Shown: in pieces, positions 1 to 64,000 of the stretch
Layout of the letters: each line of letters starts with the position of its first letter
Numbering within the stretch: the stretch's first letter is position 1
Assembly (NCBI GenBank): GCA_038878695.1
Contig: JAVZVD010000002.1
Coordinates: 1 to 64,000, forward strand
Direction: 5' to 3'
DNA from: Fervidicoccaceae archaeon
Lineage (GTDB): Archaea > Thermoproteota > Thermoprotei_A > Sulfolobales > Fervidicoccaceae
Length of the DNA: 64,000 nucleotides
The notes under the pieces: generated by a model
Database searches by the model: none
Seen by the model: the letters and a program-made list of their open reading frames with translations, nothing else
Told to the model about the DNA's origin: nothing
Made by a program: the position numbers and the translations under genes

Positions 1-1636
1 TCTCGCTCTCGCCGACCCACTTGCTCAGTATCTCGGGGCCTCTTATGGCGATGAAGTTGGCCTCGCTCTCCGTCGCGACGGCCTTGGCCAGCAGGGTCTT
101 GCCCGTGCCAGGGGGGCCGTAGAGCAGTATGCCCTTAGGCGGCCTTATCCCCATCTTCTCGAAGAGAGCGGGGTTCCTCAGGGGCCACTCGACGGCCTCG
201 CGCAGACTCTGCTTGACCTCCTCGAGCCCTCCTATGTCGGTCCACCTGATGTTCGGGACCTCGACGTAGACCTCTCTGATTAAGCTAGGCTGGATCCCCT
301 TCATTGCGGCCACGAAGTCGGCCCACGTGACCTTGAGCTCGGAAATTAATTGCTTGCCGATGGGCTTGCTCAAATCGATGCTTTTCTCTTGCATGAACCT
401 CCTCAGAGCGTGCATCGCCGCCTCTTTCGCGAGTGCGGCGAGGTCTGCGCCGGTGTAGCCGTGGGTCATCTCGGCCAGCCTCTCCAGGTCCACGTCGTCG
501 GCCAGCGGCATGCTGCGCGTGTGGACGGCCAGGATCTCCTTTCTGGCTCTCGTGTCGGGCGGACGGATCTCGATCTCCCTGTCGAATCTGCCGGGCCTCC
601 TGAGGGCCGGGTCCACAGCTCCAGGCCTATTGGTGGCTCCTATAACGACGACCTTCCCCCTCTCTTTCAGCCCATCCATCAGCGTCAAGAGCTGAGCGAC
701 CACCCTCCTCTCGACCTCGCCGACCACCTCCTCTCTCTTCGGGGCGATGCTGTCTATCTCATCGATGAATATGATGGCTGGGGCGTTCTCTTGGGCCTCC
801 TCGAATATCTCCCTCAGCCTCTGCTCGCTCTCGCCGTAGAACTTGCTCATGATCTCGGGGCCGTTTATCGATATGAAGTAAGCCCCTATTTCGTTGGCCA
901 GAGCCTTGGCCAGCAGGGTCTTGCCCGTGCCAGGGGGGCCGTAGAGCAGTACCCCCTTCGGGGGCTCTACGCCGAGGTGCTTGAAGAGCTCGGGATGCTT
1001 AAGGGGGAGCTCTATCATCTCTCTCAATTTCTGCTTGGCTTCCTCGAGATCTCCTATGTCCTCCCACGTGACTCGCGGCACGCCGCGCTCGACGGCCTCG
1101 TGAGCCACGGGCTCCTCTCGTACGACTACCTGCGTCCTCTCCGTGATGTAGACGTTAGCTGTTGGCTGAGTCGATGTCACAACGAAGATCAGCGAAGGAC
1201 CGCCGAAGAACGGCACTACGACCTTCTCGCCTCTCCTAACGGGTTTCCCTAGGAGATACTCCCGGATCACGGAAGCCAGATCCTCCGGTGAGATGAAGAG
1301 TCCCCTATAGAGTCCCTCGACAGGCGCCACCACGACCTTGTCGGCCTCCTCGACCGATGCCCTCCTAACGATCACCGTGTCATCGAGAGAAGCTCCCACG
1401 GCCTCTCGGAGGTGACCGTCTATTCTCACCATGTTCGGGTCTCGCTCGTCGTCTTCCGGGTACGCTCTCCACGCCTGAGCCAGAACGGATCCCTTTCTTC
1501 CCTCGATTTCTACGAAGTCCCCAGACGATATGCCAAGCGCTTTCATGGCTTCGGTGCTCAAGCGCGCGAGCTTCCTCCCCACATCTCTACTCTTAGCCTC
1601 GGCCACCCGCAGCTCCAGCTCTCTCCTCGTCGTCAA
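1..1636 (-). CDS. CDC48/VAT-type AAA+ ATPase (3' end outside window)
   Basis: Hexameric AAA+ unfoldase that extracts and unfolds substrate proteins, as in archaeal VAT and eukaryotic p97. Visible in order: an N-terminal double-psi-barrel domain beginning near [16 protein letters not shown], a first AAA domain with Walker A GPPGTGKT and Walker B IIFIDEID, then the start of a second AAA domain with another GPPGTGKT. The reading frame runs off the left edge after the second Walker A, so roughly the last quarter is missing. The start chosen is TTG at 1636, just before the conserved N-domain; an AT-rich TATA-like stretch (1671-1680) lies about 40 bases upstream. Divergently placed from the ATPase genes. 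Family assignment is secure; the exact start is less so. Confidence 0.95.
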
Positions 1637-1670
1637 GGGTCTAGGTCCCAGCCTCGGTTATGTAAGCTAG

Positions 1671-1722
1671 GCTAAATTTACTTTAGACGCTCAGCGCGAG
1701 TGACGACTAGCTTTAATAAAGT
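1671..1722. promoter_or_regulatory. Divergent promoter region, CDC48 / A-ATPase genes
   Basis: Two AT-rich boxes stand out in otherwise G+C-rich DNA. TAAATTTA at about 1673-1680 (read on the minus strand) sits about 40 bases before the CDC48 start. TTTAATAAA at 1712-1720 sits about 30 bases before the GTG of the ATPase subunit. Spacing fits archaeal TATA boxes with short leaders. This is inferred from composition and spacing only. Confidence 0.55.
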
Positions 1723-1749
1723 CGGGGCGCGGGGCCTGAGCCGGATGAG

Positions 1750-2091
1750 GTGCGGCTCGAGTTGCGAGCCCTCGCTGAGCTAGCCAAGCTCTTCGCTGAG
1801 CTCGACAGGAGAGTCTCCGAGAGGGTTGAAGCGAAGCTGAGAGAAGCGTCTAGACTCATCGACGAGGCTGACGCTCTCTCCAATGAGCTCAGGAGCTTCG
1901 CTCAGAGCTCGCTAGAGCAAGCGATATCCGAGATAGAACGAGAAGCCGAGAGCCTACGCGCCGAGATATTAGGGAAGGGGCGAGAGCGCGAGAAAGAGCT
2001 CGTTGAGGAGCTCGAGAGCAGAGCGGCGAGAAACTTCGAGAGGGCCGTCTCTAGGGCCCTCGAGAAGGTGCTGGAGGAGTTGGGCGCTTGA
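1750..2091 (+). CDS. A-type ATPase peripheral stalk coiled-coil subunit (H/G-like)
   Basis: A 113-residue, almost wholly helical protein with heptad-like Leu/Ala and dense Glu/Arg (for example ELRSFAQSSLEQAISEIERE). Length and composition match the small coiled-coil subunit of the archaeal A-type ATP synthase peripheral stalk (H/G). The call rests mainly on the next gene, a clear subunit C, whose TTG start overlaps this stop by four bases (TTGA). Starts with GTG at 1750; an ATG at 1745 is in another frame. Subunit E is the main alternative, but that is usually near 200 residues. The remaining A-ATPase genes are not in the window. Confidence 0.65.
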   Translation: MRLELRALAELAKLFAELDRRVSERVEAKLREASRLIDEADALSNELRSFAQSSLEQAISEIEREAESLRAEILGKGREREKELVEELESRAARNFERAVSRALEKVLEELGA

Positions 2092-3122
2092 TCGGAATCT
2101 TTGCCTATGCCGCGTCTGCCCCGAGAATGAGAGTCATCAAGGCCTCTCTCCTCGAGGCGCAGAAGCTGGTGGAGCTTTCGAGAGCGGAGACGTTGGACGA
2201 GATCGTCAGGCTCCTCAAGGAGACGAGATACGCTCGGCGAATAAGCTCGGCGGCTAAGCTGCAGGAGGTGAGCGAGGGAATAACGAGAAGGCACTCAGAA
2301 GACCTAGCCAAGCTCTCGCGAGTCTCGGCCAGCGATGCTCGCGAGATCGTCACTCTGCTCCTGAAGCTCGAGGAGCTGCGAGCCATATTTACTGTGCTCT
2401 CAGCCTACTCGCGGGGAGGCCCTCAGGCCCTCTCCTCGATCCCGGCCTACAGGCTCACTGGCTCCGCTCTCGAGATTCGCGATCACTTGGCCTCCTCGAG
2501 AGAAGAGAGGAGGTCCCCAAGAGCCCTCGTCAAGAGGGCCCTCGCGGTAGTTAAGGACGAGCTTCTGCGAAGCGCGCTGGAGGAAGCAACGAGGCGAGTG
2601 GAGAGGACCGAGAGCCTCCGCGTTATCGAGGCGATGGCCGCGCTGAAGATAATCGAGGCGATACTCGAGGCGGCGGAGCGAGCCTCGACCAGGCTGGCCC
2701 CTCCGCCCCGAGAACTCGTGGGCCCCCTGCTCGATTACATAATCGTTCAGATGCTAGCCGACCTCTGGCTCTTCAAGGAACTGGACAAGGAGGTCGTGGA
2801 GCTCGCCGCCAAAGTGACGCGGGGAAGACTCTCCTCGGCAGTGAAAAGCCTGCCAGCCGCGGAGTCGCCCCTACAGCTCTATCAGGCTCTTCTCAGAGAG
2901 CACGGGCTACCCGCAGCGAGGCTCGAGGACCTGCCGAGGGCCGACGAGCACGCCTACGAGCAGATCACGCGGCTCATCAGGAGCAGAGCTCGGAGAGTCT
3001 TCGCCTCGTATCCACTGACCCCCTCGCTGGGCGTTGCCGCCTTCCTCCTCTTGCTCCTCGAGTATAGAGACCTCATGATGATCCTGGCGTCGCGACTCGT
3101 CGGCCGGAGACCGTTCCCCTGA
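2088..3122 (+). CDS. atpC: A-type ATP synthase subunit C
   Basis: This 344-residue protein matches archaeal/vacuolar ATPase subunit C (d-type), the central-stalk adaptor between the membrane rotor ring and the D/F shaft. The N-terminus (FAYAASAPRMRVIKASLL) has the family pattern of a short aromatic/Ala start followed by a helix with SLLE; the rest is all-alpha, built of three repeats, with the expected near-350 length. It starts at TTG 2088, overlapping the stop of the upstream stalk gene, so the two are translationally coupled. The C-terminus (FLLLLLEYRDLMMIL) is typical, with a short tail. The function is known from the family, not shown here. Confidence 0.85.
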   Translation: MIGIFAYAASAPRMRVIKASLLEAQKLVELSRAETLDEIVRLLKETRYARRISSAAKLQEVSEGITRRHSEDLAKLSRVSASDAREIVTLLLKLEELRAIFTVLSAYSRGGPQALSSIPAYRLTGSALEIRDHLASSREERRSPRALVKRALAVVKDELLRSALEEATRRVERTESLRVIEAMAALKIIEAILEAAERASTRLAPPPRELVGPLLDYIIVQMLADLWLFKELDKEVVELAAKVTRGRLSSAVKSLPAAESPLQLYQALLREHGLPAARLEDLPRADEHAYEQITRLIRSRARRVFASYPLTPSLGVAAFLLLLLEYRDLMMILASRLVGRRPFP

Positions 3123-3167
3123 CCCGAGCGCGTCGGCTCAGCCCACAAGGCATCGAGGTCCCTAAAC

Positions 3168-5279
3168 GTGAAAGAGCTCTTCGCTCCCTCCTCCGTGGTC
3201 GTAGTGGGGGCTTCCAGGTCCCCGAGCAAGGTGGGGCACGTAGTTCTCAAGAACATACTCGAGAGCGGGTACGGCGGCCGAGTCTACGCTGTCAATCCTC
3301 ACGCCGACGAAGTACTCGGGCTAAAGTGTTACAGGTCTGTGACAGAGATACCCGACTCTCTCGAGCAAGCGGTAATCGCCGTGCCGTCCACGTCCGTGGC
3401 TGAGGTGGCCGAGCAGTGTGGCGAGAAGGGGGTCCGATGCCTCGTCGTGATCTCCGCGGGTTTCCGCGAGACGGGCCCCGAGGGCCTCAAGAGAGAGAAG
3501 GAGCTCGTAGCGATATGCAGGAGATACGGCATGAGGCTTTTGGGCCCGAACTGCCTCGGCTTGATCGATGCGCACACGCCTCTCAACGCCTCGTTCGCTG
3601 CTTCGACCCCCAAAGCCGGCGGCATAGCGCTTGTCTCGCAGAGCGGCGCTATAGTTACAGCTCTCTTGGACTGGGCTCATCGCGTCGGCGTGGGCTTCTC
3701 CAAAGTAGTCAGCTTGGGCAACAAGGCCGACATAGACGAGGTAGACCTCCTCGGAGCGCTCAGAGGAGACGAGCACACGAAGGTGGTCCTGCTTTACGTA
3801 GAGGAAATAGAGCGTGGCGCCGAGTTCGTTGAGGCTGCCCGCGAGCTCTCCCTAGCTAAGCCTCTCGTGGTGTTGCGAGGCGGGACGACCGAGGCTGGAG
3901 CTAGAGCGGCTGCAAGCCACACGGGCGCTCTCGCCGGAGATCACGCAGTCTACAGAGCGGCTTTCCGAAAGGTCGGAGCCGTGGAGGTCTCAGGTCTCGC
4001 GGACCTCGTGGCGGCATCTCTCGTCCTCGAGCGATGGAGAAGACTCAGTGGAGGAATCGCCGTAGTCACCAACGCCGGGGGCCCGGGCATAATAGCGGTG
4101 GACCAACTCGTCTCGATCGGGGTTCCTCTCGCCAGAATCTCTCGTTCTCTCGCCGAGGCTCTGAAATTGGCGCTCCCGCCGGCCGCCAGCGTGCTGAACC
4201 CTATCGATGTGCTCGGCGACGCGGGCCCCGAGAGATACGCGGAGGCCCTAAGGCTCTTGCTCGCTAGCGAGGAGGTGGGGGGAGCTCTGGTTCTGCTGAC
4301 CCCGCAAGCTATGACGAAGCCCGTCGAAACGGCTAGGATGATCGCGGAGATCGCCGAGAAAACCTCCTTCAAGCCCGTCGTCGCTTCTTTTCTGGGCGGA
4401 GACCTCGTCGAGAAGGCGCGCTCGCTTCTGCTCGAGCGGGGAGTGCCTTGCTTCGAGTGGATCGAGTTGGCGGCGTCTTCGTTGAAGTCTCTGCGCGATT
4501 ACTCGCTGGCTGTGGAGAGAGCTAGGCGGATCGCCGAAGAGGCGGAGCCGAGTCTCGAGGTCGATAGAGAGCTAGTCGCTCGGGAGCTCAATGAGGCGGT
4601 GCGCGAGGGGAGGAGAGTCCTGACCGAAGAAGAGGCGCTGGAAGTCGCGAGAGCTTACGGCATTGAAGCGGCCCCGGCGCGTTTGGCCAGGACGGCTGAG
4701 GAGGCGGTGGAGGCGGCTGAGCGACTCGGCTACCCCGTCGCTCTGAAGATTTCCTCGCCCGATGTATTGCACAAAACAGATGTCGGCGGCGTGAGATTGG
4801 GGCTTAGCTCGCCGGAAGAGGTGGTTCGGGGCTTCAACGAACTCGTTGAGAGAACGACGAGGCTCGCGCCGGCGGCTAGAGTGAGAGGAGTCTTGGTGCA
4901 GAAAATGCTAGCGCGCGGGCGCGAGGCGGCGGTGGGCGCGACGCTCGACGAACGCTTCGGCCACCTCATAATGTTTGGGAGCGGAGGGGTATACGTCGAG
5001 TTGCTGAGAGACGTCTCATTCGCGCTCGCTCCTCTCAAGAGGAGCGAGGCTCTCGAACTCGTCGAGTCCACGAGGCTCGGGACTCTACTGCGAGGTTATC
5101 GGGGCGAGCCTCCAGGCGACATCGAGTGCGCGGTCGAAGTCCTACTCAGAGTTAGCAGATTAGTCACGGATTTCAAGCGATCGATATATGAGATAGATAT
5201 AAATCCATTATTCGTGTACGAAAAAGGATGTGCCACCCCCGACGTGAAGATCATCGTGGGGCGCTCTCACGGTGGCTAA
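3168..5279 (+). CDS. ADP-forming acyl-CoA (acetyl-CoA) synthetase, fused alpha-beta
   Basis: Converts acetyl-CoA or other acyl-CoA plus ADP and phosphate to acid, CoA and ATP, the main substrate-level ATP step in archaeal fermentation of sugars and peptides. 703 residues: a CoA-binding Rossmann domain first (VVVVGASRSPSKVGHV), a succinyl-CoA-ligase-like domain (LVSQSGAI), the phospho-histidine loop ASHTGALAGD near residue 250, and a C-terminal ATP-grasp domain from about residue 480 (ALKISSPDVLHKTDVGG). This is the single-chain arrangement; many relatives have separate subunits. GTG start at 3168. The next gene overlaps its stop by eight bases. The acyl substrate cannot be read from sequence. 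Confidence 0.93.
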   Translation: MKELFAPSSVVVVGASRSPSKVGHVVLKNILESGYGGRVYAVNPHADEVLGLKCYRSVTEIPDSLEQAVIAVPSTSVAEVAEQCGEKGVRCLVVISAGFRETGPEGLKREKELVAICRRYGMRLLGPNCLGLIDAHTPLNASFAASTPKAGGIALVSQSGAIVTALLDWAHRVGVGFSKVVSLGNKADIDEVDLLGALRGDEHTKVVLLYVEEIERGAEFVEAARELSLAKPLVVLRGGTTEAGARAAASHTGALAGDHAVYRAAFRKVGAVEVSGLADLVAASLVLERWRRLSGGIAVVTNAGGPGIIAVDQLVSIGVPLARISRSLAEALKLALPPAASVLNPIDVLGDAGPERYAEALRLLLASEEVGGALVLLTPQAMTKPVETARMIAEIAEKTSFKPVVASFLGGDLVEKARSLLLERGVPCFEWIELAASSLKSLRDYSLAVERARRIAEEAEPSLEVDRELVARELNEAVREGRRVLTEEEALEVARAYGIEAAPARLARTAEEAVEAAERLGYPVALKISSPDVLHKTDVGGVRLGLSSPEEVVRGFNELVERTTRLAPAARVRGVLVQKMLARGREAAVGATLDERFGHLIMFGSGGVYVELLRDVSFALAPLKRSEALELVESTRLGTLLRGYRGEPPGDIECAVEVLLRVSRLVTDFKRSIYEIDINPLFVYEKGCATPDVKIIVGRSHGG

Positions 5280-6372
5280 GATCCTCCACTTGGTGGGTCC
5301 CAATTATTGCGGAAAAACCATGCTCGCCTACGGATTGGCTAGAAAAGCGCAAATGCTCGGACTTCGAGCATGTTACGTTAAGCCCGTATACGTGGCTAAA
5401 TTTGAGTTCGGTCGACAAGACGTTGGAGACGCGGACTCCCTTACCATGAGAGAGGCGTTGGGCCTCTCGGTGGACGTAGACCTGTTGGCTCCCGTGGCGT
5501 TGCCCGAGCGGTATCTCGAGTTGACCGAGAAAGAGAGAGCCAACGCGATCGAGAGGCTCAAGAGAGTGTTCGAAAAGCTGGCGGACTCCTTCGATCTGAT
5601 ATTAGCCGAGGGCTACGGCCCCCCGGAGACGTTCTCCAGGATAGGACTTGGGGCCCCCGACGTCGCCAGAGCGATCGGCGCTCAGGTCATCTTCGTGGCC
5701 GGGTGCAAGGGGGAATATATGATCGATAGAATTGCGGACCAGGTGGAGCTCTACGCCTCATTCTTCGAGGAGCGAGGAGTCAAGTTAGGCGGCGTCATAC
5801 TCAACGCGGTCTCGGCCTACGCTTTGGAGAGAGCAGAGACTTCGGTGAGGAGGCGCGTCGAGGAGCTCGGCGTCGAATTTCTCGGCGCGATCCCCGAGAT
5901 GTCCTTCGTATTATCTCCGACGGCGAGAGAAATAGCGCAAGTTCTCGAGGCCGAGGTCCTCTGGGGCCACGAACGTTTGGGAAACGTAATCGAGGAGATG
6001 GTGGCCGGGGTCCTAAGCGTTGGGACTTTGCTCAGGTGGTTGAGGAAGGCCGGCAACGCAGTCGTCATCGTGGGAGGCGATAGACCGGATCTGCTCGTAG
6101 CAGCGCTAGAGGCCAGACCCGGCCTTGTCGTGGCGACGGAAGGTGTGAGGCCCGAAGCGGCGGTGATCTCCAAGGCTAAGGAGGTCGAGGTCCCTCTCTT
6201 GTTGACGAAGATGAGCACGCTCGAGGCCATAGAGAGAGTCCGCGAGGCTCAGCGAGTGATAGCGCCCGAGTCTCTGAAATTGAAGGAGGAAGCCATAGTC
6301 GGCGCTATAGAACGTCACATAGCTTGGCGAAGGCTCCTGGGAGATCAACCCCTCGGGGCGAGGCCCTCATAA
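5272..6372 (+). CDS. BioD-like P-loop protein with DRTGG-type domain (COG0857)
   Basis: 366 residues resembling the N-terminal regulatory part of phosphotransacetylase: a BioD/dethiobiotin-synthetase-like P-loop domain (GPNYCGKT, residues 9-16) followed by a DRTGG-type domain in the C-terminal half (VVIVGGDRPDLLVAAL). The phosphotransacetylase catalytic domain is absent. Proteins of this family commonly accompany ADP-forming acyl-CoA synthetases, and here the GTG start overlaps the synthetase stop by eight bases, implying a shared transcript. A role in sensing or regulating acyl-CoA conversion is inference. An AT-rich palindrome begins at its stop. Confidence 0.8.
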   Translation: MAKILHLVGPNYCGKTMLAYGLARKAQMLGLRACYVKPVYVAKFEFGRQDVGDADSLTMREALGLSVDVDLLAPVALPERYLELTEKERANAIERLKRVFEKLADSFDLILAEGYGPPETFSRIGLGAPDVARAIGAQVIFVAGCKGEYMIDRIADQVELYASFFEERGVKLGGVILNAVSAYALERAETSVRRRVEELGVEFLGAIPEMSFVLSPTAREIAQVLEAEVLWGHERLGNVIEEMVAGVLSVGTLLRWLRKAGNAVVIVGGDRPDLLVAALEARPGLVVATEGVRPEAAVISKAKEVEVPLLLTKMSTLEAIERVREAQRVIAPESLKLKEEAIVGAIERHIAWRRLLGDQPLGARPS

Positions 6373-6390
6373 GTAATAACTTTTATTACT
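6372..6390. promoter_or_regulatory. AT-rich palindrome over the eL40 promoter
   Basis: AGTAATA (6372-6378), a five-base spacer, then TATTACT (6384-6390): a perfect 7-base inverted repeat containing a TATA-like TTTTATTA, about 40 bases before the eL40 ATG. It is probably the eL40 promoter; the symmetry could mark an operator or be incidental to TATA composition. Confidence 0.5.
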
Positions 6391-6426
6391 CTTGTCTAAG
6401 GCTCGCGATCGTGAGGAGAAGCCGTT

Positions 6427-6597
6427 ATGCCGCTGACCGATCCGGAGCTCGTGAGCATAGTATCGAGACGCATTCTGGACAAAAAGGTCTGTAGAAAATG
6501 TGGAGCCCTTAATGCGATGGATGCCACGAAGTGTAGGAGATGCGGGAGCAAGAATTTGAGGCCGAAGAAGAAGAAGACCGGGCCGAAGAAGGGCTAG
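6427..6597 (+). CDS. rpl40e: Ribosomal protein eL40
   Basis: A 56-residue zinc-ribbon protein of the large ribosomal subunit. Four cysteines occur as CRKCG near residue 22 and CRRCGS near residue 37, followed by a lysine-rich tail ([13 protein letters not shown]), the usual archaeal eL40 pattern and length (archaea lack the ubiquitin fusion). ATG start at 6427; an AT-rich TATA-like palindrome lies about 40 bases upstream. The stop at 6595-6597 overlaps the stop of the converging nucleotidyltransferase gene. Confidence 0.95.
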
Positions 6598-7160
6598 CCC
6601 AGAGCCCTCAGCTCCTTCAGGAGCCTCCGCACTACTTTCCTAGAGTCCTCGCTCAACATGTCCACGTATTCCTCCAGCTTCTTGCGTTTGAGCGCGCGCG
6701 TCAGTCCGAGAGATTCCACGGAATCTCTCAGCTCTTGCGCGTGCTCCTCGTAGACCATGCAGGCTCTCGCCTTGAGGACAGTCTGCTGCTCTAGGTTTAC
6801 GCTCTCGAAGGATACACCTCTTATGTTCCACTCCTCGAGCTCGTCGAGGAATTTCGGGGGCATCTCGAACTCGAGGACATTCGAGTAAAAGTCGATGGCG
6901 AAGCCCTCGCTTGGCGACGACAGCCTGGGCGTTCCGGCCCAGGTGGTCTCGAACTCGAAGTCGAGCTTAGCCGCCAGCTCTCGGTAGATCTCCTCCTCCA
7001 CGAGCGGGTCGGGCTCAATGACGAAGAGGTCTAGGTCGTCGTGGGTCGTGGGGCGCTTTAGGTAGAGCTCGAGCACGAGGTCTCCTATTACGATGAATTT
7101 TATCCCGACTTCTTTCAGGCTCTCGAGGATCCCCAAGGCGTCTCGGATCTCGAGAGGCAA
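6594..7160 (-). CDS. Predicted nucleotidyltransferase-fold protein
   Basis: A 188-residue protein with a nucleotidyltransferase-like N-terminal half: [26 protein letters not shown] carries a degenerate GS-like loop and a DDLDL metal-binding motif, as in small archaeal polymerase-beta-fold proteins. The C-terminal third is helical and charged ([17 protein letters not shown]). The G-D at the usual G-S position makes catalytic activity uncertain. No antitoxin-like partner is adjacent. ATG start at 7160; TATA-like GATATAATATTT at about 7192-7203 lies upstream and may serve both this gene and tRNA-Cys. Substrate unknown. Confidence 0.65.
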
Positions 7161-7227
7161 AAGAGCACCTCAATGAGTCGGATGGCGCGCAAGGATATAA
7201 TATTTCGGAGAAAAAACAAGGACGTGG

Positions 7228-7334
7228 GCCGGGGTGGCCGAGCGGTCTAAGGCGGCGGGCTGCAGATGCCGCGGGGACTCGAGCCCGAGCCGCTGCGACC
7301 CGCTTTACCGCGGGTTCGAATCCCGCCCCCGGCT
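7228..7334 (+). tRNA. tRNA-Cys (GCA) with anticodon-loop intron
   Basis: Acceptor GCCGGGG (7228-7234) pairs with CCCCGGC (7327-7333); T arm GCGGG/TTCGAAT/CCCGC at 7310-7326; anticodon stem GCGGG (7255-7259) pairs with CCCGC (7299-7303). The anticodon loop CTGCAG is interrupted after position 37 by a 32-base intron (about 7266-7297); GCAG and CTGC flanking the junctions pair as expected for a bulge-helix-bulge. The mature length is 75. Discriminator T, with CC but no full CCA encoded. A TATA-like box lies near 7192-7203. The end of the convergent nitrilase-like gene is antisense to its 3' part. Confidence 0.92.
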
Positions 7335-8207
7335 CCTCTCAGCTCGCCTCTCATCGGTTTGATTCTTTGAGAGTCTTCTCAAGAGCTGAACGTAGAGCCG
7401 CGCGACGCGCTCGGCTCTCGCCCGCTCGCTTGCGCTCCGCGACGCGCTCTTGAGCTCTATGGTCGGGATCCGATATTCCTTCCCACCATCTACGCGCTCC
7501 TCTAATCTGATCTCCTCGACGATGCCGTGGCGCGGATCTACCACGTAGCTGGGGGTCTCGGCTATTATGCTGTCGTTGGACTCGACGGCTCCTCCAACAG
7601 CTATCACGGGAACGCCGTTTTCGAAGCTCCGAGCCTCCAGCAGCTTTTCGAGCCTCTTGTCGAAGCTCGGGCAGACTCTAAAGAAGTATATTATCGAGCC
7701 CACTCCCAACAGGGAGAGGAGTCTCATGACCTCTGGCTGCTCGAGGTCGCCCTCGGCTGCTATGCCATGTACTCCCTCCATCTTGATGGAGACGGGGCTC
7801 TTGCCCGCCGAGAATCCCAGCTCTTCATCTACTCTATCGAGAGTTATCTTCCTGTACTTAGCAGTTAGGCCACCGAAGGGAGATGCGGCCAACGAAGTCA
7901 GGAAAATGCGAGGGCCGGCCCTTTCTATTATCGGGCCAACTATCAGGCCGACCCCATAGAGCGCGGCCATGCTGTTGATGAAACTGGCGGTGGTCCCCGT
8001 CGGAATTCTCTCGGCTTGATTCTTCACGAAGAGGTTGCACTGATTCAGGGGGAAGAAGGATAGAACAGGTCCCAGATTCGCCATAGATGGTAGGAGGATC
8101 ACTCTGGCGCCTCGTTCCCTAGCTTCCTTGATCAGCTTCCTTACCTTATCCATGTTAAATTTCTTGGCGTTGAGCTTAAGCGAGGTGTGAATTATAGCAA
8201 GCCTCAT
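7305..8207 (-). CDS. Nitrilase-fold protein lacking the catalytic triad
   Basis: A 300-residue protein of the carbon-nitrogen hydrolase superfamily by its opening strand (RLAIIHTSLKLNAKKFN), the ARVILLP strand and the later AKYRKITL segment. The Glu-Lys-Cys triad is not intact: S41 stands where the LLPE glutamate is expected, K120 in KYRK is kept, and the nucleophile Cys appears replaced (about E152 in GIAAEGDLEQPE). It is therefore probably not a hydrolase; a structural or binding role is inference. The last ten codons lie antisense to the tRNA-Cys 3' part, giving a tail (GRDSNPR) that may be incidental. It is 24 bases downstream of reverse gyrase on the same strand. Confidence 0.7.
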   Translation of the reverse strand: MRLAIIHTSLKLNAKKFNMDKVRKLIKEARERGARVILLPSMANLGPVLSFFPLNQCNLFVKNQAERIPTGTTASFINSMAALYGVGLIVGPIIERAGPRIFLTSLAASPFGGLTAKYRKITLDRVDEELGFSAGKSPVSIKMEGVHGIAAEGDLEQPEVMRLLSLLGVGSIIYFFRVCPSFDKRLEKLLEARSFENGVPVIAVGGAVESNDSIIAETPSYVVDPRHGIVEEIRLEERVDGGKEYRIPTIELKSASRSASERARAERVARLYVQLLRRLSKNQTDERRAERSRGRDSNPR

Positions 8208-8231
8208 GAAGAGCAGCCTCGCCTCATCGAT

Positions 8232-11200
8232 TTACCCGGCCACACTGTGGGACTCAGCGATCTGAGACGTCTCGTGGTAGAGCTCCAGAAGCACCCCAAT
8301 ATAATCTTCCTTACCTGAAGCGACGAGGTCCATCTTCTTCTCGAGGAGCTCTGTTCTCTCCTCACTCACCATAAACCCGTAGTTCTCTTGGAGGAACTTG
8401 TAGACCTCCGCTCCCAATCTCGTCGCAATGAGCTTCCCGGACCTCTCTATCACGTAGCGCCTCGATAAGAGCTTCTCTATTATGGTGGCATAGGTGCTGG
8501 GTCTCCCGATCCCCCTGCGTTTCATGAGCTCCACCACATCGGCTTGAGTGAAAAGGGGCTCCGCCCCGGCAGTCCACGAGGAGGCCTCGATGACGCGCAG
8601 CGTCCCAACGGGGAGATCCCCAACGCACTTCACGCTCTGGTATATCTCCAGCGCCTCCCGCCCCTCCACTATCGACGCGCAGAACCTCCTGAGGATCGCT
8701 CCGCCCTCGGGGAAGGCGAGCTCGTAGACGCGGAAGACGACGCGAGCCCCCCTCATCTGCGAAGCGACGAATCTCCTGAAGATCAAATCGTAGAGCGCTA
8801 GATGCTCGCGCGTCAGAGGTCTCGGGAGCTCGAGCTCCCCGCTCGAGAGCATGCTCCTCAGCGCATCGGCGTCGATGGGCTTGGTGGGCCTGATGGCCTC
8901 GTGCGCCCCCTCCTCGCCCCACGTCCTGGGGACGAAGAGCTCGGCCAACCTCTCCGGCTCGAACTTCTCCTCCAAGTAGCGCCTGGCGACGGCTATCCCG
9001 GTCGTCGAGACCCTTGTGCTATCAGTCCTGTGATAAGTTATGAGGCCCAACTCGAAGAGGTCTTGGGCCAATCTCATGAGGCGAGGAGCGGCGAGCCTAA
9101 GCCTCCTCGACGCCTCACTCAACATAGAGTCCGTCGTAAAGGGCGGCGGAGGCGCTACATCTTCGAGGAACTCTTCGACGGATCTCACCGTGACCTTTGC
9201 CTCTCTCAACTCGTCGAGGGAGACCCTCCGCTTTATCTCGTCCTCGTCGAATTCTATGTCGACTGGCCAGCCCTCGAGTCTGACTCTATAGAAGGTCTTG
9301 CGTCTACTCCTGCTTCGCAGGTACCTATCGACTATCCAACCGAGCACTGGAGTCTGTACTCGGCCGGCGCTGAGGCCTCTGTTCTCTCTTAAACACTCCT
9401 CGTTCTCGGCCCTCCGAGCGCAGTACCTCTCGCAGTAGGTCGGATACCTCGAGCAGAACTCGGGCCAGAAGACCCTCCAGAGGATCGGGGAGAGCGTGAA
9501 GCCTATCCAGCGATCCTCTATTCTCCTGACGAGTTGCGCCTCGACTAGCGAGGCAGAGACTTCTCGCGTATTGCTCAGGGCCTCGAGGACTGCCCTCTTG
9601 GTTACCTCGTGGAACTCTACGCGCTTTATCGATCGAGCGAAGGGCGCGAGGAGTAAGGCCACATCCCACCCTATCTTCTCGCCCTCAGTGTCCGGGTCCG
9701 TCCCTATCAAGACTTCGTCGGCCTCGATCGCCAGCTCGCGGAGAGCCTCGACGATTTTCCAGCTATCGACTATGAGCGAGCTGCCGCACCTGGGACATCG
9801 AGCGAGCCTCTCCACGAACTGGTGGCCACACACTCTGCATCTCTTTATCGGCGCGTAGATAGGCTCAAAGTCCTTGAGGAGCCCATCGGTCTTACGCACT
9901 CCAACTCCGTGATAGAAGAACGAGTACGAGAAGGCTTCGGCCGCGCCCTCGGGCTCCTCGGTCACCAAATCTACTATGTGGCCACCCGTGGGAGCCACCA
10001 GCAGCTGAGTTCCTCCGAGCGAGACCTCGTACGCAGTCAGGCTCTCCCCGATTCTCCTGCCGCTGGGTCTCCCGAAGAACCTAGAGATAGTCTTAGCCTT
10101 CGTTGGGGACTCGACGACGAGGAGGACGGTCTTGGTAAGGTCCTCGACTCGCCCGCGTAGATCGCCGGCGATCGCTCTACGCACTGCTCTCCTGTCTTCG
10201 TCGATCTCGGCCAATATCCTCGAGAGCTCTCCGCTCCTCACGATCTCGGCGAAATCTCTCCACTCGGAGTCCTCTACGAAGAACCGTAGCCTGCTCATCA
10301 GAGCTCTCATGAGCCTCTCGTCGTCGACCAACACTACGGAGAGACCTCGCGTCAAGCCCCCAACGTACAATCTGCTTGTCCTGCCGCTCGCTTGAATGTA
10401 CGTCATCACGTCGGGCAGGAGGACGTAGAGCTGCCCGTCCTCAAAACGAACTACCACGTCGGGCGAGGTCCTCAGCGCCTCCAGGACTTTCTCCTCGGCC
10501 AGGGCTCTCCCCACAAAGTCGACCGCCTGCAGCACCAATCTCTCGGGCTCCCCCATCTCGCCCCCGGCGCGCACTCTCTCCGCGAGTGCCTGAAGAGCCG
10601 CCGGAGATAAGCGCCTCACTAACCTCCTCAGCTTAACCAGATGCTCCATAGCAGATTTGTTCCACGGTTCGGGCGCCGCCTCCGTTAAGACTGCTAGCAT
10701 TCTCAACACGCCGAGCGGGTGCGCCTCCTTGGCCGCTACCGAGAACTTAAAGCGCGGTACCCCGGCGAATACTGCGTACCTAACGCGCTCTGGCATATCG
10801 AGACCTCGGACTAGCACCCCGTAGTAGACGGCCGAGCCGACCAGCACGTCTATTTCCCCGGAGACGAAGAGCTCGAGTGCTCGAACGCTTCTGGAGCGCA
10901 TGACCTCGGCCCTAACGCCTCTCTCCATCAGAGCGCCCGCTACGGCCTCGTAGGCTCCGGGGCCTAGGTCGGGAGGAACGTAGACCAGCCCCCCGGACCC
11001 CAGCGCGCTGACCACGCGGGCCACAGCCTCGACAATATTCTCCCCGGGCTCGAGAGAGCACTTCACGTCGTACACTCTCCTGAGCATTTCCCCGATAGCT
11101 CCAACTCTGAAGCCTAGGAGCTCTCTGAAGATCTCAACCTTAGGCCCCCGAGCTCTCCCGGTGGCGCTGCTCACGACCAGCGAGGGAGCCCGACTTCTCT

Positions 11201-12104
11201 TAGCGCTCAGCGCCTCTTCGATGGATCTCAGCTCGCGCGCGAGAGCCTCTATCTCGTCAAAGCTCTCTCTTGCTGCTGAAGCCCTCCTAGTGATCGAGGC
11301 CAGTATTCTCCGCAGAGACGCGGCCCGTCGAGCACGCTCCACGTCCTCGTCGGTGAAACCTAAAACAGTCAAGAGGGCGCTCACGCTCTTCCCGCTCCTG
11401 AGTACGGCGTCGACGTCGTCTACGAAGATCAGAGAGAACCCGAGCTCTGCGAGCTCCCTACTCCTGTTGATCATGAACCTGGAAGTGGTGACCAATACGT
11501 CGAAGTCGCGCGACGAGAGGCGAGCGAGCCTCCGCTCTCTCTCACTGTGATCTAGTCTCGAGTGCAGAGCCAACACGCGCGCTCCTGGGCAGACGCGCGA
11601 AGAGAGCTCGGAGAGCTTTAGCTCGGCCCGTTGTACTAGGATCGATGTGGGAAAGACCACGTAGGACCTCTTGCCCTTCGACGCCAGAAAGAGCGAGATG
11701 ACGAGCCCGAAGACGGTCTTGCCCACGCCAGTGGGAGCAACGATCGAGAAACTCTTACCCCTTAAGACGCGCCCGGCCCAAGTCTTCTGCGAGCTCCAGG
11801 GGGGGCTTCCGACTGCTCTCTCGAAGAACTCCTCGAACTTCTCGAGCTCCGTCTCGAGCTCGTAGAGGCGCCCGAGCATGTAGAGCCTCCCATTGGCGTG
11901 TAGCACCTCGAGGACCTCTCTCGAGCTCAACGGCTCGAGGACCTCAGAAGTGGGGAGGCACCTAGAACACGGCAGGCCTCGCAACAGCCTGCTTCCTTCG
12001 ATGTGACCTCCACAGTTTGGACACGCGTTGGTGTAGCCTACGCTCGGCCACTTGGACGACGCCGCGCCTCCCCTCAATTCCCAAGGCCTCTGAGAAGCTC
12101 TCAC
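8232..12104 (-). CDS. rgy: Reverse gyrase
   Basis: Introduces positive supercoils into DNA using ATP; it is the marker enzyme of hyperthermophiles. 1290 residues in one chain: N-terminal zinc finger (C28-C31, C46-C49), SF2 helicase-like part with Walker A APTGVGKT (residues 123-130) and VDDVD, then a topoisomerase IA part opening with VVESPTKAKT, a second zinc finger (CRVCGH...CPRCGS), acidic metal site GTDPDTEG, and the catalytic tyrosine Y1024 in GLITYHRTDS. An extra Cys-rich patch (CSRYPTYCERYCARR) lies in the topoisomerase part. No intein. Family length is about 1050-1300. Start chosen at ATG 12104, close before the first zinc finger. Confidence 0.97.
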   Translation of the reverse strand: MRASQRPWELRGGAASSKWPSVGYTNACPNCGGHIEGSRLLRGLPCSRCLPTSEVLEPLSSREVLEVLHANGRLYMLGRLYELETELEKFEEFFERAVGSPPWSSQKTWAGRVLRGKSFSIVAPTGVGKTVFGLVISLFLASKGKRSYVVFPTSILVQRAELKLSELSSRVCPGARVLALHSRLDHSERERRLARLSSRDFDVLVTTSRFMINRSRELAELGFSLIFVDDVDAVLRSGKSVSALLTVLGFTDEDVERARRAASLRRILASITRRASAARESFDEIEALARELRSIEEALSAKRSRAPSLVVSSATGRARGPKVEIFRELLGFRVGAIGEMLRRVYDVKCSLEPGENIVEAVARVVSALGSGGLVYVPPDLGPGAYEAVAGALMERGVRAEVMRSRSVRALELFVSGEIDVLVGSAVYYGVLVRGLDMPERVRYAVFAGVPRFKFSVAAKEAHPLGVLRMLAVLTEAAPEPWNKSAMEHLVKLRRLVRRLSPAALQALAERVRAGGEMGEPERLVLQAVDFVGRALAEEKVLEALRTSPDVVVRFEDGQLYVLLPDVMTYIQASGRTSRLYVGGLTRGLSVVLVDDERLMRALMSRLRFFVEDSEWRDFAEIVRSGELSRILAEIDEDRRAVRRAIAGDLRGRVEDLTKTVLLVVESPTKAKTISRFFGRPSGRRIGESLTAYEVSLGGTQLLVAPTGGHIVDLVTEEPEGAAEAFSYSFFYHGVGVRKTDGLLKDFEPIYAPIKRCRVCGHQFVERLARCPRCGSSLIVDSWKIVEALRELAIEADEVLIGTDPDTEGEKIGWDVALLLAPFARSIKRVEFHEVTKRAVLEALSNTREVSASLVEAQLVRRIEDRWIGFTLSPILWRVFWPEFCSRYPTYCERYCARRAENEECLRENRGLSAGRVQTPVLGWIVDRYLRSRSRRKTFYRVRLEGWPVDIEFDEDEIKRRVSLDELREAKVTVRSVEEFLEDVAPPPPFTTDSMLSEASRRLRLAAPRLMRLAQDLFELGLITYHRTDSTRVSTTGIAVARRYLEEKFEPERLAELFVPRTWGEEGAHEAIRPTKPIDADALRSMLSSGELELPRPLTREHLALYDLIFRRFVASQMRGARVVFRVYELAFPEGGAILRRFCASIVEGREALEIYQSVKCVGDLPVGTLRVIEASSWTAGAEPLFTQADVVELMKRRGIGRPSTYATIIEKLLSRRYVIERSGKLIATRLGAEVYKFLQENYGFMVSEERTELLEKKMDLVASGKEDYIGVLLELYHETSQIAESHSVAG

Positions 12105-12213
12105 ATCACAGCTCAGTTCCCGGATTCCTCTTCACAGGCCTCTACTCGCGTTCTTTTATTCTTCGGTATCTCCCATTAATGATTGCTCCTCGTGTCGGCG
12201 AGAGGCTTTAGCC

Positions 12214-13896
12214 TTGGAGAGAAGCGGGAGCTCTCGCGGAGTCCTCGGGCTCTTCCCCCTAAGAGCAGTCTTTAAGGACCCCATACACGTCCTGATACCA
12301 GTCAATCGACTCGAGTACGAGGTGATAGAGCACCCGGCATTTCTCAGACTTCACGGGATAAAGCAGTTGGGATTCACGTATCTCGTTTATCCTCAGGCAA
12401 AGCACACGCGCTTCGAGCACTCGCTCGGGTCAATGCACGTGGCTCATCTCATGGCCGAGTCGATCCTGAGGACCAACCCGAGCATTCGCGACGAGCTACT
12501 GGAGGAAGGAGGAGGCGAGCTCTTCGTTCAACTCGTTAGACTTTCCGCTCTCCTCCACGACATCGGCCACCTCCCTTACAGCCACGCCACCGAGCAGTCC
12601 ATAGAGGAGGCGCATAGGCGCGGCTCGTTGGAGGGCTCGCTGAGAGAACTCCTCTCGAGGTCTAAGCGGAGACTGCACGAGCTTGGCGGCTGCTCTATGG
12701 CTGAGAAGCTGTTGAGAGAGGTGTCTGCTCGGTGGGAAGGCGAGCACGGCGAATTAGTGGAGAGACTTGCCGAGGCGGCTCTCGCGGCGCTTTGCGCCAG
12801 CTCTGGTCGAGGCGAGAAGACGCGAATCTTCACCGAGCCGGCTATAGAGCTCGCGCGCTCTATAATTTCGGGCCACGTGATAGATGCCGACAGAATGGAC
12901 TACCTGGTGAGAGACGCTTACAATACCGGGGCCACCTATGGTAGAGTAGACGTTGAGAGGCTCGCGAGCGGGGTCTCAGCTCGGATAGCAGACGGAGAAG
13001 TGAAGATAATCTACCCAGCAAAGCTCTTGTCGAATATCGAGGAGCTCTATTATTCGAGGTATATGATGTATCGCTGGGTCTATATGCACCACAAGGTTCT
13101 AGCGATGGAGCTAACGTACTCTCGCCTCCTCCAACTCGCGGCGGAGGCCTGGCCCGAGGCTCTAGATTGCGTCGAGAGACTTGTTCCCTCGCCGCCGAGA
13201 GCTCTGTGGGATCTCTTCCATCCCGAGACTATTTGGAGATACGTCGTCGAGTCTAACATCAGAGTAGACGACGGCTTCGTTGACGTGATGTTAAGCTCTA
13301 TCGCGAAGTGCTCCGGGAGGAGAGACGTCGAGGAGTGGGCTTCGCGCCTCTTCCGAAGAAGGCCCCCCTACGTTCCTCTAGCAAAGAGGCAGGAGGTGCT
13401 GATGGCTAGGCTAGCCAGAAAGCTCAGCGAAGCGAGAGGGCTCGGACCCCCCGAGGTCTCATGGGTCGAGTACGCGAGGGACTCTCTCCGTGCCCTCTCC
13501 GAGCTCGTCCCCCGCCGGTGGGAGAGCTACGAATCCTTAGCCGAGTTGCTGGAGAGAGAAGTGAACCGGGAGCTCGGGGAGAGAGGACGAGAGCTGAAGG
13601 TCGTCGTCAAGCTCTACGCTCCAATAACGAGCGGAGAGCTGAGGGAGCCCCTCATAGATGCCGAGGGGGAGTTGATCCCGTTGGCTCAGGTCTCGAGTAT
13701 GGTCAGAGCAGTGCACGAGATAGGTGGAGCCCCGACGATTTTCCTCTTCGCCTACGTCGAGAGCGAGGCTGAAAGGCGCAATTTTGATAGGAGAACCGCC
13801 GGAGAATACGCGCTGGGTGCCCTCGCGAGGTGCCTGAGGAGGCTGTTGGAGGAAGAAGTCGAGGACTCTACGTCGAGACCTACGGTTGCCCCCTAA
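12214..13896 (+). CDS. HD-superfamily phosphohydrolase (COG1078, dNTPase/SAMHD1-like)
   Basis: 560 residues. The HD signature is complete: H69 (TRFEHSLGSMHVA), H115-D116 (LLHDIGHLPYSH) and the distal Asp in HVIDADRMDYLVRDA. The FKDPIHVLIPV opening and GFTYLVYPQAKHTRFEHS are hallmarks of the COG1078 family, relatives of dGTP triphosphohydrolase and SAMHD1. The substrate is probably a nucleotide, but this is inference. TTG start at 12214 is the earliest plausible one; the conserved part begins near residue 18, so the true start may be slightly downstream. It overlaps the methylthiotransferase gene by 67 bases and shares an upstream region with reverse gyrase. Confidence 0.88.
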   Translation: MERSGSSRGVLGLFPLRAVFKDPIHVLIPVNRLEYEVIEHPAFLRLHGIKQLGFTYLVYPQAKHTRFEHSLGSMHVAHLMAESILRTNPSIRDELLEEGGGELFVQLVRLSALLHDIGHLPYSHATEQSIEEAHRRGSLEGSLRELLSRSKRRLHELGGCSMAEKLLREVSARWEGEHGELVERLAEAALAALCASSGRGEKTRIFTEPAIELARSIISGHVIDADRMDYLVRDAYNTGATYGRVDVERLASGVSARIADGEVKIIYPAKLLSNIEELYYSRYMMYRWVYMHHKVLAMELTYSRLLQLAAEAWPEALDCVERLVPSPPRALWDLFHPETIWRYVVESNIRVDDGFVDVMLSSIAKCSGRRDVEEWASRLFRRRPPYVPLAKRQEVLMARLARKLSEARGLGPPEVSWVEYARDSLRALSELVPRRWESYESLAELLEREVNRELGERGRELKVVVKLYAPITSGELREPLIDAEGELIPLAQVSSMVRAVHEIGGAPTIFLFAYVESEAERRNFDRRTAGEYALGALARCLRRLLEEEVEDSTSRPTVAP

Positions 13897-15173
13897 ATAA
13901 GAGCGATTCCCAGATAATGATAGAGCTCGCGGTCTCGGCCGGTTACGAGCTCAAGTCATCGCCGGAGGAGGCGGATTTCCTCCTCCTAAACACTTGCGCC
14001 GTGAGGCGAGACTCCGAGGAGAGAGCGATGAAGAGGATCGCGGAGCTGCGGAGGCTCGGTAAGAAGCTCGTAGTGGCTGGTTGCCTGGCCTCCGCGAGGC
14101 CGTTCACGCTACTCTCCCTGGCTCCCGAGATGACTCTATTGAGCACGGGCAGCGTCCACCGAATCGTCGAGGCCCTCGAGAGCCCTCCAGGGACGGCTAT
14201 CCTCGAGCACTCGAGCATTAAGCGCGATCTCTTGCCGAGCTACGCGATCTGCCCATCGCGAGATGAGCTGATCGCCGTGGTGCCTCTCTGCGAGGGGTGC
14301 CTATGTTCTTGCTCATTCTGCATCACGACCGTGGCGAGGCCCAATCTCCTGAGCCGGAGGCCCGAACGCGTCGTAGAGCGGATAGCAGAGCTGGTCGAGC
14401 GAGGATTCTACGAGATACAGTTGACGGGGCAGGACCTGGCGGTCTACGGCTACGACTTGGCGGGCAAGCCTCTCCTGCCAAACCTCATCGAGGAGATTCT
14501 GTGTAAGGTGGGAGGAGACTACAAGCTGCGCGTCGGCATGATGACGCCGGGCTGGTTCCTCAAGATAATGGACGAGCTGCTCGAGCTCTACTCGGATCCG
14601 AGGATCTATCTGTTCTTCCATTTACCGTTGGAATCTGGAGACGATAGAGTGCTGAGAGTAATGAAGAGGAACTACAGCGTCGATGAGTATGTCGAGATGG
14701 TACGAGAAATCAGGCGGAAGTTTGAGGACGCTTACATAGCAACGGACATCATAGTTGGGCATCCCGGTGAGGACGAAGAGGCTTTCGAGAACACCATGAG
14801 GGTCGTGAGAGAGCTCGAGTTCGATAGAGTCCACGTGGCTCAGTACACTCCGAGGCCCCTCACGCTCTCGGCGAGACTAAAGGGAGTCCCCGATCACGTG
14901 AAGAAGGAGAGAAGCCGGAGACTCTCGAAGCTATGCGAGGAAGTTGGCTACAAGAGGCACGCCAGATACATTGGGCGCCTCGTCGAGGGAGTGGTAGTTG
15001 AGCGAGGGAGAGGACTCGTGGCCAGAGCGAGGAACTACGCGTCGATAGTTCTACCGAGCGGCTCCGCCTCGCTCGGCGAGAAAGTGAAGGTCCTGATCGA
15101 GAGGGTCACGTTCTTCGATTTGAGAGGTAAAGTAATAGAGCGCTCGCCCACTCAGAAAGCCACTAACACGTGA
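13830..15173 (+). CDS. tRNA t6A methylthiotransferase (MtaB/CDKAL1 type)
   Basis: Radical-SAM enzyme that converts t6A37 to ms2t6A37 in tRNAs. 447 residues: N-terminal MTTase domain with three Cys (ETYGCPLNKSDS, NTCAVR, VVAGCLA) for one Fe-S cluster; the radical-SAM motif CLCSCSFC (CxxxCxxC) near residue 155; and a C-terminal TRAM-like domain (LVEGVVVERGRG...GEKVKVLIERV). GTG start at 13830 lies within the HD gene in another frame; no other start precedes the conserved YVETYGC. The 3' end overlaps the converging UspA gene by 22 bases. Confidence 0.92.
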   Translation: MPEEAVGGRSRGLYVETYGCPLNKSDSQIMIELAVSAGYELKSSPEEADFLLLNTCAVRRDSEERAMKRIAELRRLGKKLVVAGCLASARPFTLLSLAPEMTLLSTGSVHRIVEALESPPGTAILEHSSIKRDLLPSYAICPSRDELIAVVPLCEGCLCSCSFCITTVARPNLLSRRPERVVERIAELVERGFYEIQLTGQDLAVYGYDLAGKPLLPNLIEEILCKVGGDYKLRVGMMTPGWFLKIMDELLELYSDPRIYLFFHLPLESGDDRVLRVMKRNYSVDEYVEMVREIRRKFEDAYIATDIIVGHPGEDEEAFENTMRVVRELEFDRVHVAQYTPRPLTLSARLKGVPDHVKKERSRRLSKLCEEVGYKRHARYIGRLVEGVVVERGRGLVARARNYASIVLPSGSASLGEKVKVLIERVTFFDLRGKVIERSPTQKATNT

Positions 15174-16012
15174 CGAGCCAGTCTCCTCGCTACGCAGTCG
15201 AGCACTCTCCTGTGCTTGAGCCTGACCTCTTGGGGCTCGGAGCAAGCCTCGTCTCCCAGCACGACGAGATCAGCGTTGATGTCGTAGGCCGCGCTTATGA
15301 GCTCTCTGCACGGGTCACCGATCGGGACGACGTAGTCGACATCGATGCCTCTCTCTGAGAGAGAGCGCGAGATTTCCTCCAGCTTGGCCGCGGCGTCTCT
15401 GCCGCTCTCGTCACGTCCCACGACATGGACCAAGGTCACTTTGGCTCCGAGCGACTCCGCGAACTTCACGGCGTAGGAGAGGACCCTCTCGTCTATGGAC
15501 CTAAAGGCTAAGCCGACGAGTATCCGCTCCATCCTCCTGTGCGCGAGCTCAGCTCCTCTCTCGACCTCCTTGAGGACTAAAACGGGTCTAGAGCAGAGAT
15601 TCAGGACTTCTTCAGCCGTGCTGCCTAGCAGCTTCACCCTGAGGTAACCTACTCCTCTGCTCATCATGACTATGGCGTCGGCTCTAGCTCGCGCCTCCTC
15701 CGCTATGATGCGCGCGGGGTCTCCTACGACGACTTCCAGGCTCTGCGCCTCTATCCCGTGTTGCCGAAATCTAGTCGCGACCGTGTCGAGCGTAGCCTTG
15801 GCCCGCCCCTTCAGAGAGCCCACGAGGTCCTGCAGATAGAAGTAAGCGACGTGCTCGAGTACGATTTCTTCTATGACGTGTAACAGGTAGGCGCGCTTAA
15901 CGCCCACTCTCGCGAGGATAGGAGCGTACTCTGCCACTCTGGCCGAGTACTCGGAGAGATCCAGGGGAACCAACACGGTCTCCATTCTAACCGCGGCGAG
16001 CTCAGAGCTCAT
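15152..16012 (-). CDS. Tandem universal stress (UspA) protein
   Basis: 286 residues made of two UspA-like domains. The first begins METVLVPLDLSEYSARVAEYA and ends with GSTAEEVLNLCSRPVLVLKE; the second begins MERILVGLAFRSIDERVLSYAVKFAE. The G-2x-G-9x-G(S/T) nucleotide loop is partly present in the first (SRGVGYLRVKLLGSTAEEVL) and weak in the second. ATG at 16012 is chosen because it forms a four-base ATGA overlap with the upstream permease stop, so the two form an operon. A regulator of, or sensor for, the permease is a reasonable inference. Confidence 0.85.
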   Translation of the reverse strand: MSSELAAVRMETVLVPLDLSEYSARVAEYAPILARVGVKRAYLLHVIEEIVLEHVAYFYLQDLVGSLKGRAKATLDTVATRFRQHGIEAQSLEVVVGDPARIIAEEARARADAIVMMSRGVGYLRVKLLGSTAEEVLNLCSRPVLVLKEVERGAELAHRRMERILVGLAFRSIDERVLSYAVKFAESLGAKVTLVHVVGRDESGRDAAAKLEEISRSLSERGIDVDYVVPIGDPCRELISAAYDINADLVVLGDEACSEPQEVRLKHRRVLDCVARRLARHVLVAF

Positions 16013-17127
16013 AGCAGCTCCACCACGGGGAAGCACGCGGCGAGGAGAGCGAAGCCGAGAGGGAGCCCTATTCGGGCCCACTCTCTGCTTCCGATGTCAA
16101 GTCTCGCCGCTACAACTATGTTTGGGACGTTACCGGGTATTAATATTCCACCTGATATTATCAGCGACATCAGAGCGCTCCTTATTTGCTCTATCGAGAG
16201 GGCTGGCGAGATCTCGGCGGCCGTGAGCGTAGCGTTATCGAGCACGGCCGAGATCGTGTTGAACCAGTAGACGGCCCAATCGGGCATCCTCCGCAGGTAC
16301 CAGTAGCTTATGGGGGAAAAGCTGGCGCCTAGGAGCTCGAGAGCAAAGACGAATACATAGACTCTGAAGGCTCTCGTGAATGCATCGGAGATTCTGCTGC
16401 CGGAGCCGCTCAGGCCGAGCGAGCTCGCTCGGCCTGCTTCGATTCCGCGAGCGATGAAGGCAGCGTAGATCGAGAGCCCGAGTATCAACGGAACTATGAT
16501 GGGCCCTAGCAGATCGACGAGAAACCAGAAGCCTGCGTGATAGGGCTCGCCCGACAGCTTGGAGACGGCGATCGTCGAGAGAGGCTCGCCCACGGGAGTC
16601 AGAGCCGCTCCCGCCCCAATGGAGAAGCACGCCACTACGGCTATCCGCCTCTTCTTCTCGTCGCCCACGGGGAGCCCTCGCAAGATCTCGGCCGCCACGA
16701 CTGATGCCACGATGGCAGAGATCAGGCTAGAGCTCAAGCCCAGAGCCAGAACTACTACGAAGACCAGAAGCGGGAGGCCCAAACGCCTCGACGCGTTGCT
16801 TATCGCCGAGTAGAATTTCTCTCCAAGCACCCCGAACGCTAAGCCGGCTAGAAGGACCACCTGCGTTATCCCGATCGGCTTACCGCCGATGCTGACGGGG
16901 GAGAGTAGAGCATGCGAGAATACCTCGTCTAGGAGCTCCGAGCTCACGAGACCCAGAGTGTAGACTCCTCCGATCGATAGGAGCCCCATGAGCGCGAAGA
17001 AGTATTCGAGGTTCTTCTCGATGACGTGGACTCTAAGAGGCAACACGAGGACCAGGCAGAGGATGAAGGTCAGAAACACGGTCACTAGGAGGTTGGGCTG
17101 CTCAGGCACGGGTACCACGAGGGCCAA
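16009..17127 (-). CDS. DUF1646-family membrane permease
   Basis: A polytopic membrane protein with about ten hydrophobic segments. The C-terminal block NATLTAAEISPAL...GGILIPGNVPNIVVAA is characteristic of the DUF1646/COG4756 family, distantly related to NhaD/ArsB-type ion transporters. Substrate unknown; cation or organic anion transport is a family-level guess. The open frame extends far upstream, but that portion has no hydrophobic or conserved character and runs into the protease gene; TTG at 17127 (GTG 17118 also possible) follows the upstream stop by 37 bases. Overlaps the UspA gene by four bases. Confidence 0.75.
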   Translation of the reverse strand: MALVVPVPEQPNLLVTVFLTFILCLVLVLPLRVHVIEKNLEYFFALMGLLSIGGVYTLGLVSSELLDEVFSHALLSPVSIGGKPIGITQVVLLAGLAFGVLGEKFYSAISNASRRLGLPLLVFVVVLALGLSSSLISAIVASVVAAEILRGLPVGDEKKRRIAVVACFSIGAGAALTPVGEPLSTIAVSKLSGEPYHAGFWFLVDLLGPIIVPLILGLSIYAAFIARGIEAGRASSLGLSGSGSRISDAFTRAFRVYVFVFALELLGASFSPISYWYLRRMPDWAVYWFNTISAVLDNATLTAAEISPALSIEQIRSALMSLIISGGILIPGNVPNIVVAARLDIGSREWARIGLPLGFALLAACFPVVELL

Positions 17128-17164
17128 GGCGATCCTCCACCTCTCGGAGCGCTCCGCGTTGTCG

Positions 17165-17725
17165 CTAGGCCTTCCACAGTATGAGCAATGAGGCGATGAA
17201 GGCGGCAGCCCAGAGGACAACGCTGCCGCGCAGGACCTTGGAGCCATCGAGCGGGCCGATGGGTAGGAGATTGAAGAGGGCCAGCCAGGCGTTGACCTCG
17301 GCGAAAACGCGAAGAGGCCAGTCGCCAAGGATCGTGTGCACGGCGAGAGCGGCGACCGCTAAGGCTATGTTTGCTAGAGGCCCCGATGCGGCGATCCTCG
17401 CCTCGGCGAATTTTGACAACGTGAAAGGACATCTAGAGCTTACGTAGCCCGGGGCGAGAAAGGCCACGGGGAGCAGAGCCGAGATCAAGGTGACGAGCAG
17501 ACCGAAGGAGTCAACGACGAATCTGCTCGAGCAACCGTACCTCCTAGAAATAGCCCTGTGAGCTAGTTCGTGTGCAACGAACCCCGCCAGCACGCTCGCC
17601 ACGCCGACCGCCCCGAACTTCGTGAGCAGAGCCAGCGTCAGCGCTGCCGCGGCCGTGGCCAAAGCCAGCGGCTCTCTCTCGTTGATGGCGTCAAGTAGCG
17701 CCGCGGCTCTCCACAACCCTTCCAC
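17165..17725 (-). CDS. Site-2-protease-like M50 metallopeptidase
   Basis: 186 residues with four to five membrane segments. The zinc motif HELAH (GFVAHELAHRAISRRYG) and the second site LLPIGPLDGSKV (an NPxDG variant) are both in place, with the G-P-L-A-N segment (ASGPLANIALAVAALAV) typical of the family. It would cleave transmembrane substrates inside the bilayer; the substrate is unknown. It lacks PDZ or CBS domains. Located 37 bases before the permease-UspA pair on the same strand. Confidence 0.88.
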   Translation of the reverse strand: MEGLWRAAALLDAINEREPLALATAAAALTLALLTKFGAVGVASVLAGFVAHELAHRAISRRYGCSSRFVVDSFGLLVTLISALLPVAFLAPGYVSSRCPFTLSKFAEARIAASGPLANIALAVAALAVHTILGDWPLRVFAEVNAWLALFNLLPIGPLDGSKVLRGSVVLWAAAFIASLLILWKA

Positions 17726-17810
17726 CCAGGGAACTCGAGCGCGGGGCCTCTCCGCCTCCGACGTCTAATAAACGTGAGGCTCTCGACGAGAAGTCGAGCC
17801 CCTGCTCTCT

Positions 17811-19019
17811 TTACCGATGTATCAGCTCAAGGCCTCTAACCCTCAAGGTCTCCACCAAGTTTGGGTCTTTTTCGCTGTAGAGCTTGAGCACGAGCTCGTC
17901 GCCCGGCTCCAAGCGTGTCGTTTCGTCGGGCAGCGGCAGCCACTTGCCGCTCCTCGTCTTGAGCGCTAGCACGTGCGCCCCCACGTCGTCTAAGCGCGCG
18001 TCGCCTATGGTGGAGCCCGACGCCTCTTCTCTCGCGATCGCGCGGATCACCACCTCGTTGCTCTCCCTCTCGGCGCGCTCCAAGACTTCGCTCACTTCGT
18101 AGTCGCTCGCGGCCACCGACGCTATGTTCCACGCCGCGTCCGCCACCCTTTCGAGCGTGCTGAGGAGCACGGTAAGTAGCACCCTCTCTTTCGCGCTGAT
18201 CTTCTCGCTCATCGAGTGAAGAAGCTTAAGTATCCCGACGTAGTGCGAGTCTGTCTGCTCTTCGAGCTCTACGACCTCGAGGGCTAGCGCTTTATCTCCG
18301 CTGATGACAGAATAGAATGCCAGATCCAGCGCCACCTCGGAGGTATTCTTTAGATCCACGACATATCTCACCAGCTCTCTGAGGGGCTCCTCGACCTCCA
18401 AGCCGCGAGCCTCCTCGAGGCCCGAGTAGTCGCCGAGTAGCTCGGCCACAGACTTTAGAGCCTCCTCGGTGCCTCGTAGCAGCAACACGTCGCCCACCTC
18501 CAAGGCGAAGTCTGGCGGAGGCTCTATGGTCATGGTCTCGCCCCGCTCAACGATCAAAACATCGGAGTGTCTCGGGAAAGACGTTATATCGACTATTCTA
18601 GCCGAGGGCTTGGGCAGGCTGTTCACCTTGAGCCTGCATATGCGCTCCTCGCTCTTGGACAGGACCTGAAGTAGAATCTTAAGCCCCACCTTCTCAGGCA
18701 TCAACATGACTACGGAGGCGAGGTCTCCCGCGGCATCGCTCACCGCGTCTAGCGCGTTGATCACCTTCAGGAGACCAACGATCCTCTCGCTGTTCTTGGG
18801 GCTTCTGGAGGAGAGGGAGGCCTGCATCGCAGCGAGAGCCCACCTGGCGTCTACCTCGTGCTCGAGTTTGAGAACAAGGCGAGCGATCGCCAAGTCCGCG
18901 TATATCGTGCTGTAGTATGCCAGGTCCAGAGCGAGACTCGAGAGAGTTTTCATCTCTCTGAGGACTAGAGCGAGGGGGAGGGGCTTGTACTCGATCTTCT
19001 CAGGCACGTAGATCGGCAA
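17811..19019 (-). CDS. Duplicated PhoU / TrkA-C domain protein
   Basis: 402 residues built as a repeat: PhoU-like helical region (LSSLALDLAYYSTIYADLAIA), TrkA-C (RCK_C) domain (FALEVGDVLLLRGTEEAL), then a second PhoU-like region (TSEVALDLAFYSVISGDKALA) and a second TrkA-C (RLEPGDELVLKLYSEK). RCK_C domains bind small ligands and usually regulate cation uptake or efflux; this protein has no membrane part and no transporter is adjacent. Start TTG at 19019, with a TATA-like TTAAAAG about 30 bases upstream on the same strand, suggesting little or no leader. Confidence 0.82.
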   Translation of the reverse strand: MPIYVPEKIEYKPLPLALVLREMKTLSSLALDLAYYSTIYADLAIARLVLKLEHEVDARWALAAMQASLSSRSPKNSERIVGLLKVINALDAVSDAAGDLASVVMLMPEKVGLKILLQVLSKSEERICRLKVNSLPKPSARIVDITSFPRHSDVLIVERGETMTIEPPPDFALEVGDVLLLRGTEEALKSVAELLGDYSGLEEARGLEVEEPLRELVRYVVDLKNTSEVALDLAFYSVISGDKALALEVVELEEQTDSHYVGILKLLHSMSEKISAKERVLLTVLLSTLERVADAAWNIASVAASDYEVSEVLERAERESNEVVIRAIAREEASGSTIGDARLDDVGAHVLALKTRSGKWLPLPDETTRLEPGDELVLKLYSEKDPNLVETLRVRGLELIHR

Positions 19020-19174
19020 TCTCGACGAAGCACCTCACGGGCTCCAGCTTTTAATGAGCGCAAAGAAGGCATTTAACGCTTAGCAAGCGGGGGAGAATCT
19101 CCACGTGGCTCGAGCAGGCTGCTAGGCTTCTGCTGCGAGGAGGCCCCCGAACGGTCGGGGAGCTCGCCGCGGCA

Positions 19175-19780
19175 TTGGGAGAGCCGCGTGTGCTCGTAGA
19201 GGCGAACCTCAGGAAGCTCGGCGGCCTAGAGATACGAGGAGAGGAGATATTCGTGCTGTCTCGGATAGCGCTAGCGGTCTCGGCTATAGAGCGCGGAGTC
19301 TCCCCCCACGTAGTATCTCAGTTCCTGAGCTGGAGAGAATTCGAGGAGGAGGTCGCGGCCATACTTGAGGAGAGCGGAGCGAGCTGCTTGAGAGGGCTCA
19401 GGTGCTCTAAGCCCCAAAAGTTGGAAGTTGACGTGGTGGGGCTATTAGGTCGAGAGGTCCTAATCGTCGACTGCAAGCATTGGAATCCGAGAAGCTCTAC
19501 CCCCTCGAGGCTGGCAGCGATAGCAGAGCAGCACGCGCGGAGGGCGAGAAAGCTTACACTCTGTCGCGAGTTAATCGAGGAGATCGAGCGCGAAGCGGGC
19601 GGAGGCATCGCGCACCTCTACCCCATCGTGGTCACGTTGTTGTCTAAGATGAGGGGGCCTCTTGGGGGGGCAACGATAGTGCCAATATCCCTCTTAGCGA
19701 GCTTCTTGAGATGTTTCGACGAGCTTAAGCTCGAGCTCCCCCGCATCGCTATTGAGCCAGCGGGCTGTGAGAGATGCTGA
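19175..19780 (+). CDS. PD-(D/E)XK nuclease-like protein with possible N-terminal winged helix
   Basis: From the TTG at 19175 the protein has 201 residues; the nuclease-like core is KLEVDVVGLLGREVLIVDCKHW, matching E-x-D...(D/E)xK of restriction-endonuclease-like folds, preceded by FEEEVAAILEESG. The same frame is open upstream to 19058 and encodes a winged-helix-like segment (LEQAARLLLRGGPRTVGELA) with no ATG, GTG or TTG. The true protein may start upstream at a non-standard codon, or an indel hides the start. Overlaps thyX by seven bases. Function unknown; DNA repair or restriction-like cleavage is a fold-based guess. Confidence 0.6.
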   Translation: MGEPRVLVEANLRKLGGLEIRGEEIFVLSRIALAVSAIERGVSPHVVSQFLSWREFEEEVAAILEESGASCLRGLRCSKPQKLEVDVVGLLGREVLIVDCKHWNPRSSTPSRLAAIAEQHARRARKLTLCRELIEEIEREAGGGIAHLYPIVVTLLSKMRGPLGGATIVPISLLASFLRCFDELKLELPRIAIEPAGCERC

Positions 19781-21066
19781 GAGCGGAGCTCGTGAAATTC
19801 ACCCCTGAATGCGATAAGCTCGTTGCCGTAGCTAGCAAGCAGACGCTAACGAGGAAGCCGTTCGACGTCAGCTGGGCCTCGATGCTCGAGGAGGAGAAGG
19901 AGGAGTGGATTCGAGAGACCATGAGGAGGGGGCATACTAGCCCCTGGGAACATTGCGTCTATACGTTCTACATTGAGGGGCTATCTCGCGTCGCGTGCTA
20001 CGACGAGGAGACGGAAGTCCTCACGAGAGAGGGGTGGATGAGATTCGAGCACGTCGATCTGAGCACGGAGGTAGCCTGCATGGAGTCGGGCGCGCTCGAG
20101 TGGTGCAGACCTAAAGCCAAGATAATAGAGCTCTATAGGGGCCCTATGGTCAGGCTCCGATTGGAGAAGGGGGAGCTCCTAGTCACGCCCGAGCACAGGC
20201 TTTGGGTCCGCGACGAAGACACGAAGACTTGGGTTCTCGTCGAGGCGTCCAACCTCGAGCCGGGCTCCTATGGGATCAAGACTTCACTCGGCTCGGGAAG
20301 ACCGGGGGACTCCCTAGAGCCCGACGTCGTAGTCCGCGTGGAGAACGTGGAGCTGGTGTACTACGCGGGGCGCGTGTACAGTCTCGTTGTACCGGGGCAC
20401 TTGCTATACGTGAGGAGGGGCGATTTGGTCTTGTGGTCGGGGAATTCGCATCAGCTCGTGAGGCACAGGCTCGCCAGTTACACGCAGCACAGCCAGAGAT
20501 ACAGAGCCCTCGACGAAGAGCTGCTCAAGCCGGTGGTGCCGCCGAGCGTAATCAAGCGAAGTGAAGCCGCCGAGGAGTTTGAGGCCGCGTACGCGAGAGC
20601 GTTAGAGGCTTACAGGAGGCTCCTGAAGATCGGCGTGCCTCCCGAGGACGCGAGGTACGTGGTGCCTCAGGCCGTGGCTACGAAGATCATCGTGACTATG
20701 AACGCTAGAGAGCTCGCTCACTTCTTGAGCCTGAGGACTTGCGCTAAGACGCAGTGGGAGCTCAGGGCACTCGCGTGGCTTATGTGGAGGAGGCTTTACG
20801 ACGCTCACCCCTTGCTCTGGAAGTGGATCGGGCCCAGGTGCCTGCAGCTCGAGAACTTAGCGCGCAACGAACCCATAACGGTGGCCGACCTCGTAGGAGA
20901 GGATCTTCTCTCGATGCTGGGCGTTGACATGAGAGCCTCTGGGAGCCGCCCACACATCGTCGCAGAGAGATGCCCTGAGCTCGTCCCCAGGGACTTCGTG
21001 CGCGAGTGCGCTAGGAGAGGACTAGAGGAAGCCCTGAGCTATCTGAGAGCCTCGGCCTCACTCTAA
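19774..21066 (+). CDS. thyX: Flavin-dependent thymidylate synthase ThyX, interrupted by a mini-intein
   Basis: Makes dTMP from dUMP using methylene-tetrahydrofolate and FAD. The 430-codon gene encodes an extein of 280 residues with the ThyX motif RHRLASYTQHSQR (from R230) and TMRRGHTSPWEH near residue 50. A 150-residue insertion (C75-N224) splits ...IEGLSRVA from SHQLVRHR; removing it restores the normal ThyX sequence just before the active-site motif. ATG start overlaps the upstream nuclease-like gene. No ThyA is seen in the window. Activity requires protein splicing, as the intein lies beside the FAD/dUMP site. Confidence 0.95.
   Translation: MLRAELVKFTPECDKLVAVASKQTLTRKPFDVSWASMLEEEKEEWIRETMRRGHTSPWEHCVYTFYIEGLSRVACYDEETEVLTREGWMRFEHVDLSTEVACMESGALEWCRPKAKIIELYRGPMVRLRLEKGELLVTPEHRLWVRDEDTKTWVLVEASNLEPGSYGIKTSLGSGRPGDSLEPDVVVRVENVELVYYAGRVYSLVVPGHLLYVRRGDLVLWSGNSHQLVRHRLASYTQHSQRYRALDEELLKPVVPPSVIKRSEAAEEFEAAYARALEAYRRLLKIGVPPEDARYVVPQAVATKIIVTMNARELAHFLSLRTCAKTQWELRALAWLMWRRLYDAHPLLWKWIGPRCLQLENLARNEPITVADLVGEDLLSMLGVDMRASGSRPHIVAERCPELVPRDFVRECARRGLEEALSYLRASASL
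19996..20445 (+). other. ThyX mini-intein (150 residues, no homing endonuclease)
   Basis: Hint-type protein-splicing element in frame within thyX. It begins with Cys (CYDEETEVLTREGWMRF, block A), has block B with TxxH (LLVTPEHRLWV), a block F/G region (RVYSLVVPGHLLYV) and ends LVLWSGN, followed by Ser as the +1 residue. The penultimate residue is Gly where His is usual. At 150 residues it has no room for a LAGLIDADG endonuclease and none is seen, so it is a mini-intein no longer able to home on its own. Confidence 0.92.
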
Positions 21067-21839
21067 CGCCTCCCCCTCGCGATCAGCCTCAGCCCATCGT
21101 GTGCCACCACGTAGGGGTGGCGCGCCTCGAAGGGGTCCCTGAAGGTCAGCTCGGTGAGGTGGGTGAGCACGCGGATCTCCGATCGCTCGAGCACCTCGAG
21201 GGCTTGGCGAGGGCTCGAGTGGAAGCCCGATTCCTCAGCTACGCTCTCCATGCTGACGGGCAGAGTGGCCTCGTGGAGTCCTATGGAGCATTCAGCGAGC
21301 TCCTTGAGTTTCTCTAGATAAACCGTGTCCGAGGAGTAGAAGAGGAGGCACTCGCTCCTCGCGGCATCGAGCACGCGCACTCCCAGCGTTGGTACGCTGT
21401 GCCTTACGGGGAAAGTCTCTACCACGATCTTCCCTAATTCGACTCGCTCCTCGCGACCCTCGCTTAGCCCCTCGATCTCCGTGGTGAAGCCGGAGGGCGA
21501 GAGCTCGCTCAAGACTATCGAGAGCGTCGAGGCCGAGCTCCACCCCGTATACACCGGAGGAGATCTCTTGACGCCCACGGTCTTCAATTCATAGAGCAAA
21601 CCGATTAGGCCTAGGAAGTGGTCTGCGTGAGCGTGCGTCACGATGACCGCTCCGATGCCAGCGGGATCTACGTCGGCCTCGCGCAACCTCTGAGGTAGAG
21701 GTTGACCGGCATCTATCAAGAGAGCTCGGCCGTCTTCCTCTCTGAAGAGTACGATCGACTGAGCTCGGCGCCCGGCTAATCCTCCGGCCCCCGAGCCCAA
21801 TACTATGACCTCGTATCGAGGAGCGGAGCCGGCGCTCAA
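21063..21839 (-). CDS. Metallo-beta-lactamase-fold hydrolase, RNase Z-like
   Basis: 258 residues with the zinc motif THAHADH (H69-x-H71-x-D73-H74), a following histidine in VRHSVPTLGVRV, an Asp in YSSDTVY and HEATLP, all as in the RNase Z/arylsulfatase-like branch. RNase Z would trim tRNA 3' trailers, which fits a genome with some tRNAs lacking encoded CCA, but this branch also contains other hydrolases. Converges with thyX, overlapping by four bases. Start ATG 21839; a GTG or later start is possible because the first conserved strand is near residue 9. Confidence 0.75.
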   Translation of the reverse strand: MSAGSAPRYEVIVLGSGAGGLAGRRAQSIVLFREEDGRALLIDAGQPLPQRLREADVDPAGIGAVIVTHAHADHFLGLIGLLYELKTVGVKRSPPVYTGWSSASTLSIVLSELSPSGFTTEIEGLSEGREERVELGKIVVETFPVRHSVPTLGVRVLDAARSECLLFYSSDTVYLEKLKELAECSIGLHEATLPVSMESVAEESGFHSSPRQALEVLERSEIRVLTHLTELTFRDPFEARHPYVVAHDGLRLIARGRR

Positions 21840-21864
21840 AGCCCTCGGCCCTCCGACGCGAGCG

Positions 21865-22575
21865 CTAAATCTCTCGCACGAGCTCGAAGCTAACGCCCTC
21901 TTTCGTTATCGAGTACTCGATTCTGACTCTAGGCCTCGCGGTGAACTTCGCTCTCGCTAACACTATGAGGGCTCGACCTGTTTCGCTCGCTGCGACCAAT
22001 CTGTAGACCAGATCTGCCGCGTACTCGAGTCTCCTCCCCGCGGACCTGAAGCGCACAGCTTCGTCGACGAAGAAGGTCAGCGACCCTCTTTTTCTCGACC
22101 TCTTAGTCTTCTCGGCGGCCTCGGCGAGGCTCTCGAGTGCTCCGGGCTCCTCGAGAGCGGCCAGGTCCACGGCATAAACGTAGATGAAGGGGAAAAGCTC
22201 GGCGTGTTTCGCGATCTCCTCGGCGATCTCCCTCGCGTCGTTCGCCTTCGCGTACGACAGGAGAGGAATTCCGCGGCTTTCGGCTTTACTCGAGAACTCG
22301 TCCGGGCTCACGGCCGACTCCATCATATGCTTGTAGCGGGAGAAGACGGGGAAAGGAACGGAAGATCTACGGAGATCCTCCAGCAGGTCCTGTCGGAGGG
22401 AGAGCACGAGCGTCCTCTCTCCCGAGGTCATCCTCCTGACCACGAACTCGAGGAACACGACCTCGGGGGAGGTCTCGGGGGAACACTCAACGAGAATTAG
22501 AGATGAGGGAGGGTAGATTAGCCCCAACTCGGCTAAGACCATTATCTCGGGGCTCACGGGCTCGGCCAAGCTCAC
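21865..22575 (-). CDS. Unrecognised protein with RecA/KaiC-like outline, no Walker A
   Basis: 236 residues from GTG 22575. Alternating strands and helices (SSLILVECSPETSPEVVFLEFVV, RTLVLSL, FPFIYVYAVDLAAL, GSLTFFVDEAVRF, GRALIVLARAKF) recall the layout of KaiC/RadB-type RecA-like domains, but the first strand is not followed by a GxxxxGK(T/S) loop. I cannot name the family; a nucleotide-free RecA-like fold is inference. Start chosen because GTG forms a four-base overlap (GTGA) with the stop of the upstream four-cysteine protein, which implies coupled translation of the two. Confidence 0.6.
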   Translation of the reverse strand: MSLAEPVSPEIMVLAELGLIYPPSSLILVECSPETSPEVVFLEFVVRRMTSGERTLVLSLRQDLLEDLRRSSVPFPVFSRYKHMMESAVSPDEFSSKAESRGIPLLSYAKANDAREIAEEIAKHAELFPFIYVYAVDLAALEEPGALESLAEAAEKTKRSRKRGSLTFFVDEAVRFRSAGRRLEYAADLVYRLVAASETGRALIVLARAKFTARPRVRIEYSITKEGVSFELVREI

Positions 22576-22736
22576 GCAGCCTCGGCGCTCCTGGGCGCGT
22601 AGTGATCGCAGGCCTCGGCCCCGCCGTTGACGGAGATCTTCATGAAGGAGCAGTAGCGGAACTTCTCCTTGTAGTGGAGGCAACTAGAGCACTTGCGGAG
22701 GACCTCGGACTTTCCGCGGCGACGCAGCTTCAACAA
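22572..22736 (-). CDS. Small four-cysteine protein
   Basis: A 54-residue basic protein with CSSC near residue 19, a single Cys about twelve residues on (FRYCSF) and a fourth in EACDHY, suggesting a zinc site. It starts with TTG at 22736 (another TTG at 22733), preceded by a GGAGAGG ribosome-binding-like stretch; TATA-like CTATATAG near 22774 may be shared with the divergent tRNA unit. Coupled to the RecA-like gene by a GTGA overlap. No family recognised. Confidence 0.55.
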   Translation of the reverse strand: MLKLRRRGKSEVLRKCSSCLHYKEKFRYCSFMKISVNGGAEACDHYAPRSAEAA

Positions 22737-22772
22737 CGGGGCCTCTCCTCTTGCGCGTTACAAGCGAAATCA

Positions 22773-22783
22773 CTCTATATAGG
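22773..22783. promoter_or_regulatory. TATA box for the tRNA-half/tRNA-Met unit, possibly bidirectional
   Basis: CTCTATATAGG is nearly symmetric and is the only clear TATA-like box between the four-cysteine gene (minus strand) and the tRNA sequences (plus strand). On the plus strand it predicts a transcript start near 22800, ahead of the tRNA 3' half. On the minus strand it lies about 40 bases before the TTG start of the small gene. No separate box is visible between the tRNA half and tRNA-Met. Confidence 0.6.
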
Positions 22784-22840
22784 AGAGGCGCAAACGTTTT
22801 TCAGCTTAGCGGCGAACCAGCAGTGGGTGGGGGAGGGAAG

Positions 22841-22877
22841 AGCCCCCGCGACCGGGGTTCGAATCCCCGCCCGGCTA
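22841..22877 (+). tRNA. Lone tRNA 3' half, tRNA-Gln-like (candidate split tRNA)
   Basis: An intact T arm CGGGG/TTCGAAT/CCCCG (22853-22869) is followed by acceptor strand CCCGGCT (22870-22876), discriminator A and an encoded CCA (22878-22880). The anticodon-stem strand GCCCC starts at 22842, preceded by A22841 (position 38). The matching 5' acceptor AGCCGGG and an anticodon arm are absent upstream; instead a G-rich leader (about 22801-22840) follows a TATA box. The sequence just before A22841 (GGGAAG) resembles the intron 3' ends of the nearby Met and Thr tRNAs. GACC-T-arm-CTA fits archaeal tRNA-Gln. It may be a trans-spliced 3' half, or a remnant such as an attachment site. Confidence 0.6.
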
Positions 22878-22889
22878 CCACCAAATCGT

Positions 22890-23002
22890 GCCGCCGTAGC
22901 TCAGCCCCAGGAAGAGCGCCGGACTCATACGGTCGCCCCGGAAAGATCGGGTCGAGCGCCTGGGGAATCCGGAGGTCCCGGGTTCGAATCCCGGCGGCGG
23001 CA
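22890..23002 (+). tRNA. tRNA-Met (CAT), elongator type or tRNA-Ile2, with intron
   Basis: Acceptor GCCGCCG (22890-22896) pairs with CGGCGGC (22995-23001); T arm CCGGG/TTCGAAT/CCCGG at 22978-22994; anticodon stem CCGGA/TCCGG; anticodon CAT at 22926-22928. An intron of about 37 bases (22930-22966) follows position 37. Mature length is 76; discriminator A and encoded CCA (23003-23005). The acceptor does not have the initiator AGC pattern, so this is elongator Met, or Ile2 if the anticodon C is modified. It lies nine bases after the CCA of the tRNA half and is probably co-transcribed with it. Confidence 0.92.
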
Positions 23003-23039
23003 CCATCTCTAGTAGACTAGTAGAGAGGCCGAGGCACCC

Positions 23040-24260
23040 TTGGAAGAGTCATTGCTCCTGGGTTTGTGGAATCTCGAAGTTTACGAAAGACTCGTCCTGC
23101 GTGGCGCCAGCGATGAGGTCTCCAGGAGCCCTCGCCCCGGCTTCGGCGTGATGTACTTCTCCGCCAATGGAAAGGTCGTTTGGCTCAGAGGAAGCGAGCC
23201 GACGTCGCTTTGGTACAGGACGTCGAGACCCCAGAGGCTCTCTCCGTGGAGGCTCGGTCTTCACGAGCACGAATGCGGCGAGGACGGCGCGATGCCCTTG
23301 TCCACGATACCTTGGGAGGCCTCGATCGTTAGGGGGATCGATATCGAGGAGAAGGTAGTCACGATCCTCGAGGTAGAGGGTTACGGGAGCCTAGACGAGC
23401 TCTCACACAAGCGATACGAGAAGCTGAGGCCGGTTAATGCCGAGAGGGTTACGGAGGGCGCGAGGATCAATTTAGGAGTGGGCTGGGCCTCGATTCAATT
23501 AAGCGGAGGATCCCTCGAGCTCGAGGCGGGGGGAGAGCCTGAGGCGCTGGCCGGGCCTAGGCTGTCCGCGTTGGTCTGGCCTAACGTGGCGATGATCATT
23601 GACCGCGCGGGGGGCCTCCTCTTATTACTACCGTTGAAGGGAAGGCTGAGCTTCACGATGGGAGCGAAAGTGGATCAGCCTCTCGTGTTTTGGTTGCAGC
23701 CCTTCGCTCTTGTGTGGGACTCGCTGAGTGTCGGCGAGAAGCTCGTTAGCGGGCTGGTGGGACTCCGAGGGCCGGAGGGAGCGATAGCAGTTGTCTCGAG
23801 CTCGGAGCTCGAGGCCCGCTTCATTGGGCGAGAACTCGAGGCCTCCTCGGAGCGACCGGTCGCGGTCTACAGCGGGCGCGGACTGAGTCGTGATCTCGTG
23901 AGACGTTGGTACGAGCTGTCGGCTAAGTTCGGCAGAGCGAGAGAGCTGACGCCGTTGGTGAAATTGAGCCCGCCGGCGCTTATCCCTCACTCCAGTCGCC
24001 TGAGGTGCGTCGGCGAGAGGGGGCCGCACGAGCTCGAGCTCGAGCTGGTCAATCCTATGCCGAGGAGCGTCTCGACCAGAATCTACGTGAGACCTCCGCA
24101 CTATGTGGCAAAAGCGTCCGCCGCGATCGACGGCGAGGAGGAGCTCGCGCCAGCCAGACCGAACTCGCTCGAGCTGGCACTGCCACCTTACGAGGCGATC
24201 TCCCTGAAATTAGAGCTGAGGTCGACGGCAGGGCTTTACTCGAAGCCCTCCAATTGGTAG
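23040..24260 (+). CDS. Hypothetical beta-rich protein
   Basis: 406 residues from TTG 23040, with no motif I recognise. The sequence is rich in beta-strand-like alternation throughout (LSALVWPNVAMIIDRAGGLLLLLPL), with no signal peptide and no convincing membrane span. The last 80 residues (LELELVNPMPRSVSTRIYV...LALPPYEAISLKLEL) look like a beta-sandwich such as those closing some glycoside hydrolases, but no catalytic domain is evident. Long and conserved in codon character, so a real gene. It converges on the splicing endonuclease gene, overlapping by 25 bases. Confidence 0.6.
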   Translation: MEESLLLGLWNLEVYERLVLRGASDEVSRSPRPGFGVMYFSANGKVVWLRGSEPTSLWYRTSRPQRLSPWRLGLHEHECGEDGAMPLSTIPWEASIVRGIDIEEKVVTILEVEGYGSLDELSHKRYEKLRPVNAERVTEGARINLGVGWASIQLSGGSLELEAGGEPEALAGPRLSALVWPNVAMIIDRAGGLLLLLPLKGRLSFTMGAKVDQPLVFWLQPFALVWDSLSVGEKLVSGLVGLRGPEGAIAVVSSSELEARFIGRELEASSERPVAVYSGRGLSRDLVRRWYELSAKFGRARELTPLVKLSPPALIPHSSRLRCVGERGPHELELELVNPMPRSVSTRIYVRPPHYVAKASAAIDGEEELAPARPNSLELALPPYEAISLKLELRSTAGLYSKPSNW

Positions 24261-24703
24261 TACGATACGTCGCCGTGCTTATCTACTATGGCGAGAATCA
24301 GGGCTCTGCCTTGCTTCCTCGAGGTCTGTAGCCACTCGATGAGACTGTTCACGACGAGCGGCACGGTCTCCTCCAGCACGACTATATTGGCGAGCGGCTT
24401 GCCGCCTGAATACATCGTGAAGCCGTGGGGGAGAGGCCCTCGCTTGACGAGCCTACCTCTTTCTATCAGGTCATAGTAGACCGAGAACATCACCCAGGCT
24501 CTGGGCTCTTCGCTCGAGTAGATCCGTATCACGTCGATCCAATCGATCTTATTGCCGTCACTTCCTCGTGCCTCGGTCTTGCCCTTCTTTGTCGCGTAAG
24601 CTAGCTCGAACACGTCGATTTCTCCCGGGGGCTCTAGGCACTCGCCCGTGGGACCTCCCCGGTACACCGCGATCGAGCACGGGGCGGCTCTGGACCCGCT
24701 CAC
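24236..24703 (-). CDS. tRNA-splicing endonuclease, structural-type subunit
   Basis: 155 residues with the C-terminal EndA layout: RAWVMFSVYYDLIERGRLVKRG, then SLIEWLQTSRKQGRALILAIVDKHGDVSYYQL, the last being the near-diagnostic AVVDxxGDxTYY ending of archaeal EndA. The catalytic histidine expected before the central strand (KHSxYLV type) is missing (GGKPLANIVVLE), so it is best read as the non-catalytic partner of a heterotetrameric enzyme, as usual in crenarchaea; a catalytic subunit should lie elsewhere. It would excise the introns in the tRNA-Cys, -Met and -Thr genes here and could join tRNA halves. Confidence 0.75.
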   Translation of the reverse strand: MSGSRAAPCSIAVYRGGPTGECLEPPGEIDVFELAYATKKGKTEARGSDGNKIDWIDVIRIYSSEEPRAWVMFSVYYDLIERGRLVKRGPLPHGFTMYSGGKPLANIVVLEETVPLVVNSLIEWLQTSRKQGRALILAIVDKHGDVSYYQLEGFE

Positions 24704-24802
24704 GGCGACCTCCCCTGCCGACGGACCTAGCCCGGGAACGTGAGCTCGTGGCGAGGGAAATTTAAATGGCAGCTTTTCGTGGGAGGGAGAGAGTGCTCCG
24801 TC

Positions 24803-25105
24803 GTGAGCGCATCTAAGGAGAGAATCCTCGAATTAGTGCTCTCTGCGGGGCTCTTGGAGAAGCTCATAGAGTTCTTGAGAGAGCGGGGATACCCGATAGA
24901 GGATCCCAGGCGGCTCATCGAAGTAGATCTCCAACTCTTAGAGCGATTCGCAATGGAGATGAGGCTGTTGGATGAGAGAGAAGAACTCCCCGAGCTCGAG
25001 GGTCGAGAAGAGCTCGAAGTCGACGCTCTGGAGCCACGCGAGGTCAGACCAAGGACCCCGACCAAGCGAGGTTCGAATAAGCCGACGAAGAGCAGATGGT
25101 ATTAG
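24803..25105 (+). CDS. Small hypothetical acidic protein
   Basis: 100 residues from GTG 24803: a helical N-terminal part (ASKERILELVLSAGLLEKLIEFLRERGYPIEDP) and a charged, probably flexible C-terminus ending in a basic patch (KRGSNKPTKSRWY). An upstream start at 24740 is rejected because the TATA-like AATTTAAATGG (about 24760-24770) lies inside that extension; GGGAGGGAGAGAG before 24803 is a good ribosome site. Family not recognised. Confidence 0.55.
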   Translation: MSASKERILELVLSAGLLEKLIEFLRERGYPIEDPRRLIEVDLQLLERFAMEMRLLDEREELPELEGREELEVDALEPREVRPRTPTKRGSNKPTKSRWY

Positions 25106-25135
25106 GCCGCGCGTCTGAGGGCTATCGCTGCAGGA

Positions 25136-25291
25136 TCATCGCCTCGGGACGGCCAGAAGCACCTTCTCGACGAGCTCTTCCACGGCCGCCGCGACAGCCT
25201 CGCTTCTGCTCCTGAAGATCCCAACCGTGACGAGCTCGTCAAGGAGCTCTAAGAGCTCCTCCGAGAGCCTCACGGTGATGGTCCTCTTCAA
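25136..25291 (-). CDS. Ribbon-helix-helix (CopG-like) DNA-binding protein
   Basis: 51 residues from TTG 25291: KRTITVRLSEELLELLDELV is the ribbon plus first helix, followed by FRSRSEAVAAAVEELVEKVL, the second helix with the usual SRSEAVR-like turn. It would act as a dimeric repressor. The longer in-frame ORF (to 25399) is not favoured because a TATA-like CTTTAAAAC (about 25328-25336) lies about 40 bases before the TTG. The upstream neighbour on the same strand is the TackOD1 protein; no toxin partner is evident. Confidence 0.8.
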   Translation of the reverse strand: MKRTITVRLSEELLELLDELVTVGIFRSRSEAVAAAVEELVEKVLLAVPRR

Positions 25292-25349
25292 GCGAACTCG
25301 CCGAAGTAACTCTAGAGAGCGCTGTCGTTTTAAAGGAGCAGAGTTCGCC

Positions 25350-26549
25350 TCACGTCGCTGAGAGGACGAATTCTGTGATCTTTTCGGCGAGGGACTCAAA
25401 GGTTTCGTCCATCAGCTTCAGGACCAAGACGTTGTTCTTACTCGAATGGGCTAGCTCCTCTTCCATCAGCGTTCTCCCGACTTCTAGCTGAGGCGTGATT
25501 ATCAACACGTAGTGCCCCTCGGTCCCGCTCACGTAGGCAGTCTTCATTACGTAGGGCGTCACATCGTTGCCTCGACCCAAATCCAAAGCGACGTTGATCT
25601 TGGAGACCTGATTGACTATGACCATAGAGAAAGGCGTCAGCTTGAAGATGCGGTGCACCTCATCGCTCAGCGCTATGGCTTTGCCCGCGTGAAGCCTGAG
25701 GCCTAGGCCGCGCTCCTCGACGTATCTCTTGAGAGCCTCAGCGAATACCTCCTCCACGAGCGTGGGCTCGCTCAGCTGTCGCGACGAGAGCCTGTAGGAT
25801 TTCAGCACTCTGACCTCTCCATCGAGTGGGTCAAATTCGTAGTTGACCCGGTGAGCCAGAGCCTCGGCGTTCATGCAAATCAACTTTAGGATAGGAGTCT
25901 TGAACGTGACGTTACAGCTCTCACAGAGGAAGAGCTTGCCGAGGACTCTCAACTGCGTCTCGGGATTTGTGACGAGTATGTTGCAACGAGGGCACACCCT
26001 CTTGCCCTCTGGGGCGACCGGGAATCTATCGACGACATCTACATAGCCGCAGGCGACGTGTTGGACGAGCCTGGTCGGCTTGATCTCATCCGACGAGCAG
26101 CTAGGGCAATAGAGCCTCGGGCCTACGTAGGAGGAACCGCACTTGGGGCAGACGAGGAGCCTGAACGTTGGCGTCTCGGCGACGAGTCCCGCGCTCACGA
26201 GGCTCGGCATTATCCTCTCGAAGCGCCTCTTCGTCCCTCCTTGCTCGAGCTCATTGAGTGAGTCGAGCACGTGAGCTGGGCAGTGGAGCGCCTCCCCTCG
26301 CAGTACCACCGACCCCGTCTTGGGCTCCACGGCCTCCCACAGAGCCTTCTCGCCTTCGCCGTGGATCAGGGCGTGTTTATAGAGGTATAGCACTAGGTCG
26401 CCCGCGACCCTCCAGCCTAGAGTGCGTACGAGCTCCGCGCTCCAGCTCTCGGCCACCGCCAGCTCGACTTTACTCTTTGCCCCCAGCTCGGCGTCGTACA
26501 TAGGAGCGGTCCTCGCAATGTCGGGGCTTTCTTGCGATTTGCTGGCCAT
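25350..26549 (-). CDS. TackOD1-domain zinc-ribbon protein
   Basis: 399 residues. The centre carries serial zinc ribbons: LVCPKCGSSYVGPRLYCPSCSSDE, then HVACGYVDVVDRF, CPRCNILV and LFLCESCNVTF, the pattern of the TackOD1 output domain known from TACK archaea. An N-terminal helical region (residues 30-120) looks like a winged helix; the C-terminal 130 residues (VHRIFKLTPFSMVIVNQVSKINVALD) resemble a response-type alpha/beta domain. Probably a signalling or regulatory protein; the partner is not known. ATG start 26549. The ribbon-helix-helix gene follows on the same strand. Confidence 0.72.
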   Translation of the reverse strand: MASKSQESPDIARTAPMYDAELGAKSKVELAVAESWSAELVRTLGWRVAGDLVLYLYKHALIHGEGEKALWEAVEPKTGSVVLRGEALHCPAHVLDSLNELEQGGTKRRFERIMPSLVSAGLVAETPTFRLLVCPKCGSSYVGPRLYCPSCSSDEIKPTRLVQHVACGYVDVVDRFPVAPEGKRVCPRCNILVTNPETQLRVLGKLFLCESCNVTFKTPILKLICMNAEALAHRVNYEFDPLDGEVRVLKSYRLSSRQLSEPTLVEEVFAEALKRYVEERGLGLRLHAGKAIALSDEVHRIFKLTPFSMVIVNQVSKINVALDLGRGNDVTPYVMKTAYVSGTEGHYVLIITPQLEVGRTLMEEELAHSSKNNVLVLKLMDETFESLAEKITEFVLSAT

Positions 26550-26633
26550 CCTCTCACCGCTGCCTCGGTGTTAGGTTAAGAAAAACATTTCCGTTCCGCT
26601 CTTCTCTTCGTGCTTAAGAAGTCTTTTAAACGG

Positions 26634-26894
26634 CTAGGCTCTCTCCGAAGAGCTCCCAGAAGATAATTGACCGAGGATCACGTCGGCCAAGTGTTTCGGC
26701 TTCGTGTACCATTTATCGTATCTGTACATCCTACCTTTATAATTGATCTCCACGAAGTCTCCTCGGTCGGTCAGTTCCATCAGGACCGAGTCCTCTTTAA
26801 TTATCCTAAGCGTCGACCCCCTCGGCATAAGCTTCATGCCTCTGGCGGCGAGCTCTCCGGATATCTTCTCCCTCAGCTCCTCTAGATAGCTCAT
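26634..26894 (-). CDS. Small conserved-looking hypothetical protein
   Basis: 86 residues with a helix (YLEELREKISGELAARG) followed by a beta-rich basic core (STLRIIKEDSVLMEL, FVEINYKGRMYRYDKWY). No motif recognised. ATG start 26894. AT-richer DNA (26575-26633) between its end and the TackOD1 start contains that gene's promoter-like sequence. Composition suggests a folded small protein, not a spurious frame. Confidence 0.6.
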   Translation of the reverse strand: MSYLEELREKISGELAARGMKLMPRGSTLRIIKEDSVLMELTDRGDFVEINYKGRMYRYDKWYTKPKHLADVILGQLSSGSSSERA

Positions 26895-26940
26895 GCTCGC
26901 GTTTCACCTCACGGCGTCATCGAGCTTTCCCGCGTGGGCA

Positions 26941-27366
26941 TTAAAACGTTGAGCTCGTTCTACGACGTCGCGCGGGTCCGGGCCTCTTTTTCTCCTCTTC
27001 CTCTCCTCGCAAGAGGAAGCTTGGCGGGAGCTCCAGATTGAGTATCGGGATCATGATGTAGCCGGGCACGCTCCTATTCGTGAGCTCGACTCTCTCGCCG
27101 GATTCGTCTAGCTTAAAAGCCACGTAGTTGCTCTCCGCGCACTTGGCGTCGTCCGGCTCGCACTCGTAGTAGTAGAGCATGGGGACTCCGTATAGCGTAT
27201 AATAGTCTCTGAGGACCGCTAGCATCCCAACGACGTGGCGACCATCTCTCCTCTTATACCTCAACAGGTAAACCGGTTGACCCACGCCTATCGACGCGGC
27301 GGCGGCTCGAGCTATATCGGACAGCGAGGAAACTCGGGTAAACTCCAACGACTCCTCGGTCTTCAT
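26941..27366 (-). CDS. Hypothetical protein with basic tail
   Basis: 141 residues, mostly alpha/beta (PVYLLRYKRRDGRHVVGMLAVLRDYYTLYGVPMLYYYECE), with an Arg/Lys-rich C-terminal tail (EEEEKKRPGPARRRRTS). Two cysteines (ECEPDDAKCAE) are close together. ATG start at 27366. It lies 46 bases upstream of the 86-residue gene on the same strand and may share its transcript. No family recognised. Confidence 0.6.
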   Translation of the reverse strand: MKTEESLEFTRVSSLSDIARAAAASIGVGQPVYLLRYKRRDGRHVVGMLAVLRDYYTLYGVPMLYYYECEPDDAKCAESNYVAFKLDESGERVELTNRSVPGYIMIPILNLELPPSFLLRGEEEEKKRPGPARRRRTSSTF

Positions 27367-27475
27367 GCGAAGTCCCGGCCCAGAGCGGGAGACTCAAGAC
27401 TCGTTAAAAACCTCTCGGGCCTCGAGCTCAAGCTTAAGCTCGGAGGGGGCTTCTAGAAGAGCGCGGTGCTCTACC

Positions 27476-27718
27476 GTGAGCGACGAAGTCAAGGACCTCT
27501 ACGAGCTCGAGGGCCTCGTGCTGATCGGTGAGGCCGAGCCCGTGGCCGTGGAGAGTTGCGGCCGCGGCCGCGGCCGCGCGCGCGTCGTTGTAGCTATGAG
27601 AGATGGGAGGAGAATCGCCGGCCCCTGCACCGACTCGCGAGCGGCCGAGAAGGCGGCGGCGTCATTGAGGAGGTTCGCTGCTCTCGTGAAGGGGGTCGGG
27701 GGAGGCGAGCCGAGATGA
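27476..27718 (+). CDS. 80-residue protein coupled to the Cas4-like nuclease
   Basis: GTG 27476 to TGA 27718, followed by an ATGA overlap with the Cas4-like gene, so the two are coupled. The sequence is small and alpha/beta (ELEGLVLIGEAEPVAVESC, ARVVVAMRDGRRIAGPCTD, AAEKAAASLRRFAALV). Its codons 30-37 fall in a GGCCGC repeat (about 27560-27585). No motif is recognised; a partner or regulator of the nuclease is only inferred from coupling. Confidence 0.55.
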   Translation: MSDEVKDLYELEGLVLIGEAEPVAVESCGRGRGRARVVVAMRDGRRIAGPCTDSRAAEKAAASLRRFAALVKGVGGGEPR

Positions 27719-28335
27719 GCTCTCTCGACCGCTCGAGGCTCTCCATCTTGGATCTGCTCTACGAGAGGAAGAGAGCTGAGTTCGCGGAGAGGCTGAGCGA
27801 GCTTAGAGACGAGTCTGTGATCTACGTGGTGGAGCTGGCGGGCTGTCCCAAGAAGAGAGAATTCCGCGTTAGGTTCCCCGAGCTGACGTTCAGATTCGAC
27901 CCTCAGCTCATCTTGGGCGACGTGGCTCACGCGGGCCTAGAGCATCTGCTATCGTCCGTCGGCTTTGAGGTCGAGAAGGAGGTCAGCGAGAGAGTCGAGG
28001 TGGACGGCAGAGTCTACGTAGTCAAGGGCAGGGTAGATGCGATGTTCGAGGACAGGATCGTCGAGATAAAGACGGGTCGCCCGGGTCAGAGGTTGCCTCA
28101 AGAGCACCACGTGCTTCAACTGAAGATCTACATGGCGCTCACGGGCTCGAGGAGAGGAACTCTCATCTATGTAACCGGCGACAGGTTGGTGGAATTTGAG
28201 GTAGAGGCGGAGAGTCGCCCGACTCTCGGCGAGCTCGTCCTAGAGCACCTCAGAGCCGATAAGGTGCCCAAGTGGGATTGGGAGTGCAGGTACTGCGCCT
28301 TCTCCAGGCTCTGCCCGCGCAGACTCCCAGAGTAG
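27715..28335 (+). CDS. Stand-alone Cas4-like Fe-S exonuclease
   Basis: 206 residues with the Cas4/RecB-type layout: an early Cys (ELAGCPKKREFR), the nuclease core RVDAMFEDRIVEIKTGR (D...ExK), QLKIYMAL (QxxxY) and a C-terminal cysteine trio CRYCAFSRLCPRR, giving four Cys for an Fe-S cluster. Cas4 proteins are 5'-to-3' or endo-acting DNA nucleases in CRISPR adaptation; here there are no other cas genes and no array, as with the solo Cas4 proteins common in archaea. ATG 27715 overlaps the upstream stop. Confidence 0.85.
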   Translation: MSSLDRSRLSILDLLYERKRAEFAERLSELRDESVIYVVELAGCPKKREFRVRFPELTFRFDPQLILGDVAHAGLEHLLSSVGFEVEKEVSERVEVDGRVYVVKGRVDAMFEDRIVEIKTGRPGQRLPQEHHVLQLKIYMALTGSRRGTLIYVTGDRLVEFEVEAESRPTLGELVLEHLRADKVPKWDWECRYCAFSRLCPRRLPE

Positions 28336-28423
28336 GGGCGAGGCTCGGCATTGGTGTCAGTCTTCACCGCTCAGCAATACCGACCTTCGTCACGGCCCCG
28401 CTCTTCTCTCGCTCAGGACCAGC

Positions 28424-30061
28424 TTAATCTTTTCCCGAGAGCTCTCGCGTCAGTCTCTTGCACACGACGTCTCGCCCGAGGGCCTCGACCAGCGGCGCCG
28501 CTCTCGGGCCCTTGACGTCGCCCACGAATACCATGTAGAACTCCTCGTAGAATCTCGCGCGCTCCTCGTCAGATAAGTGGGCCGTGACCTCTATCATCAC
28601 TCTCTTGATCGCCTCGCTCCTCCACTCGCTTAGCGCCTCGAGCCTCCTGCCGAGCTCCACGAGGAGGCCTCGATACCTGAGCTTCTCCGTCAGACTCGGC
28701 GGGAGCTCCTCCAGCAGCTTGTACCTCACGTGGCTTGGCGCGTAGAGCTTGACCCAGGCCTCCGCTCTCCTCGCCAGCCCGAGGACCCTCCTGAGCCCCT
28801 CATCGCTCAGGTCGCCCGCTAGGAGGCCTGACGCTCTCAATCTCTCCACGACCTGCTCCGGCGTCCAATAGCTCGGGAGAGATTGCACCAAGAGAGCCAT
28901 GGTGAGGTAGGAGACCTGCGGGAGCATCTCGCTCGGCGGTTTCGGCAACATGCTGAGCTCGTAGGAGGAGACCTTGAGCTCGTCGTCGGGACTCAACGCG
29001 CTCACTTTCCCCTCCCCCAACGCGTAATAGAGCCTCTCCGCCGAGTAGAAGTCCTCGTAATACGCGGGCATCCTCTCTAGATCTATCACGATCCTCCTTC
29101 TCGGGTGCGTGCCATAGTACAAGTATCTCAGGACCTCCGGGTGAGCCACCTCGTCCCACTGCTTGGGCGTCAGCCCAACGAACTCGCTGCTCGACATGTC
29201 CTCTTCGGCTCCGCCGCGCTTGTACGAGACCCACTCGTACGGGATCCCGGCCGGGGGCTCGTAGTCGAAGACGAGGCGCGATATCTCGGAGCAGCTATCT
29301 CTGCTGCCCCCGGGAGTCGCGTGATCTCGCCCGTAAGGCTCGAAGTCTATGCGCAGAGCCTTCCACACAGCGGCCCACTCGATTCTCCAGCCGAGCTTCC
29401 CGTTCTCCACGCCGGTCCTCCCAACGTACCCGCAGGCTCCGCAGGAGTATTCGACGAGCTCGCCGGAAACCGAGAGGACTCTCGTCGAGTCTATTCTACC
29501 GCAGGCTCCGCATATCGGCTCGAAGGGGCTCCAGTCCTCGGGCAGAGGAGCTCTGCCTCTGTACTTATTGAGGACGGCTCTGAGCTTTGATCTCTTCTCG
29601 AGGCTCTCGAGGACCAGCGCCTTGAGAGGGCCCGCATAGAGCTCCGTGGTCGTCACGACCTCTATTTCTCCGTCCGAGAATCTCGAGAGATAAGCCCCGA
29701 AGTCCTCCCAGAAGTGCTGGACCCAACCCTCGTGGCAGCCGCAAGGGTCGGGGACCCTGGAGAGGGGCCAACCGACGTACTTGGAGCCCTCGCCGCGCGG
29801 GAATTGGGCTAACTGAGGCGGCTTCCCCTTCCATGGGTCCTGAGTGTAGAGGACTATCTTCTGCTCCACGGAGTACCCTCGGCGTCTCAGCTCTCTTCTC
29901 ACGGCCTCCCCCACGAGGACCTCGCCGCGCAGTCTTCCTATATGTTGGAGACCCGAGACGGAGAGGCCGCCGTTCACTACTACGTGCGAGAGGCCGAGCT
30001 TCCCGATTCTCTCCTCGACCGCCGCGACCAGCTCCTCGGTCCAGTGGTGGGAGCGCCTCAC
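28424..30061 (-). CDS. lysK: Class I lysyl-tRNA synthetase
   Basis: 545 residues. HIGH region GLSVSGLQHIGRL (residues 33-44), QDPWKGK and a zinc ribbon (C184-C187, C207-C210) match archaeal class I LysRS, which charges tRNA-Lys. The KMSKS region reads GGAEEDMSSSEF (residues 283-294), so the usual leading lysine of KMSSS appears to be Asp. The C-terminal anticodon-binding helical cage is complete. ATG start at 30061. No other lysyl-tRNA synthetase is seen in the window. A hairpin-rich gene-free stretch lies upstream. Confidence 0.92.
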   Translation of the reverse strand: MRRSHHWTEELVAAVEERIGKLGLSHVVVNGGLSVSGLQHIGRLRGEVLVGEAVRRELRRRGYSVEQKIVLYTQDPWKGKPPQLAQFPRGEGSKYVGWPLSRVPDPCGCHEGWVQHFWEDFGAYLSRFSDGEIEVVTTTELYAGPLKALVLESLEKRSKLRAVLNKYRGRAPLPEDWSPFEPICGACGRIDSTRVLSVSGELVEYSCGACGYVGRTGVENGKLGWRIEWAAVWKALRIDFEPYGRDHATPGGSRDSCSEISRLVFDYEPPAGIPYEWVSYKRGGAEEDMSSSEFVGLTPKQWDEVAHPEVLRYLYYGTHPRRRIVIDLERMPAYYEDFYSAERLYYALGEGKVSALSPDDELKVSSYELSMLPKPPSEMLPQVSYLTMALLVQSLPSYWTPEQVVERLRASGLLAGDLSDEGLRRVLGLARRAEAWVKLYAPSHVRYKLLEELPPSLTEKLRYRGLLVELGRRLEALSEWRSEAIKRVMIEVTAHLSDEERARFYEEFYMVFVGDVKGPRAAPLVEALGRDVVCKRLTRELSGKD

Positions 30062-30887
30062 GCTCTCCTCTCCTCACCGCGCAGAGGAGCCAGTCGGCCG
30101 ATTAAAAGCGCGCGCTCGCGCCGCCGCGGCGGCGAGACCTAACGAGATCATCGAGATCGACGAAATCCGCAAGAGGTTCGCGTAGGGGATGCGCTTTAAC
30201 ATGACCTCGACCAACGTGATCCCGCTCGGGCCGCCAATGCTACCGCCTAAGTGGCCAGCCGTTAAGAGAGAAACTTAGGCCCAGCCTCTCTTCATCGCTC
30301 AAACCCCTGATCGCGGATCGCGGCGCTGGCGTAGTAAACTAACAGCTCGTGATAGCCAGGGCTCCAGCTCCTCGTCCCCACCATTGGTGGCGTGATAACG
30401 AGGTAGCAGTCCCCAGACCTCTTCTCATTCCGAGACTTCTGGGGACCAGCCCGTGCACTCCGCTGGAGCTTGCTGAGCAGCACGGCCAGGACTTCGAGCG
30501 CCACGCCAGCGTGGAGAAGGAAGTGCTGAGCTGGAGAGCTCGCCTTGAGTTCAGAGCCCGCTGAGGCGGGGGCAGAGGCGAGAGCGGTCAATGGAAATAG
30601 GGTGTTGAGAGCGTCGCGTTTGTCAAGATGGAATTAACCGGGCTCAGACGAGAGTATTAGGGACACTAAGAGCGATGAGGTCTACCGAGAGAGCTAGCAA
30701 GCCGGAGAGGCGTCTCTCGAGCAAGACAAGAACCGAGAGAGCCGATAGGCTACCGTAGAGGACCGCGAACATCCGGGGGGCTTGAGTAGGTCGTCAGCGC
30801 CCCCGCTCAACGCACTCCCAGTCGCCGAGTCCCGGCGAAGTCCTCGCGGACGCGCTGTAGGGCTCCTCTCGTCAGTTTCGACCCTAG
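30062..30887. other. Gene-poor stretch with clustered inverted repeats
   Basis: About 826 bases without a convincing protein gene. Between 30264 and 30514 six inverted repeats lie almost end to end: 30264-30270/30286-30292, 30370-30375/30398-30403 enclosing 30378-30382/30386-30390, a 9-base pair 30409-30417/30438-30446, 30451-30456/30480-30485, and 30501-30506/30509-30514. This suggests a structured RNA, though no known RNA (RNase P, SRP) motif was found. A 99-codon minus-strand frame (30292-30591) and a hydrophobic 42-codon frame near 30647-30775 are open but unsupported. A decayed gene is the alternative. Confidence 0.4.
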
Positions 30888-31451
30888 CTAGCTGCGGCTA
30901 GCTTGGCTGTACTGCTCAGTTAAGCCTCTCTCGAGCTCGGAGCAGACGCGCTCGGCCAGCGCAACGGGATCCTCGATCAGTTCTATCCTCGCCAGCCTCC
31001 TGCCGTCTGGGAAGGGAGCGAGCCTCTCAAGCTTGTCGGTCGGCAAGCCAGTCCCCTGGAGGACGAAGGAGGGCTTCCCCTCGGTGTAGGCCAGGAGGAC
31101 CTCAATCATGGTCCCCGAGGCCCCTCCGAGGGCAACCATTACGTCGCAGCTCCTAGCCAGCGCGACGCTCCTCCCTCGGAAGCTCAGGCCCGTTCTTATC
31201 ACCAGAGCATCTGGAGGGTACTCGCGGCCGCGCTCCATCTCGATAGGAGGCAGCAGCACGACGCGTAGACCCAAGGAGAGGGCTTTGTCGACCACGACCC
31301 TCATGAGGCCCCAGTAGCCCCCCAATACGAGCGCCGCTCTCTCTCCGCAACTCGACGCTAGCGTCTCCACGAAGAGCTCGGCCGCTCTGGCGAGCGATGG
31401 GTCCGCGTCCTCGCTGTGAGCGGCCACGGCGACGAGTTTCACTCTCCCCAC
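30888..31451 (-). CDS. LOG-type Rossmann protein (TIGR00725/SLOG family)
   Basis: 187 residues with a Rossmann-like nucleotide site: ALVLGGYWGLMRVVVDKAL and LGGASGTMIEVLLAYTEGKP, the GGxxGTxxE motif of the LOG/SLOG superfamily. Relatives are cytokinin-riboside monophosphate hydrolases or nucleotide-ligand sensors; which applies here is not known. GTG start 31451. It is the last gene of a run of five on the minus strand (aminotransferase, GNAT, racemase-like, MFS), 43 bases after the transporter. Confidence 0.75.
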   Translation of the reverse strand: MGRVKLVAVAAHSEDADPSLARAAELFVETLASSCGERAALVLGGYWGLMRVVVDKALSLGLRVVLLPPIEMERGREYPPDALVIRTGLSFRGRSVALARSCDVMVALGGASGTMIEVLLAYTEGKPSFVLQGTGLPTDKLERLAPFPDGRRLARIELIEDPVALAERVCSELERGLTEQYSQASRS

Positions 31452-31494
31452 GGCGGCTCGCCTTTCTCTCGGCGCTCTCGCTCTTCTCGACCTT

Positions 31495-32712
31495 TTATCT
31501 TCCTATCTTCCTAGCGCTCGATGCGAAGAGGGCGAGGGGGACCACATAAAACAGGGCCGAGACTTCGATGGCTCTCGAGTAATCGCGGCTCATCGCAACG
31601 AAGAGAGGGGGCCCCGCGAGGCTTCCCACGTCGAACATAGCCGTGTAAACGCCCGAGGCCAGCCCCCTGACGCGAGGCTCTACGCCGAGGAGCGCGAGGC
31701 TCTGCAGAGAAGGGACAACGAACCCCATCCCCAGCCCGGCTATGGCCGCGTAAGCCGTCAAGCGTCTAGAGAGGGGGTCCGCCGCCGTCAGGAGGGCTCC
31801 GAGCAGCGAGAGCGTCAGCCCCAGGATCCCCGTCGCCCTCTCGTCGACGCGTCGGCGCGATACCCCCATGAGCACGCGCGGGGGCAGCGTGGCCAGCGCG
31901 AAGACCACGAAGAAGCCGCCCGTGACGTGGGGGTCGATTCCCCTCAGCTTGTGGAGAGCCGGGAGGAAGAGCGTCATCGAATTGAACGACATGCTGTGCA
32001 GCAGCACGACCGTTGTCGGCACGAGGAAGCGGGGCGTTAAAAGCCTGGAGAGGGCGGAGTGTTGCGCTCGACGCTCGAGATCCGCACCGGCTCTACCCGA
32101 TAGAGTCTCTAGCCGACTGAGCATCGTAGCGCACAAGGAGAGAGAGGCGAGCACGATGGCGAGAGAGACGGCGAAGGCCGCCCTGTAACCTCGCGATGCC
32201 ACTACGTATCCCCCTATGGCCGGGCCCAGAGCCATGGAGAAGCCCACGGCCGCGGACCTCCAAGCTATGGCCCTGGCGGCTGACTCGCCGCTCATGGCCG
32301 CGACATACATGGTGGTCGGCATGAAGAGAGCGAGGCCTAGGCCCTGAAGCGCCCTACTCGCGTAGATCTCCCCGAGACCGTTCGCAGAGACCAGCAGGGC
32401 CTGAGAGACGCAGGCGAGCGCCGCCCCAGCCACTAAGGCGTGGGCGGCTAGACCCCGGTCCAGGAGCGCCCCGGTCAGGAGCCTGAGGCCCAGGGCCGTG
32501 GCCGCTATGGCGGGGCCCAGTAGAGCGACCTGCGCCTCGGAGGCTCCCAGAGCGACGGCGAATTGAGCCACGTAGGGGCCGGAGGCCTGGAGGCCTACGA
32601 AGAAGAGGATCGTGGCTAGATTGACTCGAGACTCTAGTCGTTGAGGACGTCTTGCTCGATCGCGACCAGGGCTATCCGCCGGAGCGGCGGAGCTCGAGGC
32701 TTCCCTTGACAT
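31495..32712 (-). CDS. MFS transporter
   Basis: 405 residues with about twelve hydrophobic segments. Motif-A-like loops follow TM2 (RLLTGALLDRGLAAHALV) and TM8 (PPRVLMGVSRRRVDERATG), and SRALQGLGLALFMPTTMYVA resembles the TM4 region of drug/metabolite exporters of the major facilitator superfamily. Substrate unknown; linkage to the racemase-like and GNAT genes suggests an amino acid or its acyl derivative. ATG at 32712 overlaps the upstream gene by 41 bases. Confidence 0.85.
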   Translation of the reverse strand: MSREASSSAAPADSPGRDRARRPQRLESRVNLATILFFVGLQASGPYVAQFAVALGASEAQVALLGPAIAATALGLRLLTGALLDRGLAAHALVAGAALACVSQALLVSANGLGEIYASRALQGLGLALFMPTTMYVAAMSGESAARAIAWRSAAVGFSMALGPAIGGYVVASRGYRAAFAVSLAIVLASLSLCATMLSRLETLSGRAGADLERRAQHSALSRLLTPRFLVPTTVVLLHSMSFNSMTLFLPALHKLRGIDPHVTGGFFVVFALATLPPRVLMGVSRRRVDERATGILGLTLSLLGALLTAADPLSRRLTAYAAIAGLGMGFVVPSLQSLALLGVEPRVRGLASGVYTAMFDVGSLAGPPLFVAMSRDYSRAIEVSALFYVVPLALFASSARKIGR

Positions 32713-33853
32713 GCTTCCTCAGCCGATCTTCCAAGACCTCGACGCCTATGCCGCTTCTTTCGGGCATCTCCATGGTTCCGTCGCTCCTCAGCTCCCAAGG
32801 CGGCTCGACTATGTCCTCGTACCAATACCTCGAGCTCTCGCCGATGTCGCTGGGATACCTAACGTTTGGGAGCGTGGCCGATGCGACGAGAAAGGCCCTG
32901 CCGATCCCGGTCTCCAACATCCCCCCTATCCACACCCCAACACCGAACGACTCCGCTAGGTCGTGTATCGCCCTCACCTCGTTCAGCCCCCCGACTCTGG
33001 CCGGCTTGATGTTAATGACCCTGCAACTCTTCAACTTGAGAGCGGCCTTAGCGTCGTGGAGGCTCTTGATGCTCTCGTCGAGGCATATGGGGGTCCTCAG
33101 CTTGGATTGAAGCTCAGCGTGCTCGGCCAGATCGTCGTAGTGCAGGGGTTGCTCTATCATGAGCAGGTCCCGCGAGTCTAGCTCGAGGAGAGGCCCCGAT
33201 GTCTCGAGAGAGTAAGCGGCGTTGGCATCCACCTGGAGAGGTATGTGTCCGAGCTCTCTCCTGAGAAGGTCTACGGGCTCCACGTCCCAGCCCGGCTTGA
33301 TCTTTATCTTCACTCTCCTATAGCCGCGTTCTAAGTATCTTAGGACGGACCTCAGCAGAGCCGCGGCGTCTCCGATGATGCCGACGCTGATCCCGCACTC
33401 CACTCTGCTCCTGACCCCCCCGAGCAGCCTATAGAGGGGCCTCCCCTCCAGCCTCGCAGCGAGATCCCAGAGAGCCATCTCTATGCCGGCCTTGGCCATT
33501 CTGTGGCCGCGCACTCTCCGCGCGAGCCTCAGGAAGCCTAGGGGCCCGTCGACTTCCTCTGCTCTCAATAGCTCCGGGACCAAGAAGCGCGCCGCGATGC
33601 TTAGGGCGGTGTCCACGGTCTCGTAGCTATACCATGGCCCGTCGTCGACTGGAGCCTCTCCCCAGCCGACTTCCCCGCTTCTCTCCTCCACCTCGAAGAT
33701 CAGACAGTGTCTGTCGACGATCTTGCCGAAGCTTGTCTCGAAGGGTTCTCTGAGCCTCATGACGACGTGGTGGATCCCAACTCGCCTTATCTCCACGGCT
33801 CCCCCTCCTCGAGTATCTTCTCGAGATCTCTCCTCCATAGGACGTAGAAGCAT
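32672..33853 (-). CDS. Enolase-superfamily N-acylamino-acid racemase / o-succinylbenzoate synthase-like
   Basis: 393 residues with the full MLE-subgroup catalytic set: KxK in VKIKIKPGWD, metal ligands QVDANAAY, MIEQPL and LDESI, the general-base lysine in NIKPARVGG, and GGMLETGIG. Its closest family by motif is menC2/N-acyl(succinyl)amino acid racemase. No menaquinone genes are adjacent; instead a GNAT gene precedes it, the arrangement linked in bacteria to N-succinylation and racemisation of D-amino acids. True start may be GTG/ATG within the first 30 residues, after the low-complexity N-terminus. Confidence 0.85.
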   Translation of the reverse strand: MLLRPMEERSREDTRGGGAVEIRRVGIHHVVMRLREPFETSFGKIVDRHCLIFEVEERSGEVGWGEAPVDDGPWYSYETVDTALSIAARFLVPELLRAEEVDGPLGFLRLARRVRGHRMAKAGIEMALWDLAARLEGRPLYRLLGGVRSRVECGISVGIIGDAAALLRSVLRYLERGYRRVKIKIKPGWDVEPVDLLRRELGHIPLQVDANAAYSLETSGPLLELDSRDLLMIEQPLHYDDLAEHAELQSKLRTPICLDESIKSLHDAKAALKLKSCRVINIKPARVGGLNEVRAIHDLAESFGVGVWIGGMLETGIGRAFLVASATLPNVRYPSDIGESSRYWYEDIVEPPWELRSDGTMEMPERSGIGVEVLEDRLRKHVKGSLELRRSGG

Positions 33854-34689
33854 CTACCGCTTTCCTCGTGGCACACGAAGTCCACGACCACGTAGTTCGA
33901 TCCATTGATGTACTCCTCGAAGAGCTCCCTGAGGCCGAGCCTCCACGCCGAGAGGGCGTCGCCCGCCCCTCTCAGAGGCTCGATAGCTCGCGGTATCTCG
34001 ACGAGAACGGTCTCCGCGCTCGCTCTCTTCTCGAAGGACTCGAGGAGCCTGAGTCCTCCGACTTCGCGAGTCCTCGTCACCACCTCGGCCCCCATCTGCA
34101 AGATTCTCTCGAGGTCTGGAGGTCGTTGAGATCTCGAGAGCCTCAGCTCGACCCTCTTGCTCTTGATCCACCACTCCGCCTCGAACCTATCGGTCGGCAT
34201 GCCGTAGTTTATTGAGTCGATCAGCTCGCCGTAGTAATTGACGTAGAACTTCCTTACCACCGCCCCGAGCTTGGCTATGTTGAATTTGGCGTTGGGGGCC
34301 TGGAGAGGGTCGTAAGTCCACGCGATCAGGTCTAAGCCCTGCTCGAGCACGAGCTTCCTCTGCTCGAGCTTCAACGCGTAGCCCACGCCTTTATACCTGC
34401 AACGAGGCACGACCCCGGTCATGTGACTGTAGTGGTAGAGCTTGCCGTTGCCGGTCAGGGCAGGAATCCCAAAGCAGAAGCCCAAAAGCTCCCCGGTGTC
34501 GCGATCGAAGGCTCCGAGCACGAGGCCTCCGCGTCTGTCCGCGGCGATTAAGAGATGGTGGGCCACGACCGCTCTCGAGTCTTTCATCCCCCAAACCTCC
34601 ATCATTACATCCACGATTTTCCTGTATTCGCTCGGGTCTCTCAGTCTCCTGACCTCTAGCCTGCTAGAGACCTCCTCCTCGAGCCCCAA
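33787..34689 (-). CDS. GNAT acyltransferase (COG3375 type)
   Basis: 300 residues. The N-terminal half is a GNAT fold: LVLGAFDRDTGELLGFCFGIP, then VVPRCRYKGVGYALKLEQRKLVLEQG with the acyl-CoA pyrophosphate loop (RYKGVG), and LIAWTYDPLQAPNAKFNI, typical of COG3375. In bacteria these proteins sit beside N-succinylamino-acid racemases and transfer succinyl groups to amino acids; here the racemase-like gene overlaps it by 67 bases. The acyl donor and acceptor are inferred, not shown. ATG start 34689. Confidence 0.8.
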   Translation of the reverse strand: MGLEEEVSSRLEVRRLRDPSEYRKIVDVMMEVWGMKDSRAVVAHHLLIAADRRGGLVLGAFDRDTGELLGFCFGIPALTGNGKLYHYSHMTGVVPRCRYKGVGYALKLEQRKLVLEQGLDLIAWTYDPLQAPNAKFNIAKLGAVVRKFYVNYYGELIDSINYGMPTDRFEAEWWIKSKRVELRLSRSQRPPDLERILQMGAEVVTRTREVGGLRLLESFEKRASAETVLVEIPRAIEPLRGAGDALSAWRLGLRELFEEYINGSNYVVVDFVCHEESGRCFYVLWRRDLEKILEEGEPWR

Positions 34690-34707
34690 GCGAGAAACAC
34701 CCGCGGC

Positions 34708-35652
34708 TCAAGTCACACGCGTTATCCAGCTCGAGTACTCCTTGAGCCTCCCGCGCACTAGGTCCTCGTAGAGCCTCTGCAGCCTCCTCGTCAGAGGGCC
34801 GGGCTCTCCGTCGCCTATCGAGACACCGTCCACCTCCACTATTGGTGTGACCTCGGCCGCCGTGCCCACGAAGAAGGCCTCCTCGGCCGAGAGGAGCTGC
34901 CCGAGCGTGAGGTCCGCCTCGACGACCTCCACCCCTTCTAGCTCTCGCGCGAGCCTCATTATGGTGTCTCTGGTGATGCCAGGCAGTATGCTGGCGCTAG
35001 GCGGGGGAGTCACGAGCTTTCCGCCTAACACGGCGAATATGTTCTCGCCCGGGCCCTCGCTAACGAACCCCCTGTAGTCGAGCATGAGGGCCTCGTCAAA
35101 GCCCTTTTCCCTCGCTTCTACCGTGGCGAGGTAGCTGTTCAAGTAGTTGCCGAGAGCCTTGGCGCCGATGGGGAGTACGTCGGGTGGAGGCCTCCTCCAC
35201 TTGACCACGGTGACTCTCGCTCCACGCCTATAGGCTTCTCCTAAGTATTTCTCCCACTCCATTGCTCCTATCGCCACAGAGACGGGCCTCTCTTTCGGGA
35301 ATATGCCGAGGGCCGTCGTGTTGAAGATCACGACGGGCCTAATGTAGCAGTCGCCGAAGCCCGACTCCCTCACGACGGCGATCACGGCCTCTCTCAGCTG
35401 CTCGAGCGTATAGGGCAGCTTGAGCCTGTAGATTTTGGCCGAGAATTCGAGCCTCCTCAGGTGGTCGTCAAGCCTGAATACGCCGACCGACCCGTCGTCT
35501 AATCTGTAGGCCCTGATGCCTTCGAAGACTCCCACGCCGTAATGAAGCGAGTGCGTCATGACGTGGATCTTGGCTTCGTTGAATTCGATGAGCTTGCCAT
35601 CGAACCATATCTTCGAGCCCCATCTCACCACGTCGACCACCAGAGTGGGCAC
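34708..35652 (-). CDS. ilvE: Branched-chain amino acid aminotransferase (class IV PLP)
   Basis: 314 residues. LHYGVGVFEGIRAY, YIRPVVIFNTTALGI, GAKALGNYLNSYLAT (PLP lysine), EALMLDYRGFVSEGPGENIF and EAFFVGTAAEVTPI are standard IlvE motifs. It interconverts Leu/Ile/Val and their 2-oxoacids. D-amino acid aminotransferases share the fold, but the FEGIRAY and ExTP pattern favours the branched-chain enzyme. First gene of the minus-strand run ending with the LOG-type gene; 18 bases before the GNAT. ATG start 35652, full length. Confidence 0.92.
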   Translation of the reverse strand: MPTLVVDVVRWGSKIWFDGKLIEFNEAKIHVMTHSLHYGVGVFEGIRAYRLDDGSVGVFRLDDHLRRLEFSAKIYRLKLPYTLEQLREAVIAVVRESGFGDCYIRPVVIFNTTALGIFPKERPVSVAIGAMEWEKYLGEAYRRGARVTVVKWRRPPPDVLPIGAKALGNYLNSYLATVEAREKGFDEALMLDYRGFVSEGPGENIFAVLGGKLVTPPPSASILPGITRDTIMRLARELEGVEVVEADLTLGQLLSAEEAFFVGTAAEVTPIVEVDGVSIGDGEPGPLTRRLQRLYEDLVRGRLKEYSSWITRVT

Positions 35653-35724
35653 GGAATCAACGGACCGTTGAGCTCGGCGGATAAAAATCTTGGCTAGAGC
35701 GATGCTGGGTTACTTAGGAGGAAG

Positions 35725-37061
35725 AGGTCTGGATTCAAAAGGGTTCTCGGGTTCGGCTCAAGCGTGGAGGAGCTCCTCTCTTTCGACGACGTACTGGAGT
35801 CAACATAGAGCCTCGCGACGTTGACCTCTCCTCTAAGCTATCGACGAGGACTAGGCTCTCGGTGCCATTGGCGTCGAGTCCCATGGATACTGTGATGGGG
35901 GCACAGGCTCGCCGTAGAGATAGCCGGGTTGGGAGGGATCGGAGTGATACGCAGGAACATGAGCATTGAGAAGCAGGTCGAGCGAGTAGCATACGTCAAG
36001 AGGGCTGACCCCTCGCCCCGGGGCGAGGTCTTGAGGCTCGACCGTGCGAGTGTTGTCGAGGAGCCAATCTCGACGATGAGCGGGGCCTCTTTCAAGGCTG
36101 CCCTAATCGGAAGGCCGGAACGCGAGAGATTCCTGTTGGTCGACTTGAGAGAGCCCGAGGAGGCTCGCAGGCTTCTCGCCAAGGCGCCCGCCCTCGCGTC
36201 TCTCGAGGAGCCCCACGGTTTGAGACCGACGCTAGATGAAGCGGGAAGACTCGCCGTCGGAGCGGCCGTGGGGGGCGTACGATCTGAAGAGGGCCGAGAC
36301 TCTGGACTCGGCCGGAGCCGACGTCCTCGTGATAGACGCGGCTCACTTCCACGACAAGAAAGCCGTGAGGTCCGCCGCTTACACGGTGAAGCGCGTCTCG
36401 GCCGACATCGTGGTGGACAATCTCGGGCAAAGGAGGGCGTTCTCGATGCTCTCAGCTCGGTCGAGAGGATCGATGGGCCGAGAGTCGGGATGTCGAGCGG
36501 CAGCGCATGCAAGACCAGCGAGGTGGCGGGGGCCGGGGTCCCTACGCTGACCGCTGTTATCAATGCGAGAAGAGCGCTCGAGGGACAAGGCCTCTTCGGC
36601 GGGGTCCCATCATAGCGGATGGAGGCTTCAGGAGCCCCGGAGACGTCGTCAAGGCTCCGATGGCCAGGGCCTCCGTCGCCATGAGCGGCAGACTCTTTGC
36701 TCCTTGCAACGAGGCTTCGAGCCAACTCATTGGGGTCGGAGACAAACTGTATATAAACCTCTATAGGGGTATGGGGAGCGCCACCTCCATGAGGAGAAGA
36801 TTCTCGGCAGACAGATACTCGAGGCCCTCCAAGACGATAGAGGAGGGGGTGGAGGGCTTGGTCGAGTATTGGGGTAGCCTCGCCGAGATCTTGGCGGAGC
36901 TCATGGGAGAGATGAAGACCGGTTTAGGGTATGCTGGCGCGAAATCCATCGAGGACTCGTGGAGGTGCGAATCGGCTAAGATTTCTCCGGTTGGCTCGAG
37001 AGAGCTGCGCCCCCCACGACATGAAGACCCCGCAGCATGGCTAGGCTTCGCGCGAGATTAA
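35725..37061 (+). pseudogene. guaB: Decayed IMP dehydrogenase gene
   Basis: Pieces of IMP dehydrogenase follow in order but in shifting frames: EELLSFDDVLE, EPRDVDLSSKLSTRTRLSVP with SSPMDTV, LGGIGVIRRNMSIEKQVE, GRLAVGAAVGG, GADVLVIDAAHF, GMSSGSACKTSEVAGAGVP (catalytic Cys loop), PIIADGGFRSPGDVVKA, YRGMGS and GVEGLVEYWGSLAE. At least five frame changes occur (about 35795, 35910, 36280, 36430, 36605), and no clear start codon remains. The enzyme makes XMP from IMP on the way to GMP, so its loss implies guanine salvage. The 3' end overlaps pdxT on the other strand. Assembly error is unlikely for so many indels in one gene. Confidence 0.88.
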
Positions 37062-37666
37062 GAGCGCGCCGCTCTCATCAGCGCGTAAGCGTGGACTCGA
37101 TGATCTTCGACCAGCTCGGGGTGAAAGGCCGTCGCGACGATGTTGTCCTGCTCGACCGCCACGGAGACTCCCGAGAGCTCGGCCAGAGACCTGATCCTGC
37201 TCGAGGTGAATCTAATGAATGCCGGAGCTCTGATGAAGACGGCTCTGAAACGCTCTCCCCCATCGAATCTCAGGTCAAGGTCCACTTCGAAGGATTCTCT
37301 CTGCCTTCCGAAGTAATTCCTCGCTATCTCTGCGCTCAGCAGACCGAGGCCCCCTTCCATAGACTTGCCCGTCCTCGAGTCGACGATCTTCTCGGCGAGC
37401 ACGATGGCCCCAGCGCATGTAGCCAGAGCCGGGATCCCGGAGGAGAGCAGATCTCGGATCCCGCCGAGGAGGCCGGCTGCTCTAGCCAGCTTTAGCAGAG
37501 TAGTCGACTCCCCGCCGGGCAGCACGAGAGCATCGAGACCCCTCAGCTCCCTCGGGCTTCTGACTAGCACCGTCTCGCAGCTCAGGCCCGCCTCGGCGCA
37601 CGCTCTCCTCACGTGGTGGATGTGCTCAATGAAGCCGCCCTGGAGAGCTAAGACCCCTACCCTCAC
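37058..37666 (-). CDS. pdxT: Pyridoxal 5'-phosphate synthase glutaminase subunit
   Basis: 202 residues. It hydrolyses glutamine to feed ammonia to PdxS in PLP synthesis. The class I glutaminase triad is present: Cys in ALATCAGAI, and His-Glu in [17 protein letters not shown] is the family signature, and [13 protein letters not shown] its N-terminus. GTG start at 37666 overlaps the pdxS stop (GTGA), giving translational coupling. A longer open frame upstream is a shadow of pdxS and was rejected. Confidence 0.95.
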
Positions 37667-38715
37667 TGACCCCTCACCTGGAGGAGCTCCTCGGGTTTGA
37701 GCGACCTGATGTCTATGCCCATCATCGACTTCGTCTCCGATATCATCGACTGAGCCTCTAGCACTTTGTCCGGGTCGTCCCAGAAGGCCGTGGCCAGAAC
37801 TATGGCCTCGGCCCTGACCTCGGGGTCTTGGGACTTGAAGATGCCCGAACCCACGAAGTTCCCGTCGGCTCCGAGCCACATCATGAGAGCGGCATCTGCC
37901 GGGGTCGCTATGCCTCCCGCCGCGAAGTTTATCACTGGGAGCCTCCTCAGCCTGGCTGTGAGCTCGGCGAGCTCTGGGGGGACCCCCAGCTCACGGGAGA
38001 GCTTCAGCCTCTCCTCCGGGCTCAGAGCTCCGAGCCTCGCTATCTCGGAGTTTATCGTCCTCATGTGCTTGACCGCCTCAGATACGTTTCCGGTGCCGGC
38101 TTCCCCCTTGGTCCTGATCCACGAGGCTCCCTCGTAGATCCTCCTGAGAGCTTCGCCCAGGTTTCTCGCCCCGTTTATGAAGGGGACGTCGAATAGCCAC
38201 TTATTGATGTGCCTCTCCTCATCGGCTGGCGTGAGGACCTCGGACTCGTCTATGGCGTCCACGCCTAGCTGCTCGAGTATCAGAGCCTCCGCGTAATGTC
38301 CTATTCTGACCTTAGCCGTGACGGGGATCGTGATGACCTCCATGACCTCTTTGATCACTTTGGGGTCTGCCATCCTCGCGACTCCCCCCGCTCTCCTCAC
38401 GTCGTATGGTAACTTGTCAAGGACCATAACGGACACGGCTCCCGCCTCCTCTGCTATCTCGGCTTGCCCGGCGTTGGTCACGTCCATGCAGACGCCGCCT
38501 CTCTGATAGATTGGGAACCCGTGCTTGACGCGGAGAGTTCCCCGCCTCGGCACATCGATGCGCTCGGGGAGCCTCTCGGGACCGTACCTGAACCAGAGGC
38601 CCTCTCCTCTCAGGGACTCGGCGACCTCGGCCAATCGATAGAAGAACTCTATTATAGCTTCGAAGCCCACCTCTACGAGAGACTCGTTGTGGGCGGGCCT
38701 GGGAAGCCTGGGCAA
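37663..38715 (-). CDS. pdxS: Pyridoxal 5'-phosphate synthase subunit PdxS
   Basis: Lyase that builds PLP from ribose 5-phosphate, glyceraldehyde 3-phosphate and ammonia. 350 residues; the barrel is unmistakable: [81 protein letters not shown]. About 50 residues precede the usual core start, somewhat longer than bacterial PdxS. TTG start at 38715 and a TATA-like TTATATCC about 40 bases upstream. Coupled to pdxT. Confidence 0.95.
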
Positions 38716-38808
38716 GACTCCAACAACCTAGGGCCCTTTTTCGAGATCCGCGGATATAAGATGAGAGCTTCTATTGAGGCGCATATTGATGCAAATTATG
38801 CCTAGAGC

Positions 38809-40128
38809 TCAGAGAGACCTGAGCAGAGCCTCGAGCCCTCGGCGAGTGGCCTCGCAGAGCTTTCTACGTCTCGCTGAGGACTCGTCGTATTTGCACTCGA
38901 CGAGGCCCATCTTCTGAAGCTCCTCGAAGTGTTGATAGACTGTCCTGAGGCTCACGTCGAGACCGCACGAGCTCCTGAGAGCCCTCCACGCTGCGTAGGG
39001 GTGAGCGGGACCTCTGGTCGCGAGGACCTCCAGGATTCTCATCTTCGTGAAGCCCAAGCTCTCGATGAACTCTACCGGAAGCCCGCCGTGCTGTTCTCTC
39101 AGTTTGGCCGCTAGCCAAAGAGCGAGAGGGTCAGACCGCGGGCCCCCGGTAGCCACGACGAGGGCGGGCCTCTTCAGATCGGGGACTCTCTGCATCGCGG
39201 CGAACACCGTGGCTCCCGAGGCGTCGAGGAGGAGCCCCTCGCTCCTCGCGGCGGTCGACACGGCCTCCAGGACCTCGTCCTCGCTCACCTCGACGACGAG
39301 CCCGCCCAGCTCATTGACTATCTTCTCCACGAGGCTCCCGAAGAGCGGCTCCTCCACTCTCACATCTCGCAGGAGAGGAGATTCTCTGCTCCCTCGAGCG
39401 CACACGAAGGTCGCGGGCTCTCTGAGCTCGAGCGAAGCCGCGTATAGGGCAGCTAGGAGGGCGCCGTCGCCTAGTGGGACTACTATCGTTTTGAATGAAG
39501 AGCCGAAGCTTCTTCTAGCCTCGTAGAGTATCGTCTCGTAGCCGGCCAGGAGAAGATGATGGTCGGCAGAGACGAGCGCGCAGCCGGGGCGCTCCGCTCT
39601 CCTCGCTCTCTGAAGAGCCTCGGCATAACTCGAGGCAACGAAGACTCTCTCGGCCAGCAGGGCGGCTTGATATATCTTGGAGTACGGCGTGATGGAGGTA
39701 GTATAAACCGTGCAGCTTAGCCCCGCTCTCCTAGCGTAGGTCGAGGCGGACACGCCCAAGTCTCCCAAAGACGCCACGACGATCCTCTCGATGCCTCGAG
39801 CTCTTAGGACCGTAGCGAGGACGGCGGAGCCTCTATCTATGAACGTCCCAGTGGGATTCGAGCCTTCGAGCTTCGCGAGCACGGTCGGGTCCGAGCGGAG
39901 AGGCACGAGAGGCGTGCCCCCTTCTCCCAAGGAGATAGGCTCTCCTCCCCCGCACAAGATCCTCGCCACCTCGCGCGGCGAGAGGTCTGGCGCCCCTCCG
40001 AGGCCGGCTAGCCTTGGGACGAGGGGGGAGTCGCACGACTCGCATCGAGCTATTCCGAGAGACCGACCCAGCTCCGTCTCCTTGGCGCTGCCGCAGACCG
40101 GACACTGAAGCGCAAAGCCCGAAGTCAA
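38809..40128 (-). CDS. Threonine-synthase-fold protein without PLP lysine, fused to C-terminal winged helix
   Basis: 439 residues. N-terminal zinc ribbon (C9-C12, C29-C32) and a fold-type II PLP-enzyme body like archaeal threonine synthase: ISLGEGGTPLVPL, then EGSNPTGTFIDRGSA, where threonine synthases have SFKDRG. The Schiff-base lysine is thus Ile97, and the PLP-contacting ASTGN loop is ASLGD. The last 85 residues form a winged helix (ILEVLATRGPAHPYAAWRAL...SLRTVYQHFEELQKMGLVE). It is therefore probably a transcription regulator using a dead enzyme as sensor; the ligand and targets are unknown. ATG start 40128; flanked by pdxS and inositol phosphate synthase. Confidence 0.8.
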   Translation of the reverse strand: MTSGFALQCPVCGSAKETELGRSLGIARCESCDSPLVPRLAGLGGAPDLSPREVARILCGGGEPISLGEGGTPLVPLRSDPTVLAKLEGSNPTGTFIDRGSAVLATVLRARGIERIVVASLGDLGVSASTYARRAGLSCTVYTTSITPYSKIYQAALLAERVFVASSYAEALQRARRAERPGCALVSADHHLLLAGYETILYEARRSFGSSFKTIVVPLGDGALLAALYAASLELREPATFVCARGSRESPLLRDVRVEEPLFGSLVEKIVNELGGLVVEVSEDEVLEAVSTAARSEGLLLDASGATVFAAMQRVPDLKRPALVVATGGPRSDPLALWLAAKLREQHGGLPVEFIESLGFTKMRILEVLATRGPAHPYAAWRALRSSCGLDVSLRTVYQHFEELQKMGLVECKYDESSARRRKLCEATRRGLEALLRSL

Positions 40129-40183
40129 TTCCGGCCCTCTGAGCTCGCGCCCTGGAGATCGCGAGACGATGCGAGCGATCTCG

Positions 40184-41296
40184 TCAGGCTTCGCGGGCCT
40201 CGGCGACCTCTCCAGCCAAGAACTTCTCGAGGAGCTCTTTAGCCTCGTGGGGCGACCTCACGGGCCTGGGCGGATGCTTGAAGTAATAAGCCGACGCCTC
40301 GTGGATCGCCCCCGCCAAACCTCTGTCGAGCGCTATCTTGGCCAGGCGAATAGCGTCCAGCATAGCCGCAGCGAACATGCTCTTGTCGTCCACTTTCAGC
40401 TTAACGTCGAGCTCCACGGGGAAGCCGAGATACGATCGAGCTCTAATGTATATGTAAGCGACCTTCGTGTTGCCCAAGAAGGGCACATAGTCGCTCGGGC
40501 CTATTCTTATGTTCTCATCGCTGATCCTACGAGGCCCCACCTCTATGGTATCTTTAACGGCCTTGGTCTTGCTCTCTCTCTTACTAGCGAGCCTCTCCTC
40601 CATCATCATATTGAGGAAGTCCGTGTTTCCTCCTATGTTGAGCTGATACGTGCTCTCTATCTCCAGCCCCCTCTCTCTCATCAAGGCCGTGAGGGCAGAG
40701 TGAAGTATCGTGGCGCCGAACTGACCCTTTATGTCGTCGCCCAACAGAGGCAGGCCCGCCTCTCTATATCTTCTGGGCCAGTACCCCGTCGGGTCGCTCG
40801 CTATGAAGACCGGGATCCCGTTTACGAAGGCGGCTCCCCCGAGGAGACTCGCCTCGGCGTAGAACCTCGTGGCCTCCTCGGAGCCCACCGGTAGCATATT
40901 GACGACGATCTCGGTCTCGGTGCTCTCCAGGTGCTCTATCACATCGCGGAGAGTCACGGTCGAGTCGTGAGGACGGAAGTATTCGACCATGTGAGGAGCC
41001 ACCCCGTCGAGCACGGGGCCGGGCCTCACGATCACACCCGTCTCCTCGAGTTCGACGAGTCTCGGGACCATGTTGTGACCGGCGAAGATCGCCTCGGCCA
41101 GGTCCTTGCCGATCTTCCTCACGTCTACGTCGAAGGCGGCGGTGAACTCCACGTCGCTGACCCTGTAGCCGCCGAGTGCGTTATTGATCGCCTGCTCGCT
41201 CGGATTCTTCTTGGCCATGTAGACGGCCTGCACTATGGCCGAGGCGCAGTTGCCTATGCCAACGAGCCCTACTCTGATCTTCCCCACCAACAGCAC
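40184..41296 (-). CDS. ino1: myo-Inositol-1-phosphate synthase
   Basis: 370 residues. Converts glucose 6-phosphate to inositol 1-phosphate for archaeal lipids and, in many hyperthermophiles, di-inositol phosphate solutes. Seen: NAD-binding VGLVGIGNCASAIVQ, VNMLPVGSE, GLPLLGDDIKGQFGAT, LNIGGNTDFLNM and KVAYIYIRARSYLG with the catalytic-region lysines, as in archaeal Ino1. Start ATG at 41296 (an internal start at the K-I-R segment is possible). Upstream lies enolase on the same strand, 61 bases away. Confidence 0.95.
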   Translation of the reverse strand: MLLVGKIRVGLVGIGNCASAIVQAVYMAKKNPSEQAINNALGGYRVSDVEFTAAFDVDVRKIGKDLAEAIFAGHNMVPRLVELEETGVIVRPGPVLDGVAPHMVEYFRPHDSTVTLRDVIEHLESTETEIVVNMLPVGSEEATRFYAEASLLGGAAFVNGIPVFIASDPTGYWPRRYREAGLPLLGDDIKGQFGATILHSALTALMRERGLEIESTYQLNIGGNTDFLNMMMEERLASKRESKTKAVKDTIEVGPRRISDENIRIGPSDYVPFLGNTKVAYIYIRARSYLGFPVELDVKLKVDDKSMFAAAMLDAIRLAKIALDRGLAGAIHEASAYYFKHPPRPVRSPHEAKELLEKFLAGEVAEAREA

Positions 41297-41357
41297 CTCT
41301 CAGGCTCACGTCTGAGCTGCGTCCTCTTCAACACTCCCCTATTCTCTTTTGCTTTAC

Positions 41358-42641
41358 TCATTGAGCCATACTTCGTAGAGGTCTGGTCGTACCCGCTAGC
41401 TCCGCCTCTATTTCGATGAGTCTGTTGTACTTCGCTGTTCTCTCGCCTCGAGCGGGAGCTCCGAACTTGACGAAATCGCTCTCGAGCGCGATCGCCAGAT
41501 CAGCCACGAAGGCGTCCTCGGTGTCGCCGCTCCTGTGGCTAACCACTACGAGCATCCCCGATGCCCTCGCCTCTCTGGCGAAGTCGACGGCCTCGCTCAC
41601 CGTACCTATCTGATTGGGTTTCACTATGGCCCCTCTCGTCGAGCGCTGACGAGCCCCGGAAGCCAGTCTGTCGAGGTTCGTCGTGTAGAGGTCGTCGCCG
41701 ACCACCGTTACGCCGAGAGGCTCGAGAGAGCGCTGCAGCTCGGCGAACCCGGCGAAGTCTTCCTCCCACAGAGGATCCTCGAGATATCTTAGCGGGAACT
41801 CCGAGGCCAACTCTCGATAGTAGTCTACGAGCTCTCCTCTGCTCATTCTTCTCCCAGCCACGGAGTAGACTCCCGAGCTCTCGTCGTATAATCTACTGGC
41901 CGCCGCGTCGATCCCGAAGAACACGTCGGAGCCGAGCGATACGCCGACCCTCTCGACTGCTTTCTCGAGGAGTCTCAGCGCCTCTCTGGGGTCGCGCAGA
42001 GGAGGCGCGAATCCTCCCTCGTCGGCCACCGAGGTGAACTGCTTGCCGAATCTCTCGGCGACGAGATTCCTCAGAGCTCTGTAAATCTCGGCTCCTAGCC
42101 ACACAGAATCAGCCAGGGAGTCCGCGCCGGCCGGCACCACGAGGAACTCCTGGAAGTCGAGCTCATTACCTGCGTGAGCTCCTCCGTTTATCAAGTTCAT
42201 CAGGGGGAGAGGGAACTTCCGCGGACTTATTCCCCCGAGATGAGCGTAGAGGGGGATCCCGAGGGCTTGAGCCGCCGCTCTTGAGGCAGCCACGCTAACG
42301 GCAATGGTCGAGTTAGCTCCTAACTTCTCCTTCTGCTTGGTTCCATCGAGAGCTATCATGGCGAGATCCACGCGCCTCTGATCGACTACGTCTATCCCGA
42401 CCAGCGCCGGAGCTATGATGTTCTCTACGATGAAGATAGCTCTTCTGACACCTTTTCCTCCGAGCCTCTCGCCCCCGTCTCTGAGCTCGAGCGCCTCGCT
42501 CTTACCTCTAGAGGCTCCCGCCGGAGCATCGCCGCAGCCCTTGGAGACCTCGGTCTCGACGCATGCTCTGAGCGTCGGGTTGCCTCTCGAGTCCAGCACC
42601 TCGAGGGCCTTGACGGCCCTCACGGAGGTTCCTCGCCGCAT
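41358..42641 (-). CDS. eno: Enolase
   Basis: Interconverts 2-phosphoglycerate and phosphoenolpyruvate. 427 residues from ATG 42641 with VLDSRGNPTL, GAHAGNELDFQEF, SVADEGGFAPPL, metal ligands in FGIDAAAS, LEDPL and GDDLY, catalytic lysine in VKPNQIGT and SHRSGDTED. A longer frame extends upstream to 42797 but crosses the AT-rich promoter and was rejected. Divergent from trkA. The mobile loop near residue 34 reads APAGASRGKSEA, slightly shifted from the usual PSGASTG. Confidence 0.96.
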   Translation of the reverse strand: MRRGTSVRAVKALEVLDSRGNPTLRACVETEVSKGCGDAPAGASRGKSEALELRDGGERLGGKGVRRAIFIVENIIAPALVGIDVVDQRRVDLAMIALDGTKQKEKLGANSTIAVSVAASRAAAQALGIPLYAHLGGISPRKFPLPLMNLINGGAHAGNELDFQEFLVVPAGADSLADSVWLGAEIYRALRNLVAERFGKQFTSVADEGGFAPPLRDPREALRLLEKAVERVGVSLGSDVFFGIDAAASRLYDESSGVYSVAGRRMSRGELVDYYRELASEFPLRYLEDPLWEEDFAGFAELQRSLEPLGVTVVGDDLYTTNLDRLASGARQRSTRGAIVKPNQIGTVSEAVDFAREARASGMLVVVSHRSGDTEDAFVADLAIALESDFVKFGAPARGERTAKYNRLIEIEAELAGTTRPLRSMAQ

Positions 42642-42725
42642 AGCTCCGAGCCGCCGCGAGACTACACAATCTGAGAAAAAATAAAATAAAATGTAAGCGT
42701 CAGCTCTGTAAGCCGAGACGACGCG
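42642..42725. promoter_or_regulatory. Divergent promoter region, enolase / trkA
   Basis: An 84-base gap containing a very AT-rich run, GAAAAAATAAAATAAAATG near 42673-42691, in G+C-rich surroundings. It can serve as TATA for enolase on the minus strand (about 35 bases to ATG 42641) and for trkA on the plus strand (about 40 bases to ATG 42726). Inference from composition and position. Confidence 0.6.
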
Positions 42726-43379
42726 ATGCGCATTCTGATCGTTGGCGGGGGAGCGGTTGGGGGATACCTGGCGAGGCTCCTCTCCGAGAGGGGCCACGAG
42801 GTGCTGGTGGTAGACAAAGAGGCCGAGAAGTTGAGGTCCCTTCAGAGAGAAGCCGACGTGACCTGCATCACTCGCGACGCCACGGACCCGGGCCTCTACG
42901 ATGAGATGAACTTGGCCTCCTTCGACGCGGTCGTGGCTTGCACCGACAGCGATGAGGTCAACTTGTTCGTGTCGGTGCTGGCGAAGGAGGCTAACGTGCC
43001 GCTAATCGTGGCTAGAGCGAGGAGCCCTAAGGTGGCCGCGCTGCTCCAGAGACTTGGGGTGCGCCATGTAGTGGTGGGCCCGATCCTAATAGCGAAGCTC
43101 ATGCTATCCATGGTGGAGGGGCTCTTTGGGTCGGTCCCACTGACCGAAGCCCTCTCGGGCCTCTACTCGCTGCTCTCGCTCACGATAGGCACGACCGACT
43201 CTTCGGTGGGTAAGACGCTCGGCGAGCTAGAACTACCCGAGGGCTCTGCGATCCTCGCCATCGTGAAGGACAACGAGGTTCTGGCGCCCTCGGACTCGAT
43301 CGAGCTCTCGCCCGGAACCATCGTGGTAGCGCTCGTCAGGAGCGAGAAATCGGAGGACTTCGAGAGAGTGTTCAGGTGA
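42726..43379 (+). CDS. trkA: TrkA/KtrA-type potassium channel regulatory protein
   Basis: 217 residues: RCK_N Rossmann domain (RILIVGGGAVGGYLARLLSERGHEVLVVD, with an acidic D ending strand 2, so NAD(H)/nucleotide-binding) and a C-terminal RCK_C (LPEGSAILAIVKDNEVLAPSDSIELSPGTIVVAL). It gates K+ uptake by a membrane partner, not found in the window. ATG start. Seven bases precede the MscS-like gene, suggesting an ion-homeostasis operon. Confidence 0.92.
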   Translation: MRILIVGGGAVGGYLARLLSERGHEVLVVDKEAEKLRSLQREADVTCITRDATDPGLYDEMNLASFDAVVACTDSDEVNLFVSVLAKEANVPLIVARARSPKVAALLQRLGVRHVVVGPILIAKLMLSMVEGLFGSVPLTEALSGLYSLLSLTIGTTDSSVGKTLGELELPEGSAILAIVKDNEVLAPSDSIELSPGTIVVALVRSEKSEDFERVFR

Positions 43380-43386
43380 AGCCGCC

Positions 43387-44145
43387 TTGACCACGCAGAG
43401 CCTCCTCCCCAGGCTCCTCGAGACCCTCCTCCTCGTGGCCGCGCTGCTCGCGATAGTCGCGGCGGTCCTCGGAGACTTACGGAGGATGGTGAGGAGAGGG
43501 GCTCTGGGGGAGGCGGCAGCGGAGGAGCTCAAGAGGATCTTATGGACGTTCTCCCTAGCTATTATATTGCTCGTCTCGGCGTACTCCTTCTTCGGCTCGA
43601 GCGCCGCTCTACTCCTGTTGGTTGCCGCTATAACGGTCGGAGCCTTTAGCTCGTGGAAGCTGCTGACGAACTTGAGCGCGTACTACGCTCTCAGATTCTC
43701 GGCTCAGCTGAGTGAGGGGAAGCTCGTGGAATTAGACGGAGTGAAGGCGAAGATCAAGAGCCTCGGCCTGCTCACCACGTCGCTTCAGACGGACGAGGGG
43801 GACACCATACTCGTGCCCAACTCTCTGCTACTGGATAAGGTGATCAAGTGCCCAGGCGGGGAGAGGACCGCGGTTCTCAGGATAGGGGTCTCGGAGTGGG
43901 AGGAGGTGGATGAGGTGGTAGAAGAGGTGAGGCGAGTCGTGAGCAAAGAGTTCAAACACGCTGCGAGATCCGGCGACTTCGAGGTCCACCTCGAGAGCCT
44001 GAGTCCTAGGCGAGCGACGTTGCTATTGAGAGTCAGGTATGTCGGTCAGAGAGAGCGCGAGGAGGTGGCCGACTCGCTCGTGAGGAGTCTCGCGAGAGAG
44101 CTCGAGAAGTTCTCGCCGGAGATCGAGCTCGTCAGGCCGGGCTAG
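43387..44145 (+). CDS. MscS-family mechanosensitive channel-like protein
   Basis: 252 residues: two to three N-terminal membrane spans (LLVAALLAIVAAVL, FSLAIILLVSAYSFF, ALLLLVAAITVGAF) then a beta domain typical of MscS (EGKLVELDGVKAKIKSLGLLTTSLQTDEGDTILVPNS), with VPN-S and an alpha/beta C-terminus (RIGVSEWEEVDEV...LLLRVRY). It would release solutes on osmotic downshift. The pore helix lacks the classic Gly/Ala pattern of E. coli MscS. TTG start at 43387. Confidence 0.85.
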   Translation: MTTQSLLPRLLETLLLVAALLAIVAAVLGDLRRMVRRGALGEAAAEELKRILWTFSLAIILLVSAYSFFGSSAALLLLVAAITVGAFSSWKLLTNLSAYYALRFSAQLSEGKLVELDGVKAKIKSLGLLTTSLQTDEGDTILVPNSLLLDKVIKCPGGERTAVLRIGVSEWEEVDEVVEEVRRVVSKEFKHAARSGDFEVHLESLSPRRATLLLRVRYVGQREREEVADSLVRSLARELEKFSPEIELVRPG

Positions 44146-44208
44146 AGAGCGCGAACATCGATTTTAGGGCGAGGACCCCTCATCATCGAGGAAGGAGGTC
44201 TCAGCGCT

Positions 44209-44511
44209 TTGAGCTCTCCCAAGGGAGCCCGGGCCGATTGCCCAATGTGCGGTGCAAGGGTCGAGGCATCGAAGGTCTGGACAATGGTGGCTCCACTTCC
44301 CGACTCTTTGGGCAGACTCACCGTGACGGTCATGGGCTCCTTCAAGTGCCCGCAGTGCGGTAAGTCGTGGAGGGCCGTCATCTCGAAGCTGAAGGTCGGC
44401 GGAGGGGAGGTGGAAGTGAGCGGGAAAACTCTTCGGATCACGGGGGAGGAGAGGAGTCGAGGCGAGGTTATAGAGCTCGACGTCGAGTCGATCCTCTCGG
44501 AGCGAGAGTGA
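44209..44511 (+). CDS. Zinc-ribbon protein
   Basis: 100 residues from TTG 44209 with two CxxC pairs (CPMCGAR and FKCPQCGKSW), a classic zinc ribbon, followed by a beta-rich, acidic C-terminus (KVGGGEVEVSGKTLRITGEE). Size and cysteine spacing suggest a nucleic-acid or transcription-associated protein; no exact family is recognised. A TATA-like GATTTTAGGG lies about 45 bases upstream. Confidence 0.65.
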   Translation: MSSPKGARADCPMCGARVEASKVWTMVAPLPDSLGRLTVTVMGSFKCPQCGKSWRAVISKLKVGGGEVEVSGKTLRITGEERSRGEVIELDVESILSERE

Positions 44512-44586
44512 GTCGCGGCGCGGAGAAAAGCCGTTGGGCGAAGCACTACGGCGAGCTCGCCCTATTATTCGAGCTCCTCTCCTTTA

Positions 44587-44835
44587 TTGGTCAAGCGGGG
44601 CGACGAGGTGTCTCTCTCCTTCATTCTCTACAGAGATAGGTCTCGCCTCGCCGACGTGGTGGAGTCTACTCTGCGCGAGTACGTCGATCTCATCTCGACG
44701 AGGTACAAGATCCAGGCTAGGCTGCTCGTGGTCATGCTGCCGCTCACCGACCCTGGCCTCTTACACCTCGAGCGCGCCGACGAGGCGTGCGTCGAGTCGG
44801 CCGAGCGCTCGAGCTCCTCTCGAGCTCTGGGGTGA
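44587..44835 (+). CDS. Short hypothetical protein
   Basis: 82 residues from TTG 44587, with a plausible helix (LADVVESTLREYVDLISTRYK) and a strand (QARLLVVMLPLTD). Ends in a Ser/Arg-rich stretch. No family recognised and the start is uncertain. About 135 bases follow before the biotin ligase; they hold a purine-rich segment but no other gene. Confidence 0.4.
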   Translation: MVKRGDEVSLSFILYRDRSRLADVVESTLREYVDLISTRYKIQARLLVVMLPLTDPGLLHLERADEACVESAERSSSSRALG

Positions 44836-44970
44836 GCCAGTGAGGAGGGGCGGGGCTCCCACGTGGTTGCGTGGTTAAGAGCTCCGCCGCGGCTCCAATA
44901 GCAAGAGGAGAAGAAGAATAGAAAGGGTCCCCGCGACGTCATCGAAGAGAGAAGGGGAGAGAACATCGCT

Positions 44971-45870
44971 TTGACGATGCTCGAGAGCCTTCTGAACTGT
45001 GCCCGCTCTCTGAGGAGCGCTATTGCGGGACGGTCGAAGCGAGCCCCGTTATGCCTCGAGAGGCTGGGCCTCTCGGCCGAGGAGACCTGGCCCCCCGATG
45101 ACCTGGCGCTCCTAGCCGAGATGGATCTCGAGAGCTGGGGGTGGTCGGCCTTGGTGCACGTGGAGAGCTGCGGATCGACGCAAGACCTGGCGGCCGAGCT
45201 CGCGGAGCTAGGCTATCCGCACGGGACGGTGGTCGTCGCCGATGCGATGGCGAGAGGCCGGGGAAGGAGAGGGAGACGGTGGCTGGCCCCTAGGGGGGGG
45301 CTCTGGCTCACCGCTCTTCTGAGGCCGAGCTCGTGCTCGTCGATCCAGCTCGTGGGATTGGCGGCCGCTCTCTCCGCGGCCGAGACGGCCGAGGCCTTCG
45401 CTGGCGAGAGGGTCCTCGTGAGGTGGCCGAACGACGTCTACGCGCGAGGTCGGAAGTTAGCCGGGATCTTGATCGAGGCCGAGGTGGAGGCTCTCTCGAG
45501 CACGGTGCTATTGGGGATTGGGCTCAATCTAAACAACGAGCTTCCGAGCGAGTTGATCGGCAAAGCTATAACTTTGAGAGAGGTCGCGGGCTTTTACGTG
45601 CCGAGAGCGCTCTTCGCGGCGATCATGCTGGCGGTCCTCGGCTGCAGGCTCTCATCTCTCGAGGGCGGCGAGATAACGCGCGCCACCCTCGAGAGGCTAG
45701 ACTGCCTGGGCGAGGAGGTATCGATAGACGTCGGCGGAGACGTCGTGCGCGGGCGCGTAGTCGGACTCGACGAGCTCGGCAGGCTACTCGTCGAGAGAGC
45801 TCGGGGAGAGGTAACAGCCTTGAGCGCCGGCGAGATCGTTCGCCTCGAGCCGAGGCGGAGCTCATTTTAA
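44971..45870 (+). CDS. birA: Biotin-protein ligase (no DNA-binding domain)
   Basis: Attaches biotin to the carrier lysine of biotin-dependent carboxylases/decarboxylases. 299 residues: an N-terminal segment of about 55 residues of no clear fold, ESCGSTQDLAAEL, GRGRRGRRWLAPRGG (the biotinyl-AMP loop), VRWPNDVYARGRKLAGILIEAE, LGIGLNLNNE, and a C-terminal SH3-like cap (GEEVSIDVGGDVVRGRVVGLDELG). The likely substrate is the carrier protein at 58.4 kb. No helix-turn-helix is seen, so it is not a BirA repressor. ATG at 44971 (or 44977). Confidence 0.93.
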   Translation: MTMLESLLNCARSLRSAIAGRSKRAPLCLERLGLSAEETWPPDDLALLAEMDLESWGWSALVHVESCGSTQDLAAELAELGYPHGTVVVADAMARGRGRRGRRWLAPRGGLWLTALLRPSSCSSIQLVGLAAALSAAETAEAFAGERVLVRWPNDVYARGRKLAGILIEAEVEALSSTVLLGIGLNLNNELPSELIGKAITLREVAGFYVPRALFAAIMLAVLGCRLSSLEGGEITRATLERLDCLGEEVSIDVGGDVVRGRVVGLDELGRLLVERARGEVTALSAGEIVRLEPRRSSF

Positions 45871-45905
45871 GGTTCGCGGGCCTCCTAACGCGGGGGCCCT
45901 CATCG

Positions 45906-46214
45906 TTGAGTGGCTCGTTGAATAACACGTCTAGAGTGAGACTGAAGAGCCTGGAGGGAGAACTCTTCGGGATCGAAGTAGACCTCCCGGGGTCTCCTCC
46001 TCTGGTCATGGTGGTTGGCAAGAGAGGTTTCGTGGCCTGCGGCCTCCTAGACGTGAGCGCGGCCGAGAGGGTCGGAGCGGCCGCGGCCAAAGTCGTTGGC
46101 GTGAGGTCCGTGGAGGAGATGCTAGATCGCGAGATCCAAGCGGTGACTTCTCGCGGCAGAGGGCTAGGCCTGAGAGAGGGCATGAGAGTCAGAGAGGCTC
46201 TCGAGTTGCTCTAG
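45906..46214 (+). CDS. DUF1805-family protein
   Basis: 102 residues from TTG 45906 (a second TTG at 45918). The block LVMVVGKRGFVACGLLDVSAAERVGAAAAKVVGVRSVEEML matches the DUF1805/YunC family, which has no settled function. It lies 35 bases after the biotin ligase on the same strand and overlaps the converging symporter gene by four bases. The much longer frame that covers it upstream belongs to the ligase gene's shadow. Confidence 0.75.
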   Translation: MSGSLNNTSRVRLKSLEGELFGIEVDLPGSPPLVMVVGKRGFVACGLLDVSAAERVGAAAAKVVGVRSVEEMLDREIQAVTSRGRGLGLREGMRVREALELL

Positions 46215-47578
46215 CGCCTCTCCCCCGCTCGCAGCGAGTCGCGCAGCGCTAGAGCGAGTCCGGCCAGCGAGGTCGAGGCGAGAGAGCCTAGAGAAGCGTA
46301 GTCTAGAGCGCTCGGCAGGAAGCGAGACCTAATTACGTATAATGCCGCGAAAGTCGCGAACCCGAGCAGGACGAGCGCAGAGGCCTCGCTCCGTCTCAGG
46401 CCTCTCGTTACCGAGAGGATCACAATGGGAGCCAAATATAGCAGAGCCGCCGAGCTCGCGACGGCCAGAGTCACGATCGGGGCCGAAGTCTTTAACGAGA
46501 AGAGCCCGACCACGAGCGCCAGGCCGGCCACGGCCGCTCTCCCCACCTTCGCGTCTCCTCTCCCCAAGACGTCAACGTCGATCACCGAGGCCAACGTCAA
46601 CATGATTGAGTCCAACGTGCTCACCGCCGCTGCCCACACGGCCAGCGCCGCGGCCACGCTCAGAGCAGCCGGGGCGCCAGCGAGCAGCGCCGGCGTAACG
46701 AGGTTCGGGTGCGAGGCCTCGACGCCCAGGCCCGCGGCTCCGAGTCCGACGAGCACCACGCATATAGTCAACGCGGAGCCCGCGGTCAAGAACGCGATGC
46801 CGCCTCTGAACAAATCGATGGACGACTTGGGCGTGTAAAGCCTCTGGAGCACCTGAGGATTCGTCAACGCGAAGAAGATCCAGGGCACGGTGAGCGAGAT
46901 GAACCTCTCGGGGGTCCAGAAGTTCAGGCCTCCCGGGACCTCGTGTAGCTCGCGCGGCACCTCGCCCAGGCCTCGGCCGACGTAAATCACCAGAGCGGCC
47001 GCCACCGCGAGGAAGTACAAGCCCTGCAACGCGTCGGTGAGGACCACGCCGCGCATTCCTCCTCTGACGACGTAGATCACCACAGTGGAGAGGGTCAGGA
47101 CGACCGCGAGCTCGTAGGAGACCCCGAGCCTGGCCATGACGACGGCCGGCCCAACTACTTGAACGCTCATGTAGGGCACTAGGAAGATCAAGTAGGAGAG
47201 CGAGACGACGTATCTAGCGATCACGGAACCGTTATTGGAGTAGATCAGTTGAGCCGGGGTGACGGCTCCGAGCTCCAACGCTCTGCGCCTGATCCTGTCG
47301 CTCAGCAGAGCTAGCACGGCGGCTGTGCCGACGAGGTATGTCAGCTCGAAGCCGAGGGAGCCTACGCCGTAAAGACGAGCATAGCCTACGAGCCCCACGA
47401 GCATGAAGGCACTGTACGTCGTAGAGAAGTACGTTAGGAACTGCGCCGCCCAGCCAAGAGATCTACCAGCGAGGTAAAACTCCTCGGCGGTCTCGGCTCT
47501 CCACCTCGCTCGAGCCACCTCGCCCAAGAGTACGTAGACCGCCATCGTAGCGAGCAGTGACGCCACGAGGAGATCCAA
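46211..47578 (-). CDS. Sodium:solute symporter (SSS family)
   Basis: 455 residues with about twelve to thirteen membrane spans. EEFYLAGRSLGWAAQFLTYFSTTYSAF is the SSS N-terminal signature; YVVRGGMRGVVLTDALQGLYFL marks the conserved mid-region; AAVSTLDSIMLTLASVIDVDVL is the late conserved TM8 segment. It imports a carboxylate, amino acid or similar solute with Na+. TTG start at 47578. Nine bases downstream of a small two-span protein, a pairing typical of SSS carriers with small partners. Confidence 0.9.
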   Translation of the reverse strand: MDLLVASLLATMAVYVLLGEVARARWRAETAEEFYLAGRSLGWAAQFLTYFSTTYSAFMLVGLVGYARLYGVGSLGFELTYLVGTAAVLALLSDRIRRRALELGAVTPAQLIYSNNGSVIARYVVSLSYLIFLVPYMSVQVVGPAVVMARLGVSYELAVVLTLSTVVIYVVRGGMRGVVLTDALQGLYFLAVAAALVIYVGRGLGEVPRELHEVPGGLNFWTPERFISLTVPWIFFALTNPQVLQRLYTPKSSIDLFRGGIAFLTAGSALTICVVLVGLGAAGLGVEASHPNLVTPALLAGAPAALSVAAALAVWAAAVSTLDSIMLTLASVIDVDVLGRGDAKVGRAAVAGLALVVGLFSLKTSAPIVTLAVASSAALLYLAPIVILSVTRGLRRSEASALVLLGFATFAALYVIRSRFLPSALDYASLGSLASTSLAGLALALRDSLRAGERR

Positions 47579-47587
47579 CGCAGCTTC

Positions 47588-47752
47588 TCACCTCCGTGAG
47601 CACGAGGCGAACAAAAGCGCGGCAGCTGCCGCGATGGAGCACCAAAACGCGAAGAGCGCCCACGGCTTCCAGAGCGGAGCAAGCGCGAAGGGGACTATGA
47701 AGGAGGAGAGGATGAGCGCGACGAAGGCTGCTAAGCAGGCCCTCGCTCGCAT
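47588..47752 (-). CDS. Small two-span membrane protein, symporter partner
   Basis: 54 residues from ATG 47752: two hydrophobic segments (LAAFVALILSSFIVPFALA and WALFAFWCSIAAAAALLFA) joined by PLWKPW, and a short basic end. Size and arrangement recall small partners such as DUF3311/DUF997 that precede SSS symporters, and its stop is nine bases before the symporter start. Easily missed because of its length. Partner role is inferred from position. Confidence 0.65.
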   Translation of the reverse strand: MRARACLAAFVALILSSFIVPFALAPLWKPWALFAFWCSIAAAAALLFASCSRR

Positions 47753-47841
47753 GACCCCGAGCCCTCTAGCTCGTGCTAGATGCTAGCGTCACCTTGGGGC
47801 GTTCAGGGAATATCTCCTTATTGCCTTAGTTATAACTGAGT

Positions 47842-48852
47842 TCAAATGCAACCGCTGCCCGAAACTCGGTAGTGCTCGATCGTGGCGCGCAGCCCCTCGC
47901 GGAGACCGACTCTCGGCTCCCACCCGAGCGTCTCGCGGATCCTCTCGATCGATGCGACGGACCTTCTCACGTCGTCCGGCCTCGGGGGAGCGAAGAGAGG
48001 TTCCATCGCTACTCCTACTAGCTCGGAGAGCACCCCCAAGAGGTCCATAACGCTCGTCTCGACGCCTGTCCCCACATTGAGGGGCCCTTCGGTCCTCGAG
48101 GTGAGAGCCGCCACGTTGGCCTCGACCACGTCGGAGACGAAGACGAAGTCTCTCGTCTGAGCCCCATCCCCGTACACGACGGGTCTACTGCCGCTCAGGA
48201 GAGCCTCGAGGAACGCTAGGACGACGCCGGCGTAGGGGCCTCTTCTCATTCGAGGGCCGTACACGTTGAAGTACCTCAGCGAGGCGCAGCTCAGCCCGTG
48301 CTCGGAGGAGTACCTCTCCACGAGCCTCTCCCCGAGGAGCTTCGTAACGCCGTAGAGGCTCTTGGGCCTCAGAGGGTGACTTTCGTCGATCGGCAGGCGC
48401 TCGGGGTCGCCGTAGACGGCAGCGCTGGAGGCGAAGACAAATCTCTCCGCGTCTATCCTCCTGGCCAGCTCGAGCAGGTTGTGTGTACCGTTCACGTTTA
48501 CTCTGAAACCGAGCTCCGGGTCGGACCTCACCTCCTCTACTCTAACGATCGCCGCTAAGTGGAGGATAGAGACTCTCTCGCCCGAGAGCTCGGAAACCAG
48601 CCTCTCTACCGCCCGCGCGTCCGAGACGTCGAGCTCTAGGAGCTTTACTCGCTCGTCGCTCGGGACATTAGACCGCGAGCCCGAGCACAGATTGTCCACC
48701 ACTAAGATCTCGATCTCATCGCAGGAGAGCAGGAGGTCCACGGTGTGGCTCCCTATGAAGCCGGCTCCTCCCGTTACTACAACGACGTTGGTCAGCCTTT
48801 CGCAGAGGGCGCCCCTCTCATCAAATGACTCTCCACTTCTTCTCGCGTACAT
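47842..48852 (-). CDS. NAD-dependent nucleotide-sugar epimerase/dehydratase (GalE-like)
   Basis: 336 residues of the extended SDR family: VVVVTGGAGFIGSHTVDLL, acidic D in VVDNL (NAD preference), HLAAIV, FASSAAVYGDPERLPIDE, YGVTK catalytic Tyr/Lys, and NVYGPRMRRGPYAGVV. A UDP-glucose 4-epimerase or similar enzyme for surface glycans is most likely. The first 20 residues before the Rossmann strand are unusual, and the ATG (48852) overlaps the upstream gene by 32 bases; a later non-ATG start is possible. Last gene of a five-gene minus-strand run. Confidence 0.88.
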   Translation of the reverse strand: MYARRSGESFDERGALCERLTNVVVVTGGAGFIGSHTVDLLLSCDEIEILVVDNLCSGSRSNVPSDERVKLLELDVSDARAVERLVSELSGERVSILHLAAIVRVEEVRSDPELGFRVNVNGTHNLLELARRIDAERFVFASSAAVYGDPERLPIDESHPLRPKSLYGVTKLLGERLVERYSSEHGLSCASLRYFNVYGPRMRRGPYAGVVLAFLEALLSGSRPVVYGDGAQTRDFVFVSDVVEANVAALTSRTEGPLNVGTGVETSVMDLLGVLSELVGVAMEPLFAPPRPDDVRRSVASIERIRETLGWEPRVGLREGLRATIEHYRVSGSGCI

Positions 48853-49390
48853 CGAAGAACACCATTCCTCGTCTAAAGAGTTCGTTGAATAACATCGAGG
48901 CCTTGCCGAGGCTCTCCGCCACGGCGATCGGGTCTCCCGTCTTAGTCTCTGGCAGCCTGCTCACGAGCTCCTCGTAGACCCTCGGGTCGACGTAGAGCAC
49001 GTCGTCCCCCATCTTGAGCTCTATGGCTCCTCTCGCTCTCAGCTCGCTGAGGACTTTTAGCCTCTCGCTGGGAGGCAGGCGCTCCAGGTCTCTCGCGAGC
49101 GAGACAAAGCCTCTCGACTCGAGCACCTCTGCCCAGCTCGGTGCTCGCTCGAGCGAGCGCCGAGCCTCGGCCTTCTCTCGAGAAATCTGCGCGCTGCTCA
49201 GAGCCTCCTCGAGAGCCTCCACGGACCCCTCGAGCCGAACCACGCTGTTCTCCAGCTCTTCGAGTTTGGCGGATAGAAGGCTCAGGGTCTCGAGGAGCGC
49301 CGAAGGAGCCTCGGGAACGTCTTTCTCCTCCTCGCGTTTGACGCGTTCGAGGAAGTCAACGAGCCTTCTCTGAGAGCCCCCGCTCGACAC
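48821..49390 (-). CDS. Coiled-coil protein of unknown function
   Basis: 189 residues. Residues 30-75 form a leucine-rich coiled coil (LLSAKLEELENSVVRLEGSVEALEEAL). The C-terminal half (LRARGAIELKMGDDVLYVDPRVYEELVSRLP and RGMVFFDVREKKWRVI) looks like a compact alpha/beta or winged domain. No family recognised. It sits five bases after the CitG-like gene and overlaps the epimerase, so probably belongs to the same transcript. Confidence 0.6.
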   Translation of the reverse strand: MSSGGSQRRLVDFLERVKREEEKDVPEAPSALLETLSLLSAKLEELENSVVRLEGSVEALEEALSSAQISREKAEARRSLERAPSWAEVLESRGFVSLARDLERLPPSERLKVLSELRARGAIELKMGDDVLYVDPRVYEELVSRLPETKTGDPIAVAESLGKASMLFNELFRRGMVFFDVREKKWRVI

Positions 49391-49395
49391 CTCTC

Positions 49396-50280
49396 CTACC
49401 GCCCGAATCTCTGGAGGCCGCGCTTAGAAAAGCGTGAGGCTCTCCACTCCTCAATGCATTCATTGCACACGTAATACAGCACTACGGCGACGAGGTCGGC
49501 GACCGAACCCATCGATTCCTCCTCGCTGAGCTCCGGTAGGCGCCCCTTCGCGCACTCCTCTTTGAGCTCTCGCGCTCTCTCGGCCCCTCTTCTTCTGAAG
49601 ATGAGATAATCCTCGACCTTCGAGCAGACGCGCAGGTAGAGCTCATCGATCTCTGAGCTTGTGGGCACGGCGCAGCCCCTCTCGCTCAGGCGCTCCTCCG
49701 CGAGCCTCGACGTTCTGGCGAAGGCCGTGACGAGCTCCTCGACCACGGGGTCTCGCCGAGCCAGGAGCCTGAGCGCGAGGCCGAGGGGTCTGGCCTCGAA
49801 CCTCCTCCTCTCGAGCGTGTAGAGAGGGCTCCTCACGTCGGGCCAGAAGCTGCTCGACGAGGGGAGGACGTGCGATGGCGAGGCCTCTCTTATCACATCG
49901 AAGAGTATTGATGCCGGGTCTCGAAGCGCGAGCGCTAGAGCGGCCCTTCCGTTACCGGCCGGGCTCTCGACCCTCTCGTCGTGACAGGCGGCTGCTACGT
50001 TGTAATAGAGCAGCAGCAGGCTCCCGGCCGCGAGGTTCGAGCCCATAGCCCTCGTAGCCTCGCCCACGATCTTTGGGAGTCTCGAGCCCGGAGGCTTAGG
50101 GAGCTCCTCGCAGAGCTCCTCGAACGCGGATCTGACGAGGTGAGAGAGCACGACGTAGCTCTGCAACGTCTTGTCTCGATGGTCTCGCGCTCTGCTCACC
50201 GTGCCGGCCCCGGTCCCCGCGGTGGGCTCCAGCGCGATAGCTATCGACGCCGCCACTGGGGGGTCGCCGTGCATCCTCAC
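49396..50280 (-). CDS. CitG/MdcB-like (triphosphoribosyl-dephospho-CoA synthase family) protein
   Basis: 294 residues from GTG 50280. The N-terminal block AASIAIALEPTAGTGAGTVSRARDHRD parallels the ASPKPGNVxRxxDFxD segment of the CitG family, and MGSNLAAGSLLLLYYNVAAA its following helix. The family makes the prosthetic group of citrate lyase in bacteria; archaeal members stand apart and their reaction is not established. GTG overlaps the DUF447 stop (GTGA). CitG function itself is unlikely here as no citrate lyase is seen. Confidence 0.65.
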   Translation of the reverse strand: MRMHGDPPVAASIAIALEPTAGTGAGTVSRARDHRDKTLQSYVVLSHLVRSAFEELCEELPKPPGSRLPKIVGEATRAMGSNLAAGSLLLLYYNVAAACHDERVESPAGNGRAALALALRDPASILFDVIREASPSHVLPSSSSFWPDVRSPLYTLERRRFEARPLGLALRLLARRDPVVEELVTAFARTSRLAEERLSERGCAVPTSSEIDELYLRVCSKVEDYLIFRRRGAERARELKEECAKGRLPELSEEESMGSVADLVAVVLYYVCNECIEEWRASRFSKRGLQRFGR

Positions 50281-50912
50281 CACCCGCACGCGGAGCGAGC
50301 TCTCCCGGCCGCGAGCTCGATCGCCCGTCTCAGACCGGCCTCGCCCGAGAGCCTCAGGGCCTCCTCGGCCAGGAGGCGGAGCTCCGAGCAAAGGCGGCGC
50401 GCGTCGTGTCGCGGAGAGCGCCCCTCCACTCTGCTCAACCTGACGAGGAGCTCGACGAGCAGGCCCAAGGCTCTGCAAGTTGGCGCCATGCGGCTGGGGA
50501 CGAGCAGAGCTCTTCGCCTCAGCCTCGCACGGACGATGGCGTGATCTCCTCGCTGCTCCGACCCTAGGACCTCCCCCAAAAGCGTTAGATACGATCCCTC
50601 AACCACGAGGAAGCTCCCGACTCGCTTGACGAGGAGAGATCGGGGGTCGGTGTAGGCCTTCACGAAGACCTCCGGGTCTCCGAGGACGTTGAAGTGAAGC
50701 AGTGACTCCTCGAGAGCTCCAGACGTCGCCAGCTCGTGGGCTCGCGAGCCGTGGAAAAGCCTTAACTCCGCGCTCAGGGCGCCGGCCACCCTTACGCCGA
50801 GGAGAGCTCTGTGGAGCTCTTCCCCCCCTTTCTCGAATATCGCGAGGCCCTCGATGAATGCCCCCTTGGCCCACGAGAGGAACGACAGCTCCTCCGCCTC
50901 GATCTCTATCAA
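50277..50912 (-). CDS. DUF447-family protein
   Basis: 211 residues. The core RVAGALSAELRLFHGSRAHELATSG...LLHFNVLGDPEVFVKAYTD matches DUF447, an archaeal family with a split-barrel, flavin-reductase-like outline, and a helical C-terminal part follows. Flavin or another cofactor may bind; the reaction is unknown. ATG at 50912 overlaps the upstream nucleotidyltransferase stop (ATGA) and its stop overlaps the CitG-like start, so three genes are translationally coupled. Confidence 0.7.
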   Translation of the reverse strand: MIEIEAEELSFLSWAKGAFIEGLAIFEKGGEELHRALLGVRVAGALSAELRLFHGSRAHELATSGALEESLLHFNVLGDPEVFVKAYTDPRSLLVKRVGSFLVVEGSYLTLLGEVLGSEQRGDHAIVRARLRRRALLVPSRMAPTCRALGLLVELLVRLSRVEGRSPRHDARRLCSELRLLAEEALRLSGEAGLRRAIELAAGRARSACGW

Positions 50913-51841
50913 CGAGCTCGCCTCCTAGGCAGCGCGTAGTGCTCTCCGCTCCACAGATATAGTTGGAGCCTCGGGGAGCCTCCCGAGATCACGACCTCGA
51001 GATCTCCCCTAGCCGCCACCTCATCGCCCTCCTCGGCGAGCTCGCAGAATCTGCCTCGATCCGAGACAACTTCGATGAGCCCCGCCTCGGTCTCTACTCC
51101 ATAGGAGCAGGGGTAGATCCACGATCGTTCGGCGTCAACAACTTCCCCCTCGACGAGGACCTGCCCAACCTTGAGGACCTCCCTCTCGCAGAGCCCCGGC
51201 TCCCGCGGGCGAGCCGGGACAAGCCTGACGTAGACTCTAAGCCCTCTCCGCTTCCCCTGGAGCGCCTTGAGCCTCTCTCTCTCAATGAGCTCCCTCGAGG
51301 CGATCCTGCCCTGCTCCCGCAGCATGTCGAGGACCTCGCCCACCTCGAGAGGTTCGAGGAACGCGTTCTCGCGTAGGAAGCCGTAGAGTTCTCTCGACTC
51401 ATCTAAACCGTAACACACGAGGTCGACGTCCCTGCCGGGCCCGAGGACGAGCTTGGGGAACAGGAGCGCGCTCCCCGTGAGCCCTATGCTCTCCACGCCG
51501 CTCTCCCTCCTGAGCTCCTCGAGCAGCTCGCAGGCTGGGTCTGATGACGATACCGAGCACCTCTCGGGCTCGAGAGGGCTCAAGGTCCTCGCCTCCTCGA
51601 GTCTGCGCAACGGCGGGAGAGGAACGATCCTCCCGTGGCATCTGCTGTAGGATAGCAGAGACCGATCGAGCAGCTCGACTCTGCGAGCCGCCTCCTCGGG
51701 CTCCTTGGACTTCCACCTGTCGCCAGCGAGCGAGTACCTAGGGAGGGCCAACACGCGCCCCTCGGGCTGATCGACTCCCCGCACGATCCACGCGTGCCTC
51801 AGCCACTCGAACGCGCAGCCCTCGACAAGGCACTCGAGCAT
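50909..51841 (-). CDS. COG1665-type predicted nucleotidyltransferase
   Basis: 310 residues from ATG 51841. A nucleotidyltransferase signature lies in the middle: SIGLTGSALLFPKLVLGPGRDVDLVCYG (G-S with D-x-D), flanked by a conserved N-terminal part with HAWIVRGVDQPEGRVLALPRYS and a beta-rich C-terminus. The family is annotated only as predicted nucleotidyltransferase. A longer open frame extends to 52171 but covers the divergent deacylase gene and was rejected. First gene of a coupled run. TATA-like GCTTAAAC near 51876 (minus strand). Confidence 0.72.
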   Translation of the reverse strand: MLECLVEGCAFEWLRHAWIVRGVDQPEGRVLALPRYSLAGDRWKSKEPEEAARRVELLDRSLLSYSRCHGRIVPLPPLRRLEEARTLSPLEPERCSVSSSDPACELLEELRRESGVESIGLTGSALLFPKLVLGPGRDVDLVCYGLDESRELYGFLRENAFLEPLEVGEVLDMLREQGRIASRELIERERLKALQGKRRGLRVYVRLVPARPREPGLCEREVLKVGQVLVEGEVVDAERSWIYPCSYGVETEAGLIEVVSDRGRFCELAEEGDEVAARGDLEVVISGGSPRLQLYLWSGEHYALPRRRAR

Positions 51842-51919
51842 CAGAGGCCCCTGAGCCGAGGAGTTTCGCGCAAGCGGTTTAAGCCCTCGGGTCGAGACCC
51901 GCTCGGGGCGGAGGAGCCC

Positions 51920-52702
51920 TTGCCGAGGATCGGCGTGGTCTTTAGTCGGCGAGACCCGGCGGGCTCCGGCGCGGCGAAGATTCTCTCTGAGCTGTTGAGC
52001 CGCGGCGAGAGCTCGAGCGACGTCCTCTTGGCCGGATTCGAGGAGGACGTGGTAGACTTCGAGTTCCTCCGAGGAGCCGACGAATTCATCATTCTCTCGA
52101 AGCACAGGAGCGAGGCGGAGATCCCTTGCTTGACGGTCCACCACCCGGGCAATCCCACGCCTCGCGCCCAACTCGGCGGGAAGCCCTGCTCTTTAGCCTG
52201 GAGCTCCCCGGTTCTCTCCTACGAGATATTACGGGAGATGGTCAAGGAGGCAAGAGGATCGATAGAGGTTACGTACGAGGTCACGCATCACGGGCCCACG
52301 GAGGTCCCGAAGCCCGTAGTCTTCGCCGAGATAGGCAGCACTCCGAGGGAGTGGAGCAGCGAAGAGCTCCAGAGGGCTCTGGCGAGAGCGATCGAGACGA
52401 CGATCTCGAGGCTGAGAGAGGGCTCCGGGAGTCGCTGCAGGAGGGCCATCGGGATAGGGGGAGGGCACTACGCGCGCGCGTTCACCAGGATGGCTCTCGA
52501 GGAGGGCTACTGCTTCGGGCACATACTCGCCAAGCACGCGGTTAGAGAGGGGCTGTGCCCCGACGCGCTCGAGCAGGCGATCGACAAGAACCTCGGCGGG
52601 GTCGAGGAGATAGTGCTCGAGAAGAAAGCCGGCCCGAGCGAGTTCAGGAGGAGCGTGGCGGAGCTGGCCTCGAGGAGAGGCCTCGAGCTCACGGTAATCT
52701 AG
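51920..52702 (+). CDS. dtdA: D-aminoacyl-tRNA deacylase (archaeal type)
   Basis: 260 residues. Hydrolyses D-aminoacyl-tRNA, recycling tRNAs mischarged with D-amino acids. FIILSKHRSEAEIPCLTVHHPGNP, EVTHHGPTEV, FAEIGSTPREW and GIGGGHYARAFTRMALEEGYCFGHILAKHA are the DTD2/DtdA signature, with histidines likely to bind zinc. TTG at 51920 is chosen because conserved sequence (RIGVVFSRRDPAGSGAA) begins right after it; the upstream 42 codons in frame lie opposite the divergent gene. Confidence 0.93.
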   Translation: MPRIGVVFSRRDPAGSGAAKILSELLSRGESSSDVLLAGFEEDVVDFEFLRGADEFIILSKHRSEAEIPCLTVHHPGNPTPRAQLGGKPCSLAWSSPVLSYEILREMVKEARGSIEVTYEVTHHGPTEVPKPVVFAEIGSTPREWSSEELQRALARAIETTISRLREGSGSRCRRAIGIGGGHYARAFTRMALEEGYCFGHILAKHAVREGLCPDALEQAIDKNLGGVEEIVLEKKAGPSEFRRSVAELASRRGLELTVI

Positions 52703-52962
52703 ACCGCGATCAGAGTGACGGTCTTCACGACTTCGTCGAGCCCTCTTATCCCGGAGACCAGTTTGTCGAGAGCCCTCAGGTCTCTGGCCTCGACCGTGAC
52801 CACGAGGTCGTACTCGCCGAAGACGGGCTTGGCGTCGACCCAGACGTCGCCCTCCATCTCACCGGCCAGTCTCTCTATCTTCTCCTTGACCTTGTGCTCT
52901 GTCCCCACTCTCGTCACCACTAAGACGAAGGCACCCAAGCCTCGCTCAGACACGAGGGGCAC
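52699..52962 (-). CDS. Lrp/AsnC ligand-binding (RAM) domain protein without DNA-binding domain
   Basis: 87 residues: GAFVLVVTRVGTEHKVKEKIERL...VFGEYDLVVTVEARDLRALDKLVSGIRGLDEVVKTVTLIAV, the RAM domain that binds amino acids in Lrp regulators. The helix-turn-helix is absent. Such small stand-alone RAM proteins occur in archaea and can modulate full-length regulators or enzymes. Its stop overlaps the deacylase stop. ATG start 52962; an AT-rich stretch (GGTATAAATGG) lies upstream. Confidence 0.85.
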   Translation of the reverse strand: MPLVSERGLGAFVLVVTRVGTEHKVKEKIERLAGEMEGDVWVDAKPVFGEYDLVVTVEARDLRALDKLVSGIRGLDEVVKTVTLIAV

Positions 52963-53062
52963 CCCTCATTATAGTGCTCTCGAGGTATAAATGGAAAGAA
53001 GCAGCTAGAGCTCCACCGCGCCAATACTAATAAGGGGAGGCGCTCAACGACGTGGTCGAGGA

Positions 53063-53169
53063 GCCGCCGTAGCTCAGCCCGGTAGAGCGCCGGCCTCGTA
53101 CGGGCGCGAGAGGCTCGGGTCGCCGACCGGGAAAGCCGGTGGCCGCGGGTTCGAATCCCGCCGGCGGCT
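53063..53169 (+). tRNA. tRNA-Thr (CGT) with anticodon-loop intron
   Basis: Acceptor GCCGCCG (53063-53069) pairs with CGGCGGC (53162-53168); T arm GCGGG/TTCGAAT/CCCGC (53145-53161); anticodon stem CCGGC/GCCGG; anticodon CGT at 53097-53099. A 33-base intron (about 53101-53133) follows position 37. Mature length 74; discriminator T, with CCA encoded at 53170-53172. TATA-like AATACTAATAAGG lies about 30 bases upstream. Confidence 0.92.
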
Positions 53170-53196
53170 CCACGAAAGCTAGCAAGGAACAAATCG

Positions 53197-54189
53197 ATGG
53201 CGCTCGAGACCTCGAGGCTCTGCGACCTGTGCGGTCGTCGAGGCGCCTATGTCTATCAGGCGTACGCGTCTCGAGTCCTCTGCGCGCAGTGCCTCATAGA
53301 TGACGTGATCGAGAGAGCGAAGCTCACGATATCGAGATACAACATGGTGTCCCCGGGAGATAATGTGGCTCTCGCTCTCAGCGGAGGCAAAGACAGTCTA
53401 GTGCTCTTAGATGCGCTGGTGAGGATAATCGAGCCCAGCAGGCTGATCGGAATATCGATCATCGAGGGGATAAGAGGCTATACGAGAGAGGAGGACGTGG
53501 AGAGGACGAGGAGGCTGGCGCGCGAGCTGGGCGTCGACGTTGTCACGGCAACTTTCAGAGAATTCTATGGCGCGAGCCTTAGCGAGATGATAGACGCCGC
53601 GAGGGCTCGAGGAGCGGCTCAGAGCCCCTGCACATTCTGCGGAGTATTGAGGCGCAGAGCCATAAATTCCGTTGCTAGAGAGCTAGGCGCCACCAAGGTG
53701 GCCACGGCTCACAACCTCGACGACGAGGTCCAGACCGCGCTGATCAATCTGCTTCGCGGCGACGTCTACAGATTGGCCCGCCTCAGCCCCCTCGCTCCTC
53801 GCCTCAGCGAGCTCTTCGTCCAGAGGATCAAGCCTCTGAGACGCGTGTACGAGTGGGAGATAGTGTTTTACGCGAATGCGCGCGGCTTCCCCTTCCAAGA
53901 GATCGACTGCCCCTATATAGTCGAGGCCCCCACGGCTAGAGCTAGGCTGAGGAGGACGCTCTACTCTATCGAGTGGGAGAGGCCCGGAACTCTCATGAGG
54001 CTCCTGGACGCCCTCGACGAGCTCGCCGCTAGGCTTCTGCCCGAAGTCGAGAGGCACGGGAGGCTCCCGGTGTGCTCCGTCTGCGGCGAGCCGACGAGTC
54101 GGGGGAGGGAGCTCTGCAAGACCTGCGAGCTGCTCTCGTCGATCGCGGGGGGAGCTACTCGGAGCGGTGGCGGCGCGAGCGCTCTGTAG
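53197..54189 (+). CDS. tRNA 2-thiolation enzyme, TtuA/Ncs6 family
   Basis: 330 residues. N-terminal zinc finger (RLCDLCGRR...LCAQCLID), PP-loop ATP site LALSGGKDSLVLLDAL, CTFCGVLRRRAIN with cysteines for an Fe-S cluster, ATAHNLDDEVQTALINLLRGD, and a C-terminal zinc finger (PVCSVCGEPTS...CKTCELL). This is the TtuA/Ncs6 layout, adding sulfur to tRNA uridines (position 54 or 34). A paralogue lies at 61-62 kb, so the pair may divide the two positions. ATG start, 25 bases after tRNA-Thr CCA. 3' end overlaps DUF211. Confidence 0.9.
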   Translation: MALETSRLCDLCGRRGAYVYQAYASRVLCAQCLIDDVIERAKLTISRYNMVSPGDNVALALSGGKDSLVLLDALVRIIEPSRLIGISIIEGIRGYTREEDVERTRRLARELGVDVVTATFREFYGASLSEMIDAARARGAAQSPCTFCGVLRRRAINSVARELGATKVATAHNLDDEVQTALINLLRGDVYRLARLSPLAPRLSELFVQRIKPLRRVYEWEIVFYANARGFPFQEIDCPYIVEAPTARARLRRTLYSIEWERPGTLMRLLDALDELAARLLPEVERHGRLPVCSVCGEPTSRGRELCKTCELLSSIAGGATRSGGGASAL

Positions 54190-54442
54190 ACCTCGCCGCG
54201 ATGACCTGGTCCACTCCGTGAATCACTGCGCCCAACTTCTCGAGGCTCTCCTTAACAGACTCGAAGTCTATGGCTTCGCCCTCCAGCGTCACGATCAGAG
54301 TGACCGTGTCTACGTCGAACTCCTTGACCACGATCTCGACCTTCTCGACGCCCTCCAAGCTCTCTAAGGCGAGAGCCATCTCCTCGATGCCTAGCCCCCG
54401 CAGGGGCTTGAGGACATCTAACACGAGCTTCCTCAAGGGCAA
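54155..54442 (-). CDS. DUF211-family protein
   Basis: 95 residues. RKLVLDVLKPLRGLGIEEMALALESLEGVEKVEIVVKEFDVDTVTLIVTLEGEAIDFE is the archaeal DUF211 ferredoxin-like fold, known to bind metal ions but with no assigned role. The C-terminal tail after HGVDQVIAARS is not conserved. Overlaps the sulfurtransferase gene 3' end by 35 bases (convergent). Confidence 0.88.
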   Translation of the reverse strand: MPLRKLVLDVLKPLRGLGIEEMALALESLEGVEKVEIVVKEFDVDTVTLIVTLEGEAIDFESVKESLEKLGAVIHGVDQVIAARSTERSRRHRSE

Positions 54443-54478
54443 GACCGGGCCTCCCCCCGCTCGGCGGCTTAGTATCGC

Positions 54479-55516
54479 TCACCGCTGCCGCTCGGCGGGA
54501 CTCAACCTCTTCTCGATAAACTTCGCCTGGCCGTGCTGATTCCAGACGACTCTCACCGAGAGTTGTCTCGGTTTACGCGGCTCCTCGAGCGGTAATAGGT
54601 GCTCGACCGAGGCCCCCGGTTCCAGCACTCCCACGTGCTTCCTGGAGACGGTTTGTCCCAGCGCTAGAACCACTATCTGAACCGAGCAGGCCTGAGCCGA
54701 CCCCGTGTTCTTGACCCTCACGAGGAGACCCCTCTCCTCGACGCTGGCGTCTACTTCAATGTGGGGCCCAGCTTCCGTGGTTGAGTAGTACACGATGCTT
54801 GGGACGAAGAGATAGGACTGCGAGAAGCCGTGAGGGACTCTCAGGACTACGTCGTCGGCTCGCTCGAGCTCTACCTCGAAATCTTGGACCGAGCTCGTGA
54901 CTTGGAGGCGCTTGGCACCCTCGCTCCCCAGCACCTCAATGACCCCGTTCTGATCCGGCGAGAAGGCCACGAAGCTCAGCGCGCTCCTCGAGGCCTCGCC
55001 GCCCAGCCCGTCTATCTCTAGGGCCTCGCCGGGCGCGAGCTTGAAGCATCCTCCCACGTACTTTATCGAGCTCCTGCAGCCCGTCGAGGCAAGGATCTTC
55101 ACGAGCGAGACCGACAGGAGCCTGACCGGATCTGACGCGGTCCACGAGACGTCGAGCACGTGGCTTTCTCTGCCGGGGTCTCTCCTGATTATCGGAGAGA
55201 CGTCGAATATTATCGAGGCTAGCTCTAGACCTCGCTTATCTACTACGGAGCAGCTGGGGGAGAACATGCGAGCGAGGGGGACCCCATCGATTCTGAGCCT
55301 CCACGATCTCATCGACGAGGCTCTCGACAACGTAGTAACTTCGAGAAATGCCCCGACGACGTCGGAGGCGGGGGCGGAGGGAGCGTGTAGGCTCACTCTG
55401 AGCCTGTCGGGGTTACCCGCTCCCCCGAGGGATCTATCGAGGGGCGCGTGCACTACTCTGCTGGCGGCCTCGAACGTTCCCGCGAATATAACGCTCTTCG
55501 AGCCCACGAGTAGCAC
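54479..55516 (-). CDS. Hypothetical beta-rich protein
   Basis: 345 residues from GTG 55516 (GTG 55507 is an alternative). Serial beta-sandwich-like stretches (LRVSLHAPSAPASDVVGAFLEV, LLVRVKNTGSAQACSVQIVVLALGQ), the last resembling a CARDB-like adhesion or carrier module. Two cysteines are near residues 147 and 158. No signal peptide is evident, so location is uncertain. A TATA-like GGATATACTTT (about 55543-55553) lies about 30 bases upstream. No family recognised. Confidence 0.6.
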   Translation of the reverse strand: MLLVGSKSVIFAGTFEAASRVVHAPLDRSLGGAGNPDRLRVSLHAPSAPASDVVGAFLEVTTLSRASSMRSWRLRIDGVPLARMFSPSCSVVDKRGLELASIIFDVSPIIRRDPGRESHVLDVSWTASDPVRLLSVSLVKILASTGCRSSIKYVGGCFKLAPGEALEIDGLGGEASRSALSFVAFSPDQNGVIEVLGSEGAKRLQVTSSVQDFEVELERADDVVLRVPHGFSQSYLFVPSIVYYSTTEAGPHIEVDASVEERGLLVRVKNTGSAQACSVQIVVLALGQTVSRKHVGVLEPGASVEHLLPLEEPRKPRQLSVRVVWNQHGQAKFIEKRLSPAERQR

Positions 55517-55605
55517 CGAAGAAGTGTGGAGCTCGGGAAAGTATATCCTTTGGGCCCCTCATAGTCATTGGAGCTCTATCTAGGTCTAGGCTCGCGACCG
55601 TGCCC

Positions 55606-56340
55606 TCATATGTCACGAGCTACCCGTCGTGCAGAATAGGAGCTCACCGCGACGCCGCGCTTAGACCAATACCGCTCCGGGAACCTCTCCACGGGTCCCT
55701 TGATCATCGTGGCGACGCCATCGATCAACCGCTATTCCAAAGCTCGTAGTTCCCTGCGCTTCGGCTTTTTCTGCGCACGAAGCATGGCGGTCTCCCGTCG
55801 CGCTTAGTATCGAAGAGCACTTCGGATTCGTAGCGGATCGCGGAGCCCATCCCCTCCAGGGCAACAGCGCCGTCTTGTTCAAAGCTCTAGCGCTTTTTGC
55901 CGCTGCGCGGAACGCTCCGGCGAGCTCGCGCTCGCTGAGCACCGAGAGGAGGACCTCTGTGGATCTCTCCAAAGAAGATGGGCTCCCCCCTCCCGTCGAG
56001 CGAGAGCGCGTGGAGCGGCTTCGGAAGCTCACGGACGCGGGGCCTTTCGATCGAGCTGGGTCGAGCCGCTGGGGGTCAGCTCAACGTAGGCTCTCAGAGC
56101 CCTGCCGCTCTCTCGCTATTAAGATTAGCCGCGGAGATTAAGCCCTCGCTCTCAACACGATCCTCGACGCGCTCGTCGAGCGCGTCGAAATTCTGGAGCC
56201 TCGAGGCTCAGAGCGACGGCAGAGATAGCGGGACCGGAAGGAGATAAAATACCGAGGAAAGGGTCCTCCGCCCCCAGAGCGTCGGAGAGGCTTTCGGCCC
56301 TTACGGCGAGCCACCGAGCCGTTTCGCTCTCGATGAACAA
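55606..56340 (-). pseudogene. Decayed gene, family not recognised
   Basis: No frame is open throughout, but protein-like stretches follow one another in changing frames on the minus strand: FIESETARWLAVRAESLSDA, LGILSPSGPAISAVALSLEA, NFDALDERVEDRV, RAYVELTPSGSTQLDRK, PLHALSLDGRGEPIFFGEIH, SERELAGAFRAAAKSARALN, GSAIRYESEVLFDTKRDG and DGVATMIKGPVERFPERYWS. At least five frame changes are needed. Codon character matches the neighbours. I could not identify the parent family. It ends 21 bases before the carboxyltransferase gene. Confidence 0.5.
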
Positions 56341-56362
56341 AAACTTTCGATAGGAAAATCAA

Positions 56363-57937
56363 TCAGAGAGGGATGTTTCCGTGTTTCCTGAGCGGAGGGT
56401 TCATCCTCAATTCTCTCTTGCTCAGGAGTAGCTCCAGCGTTCTCGCGAGCTTGGGCCTAGTCTCGCTGGGCTCGATCACGTCGTCGACGTAGCCTCGAGA
56501 GGCCGCGAAGAATGGCGTGGCGAGCTTCTCCCTATACTCGCGCTCGAAGGACTCGAGCAGCTCCCTCCTCCTCTCCTCGCTCCCGGCGGCCTCCAACTCC
56601 TTCCTATGAATTATCTCCGCCGCCTCTTTCGGCCCCATCACGGCTATCTCGGCCGTGGGCCAAGCGACGACGTAGTCGGCCCCGAGGTGTTTGCTCGCCA
56701 TAGCTATGTAAGCTCCGCCGTAGGCCTTCCTAGTTATAACCGTGAGCTTAGGCACCGTGGCCTCGCTATACGCGTAGAGCACTTTGGCCCCATGTCTGAT
56801 TATCCCTCCGTGCTCCTGTCTCGTCCCGGGAAGATAGCCGGGCGTGTCGACGAACGTGACTATCGGCACGTTGAACGCGTCGCAGAACCTGACGAACCTC
56901 GCTATCTTGTCCGAGGAGTCTATGTCCAGGACTCCAGCCATGAACTCCGGATTATTGGCCACGACGCCGACGACGCGCCCGCTCAGCCTCCCGAAGCCCA
57001 CTATCGCGTTTCTAGCCCACGTGGCGTGGACCTCGAGGAACGTGTCGTGGTCGAGGACTCTCTCGATGATTTCTCGCATGCTGTAGGGCTTCTGGGGGTC
57101 GCTCGGCACGATCGCGTCGAGCTCGGGATCTCTCCTCTCCGGGTCATCGCCCGTGTCGACGTAGGGCGGGTCCTCGGCGTTATTGCTCGGCAGATAGCTC
57201 AAGAGCCTCCTCACGAGGGCCAGGGCGTCCTCATCGCTCTCAGCGACGAAGTGCGCCACGCCGCTCTTCGAGGCGTGGACGTCGGCTCCCCCCAATTGGA
57301 AGTGATCGACCTCCTCGCCTATAGCGGCCTTAACCACTCTGGGACCCGTGACGTACATGAAGCTCGTTCTCTTGACCATCACCACGAAGTCCGTCAGAGC
57401 AGGCGAGTAGACTGCTCCGCCCGCGCAGGGGCCCATTATTGCGGAGATCTGGGGAATCACGCCCGAGGCCATCACATTCATGTAGAAGATCTCGCCATAC
57501 CCCTTGAGGCTGTCTATTCCCTCCTGGATCCTGGCCCCCCCAGAGTCGTTCAGGAACACTATAGGAACTCCACAGCTCAGAGCCAACTGCGCGATCTTCA
57601 CAATTTTGGCGGCGTGCATCTCGCCGAGAGAGCCTCCCATGAAGGTGAAGTCCTGGGCCGCCACGGCGACCTTCCTCCCGGCGACCTCACCGAACCCCAC
57701 GACGACGCCGTCGCCATAGACTCTCCTCTCTTCCATTCCGAATCCGTGCGCTCTGTGCGTGACGAACGCGTCTATCTCGACGAAGCTCCCCGGGTCGAGC
57801 AACAGCTCTATCCTCTCTCGCGCGGTTAGCTTCCCTCTCTCGTGCTGCTTAGCTATCTCCTCGGGCCCTCCGCCTAGCCTCGCCCTCTCTCTGGCCCTCC
57901 TCAGCTCCGCTATCTCGCGTCTAACCTCCGAGCCCAA
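56363..57937 (-). CDS. mmdA: Acyl-CoA carboxyltransferase subunit (methylmalonyl-CoA decarboxylase alpha / propionyl-CoA carboxylase beta)
   Basis: 524 residues from TTG 57937. Transfers CO2 between an acyl-CoA and biotin. Crotonase-type halves with FLNDSGGARIQEG, GPCAGGAVYSPALTDF (N-terminal oxyanion hole), FVDTPGYLPGTRQEHGG and KAYGGAYIAMASK (C-terminal) are complete. With carrier and OadB/MmdB-type genes next door, the Na+-pumping decarboxylase role is favoured over an ATP-dependent carboxylase; no biotin carboxylase is seen. TTG is chosen because TTTAATTACC near 58005-58015 would fall inside a longer protein. Confidence 0.9.
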   Translation of the reverse strand: MGSEVRREIAELRRARERARLGGGPEEIAKQHERGKLTARERIELLLDPGSFVEIDAFVTHRAHGFGMEERRVYGDGVVVGFGEVAGRKVAVAAQDFTFMGGSLGEMHAAKIVKIAQLALSCGVPIVFLNDSGGARIQEGIDSLKGYGEIFYMNVMASGVIPQISAIMGPCAGGAVYSPALTDFVVMVKRTSFMYVTGPRVVKAAIGEEVDHFQLGGADVHASKSGVAHFVAESDEDALALVRRLLSYLPSNNAEDPPYVDTGDDPERRDPELDAIVPSDPQKPYSMREIIERVLDHDTFLEVHATWARNAIVGFGRLSGRVVGVVANNPEFMAGVLDIDSSDKIARFVRFCDAFNVPIVTFVDTPGYLPGTRQEHGGIIRHGAKVLYAYSEATVPKLTVITRKAYGGAYIAMASKHLGADYVVAWPTAEIAVMGPKEAAEIIHRKELEAAGSEERRRELLESFEREYREKLATPFFAASRGYVDDVIEPSETRPKLARTLELLLSKRELRMNPPLRKHGNIPL

Positions 57938-58047
57938 GCTATCGACCTCGACCGACGACTTCGAGGCGACCGCGGCTAAATAACGTCGCGAGCTCCTGGC
58001 AATGGTAATTAAAGCCGAGAGCCCCTCCACGCGCTAGGTGCGCCGGG

Positions 58048-58440
58048 CTGGCGACCGGAGCGGAGGCCTCGGGCGGGCTCGAGTCGGGCGCGATCCTAGC
58101 GGTCTCGGGCCTAATCATCACGTTTGCCGTCTTGGGGATCCTGGCCCTAGCGCTGAAGCTCATGTCGTCCCTCGCTTCGAAGCTCGAGAGATCCCGAGAA
58201 AGGGTCGGAGAGATCTCGAGCTTGGAGCCTCGTCCGGCTCTCGGCGGAGAGGACGAGGTGGAGCTGGCGGCGATAGCCGCAGCCCTCGCCACTCACTTGA
58301 GCGGGGTCGCGAGGAGGAGCCGAGCAGTCGAGTCGATGCCGAGAGCCTGGGTGATGGCGTGGAGAGCGAGAGCCGTCGAGGGCCTCCGCGAGGTCGCGTG
58401 GAGGCGAGGGAGAATTGCTCGAGAGAGAGCTCGTAGTTAG
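58048..58440 (+). CDS. Small membrane subunit of Na+-translocating decarboxylase (gamma/OadG-like)
   Basis: About 130 residues: one membrane segment (ILAVSGLIITFAVLGILALALKL) near the N-terminus, then a charged cytoplasmic helix and tail. Position before the carrier and OadB-type genes, and the single-span layout, match the gamma (OadG) subunit that anchors the complex. The frame lacks ATG, GTG or TTG between the preceding stop (58006) and the membrane segment; CTG at 58048 is only a placeholder start, and TTG 58132 would cut the membrane span. Overlaps the next gene by 26 bases. Confidence 0.65.
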   Translation: MATGAEASGGLESGAILAVSGLIITFAVLGILALALKLMSSLASKLERSRERVGEISSLEPRPALGGEDEVELAAIAAALATHLSGVARRSRAVESMPRAWVMAWRARAVEGLREVAWRRGRIARERARS

Positions 58441-58870
58441 AGTGGGCGGCAGGGAGTACAGGGCCTTAGTCCGAGAGATCGAGCCCAACAAATACGTCGT
58501 GAGGATAGAGGGCAGAGAGATCTCGGTGGAGATCACCCCGACCTCGCCCAGGCCTCGAGCGACGTCGACTCCCTCGAGCGCCGCGCCGACCGCTCTCGCT
58601 CCGCCCGCCGAGGCCCCTAGTCCTCTCCCCAGGGGGGCCGAGGCTCTCGGCCCGACCATAGAGGCCCCGGTCCCCGGCAAGATACTGACGATCCGAGCGG
58701 GTCCCGGCGACCTGCTCGAGAGAGGAGCGGTCGTGCTGACTATGGAGTCAATGAAAATGGAGCTCGAGATAAGAGCTCCGGCGAAGTGCAGGGTCAAGGA
58801 GGTCCTCGTGAAGCCGGGAGACTTCGTGGAGGTCGGCTCCCCGCTCGTGAGGATAGAGGAGGTGGTGTGA
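58415..58870 (+). CDS. Biotin carboxyl carrier protein (biotinyl domain)
   Basis: 151 residues from TTG 58415. An N-terminal beta-rich part (REYRALVREIEPNKYVVRIEGRE), a flexible Ala/Pro/Ser linker, and a C-terminal biotinyl domain with VPGKILTIRAGPGDLLERGAVVLTMESMKMELE; the biotin lysine is K in ESMKM (usually AMKM). It carries CO2 between the carboxyltransferase and the membrane subunit. Coupled to the OadB/MmdB gene by a GTGA overlap. It should be the substrate of the ligase at 45 kb. Confidence 0.92.
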   Translation: MLERELVVRVGGREYRALVREIEPNKYVVRIEGREISVEITPTSPRPRATSTPSSAAPTALAPPAEAPSPLPRGAEALGPTIEAPVPGKILTIRAGPGDLLERGAVVLTMESMKMELEIRAPAKCRVKEVLVKPGDFVEVGSPLVRIEEVV

Positions 58871-60120
58871 GGCTGCAGAGCGGCATCGTTGAGGCCTTCG
58901 CGGGCTTTTTGGCGAGCACAGGCCTGGCCAACGCCACGGCATATCACGCGGTCTTCATCGCCGTTGGCGTCTTGCTGTTGTACCTCGCATTGGCGAGGAG
59001 AGTCGAGCCTCTCTTGTTGACTGGGATAGGCGTCGGTATGATATTGGCCAACATACCCATGGCCCACTTGGCTGCTCCGCCGGAGACGCTGAAGCCCGGA
59101 GAGCCGATCACGCTGAGGGACCTGGTCGAGGGCGGGGCCGGCCCCCTCTTCGTGCTATACTACGTGCTCGTTCAAACCGAGATAATACCATTGCTGATCT
59201 TCGTGGGCCTCGGGGCGCTGACGGACTTCAGGCCGCTCATAGCTCAGCCCTATACGTTCCTGCTGGGAGCGGCCGCTCAACTAGGAGTGTTCGTCGCGAT
59301 GCTCGGGTCTCTCGCCATGGGCTTCAGACTGAACGAGGCGGCCAGCATAGGCATAATCGGAGGCGCCGACGGTCCCACAACGATCTATACGACGGTCAAG
59401 CTAGCTCCCTACATGCTGGGGCCTATAGCGCTGGCGGCTTACACCTACATGGCGCTCGTGCCTATAATTCAGCCCCCGATAATCAGGCTGATCCCCGCGA
59501 AGCACAGAGCCGTCAAGATGAGGCCTCCCAGGCAGGTGGGGAGACTGGAGGCTTTGCTGTTCCCCGTGGTGCTCGCTCTCGGCGTAGGATTGCTCGTGCC
59601 TCGAGCTGCCCCGATCGTGGGCATGATAGCCCTCGGCAACGTCCTCCGCGAGAGCGGCGTGACGGAGGTGGTGGAGAGGCTCAGCAAGACCGCCTCCAAC
59701 GAGCTCATGAACGTGCTCACGCTCCTGCTCACACTTATCGTCGGGTCCACCATGAGCGTCGACATGATGACCTACTACTCGACCGCCATGGGGATACCGC
59801 TCGAGGAGCTCCTCGCTAAGTTCGCTCTGGTCTTCCTCTGGGGCCTCCTCTCCTTCGTCTTCTCGACGCTGGGCGGAGTAGCTCTAGGCGAGCTGCTCTA
59901 CATCGTGACGGGCGGCAAGGTCAATCCAATAATAGGGGCCGCCGGCGTCTCGGCCGTCCCCATGTCGGCTAGGGTCTGCCAGAGAGAGGCCCAGAGGGTC
60001 GACCCGACCAACTTCGTGTTGATGAATGCCATGGGCCCCAACGTGGCCGGCGTCATAGGGACGGCGACGGTCGCCGGGATATACATCGATTACGTGATTA
60101 GGGTCGTGAGCGGGCCCTGA
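58867..60120 (+). CDS. mmdB: Na+-translocating decarboxylase beta subunit (OadB/MmdB type)
   Basis: 417 residues from GTG 58867, about ten membrane spans. EAASIGIIGGADGPTTIYTTVKLAP is the hallmark segment carrying the Asp essential for carboxybiotin decarboxylation and Na+ transport; FRPLIAQPYTFLLGAAAQLGVF and GAAGVSAVPMSARVCQREAQ are also characteristic. It decarboxylates carboxybiotin while exporting Na+. The acyl-CoA or oxaloacetate substrate is set by the alpha subunit; the divergent alpha gene is of the acyl-CoA type. Confidence 0.94.
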   Translation: MRLQSGIVEAFAGFLASTGLANATAYHAVFIAVGVLLLYLALARRVEPLLLTGIGVGMILANIPMAHLAAPPETLKPGEPITLRDLVEGGAGPLFVLYYVLVQTEIIPLLIFVGLGALTDFRPLIAQPYTFLLGAAAQLGVFVAMLGSLAMGFRLNEAASIGIIGGADGPTTIYTTVKLAPYMLGPIALAAYTYMALVPIIQPPIIRLIPAKHRAVKMRPPRQVGRLEALLFPVVLALGVGLLVPRAAPIVGMIALGNVLRESGVTEVVERLSKTASNELMNVLTLLLTLIVGSTMSVDMMTYYSTAMGIPLEELLAKFALVFLWGLLSFVFSTLGGVALGELLYIVTGGKVNPIIGAAGVSAVPMSARVCQREAQRVDPTNFVLMNAMGPNVAGVIGTATVAGIYIDYVIRVVSGP

Positions 60121-60226
60121 GCAAGCGACGATCGACGGACGAGAGGGGCCCTCCGCCGTCCTATCGGAGCCGATTCTAGAGCTCAACGCCAGGACCCTCA
60201 GACTGTTCCGAGGTTCGGCTACTCGA

Positions 60227-60300
60227 TGGGGCCGCGGGGATTTGAACCCCGGACCACGAGGGCCCAAGCCTCGCATCCTGCCAGGCTAGACGACGGCCCC
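60227..60300 (-). tRNA. tRNA-Pro (TGG)
   Basis: Read on the minus strand: acceptor GGGGCCG (60300-60294) pairs with CGGCCCC (60234-60228), discriminator A at 60227; anticodon stem CGAGG/CCTCG around loop CTTGGGC with anticodon TGG; T loop TTCAAAT. 74 bases, no intron. CCA is not encoded. A TATA-like ATTTTAAGG lies about 30 bases upstream (60326-60334). Confidence 0.95.
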
Positions 60301-60374
60301 CATAGGAGCCCGGTGCCCCGGAGCCTTAAAATCGTTCTCAACGAGCACTCGGAGGCTCGAGCTCGGTGAGCTAG

Positions 60375-61292
60375 GTGCGCGGCCGCCTCCTGGGCCCGGT
60401 GATGCTAGTCCTCGCGTCGCTGCTCTGGGGCTCGAGCTTTCCCACCATAAAAGTACTGATGAGCTCCGTAGACCCGGCGACGTACGTGTGGCTGCGAGGG
60501 CTCTTCTCGACTCTCCTCCTGGCCCCCTACGTGGCTTGGAGAGCCGTCAGAGGAGGGCTCGACCGATCGGCCCTAAGGGGAGGGCTGAGGGCCGGAGCGG
60601 CCTACACGGCCGGGCTCTGGCTCCAGGGGTGGGGCACGGCTTACACGACGGCCTCGAACTCCGCCTTCATAACGGCCCTCCACGTCGTCTTCGTCCACGC
60701 CTACGTAGCATTGGTCTCGCGTAGATACGGAGCCCGGCTGGGCTTAGCTCTCGTCGCCTGCGTGATCGGGGCCTACATGTTGACGGGCCCGTCGACTGGT
60801 CTCAACCGCGGAGACCTGCTAGTTCTCATCGGCTCGCTCGGCTGGGCCGCTCAGGTGATCCTGGTCTCGAGGTACTGTCGAGGAGATCCTCTGCAGTTCG
60901 TCTTTGCTCAGTTCCTCGCGTCGATCTCGCTCGCTGCGCCAGACCTCCTGAGAGGAGGACCCGAGCCTCTATCGCCGATCGACGTCGCTCTGCTCTTCTA
61001 CTTGGCCGCCGCCTCGGGCGTCGGGGCCTTCGCGCTCCAGGTGGTGGGGCAGAGGAGCGTAGATCCCGCGGCGGCCTCCGTGATATTTCAACTGGAGCCG
61101 GTTTTCGCGGCCGCTCTGGCGAGGCTCGCGATTGGAGAGACGATGAGTTGCATGCAGATGGCCGGAGCGACCCTCATAGTGTTCTCCACAATGCTGGTCG
61201 GCGCGTTCGACCGAGAGCTCAGCGCGCGAGCGCGATCCTCAGAGCCTCTCGAACCGACGCCCCGAGGGGCTCGCCCAGCGCTCTTCTCGTGA
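60375..61292 (+). CDS. EamA/DMT-family permease
   Basis: 305 residues with ten hydrophobic segments as two EamA repeats (LVLASLLWGSSFPTIKVLM and LIGSLGWAAQVILVSRYC). Conserved FSTLLLAPYVAWRA and the C-terminal LEPVFAAALARLAIGE (LEP..A motif) place it in the drug/metabolite transporter superfamily, probably an exporter of amino acids or other metabolites. GTG start at 60375. Overlaps the converging sulfurtransferase gene by 74 bases. Confidence 0.9.
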   Translation: MRGRLLGPVMLVLASLLWGSSFPTIKVLMSSVDPATYVWLRGLFSTLLLAPYVAWRAVRGGLDRSALRGGLRAGAAYTAGLWLQGWGTAYTTASNSAFITALHVVFVHAYVALVSRRYGARLGLALVACVIGAYMLTGPSTGLNRGDLLVLIGSLGWAAQVILVSRYCRGDPLQFVFAQFLASISLAAPDLLRGGPEPLSPIDVALLFYLAAASGVGAFALQVVGQRSVDPAAASVIFQLEPVFAAALARLAIGETMSCMQMAGATLIVFSTMLVGAFDRELSARARSSEPLEPTPRGARPALFS

Positions 61293-62178
61293 GTCTGCAG
61301 AACGAGCACTCTCTGCTCGACGACAGCGAGCCGCACGTCGAGCACGTCGAGGCCTCGAGCTTAGCCCTCTCCTCGATCGGTCCCGAGAGCCTCCTCAGGA
61401 GCCTCGCCCTGGAGCCCGGCGCCCTCTCCTCGATCCTCGAGACGAACTCTTTGATCAGCTGCTCCACCGAGTCGAGGGGCTTGAGGGGGCACTCCTCCCA
61501 GACCACGGGGAGGCCCGTCAGCAGAGCGTAAGTCCTGGACTCGTGCTCGGACACCTCGAAGAGGGGCCTCAGCCTCCCCGCCGCCCCGAGCGCGGGAGGA
61601 CTCGCAGGCCTGAGCTTCTCGCTGTACTCGGACCCCCCGACGAACAGCCCCTTGAGGTAATACGCCACCACGTCGTCGGCGTTGTGACCCGTCGCCACGT
61701 AGTCGAATCCTCCCGCAAGAGCGGCGGCGTTGAGCAAGTACCTCTTTAGGAGCCCGCAGACGCTACAGGTCGGCCTCTTCGCGGCTCTCGAGAGCTCCGG
61801 GACTCCCAGGCCTCTCAGGAGCTCTCTGGCTCTCGCCACGACCGTCTCGAGTCCTAGGAGTCGGCCGAGCTGCCGAGCCGCTCCAGCGCAGGCCTCGGAG
61901 TACCCCCCTATGCCCAGCTCGAGGTGAATGAGGGAGACTTCGAGGCCCAGCTTATCGGAGAGCGAGGCCAGCGCGTGGGCGGCCACGGCGCTGTCCTTCC
62001 CGCCGGACACCGCCACGAGGACTCTCTCGCGCCTCCTCCCCGCTCCTATCGCGCGGCGCACGATCTTCTCGATTCTTCTCTGGACGCGCTCCACGTAGTG
62101 CTGAGCGCAGAGTGCTTCGCGCGAGGCGTCGTCCACGGCTACAGCCGCTGAGCCGCAGACGGAGCAGGGCCTCCTCAC
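61219..62178 (-). CDS. tRNA 2-thiolation enzyme, TtuA/Ncs6 family (second copy)
   Basis: 319 residues from GTG 62178. N-terminal zinc site (RPCSVCGSAAV...LCAQHY), PP-loop VAVSGGKDSAVAAHAL, CSVCGLLKRYLLN with two Fe-S cysteines, ATGHNADDVVAYYLKGLFVGG, and a C-terminal CSTCGSLSSSRECSFC finger. Same layout as the 53-54 kb gene but clearly divergent. One is probably specific for U54 (TtuA), the other for U34 (Ncs6); motifs alone do not tell which. Start overlaps the DUF996 stop (GTGA). Confidence 0.88.
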   Translation of the reverse strand: MRRPCSVCGSAAVAVDDASREALCAQHYVERVQRRIEKIVRRAIGAGRRRERVLVAVSGGKDSAVAAHALASLSDKLGLEVSLIHLELGIGGYSEACAGAARQLGRLLGLETVVARARELLRGLGVPELSRAAKRPTCSVCGLLKRYLLNAAALAGGFDYVATGHNADDVVAYYLKGLFVGGSEYSEKLRPASPPALGAAGRLRPLFEVSEHESRTYALLTGLPVVWEECPLKPLDSVEQLIKEFVSRIEERAPGSRARLLRRLSGPIEERAKLEASTCSTCGSLSSSRECSFCRLTRRALGEPLGASVREALRIALAR

Positions 62179-62768
62179 GGCTCGGCCCTCGGCCCGCTTT
62201 CCTCGGCCCGCTCTACCTCCATCGGCATGGATAGGAACGCCGCCAACGCTAAGACGGTCGCGGCTACGATAATCGGGGCTCCAATCAAGGTCACGACGAG
62301 GAGAGCTCCGATGAAGTACAACAGACCAGCCGTCGAGAAGAGCTTCACCCCTGTCGCCGCGGCCGCTCCATCGAGAGACTTCTTGAGGAGCCAGCCGGAG
62401 ACGCTCAGCGACAGCCACAGAGCGACCAGCGCCGCCGCGGCCGCGCTGGCGGCCGCGATGATCGAGAGCGAGCGATCGTGCTTCGCGATATCGATGAGAG
62501 TCGCCAAGCCGAGAGAGAGGGCCGTGACGGCCCCCGCCGCCCCGACGGCCACGCCCGCTAGGAAGTCTCTGAGGATCCTCGGCCTACCCGACGCGTCGGA
62601 CAAACGCTTTAGCGCCAAGCCGATGCAGAGCAGGCCGACTACTATCGAGATGACCCCCGAGGCCGCCGCGAGCAGGCTCAGGAGCATTAGCGACCCCAAT
62701 AGCAGTAGCGCGGATCCCGCCACGCCTAGCGCTTTGGCCTCGCGGAGGCTCGAGCGAGCTCGGCTCAC
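62175..62768 (-). CDS. DUF996-family membrane protein
   Basis: 197 residues, GTG start at 62768, five to six hydrophobic segments. GVISIVVGLLCIGLALKRLSD near residue 50 is the segment typical of DUF996 (COG2245). Function unknown. Coupled to the sulfurtransferase gene by a GTGA overlap. A symmetric TATA-like GCTATATAGC (62803-62812) lies about 35 bases upstream. Confidence 0.75.
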   Translation of the reverse strand: MSRARSSLREAKALGVAGSALLLLGSLMLLSLLAAASGVISIVVGLLCIGLALKRLSDASGRPRILRDFLAGVAVGAAGAVTALSLGLATLIDIAKHDRSLSIIAAASAAAAALVALWLSLSVSGWLLKKSLDGAAAATGVKLFSTAGLLYFIGALLVVTLIGAPIIVAATVLALAAFLSMPMEVERAEESGPRAEP

Positions 62769-62854
62769 CTCTTCGCCCCCGGAGGGATCTCGGGCGAGCG
62801 GAGCTATATAGCGATGAGGGGCCCCCTTGGAGGCGTCAGAACGAAGCGCGGCAC

Positions 62855-62904
62855 TTTGCTTTTAGTAAAGCTAACTTAATAGATAGATTTATTAAGGAGT
62901 GAGT
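62855..62904 (+). promoter_or_regulatory. Rubrerythrin promoter and ribosome-binding site
   Basis: AT-rich stretch with TTTTAGTAAAGCTAACTTAA (62858-62877), a TATA-like element, then AAGGAGTGAG (62895-62904) four bases before the ATG, a strong Shine-Dalgarno match compared with most genes here. AGTAAAGCTAACTT hints at imperfect symmetry. A redox operator is possible but not shown. Confidence 0.55.
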
Positions 62905-62908
62905 TCGC

Positions 62909-63475
62909 ATGACAACTAGGGCGAGCAGCTTGAGGTCCCCCGAAGTTCAGGAGGCCCTGCTCTCGGCCTTCGCCGGAGAGTCCATGGCTCAGTCCAGGTA
63001 CAGAGCGTACGCCGAGGTGGCCAGGCGAGAGGGCTACGTCAACTTAGCGAGAATATTCGAGGGCATAGCCTTCGCCGAGCAGATCCACGCCAGGAACCAC
63101 CTCGGAGCCTCGGAGCAGACCTCGTATCCTCAGAGAGCCTGCGCGGGGACTCCGACTAGGCTCGGCACGACGTCGAGTAACCTGGAGCTCGCCATAGCCG
63201 GAGAGCTCTACGAGGTAAACACAATGTACCCCTCCTTCATTGGCTTGGCGAGGGAGAGAGGCGACGAGGAGGCCGCGAGGACTTTCTCGCTTGCCCTCGA
63301 GGCCGAGAGGGTCCACGCGTCGATATACAAGTGGGCCAAAGAGCACGTCGACCGAGGGCAAGACGTCCCCCTCGAGGGAGTGTGGATCTGCGAGGGGTGC
63401 GGCCATACGCACCTCGGCAGGACCCCGCCGGCTAAGTGCCCCCTCTGCGGATCAGAGAGGTATCTTTCTTTCTAA
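62909..63475 (+). CDS. rbr: Rubrerythrin
   Basis: 188 residues. Non-haem di-iron peroxide-reducing protein. The ferritin-like part carries AFAGESMAQSRYRAYAEVARREG, AFAEQIHARNH and LALEAERVHASIYKWA (ExxH di-iron ligands); the C-terminal rubredoxin-like domain has WICEGCGHTH and CPLCGS. It scavenges hydrogen peroxide in anaerobes, fed by a rubredoxin or NAD(P)H reductase not seen here. ATG start with a strong ribosome site. Monocistronic by layout. Confidence 0.95.
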   Translation: MTTRASSLRSPEVQEALLSAFAGESMAQSRYRAYAEVARREGYVNLARIFEGIAFAEQIHARNHLGASEQTSYPQRACAGTPTRLGTTSSNLELAIAGELYEVNTMYPSFIGLARERGDEEAARTFSLALEAERVHASIYKWAKEHVDRGQDVPLEGVWICEGCGHTHLGRTPPAKCPLCGSERYLSF

Positions 63476-63497
63476 AAATTTTAAAAATTTTTGTGTT
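63473..63497 (+). terminator. Probable rubrerythrin terminator region
   Basis: Just after the stop, the sequence becomes strongly T/A-rich (TAAAAATTTTAAAAATTTTT then GTG), with T runs of four and five. Archaeal RNA polymerase terminates at such T runs without needing a hairpin. Inference from composition. Confidence 0.6.
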
Positions 63498-63502
63498 ATA
63501 TG

Positions 63503-64000
63503 TCATCTACCGGCTCCCTGTAGGTAGGCCCTGGCCACGGGGCCCGTCACGGTATCGAATCACCGAGCCGTTGAGCTGCCCGTCGTCCAGGAAGTCTATC
63601 GTGTCGTAGATGACCTGCTTCACGTACCTCGGGTTGCGGACGAAGGCTCCTGGCTCGTGAGCGAACAGGTTGAGGTTGAAGCCGCTCCTAGCGCGTCTCT
63701 ATCGGGCCAGGCGGTGAAGGCGTTAGCCGTGACGTGTTGAGCTGGATCTGGCGTCTTGTAGAAGCACGGATAGGCCCCAATGTTGTAGTAGATGCCCTTC
63801 CCGGCGAGGAGCTGCTCGACCACTTTCGGCGAGGCCTCGTAGCCTTTCACGGCGTCGTTTAGCGCGCTCAAGAGCTTCTGCTTGTCGGCGTGGCACTTGG
63901 AGCAAACCGTGTCGAAGGCCTTCACGTCGATTACTCCACCGGCGTCCTCCACTACGGCGATAAAGGTGCGATTGGCCCTCGGCATGTGGCAGGAGATGCA
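63503..64000 (-). pseudogene. Multihaem c-type cytochrome, C-terminal part, apparently frameshifted
   Basis: From the right edge the minus strand encodes two haem motifs (CISCH, then CSKCH) in the first 50 residues, followed by DKQKLLSALNDAVKGYEAS and an AFTAWPDRDALGAA stretch. The expected continuation (FNLNLFAHEPGAFVRNPRYV, typical after AA in such cytochromes) is in another frame (shift near 63680), and a third frame closes the protein (TVTGPVARAYLQGAG, shift near 63555). It may be a pseudogene, or two one-base errors near the contig edge. The family is a secreted respiratory or redox cytochrome; the N-terminal part lies outside. Confidence 0.65.

What the first reader, a model, noticed from the sequence alone, without database searches (positions are those of the whole stretch)
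22795..22880. Isolated 3' half of a tRNA (Gln-like) with its own promoter: candidate split tRNA
Seen: a perfect T arm, acceptor strand CCCGGCT, discriminator A and encoded CCA, with position 38 at A22841, but no 5' acceptor (AGCCGGG) or anticodon arm nearby. A TATA box at 22774-22783 puts the transcript start about 40 bases upstream. The bases before A22841 (GGGAAG then A) resemble the intron 3' ends in the nearby tRNA-Met (GGGGA then A) and tRNA-Thr (GGGAA then A). Known: some crenarchaea join tRNA halves in trans through a bulge-helix-bulge formed between leader and trailer. Inference: the G-rich leader pairs with the trailer of a 5' half elsewhere. A weaker D-arm resemblance in the leader (TAGCGGC) leaves a decayed whole tRNA possible.
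Basis: partly seen in the sequence, partly recalled or inferred. Interest (0 to 1): 0.85.

Follow-up and report, generated by a model that had tools for sequence, protein, structure and literature searches.

The report
Trans-spliced glutamine tRNA in two pieces
The sequence is the second half of a glutamine tRNA gene whose first half lies on another contig; the two RNAs carry matching 12-base tails, so they most likely pair and are cut and joined, and close relatives make their glutamine tRNAs the same way.

Summary
Window 22843-22877 (+CCA) is the 3' exon of tRNA-Gln(UUG). Its 5' half is on another contig (G000:C3:229499-229536 +), and its trailer CCTCCCCCACCC is the exact complement of the leader GGGTGGGGGAGG (22825-22836). 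A canonical bulge-helix-bulge can be drawn and the joint falls at 37/38. The joined RNA is 75/76 identical to intact tRNA-Gln of order-level relatives. A second, orthogonal pair makes tRNA-Gln(CUG). The genome shows no intact tRNA-Gln. All seven same-family genomes examined have split Gln too, with different but complementary tails. In some, one 3' half serves both 5' halves; this genome has two dedicated ones. EndA alpha and beta genes and RtcB are present. No RNA evidence could be obtained. Split tRNAs are a known kind, including split Gln(UUG) in Nanoarchaeum at 32/33. I found no report of split tRNA-Gln in this crenarchaeal order.

The parts
22792..22805 (+). Likely BRE/TATA element of the 3'-half transcript (AAACGTTTTTCAGC)
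   Evidence: Best hit to a motif learned from 43 tRNA upstream regions of this genome, 8.6 bits; the other 3' half has its best hit (AAGGTTTTTAACGC, 13.4 bits) at nearly the same distance, 52 against 51 nt before C38
22825..22836 (+). Leader pairing segment GGGTGGGGGAGG, complementary to the trailer of the 5' half at G000:C3:229538-229549
   Evidence: 12 of 12 Watson-Crick pairs in register; 1 of 200000 leader shuffles reaches this
22837..22840 (+). GAAG, central 4-bp helix of the bulge-helix-bulge; pairs with CTTT (positions 32-35 of the 5' half, one G-U)
22841..22843 (+). 3-nt bulge AGC; predicted cut between G22842 and C22843
   Evidence: exon start matches intact homologues
22843..22877 (+). 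3' exon of tRNA-Gln(UUG), positions 38-73 (C38, anticodon stem CCCCG, variable loop CGAC, T arm, acceptor CCCGGCT, discriminator A)
22878..22880 (+). Encoded CCA
22890..23002 (+). Intron-containing tRNA-Met(CAT), 9 nt downstream, without its own promoter motif; probably co-transcribed with the 3' half
   Evidence: a tRNA-Met also follows the 3' half closely in G001, G004 and G005
24236..24703 (-). Second EndA paralogue (beta-like subunit of the tRNA splicing endonuclease)
   Evidence: Pfam PF01974, E=1.3e-9, genome hit, PDB relatives are tRNA-splicing endonucleases

Best explanation
This is the 3' half gene of a trans-spliced tRNA-Gln(UUG). It is transcribed from its own promoter, probably together with the tRNA-Met behind it, as a short G-rich leader followed by the 3' exon. 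The leader pairs over 12 bp with the trailer of a 5'-half RNA made from a distant locus. The duplex forms a bulge-helix-bulge at position 37/38. The splicing endonuclease (alpha and beta-like EndA subunits encoded here) cuts after G22842 and after position 37 of the 5' half, and an RtcB-type ligase joins the exons into a normal tRNA-Gln. A parallel pair with different tails makes tRNA-Gln(CUG). Shown: the sequences, their complementarity and specificity, the lack of any visible intact Gln gene, conservation with sequence-divergent but complementary tails in relatives, and the enzyme genes. Inferred: transcription, cleavage and joining.
For: No tRNA-Gln among the 41 tRNAs over the Rfam cut-off or the extra genes read by eye. 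AGCCGGGTCGTCTAGC occurs twice, as the 5' halves of Gln(TTG) (C3:229499+) and Gln(CTG) (C1:573569-). Two 3' halves exist: the window and C3:73345-73379. Each 5' trailer matches one 3' leader with at least 12 contiguous pairs in register and the other with 2; duplex energies are -47.0 and -48.6 for cognate pairs against -22.1 and -38.7 for non-cognate. The in-register run is reached in 1 of 200000 and 0 of 200000 shuffles. Both have the canonical 4-bp centre and 3-nt bulges. The joined TTG sequence is 99% identical over 76 nt to uninterrupted genes in order-level relatives. Many relatives carry an intron-like insert at exactly this site (45 of 80 loci). Same-family genomes G001-G007 have separate halves with tails of different sequence that still pair: runs of 11, 16 and 18 in fixed register in G003, G004 and G007. 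EndA x2, one with an alpha-type sequence, and RtcB.
Against: No RNA data. The assembly is 5 contigs at 98.3% completeness, so an intact copy could hide in a gap, although the single-contig relative G002 gave no intact Gln match either. The TTG leader is very G-rich, so energy alone is weak evidence (6 of 500 shuffles bind as well). The nearest-neighbour model prefers a slipped pairing GGGGCU/AGCCCC over the strict bulge-helix-bulge by about 6-8 kcal/mol; the same AG|C bulge also occurs in intron-containing relatives (L161, L200).
Confidence: 0.95

Rival explanations
1. It is a remnant of a decayed tRNA gene or the tRNA end left by an integrated element (attachment site).
For: A lone 3' tRNA end with CCA is the usual trace of integration. 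Weak D-arm-like sequences lie upstream of both 3' halves (4.7% and 1.5% of random stretches match as well).
Against: A remnant requires an intact tRNA-Gln elsewhere, and none is seen. The exon is perfect, has a promoter-like motif, and its leader matches a 5' half exactly. The arrangement next to tRNA-Met is kept in other genera.
Confidence: 0.03
2. It is an ordinary intron-containing or circularly permuted tRNA whose other half is nearby.
For: Relatives outside the family do have 37/38 introns in tRNA-Gln; permuted tRNAs are known in Thermofilum (PMC3218864).
Against: No AGCCGGG 5' half lies nearby. The two 5' halves are on other contigs, at least about 35-48 kb away even if contig ends abutted.
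Confidence: 0.01
3. The 3' half is shared: it serves both Gln 5' halves, as in some relatives, rather than being dedicated to UUG.
For: G002, G003 and G006 show one 3' half for two 5' halves. The non-cognate CTG 5' half still binds this G-rich leader at -38.7 kcal/mol.
Against: In-register contiguous pairing is 12 or more for TTG against 2 for CTG, and the CTG 5' half has its own 3' half with 12 of 12 pairs. The two 3' exons differ at one base (GCGACC against GTGACC).
Confidence: 0.15

Closest known systems
Nanoarchaeum equitans split tRNAs (Glu UUC/CUC, His, iMet, Lys, Gln UUG)
   Same: Two distant half genes, complementary tails, a BHB-type junction; Glu, His and iMet also joined at 37/38; Glu(CUC) and Glu(UUC) share one 3' half, like Gln in some relatives here (PMC3218864 Table 1, PMC4390854)
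   Different: N. equitans Gln(UUG) is joined at 32/33, here at 37/38; here both Gln isoacceptors are split, each with its own 3' half; different phylum
[quoted passage not shown] split tRNA-Lys(CUU) of Staphylothermus (Chan et al. 2011, PMC3218864)
   Same: Desulfurococcales-type crenarchaea, canonical hBHBh' junction, 13-14 bp GC-rich trans helix, own promoter for the 3' half, Asp joined at 37/38
   Different: Other tRNA species; halves adjacent or about 4.5 kb apart there; here on different contigs, and the split runs through a whole family of genera
Split and tri-split tRNAs of Caldivirga maquilingensis (PMC4033280, PMC4390854)
   Same: Trans-spliced halves, some shared between isoacceptors
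   Different: Tri-split Gly and splits of Glu and Ala; Gln is not among them

Membership tests
Archaeal trans-spliced (split) tRNA | 5' and 3' halves encoded at separate loci | tested here: met
   Window C2:22843-22880 and C3:229499-229536
Archaeal trans-spliced (split) tRNA | No contiguous gene for the same tRNA | tested here: met
   No tRNA-Gln among 41 Rfam hits, a T-arm pattern scan, or BLAST with the joined sequence; assembly 98.3% complete
Archaeal trans-spliced (split) tRNA | Trailer of the 5' half complementary to the leader of the 3' half | tested here: met
   12/12 pairs in register, 1 of 200000 shuffles
Archaeal trans-spliced (split) tRNA | Bulge-helix-bulge at the junction, normally at an intron site | tested here: met
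   CTTT/GAAG centre, bulges GGA and AGC, 37/38; a slipped alternative is lower in the energy model; relatives have introns at the same site
Archaeal trans-spliced (split) tRNA | Each half has its own promoter | tested here: inconclusive
   Motif hits upstream of both 3' halves and the CTG 5' half; the TTG 5' half has only weaker hits at a plausible distance (7.5 and 6.2 bits)
Archaeal trans-spliced (split) tRNA | Joined product is a canonical tRNA | tested here: met
   99% identity over 76 nt to intact tRNA-Gln of relatives
Archaeal trans-spliced (split) tRNA | Half precursors and joined tRNA detected as RNA | not testable with these tools
   No RNA data available
Archaeal trans-spliced (split) tRNA | Genome encodes a splicing endonuclease able to act on such junctions, and a ligase | tested here: met
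   Two EndA paralogues and RtcB are encoded; their activity on this substrate was not tested
tRNA remnant or integration site | Intact tRNA of the same kind elsewhere | tested here: not met
   None found
Circularly permuted tRNA | 5' half directly downstream of the 3' half in one transcript | tested here: not met
   tRNA-Met follows instead

The most novel reading that the evidence does not exclude
Trans-splicing of both tRNA-Gln isoacceptors is ancestral to a whole family of crenarchaeal genera and has been kept while the pairing tails diverged. Within it, a single 3' half shared by two 5' halves and a pair of dedicated 3' halves with mutually exclusive tails are two states of one evolving system, and the same tRNA was split again, or kept split, in at least two other families of the order.
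Probability: 0.6. Interest if true: 0.72.

Novelty: new member of a known kind. Interest (0 to 1): 0.64.

Why it matters
Split tRNAs were described as rare and sporadic, and it is debated whether they are ancient or recent. Here one essential tRNA pair appears split in every same-family genome examined, intron-containing or intact in other families of the order, and split again in some of them. That gives a graded series (intact, intron, shared 3' half, dedicated 3' halves) in which the direction and age of splitting, and the evolution of specific RNA-RNA recognition tails, can be tested. It also explains why standard annotation finds no glutamine tRNA in this genome.

Tried and rejected
A first pattern search used the wrong spacing (6 nt instead of 5) between the acceptor and TAGC and gave only chance-level matches. 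The lone T arm at C3:73177-73242 first looked like a third split tRNA but is the 3' end of an intron-containing tRNA-Trp starting at C3:73037. The proposed TATA at 22774-22783 and position 38 at A22841 were rejected. Energy shuffles proved uninformative for the G-rich leader and were replaced by an in-register test. Initiator tRNA-Met was not found with three patterns; in relative G002 it appears to carry two introns, which may explain this. The first classifier of the genome-contig loci had a faulty 3'-exon pattern and was redone.

Full report
What is there. Window 22843-22880 holds positions 38-73 and CCA of a tRNA: anticodon strand CCCCG (22844-22848), variable loop CGAC, T arm CGGGG-TTCGAAT-CCCCG, acceptor strand CCCGGCT, discriminator A and encoded CCA. 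Neither ARAGORN nor Rfam calls a tRNA here. The next gene, 9 nt on, is an intron-containing tRNA-Met at 22890-23002.

Where the other half is. The genome (1.11 Mb, 5 contigs, 98.3% complete) has 41 tRNA hits over the Rfam cut-off. None reads as tRNA-Gln; tRNA-Trp and tRNA-Pro(CGG), missed by the model, were read by eye. AGCCGGG followed at tRNA spacing by TAGC occurs twice, at C3:229499 (+) and C1:573569 (-), in the identical 16-mer AGCCGGGTCGTCTAGC. These are 5' halves of Gln(TTG), AGCCGGGTCGTCTAGCGGCCAAGGATGCGGGGCTTTGG, and Gln(CTG), the same with CTCTGG. There are two 3' halves: the window and C3:73345-73379.

The pairing. The TTG trailer (A)CCTCCCCCACCC is the exact complement of the window leader GGGTGGGGGAGG; the CTG trailer (A)CCGCTGCCGCTC is the exact complement of the C3 leader GAGCGGCAGCGG. 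Crossed pairs match over only 2 bases in register. Shuffling the leader reaches the window run of 12 in 1 of 200000 trials and the other run in none. Both duplexes have the canonical layout: anticodon stem CGGGG/CCCCG, 4-bp centre CTTT/GAAG or CTCT/AGAG, 3-nt bulges GGA and AGC, then the 12-bp helix. Cutting each bulge after its second base joins the exons at 37/38. A caution: the energy model favours a slipped pairing of GGGGCU with AGCCCC over the strict layout. The same AG|C bulge is present in intron-containing tRNA-Gln of relatives (L161, L200), so it is evidently tolerated.

The product. The joined TTG sequence is 99% identical over all 76 nt to uninterrupted tRNA-Gln genes of several order-level relatives. 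In those genes position 38 is C (TTTGG|CCCCCG), which confirms C22843 as the first exon base.

Relatives. Among 80 named contigs carrying the 5' exon, 22 have an uninterrupted gene, 45 an intron-like insert before the 3' exon and 13 no 3' exon nearby. The records include Ignisphaera, Acidilobaceae, Pyrodictiaceae, Thermogladius and Staphylothermus. In the window's own family (G001-G007) the matches are separate halves. G002 is one contig of 1,319,206 bases, close to the size I recall for Fervidicoccus fontis, so the family may be Fervidicoccaceae; this name is from memory and untested. Tails differ between genera yet pair within each: fixed-register runs of 11, 16 and 18 in G003, G004 and G007; others pair with a small shift. 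Splits outside the family: G011, G021 and G031 (family f5) and one isoacceptor in G013 (f7). G002, G003 and G006 have two 5' halves but one 3' half, as in Nanoarchaeum tRNA-Glu; G000 and G004 have two 3' halves. The window copy belongs to a 'Met locus': a tRNA-Met follows the 3' half closely also in G001, G004 and G005. The C3 copy lies beside an ERCC4-like nuclease gene (my reading of the sequence), as does the second 3' half of G004.

Expression and machinery. A motif learned from 43 tRNA upstream regions puts the promoter at 22792-22805, 51 nt before C38 (52 nt in the other 3' half). Other tRNA genes mostly start 35-40 nt after the motif start, so the transcript should start close to the pairing helix. 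The downstream tRNA-Met has no motif of its own (1.1 bits), suggesting one transcript for both. The genome has two EndA paralogues, one of them in the window at 24236-24703, and RtcB. Two-subunit EndA is the type described with broad specificity in crenarchaea (PMC6379350).

Known and new. Split tRNAs are known in Nanoarchaeum (including Gln(UUG), joined at 32/33), Caldivirga, Aeropyrum, Thermosphaera and Staphylothermus (PMC3218864, PMC4033280, PMC4390854). Searches of the held library found no report of split tRNA-Gln in this order or in Fervidicoccus; subscription papers and database annotations were not searchable. The finding is a new member of a known kind, with unusual breadth: a whole family, both isoacceptors, and both shared and dedicated 3' halves.

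What is not shown. No RNA was seen. Transcription, cutting and joining are inferred from sequence, conservation and established knowledge of the pathway.

Noticed in passing
window 24236-24703 (-) and G000:C1:263867-264121 (-): Two tRNA splicing endonuclease paralogues; the window one lacks the obvious catalytic motif and looks like a structural beta subunit, 1.4 kb from the half tRNA.
   Followed up: partly
window 19774-21066 (+): ThyX (thymidylate synthase complementing protein) interrupted by a short intein-like insert (Intein_splicing, E=0.0009, below the curated cut-off).
   Followed up: no
L311 (G002:C1:272866-272919 -): Isolated 3' part of a tRNA-Lys(CTT)-like gene with a TATA-like box and a GC-rich leader, resembling the Staphylothermus split tRNA-Lys(CUU); its 5' half was not found with the one pattern still available.
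   Followed up: partly
G000 whole genome; L310 (G002:C1:115573-115689): Initiator tRNA-Met was not found in the window's genome; in relative G002 it is interrupted by what look like two introns.
   Followed up: partly
window 22807-22823 and L069 near 1807-1824: Both 3' halves have a weak D-arm-like sequence at about the same distance upstream of the exon (11/18 and 12/18 matches); possibly fossils of whole genes, or chance.
   Followed up: partly
G000:C3:73037-73242 (L069): tRNA-Trp with a long insert, missed by the tRNA model, directly upstream of the tRNA-Gln(CTG) 3' half.
   Followed up: partly
G000:C1:573569 (-) (L071 656-965): The tRNA-Gln(CTG) 5' half lies just upstream of the SRP RNA gene on the same strand.
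   Followed up: no
L162, L146, L190: tRNA-Gln genes of other order members with 96-174 nt between the exons, which could be adjacent split halves like Aeropyrum tRNA-Asp rather than introns.
   Followed up: no
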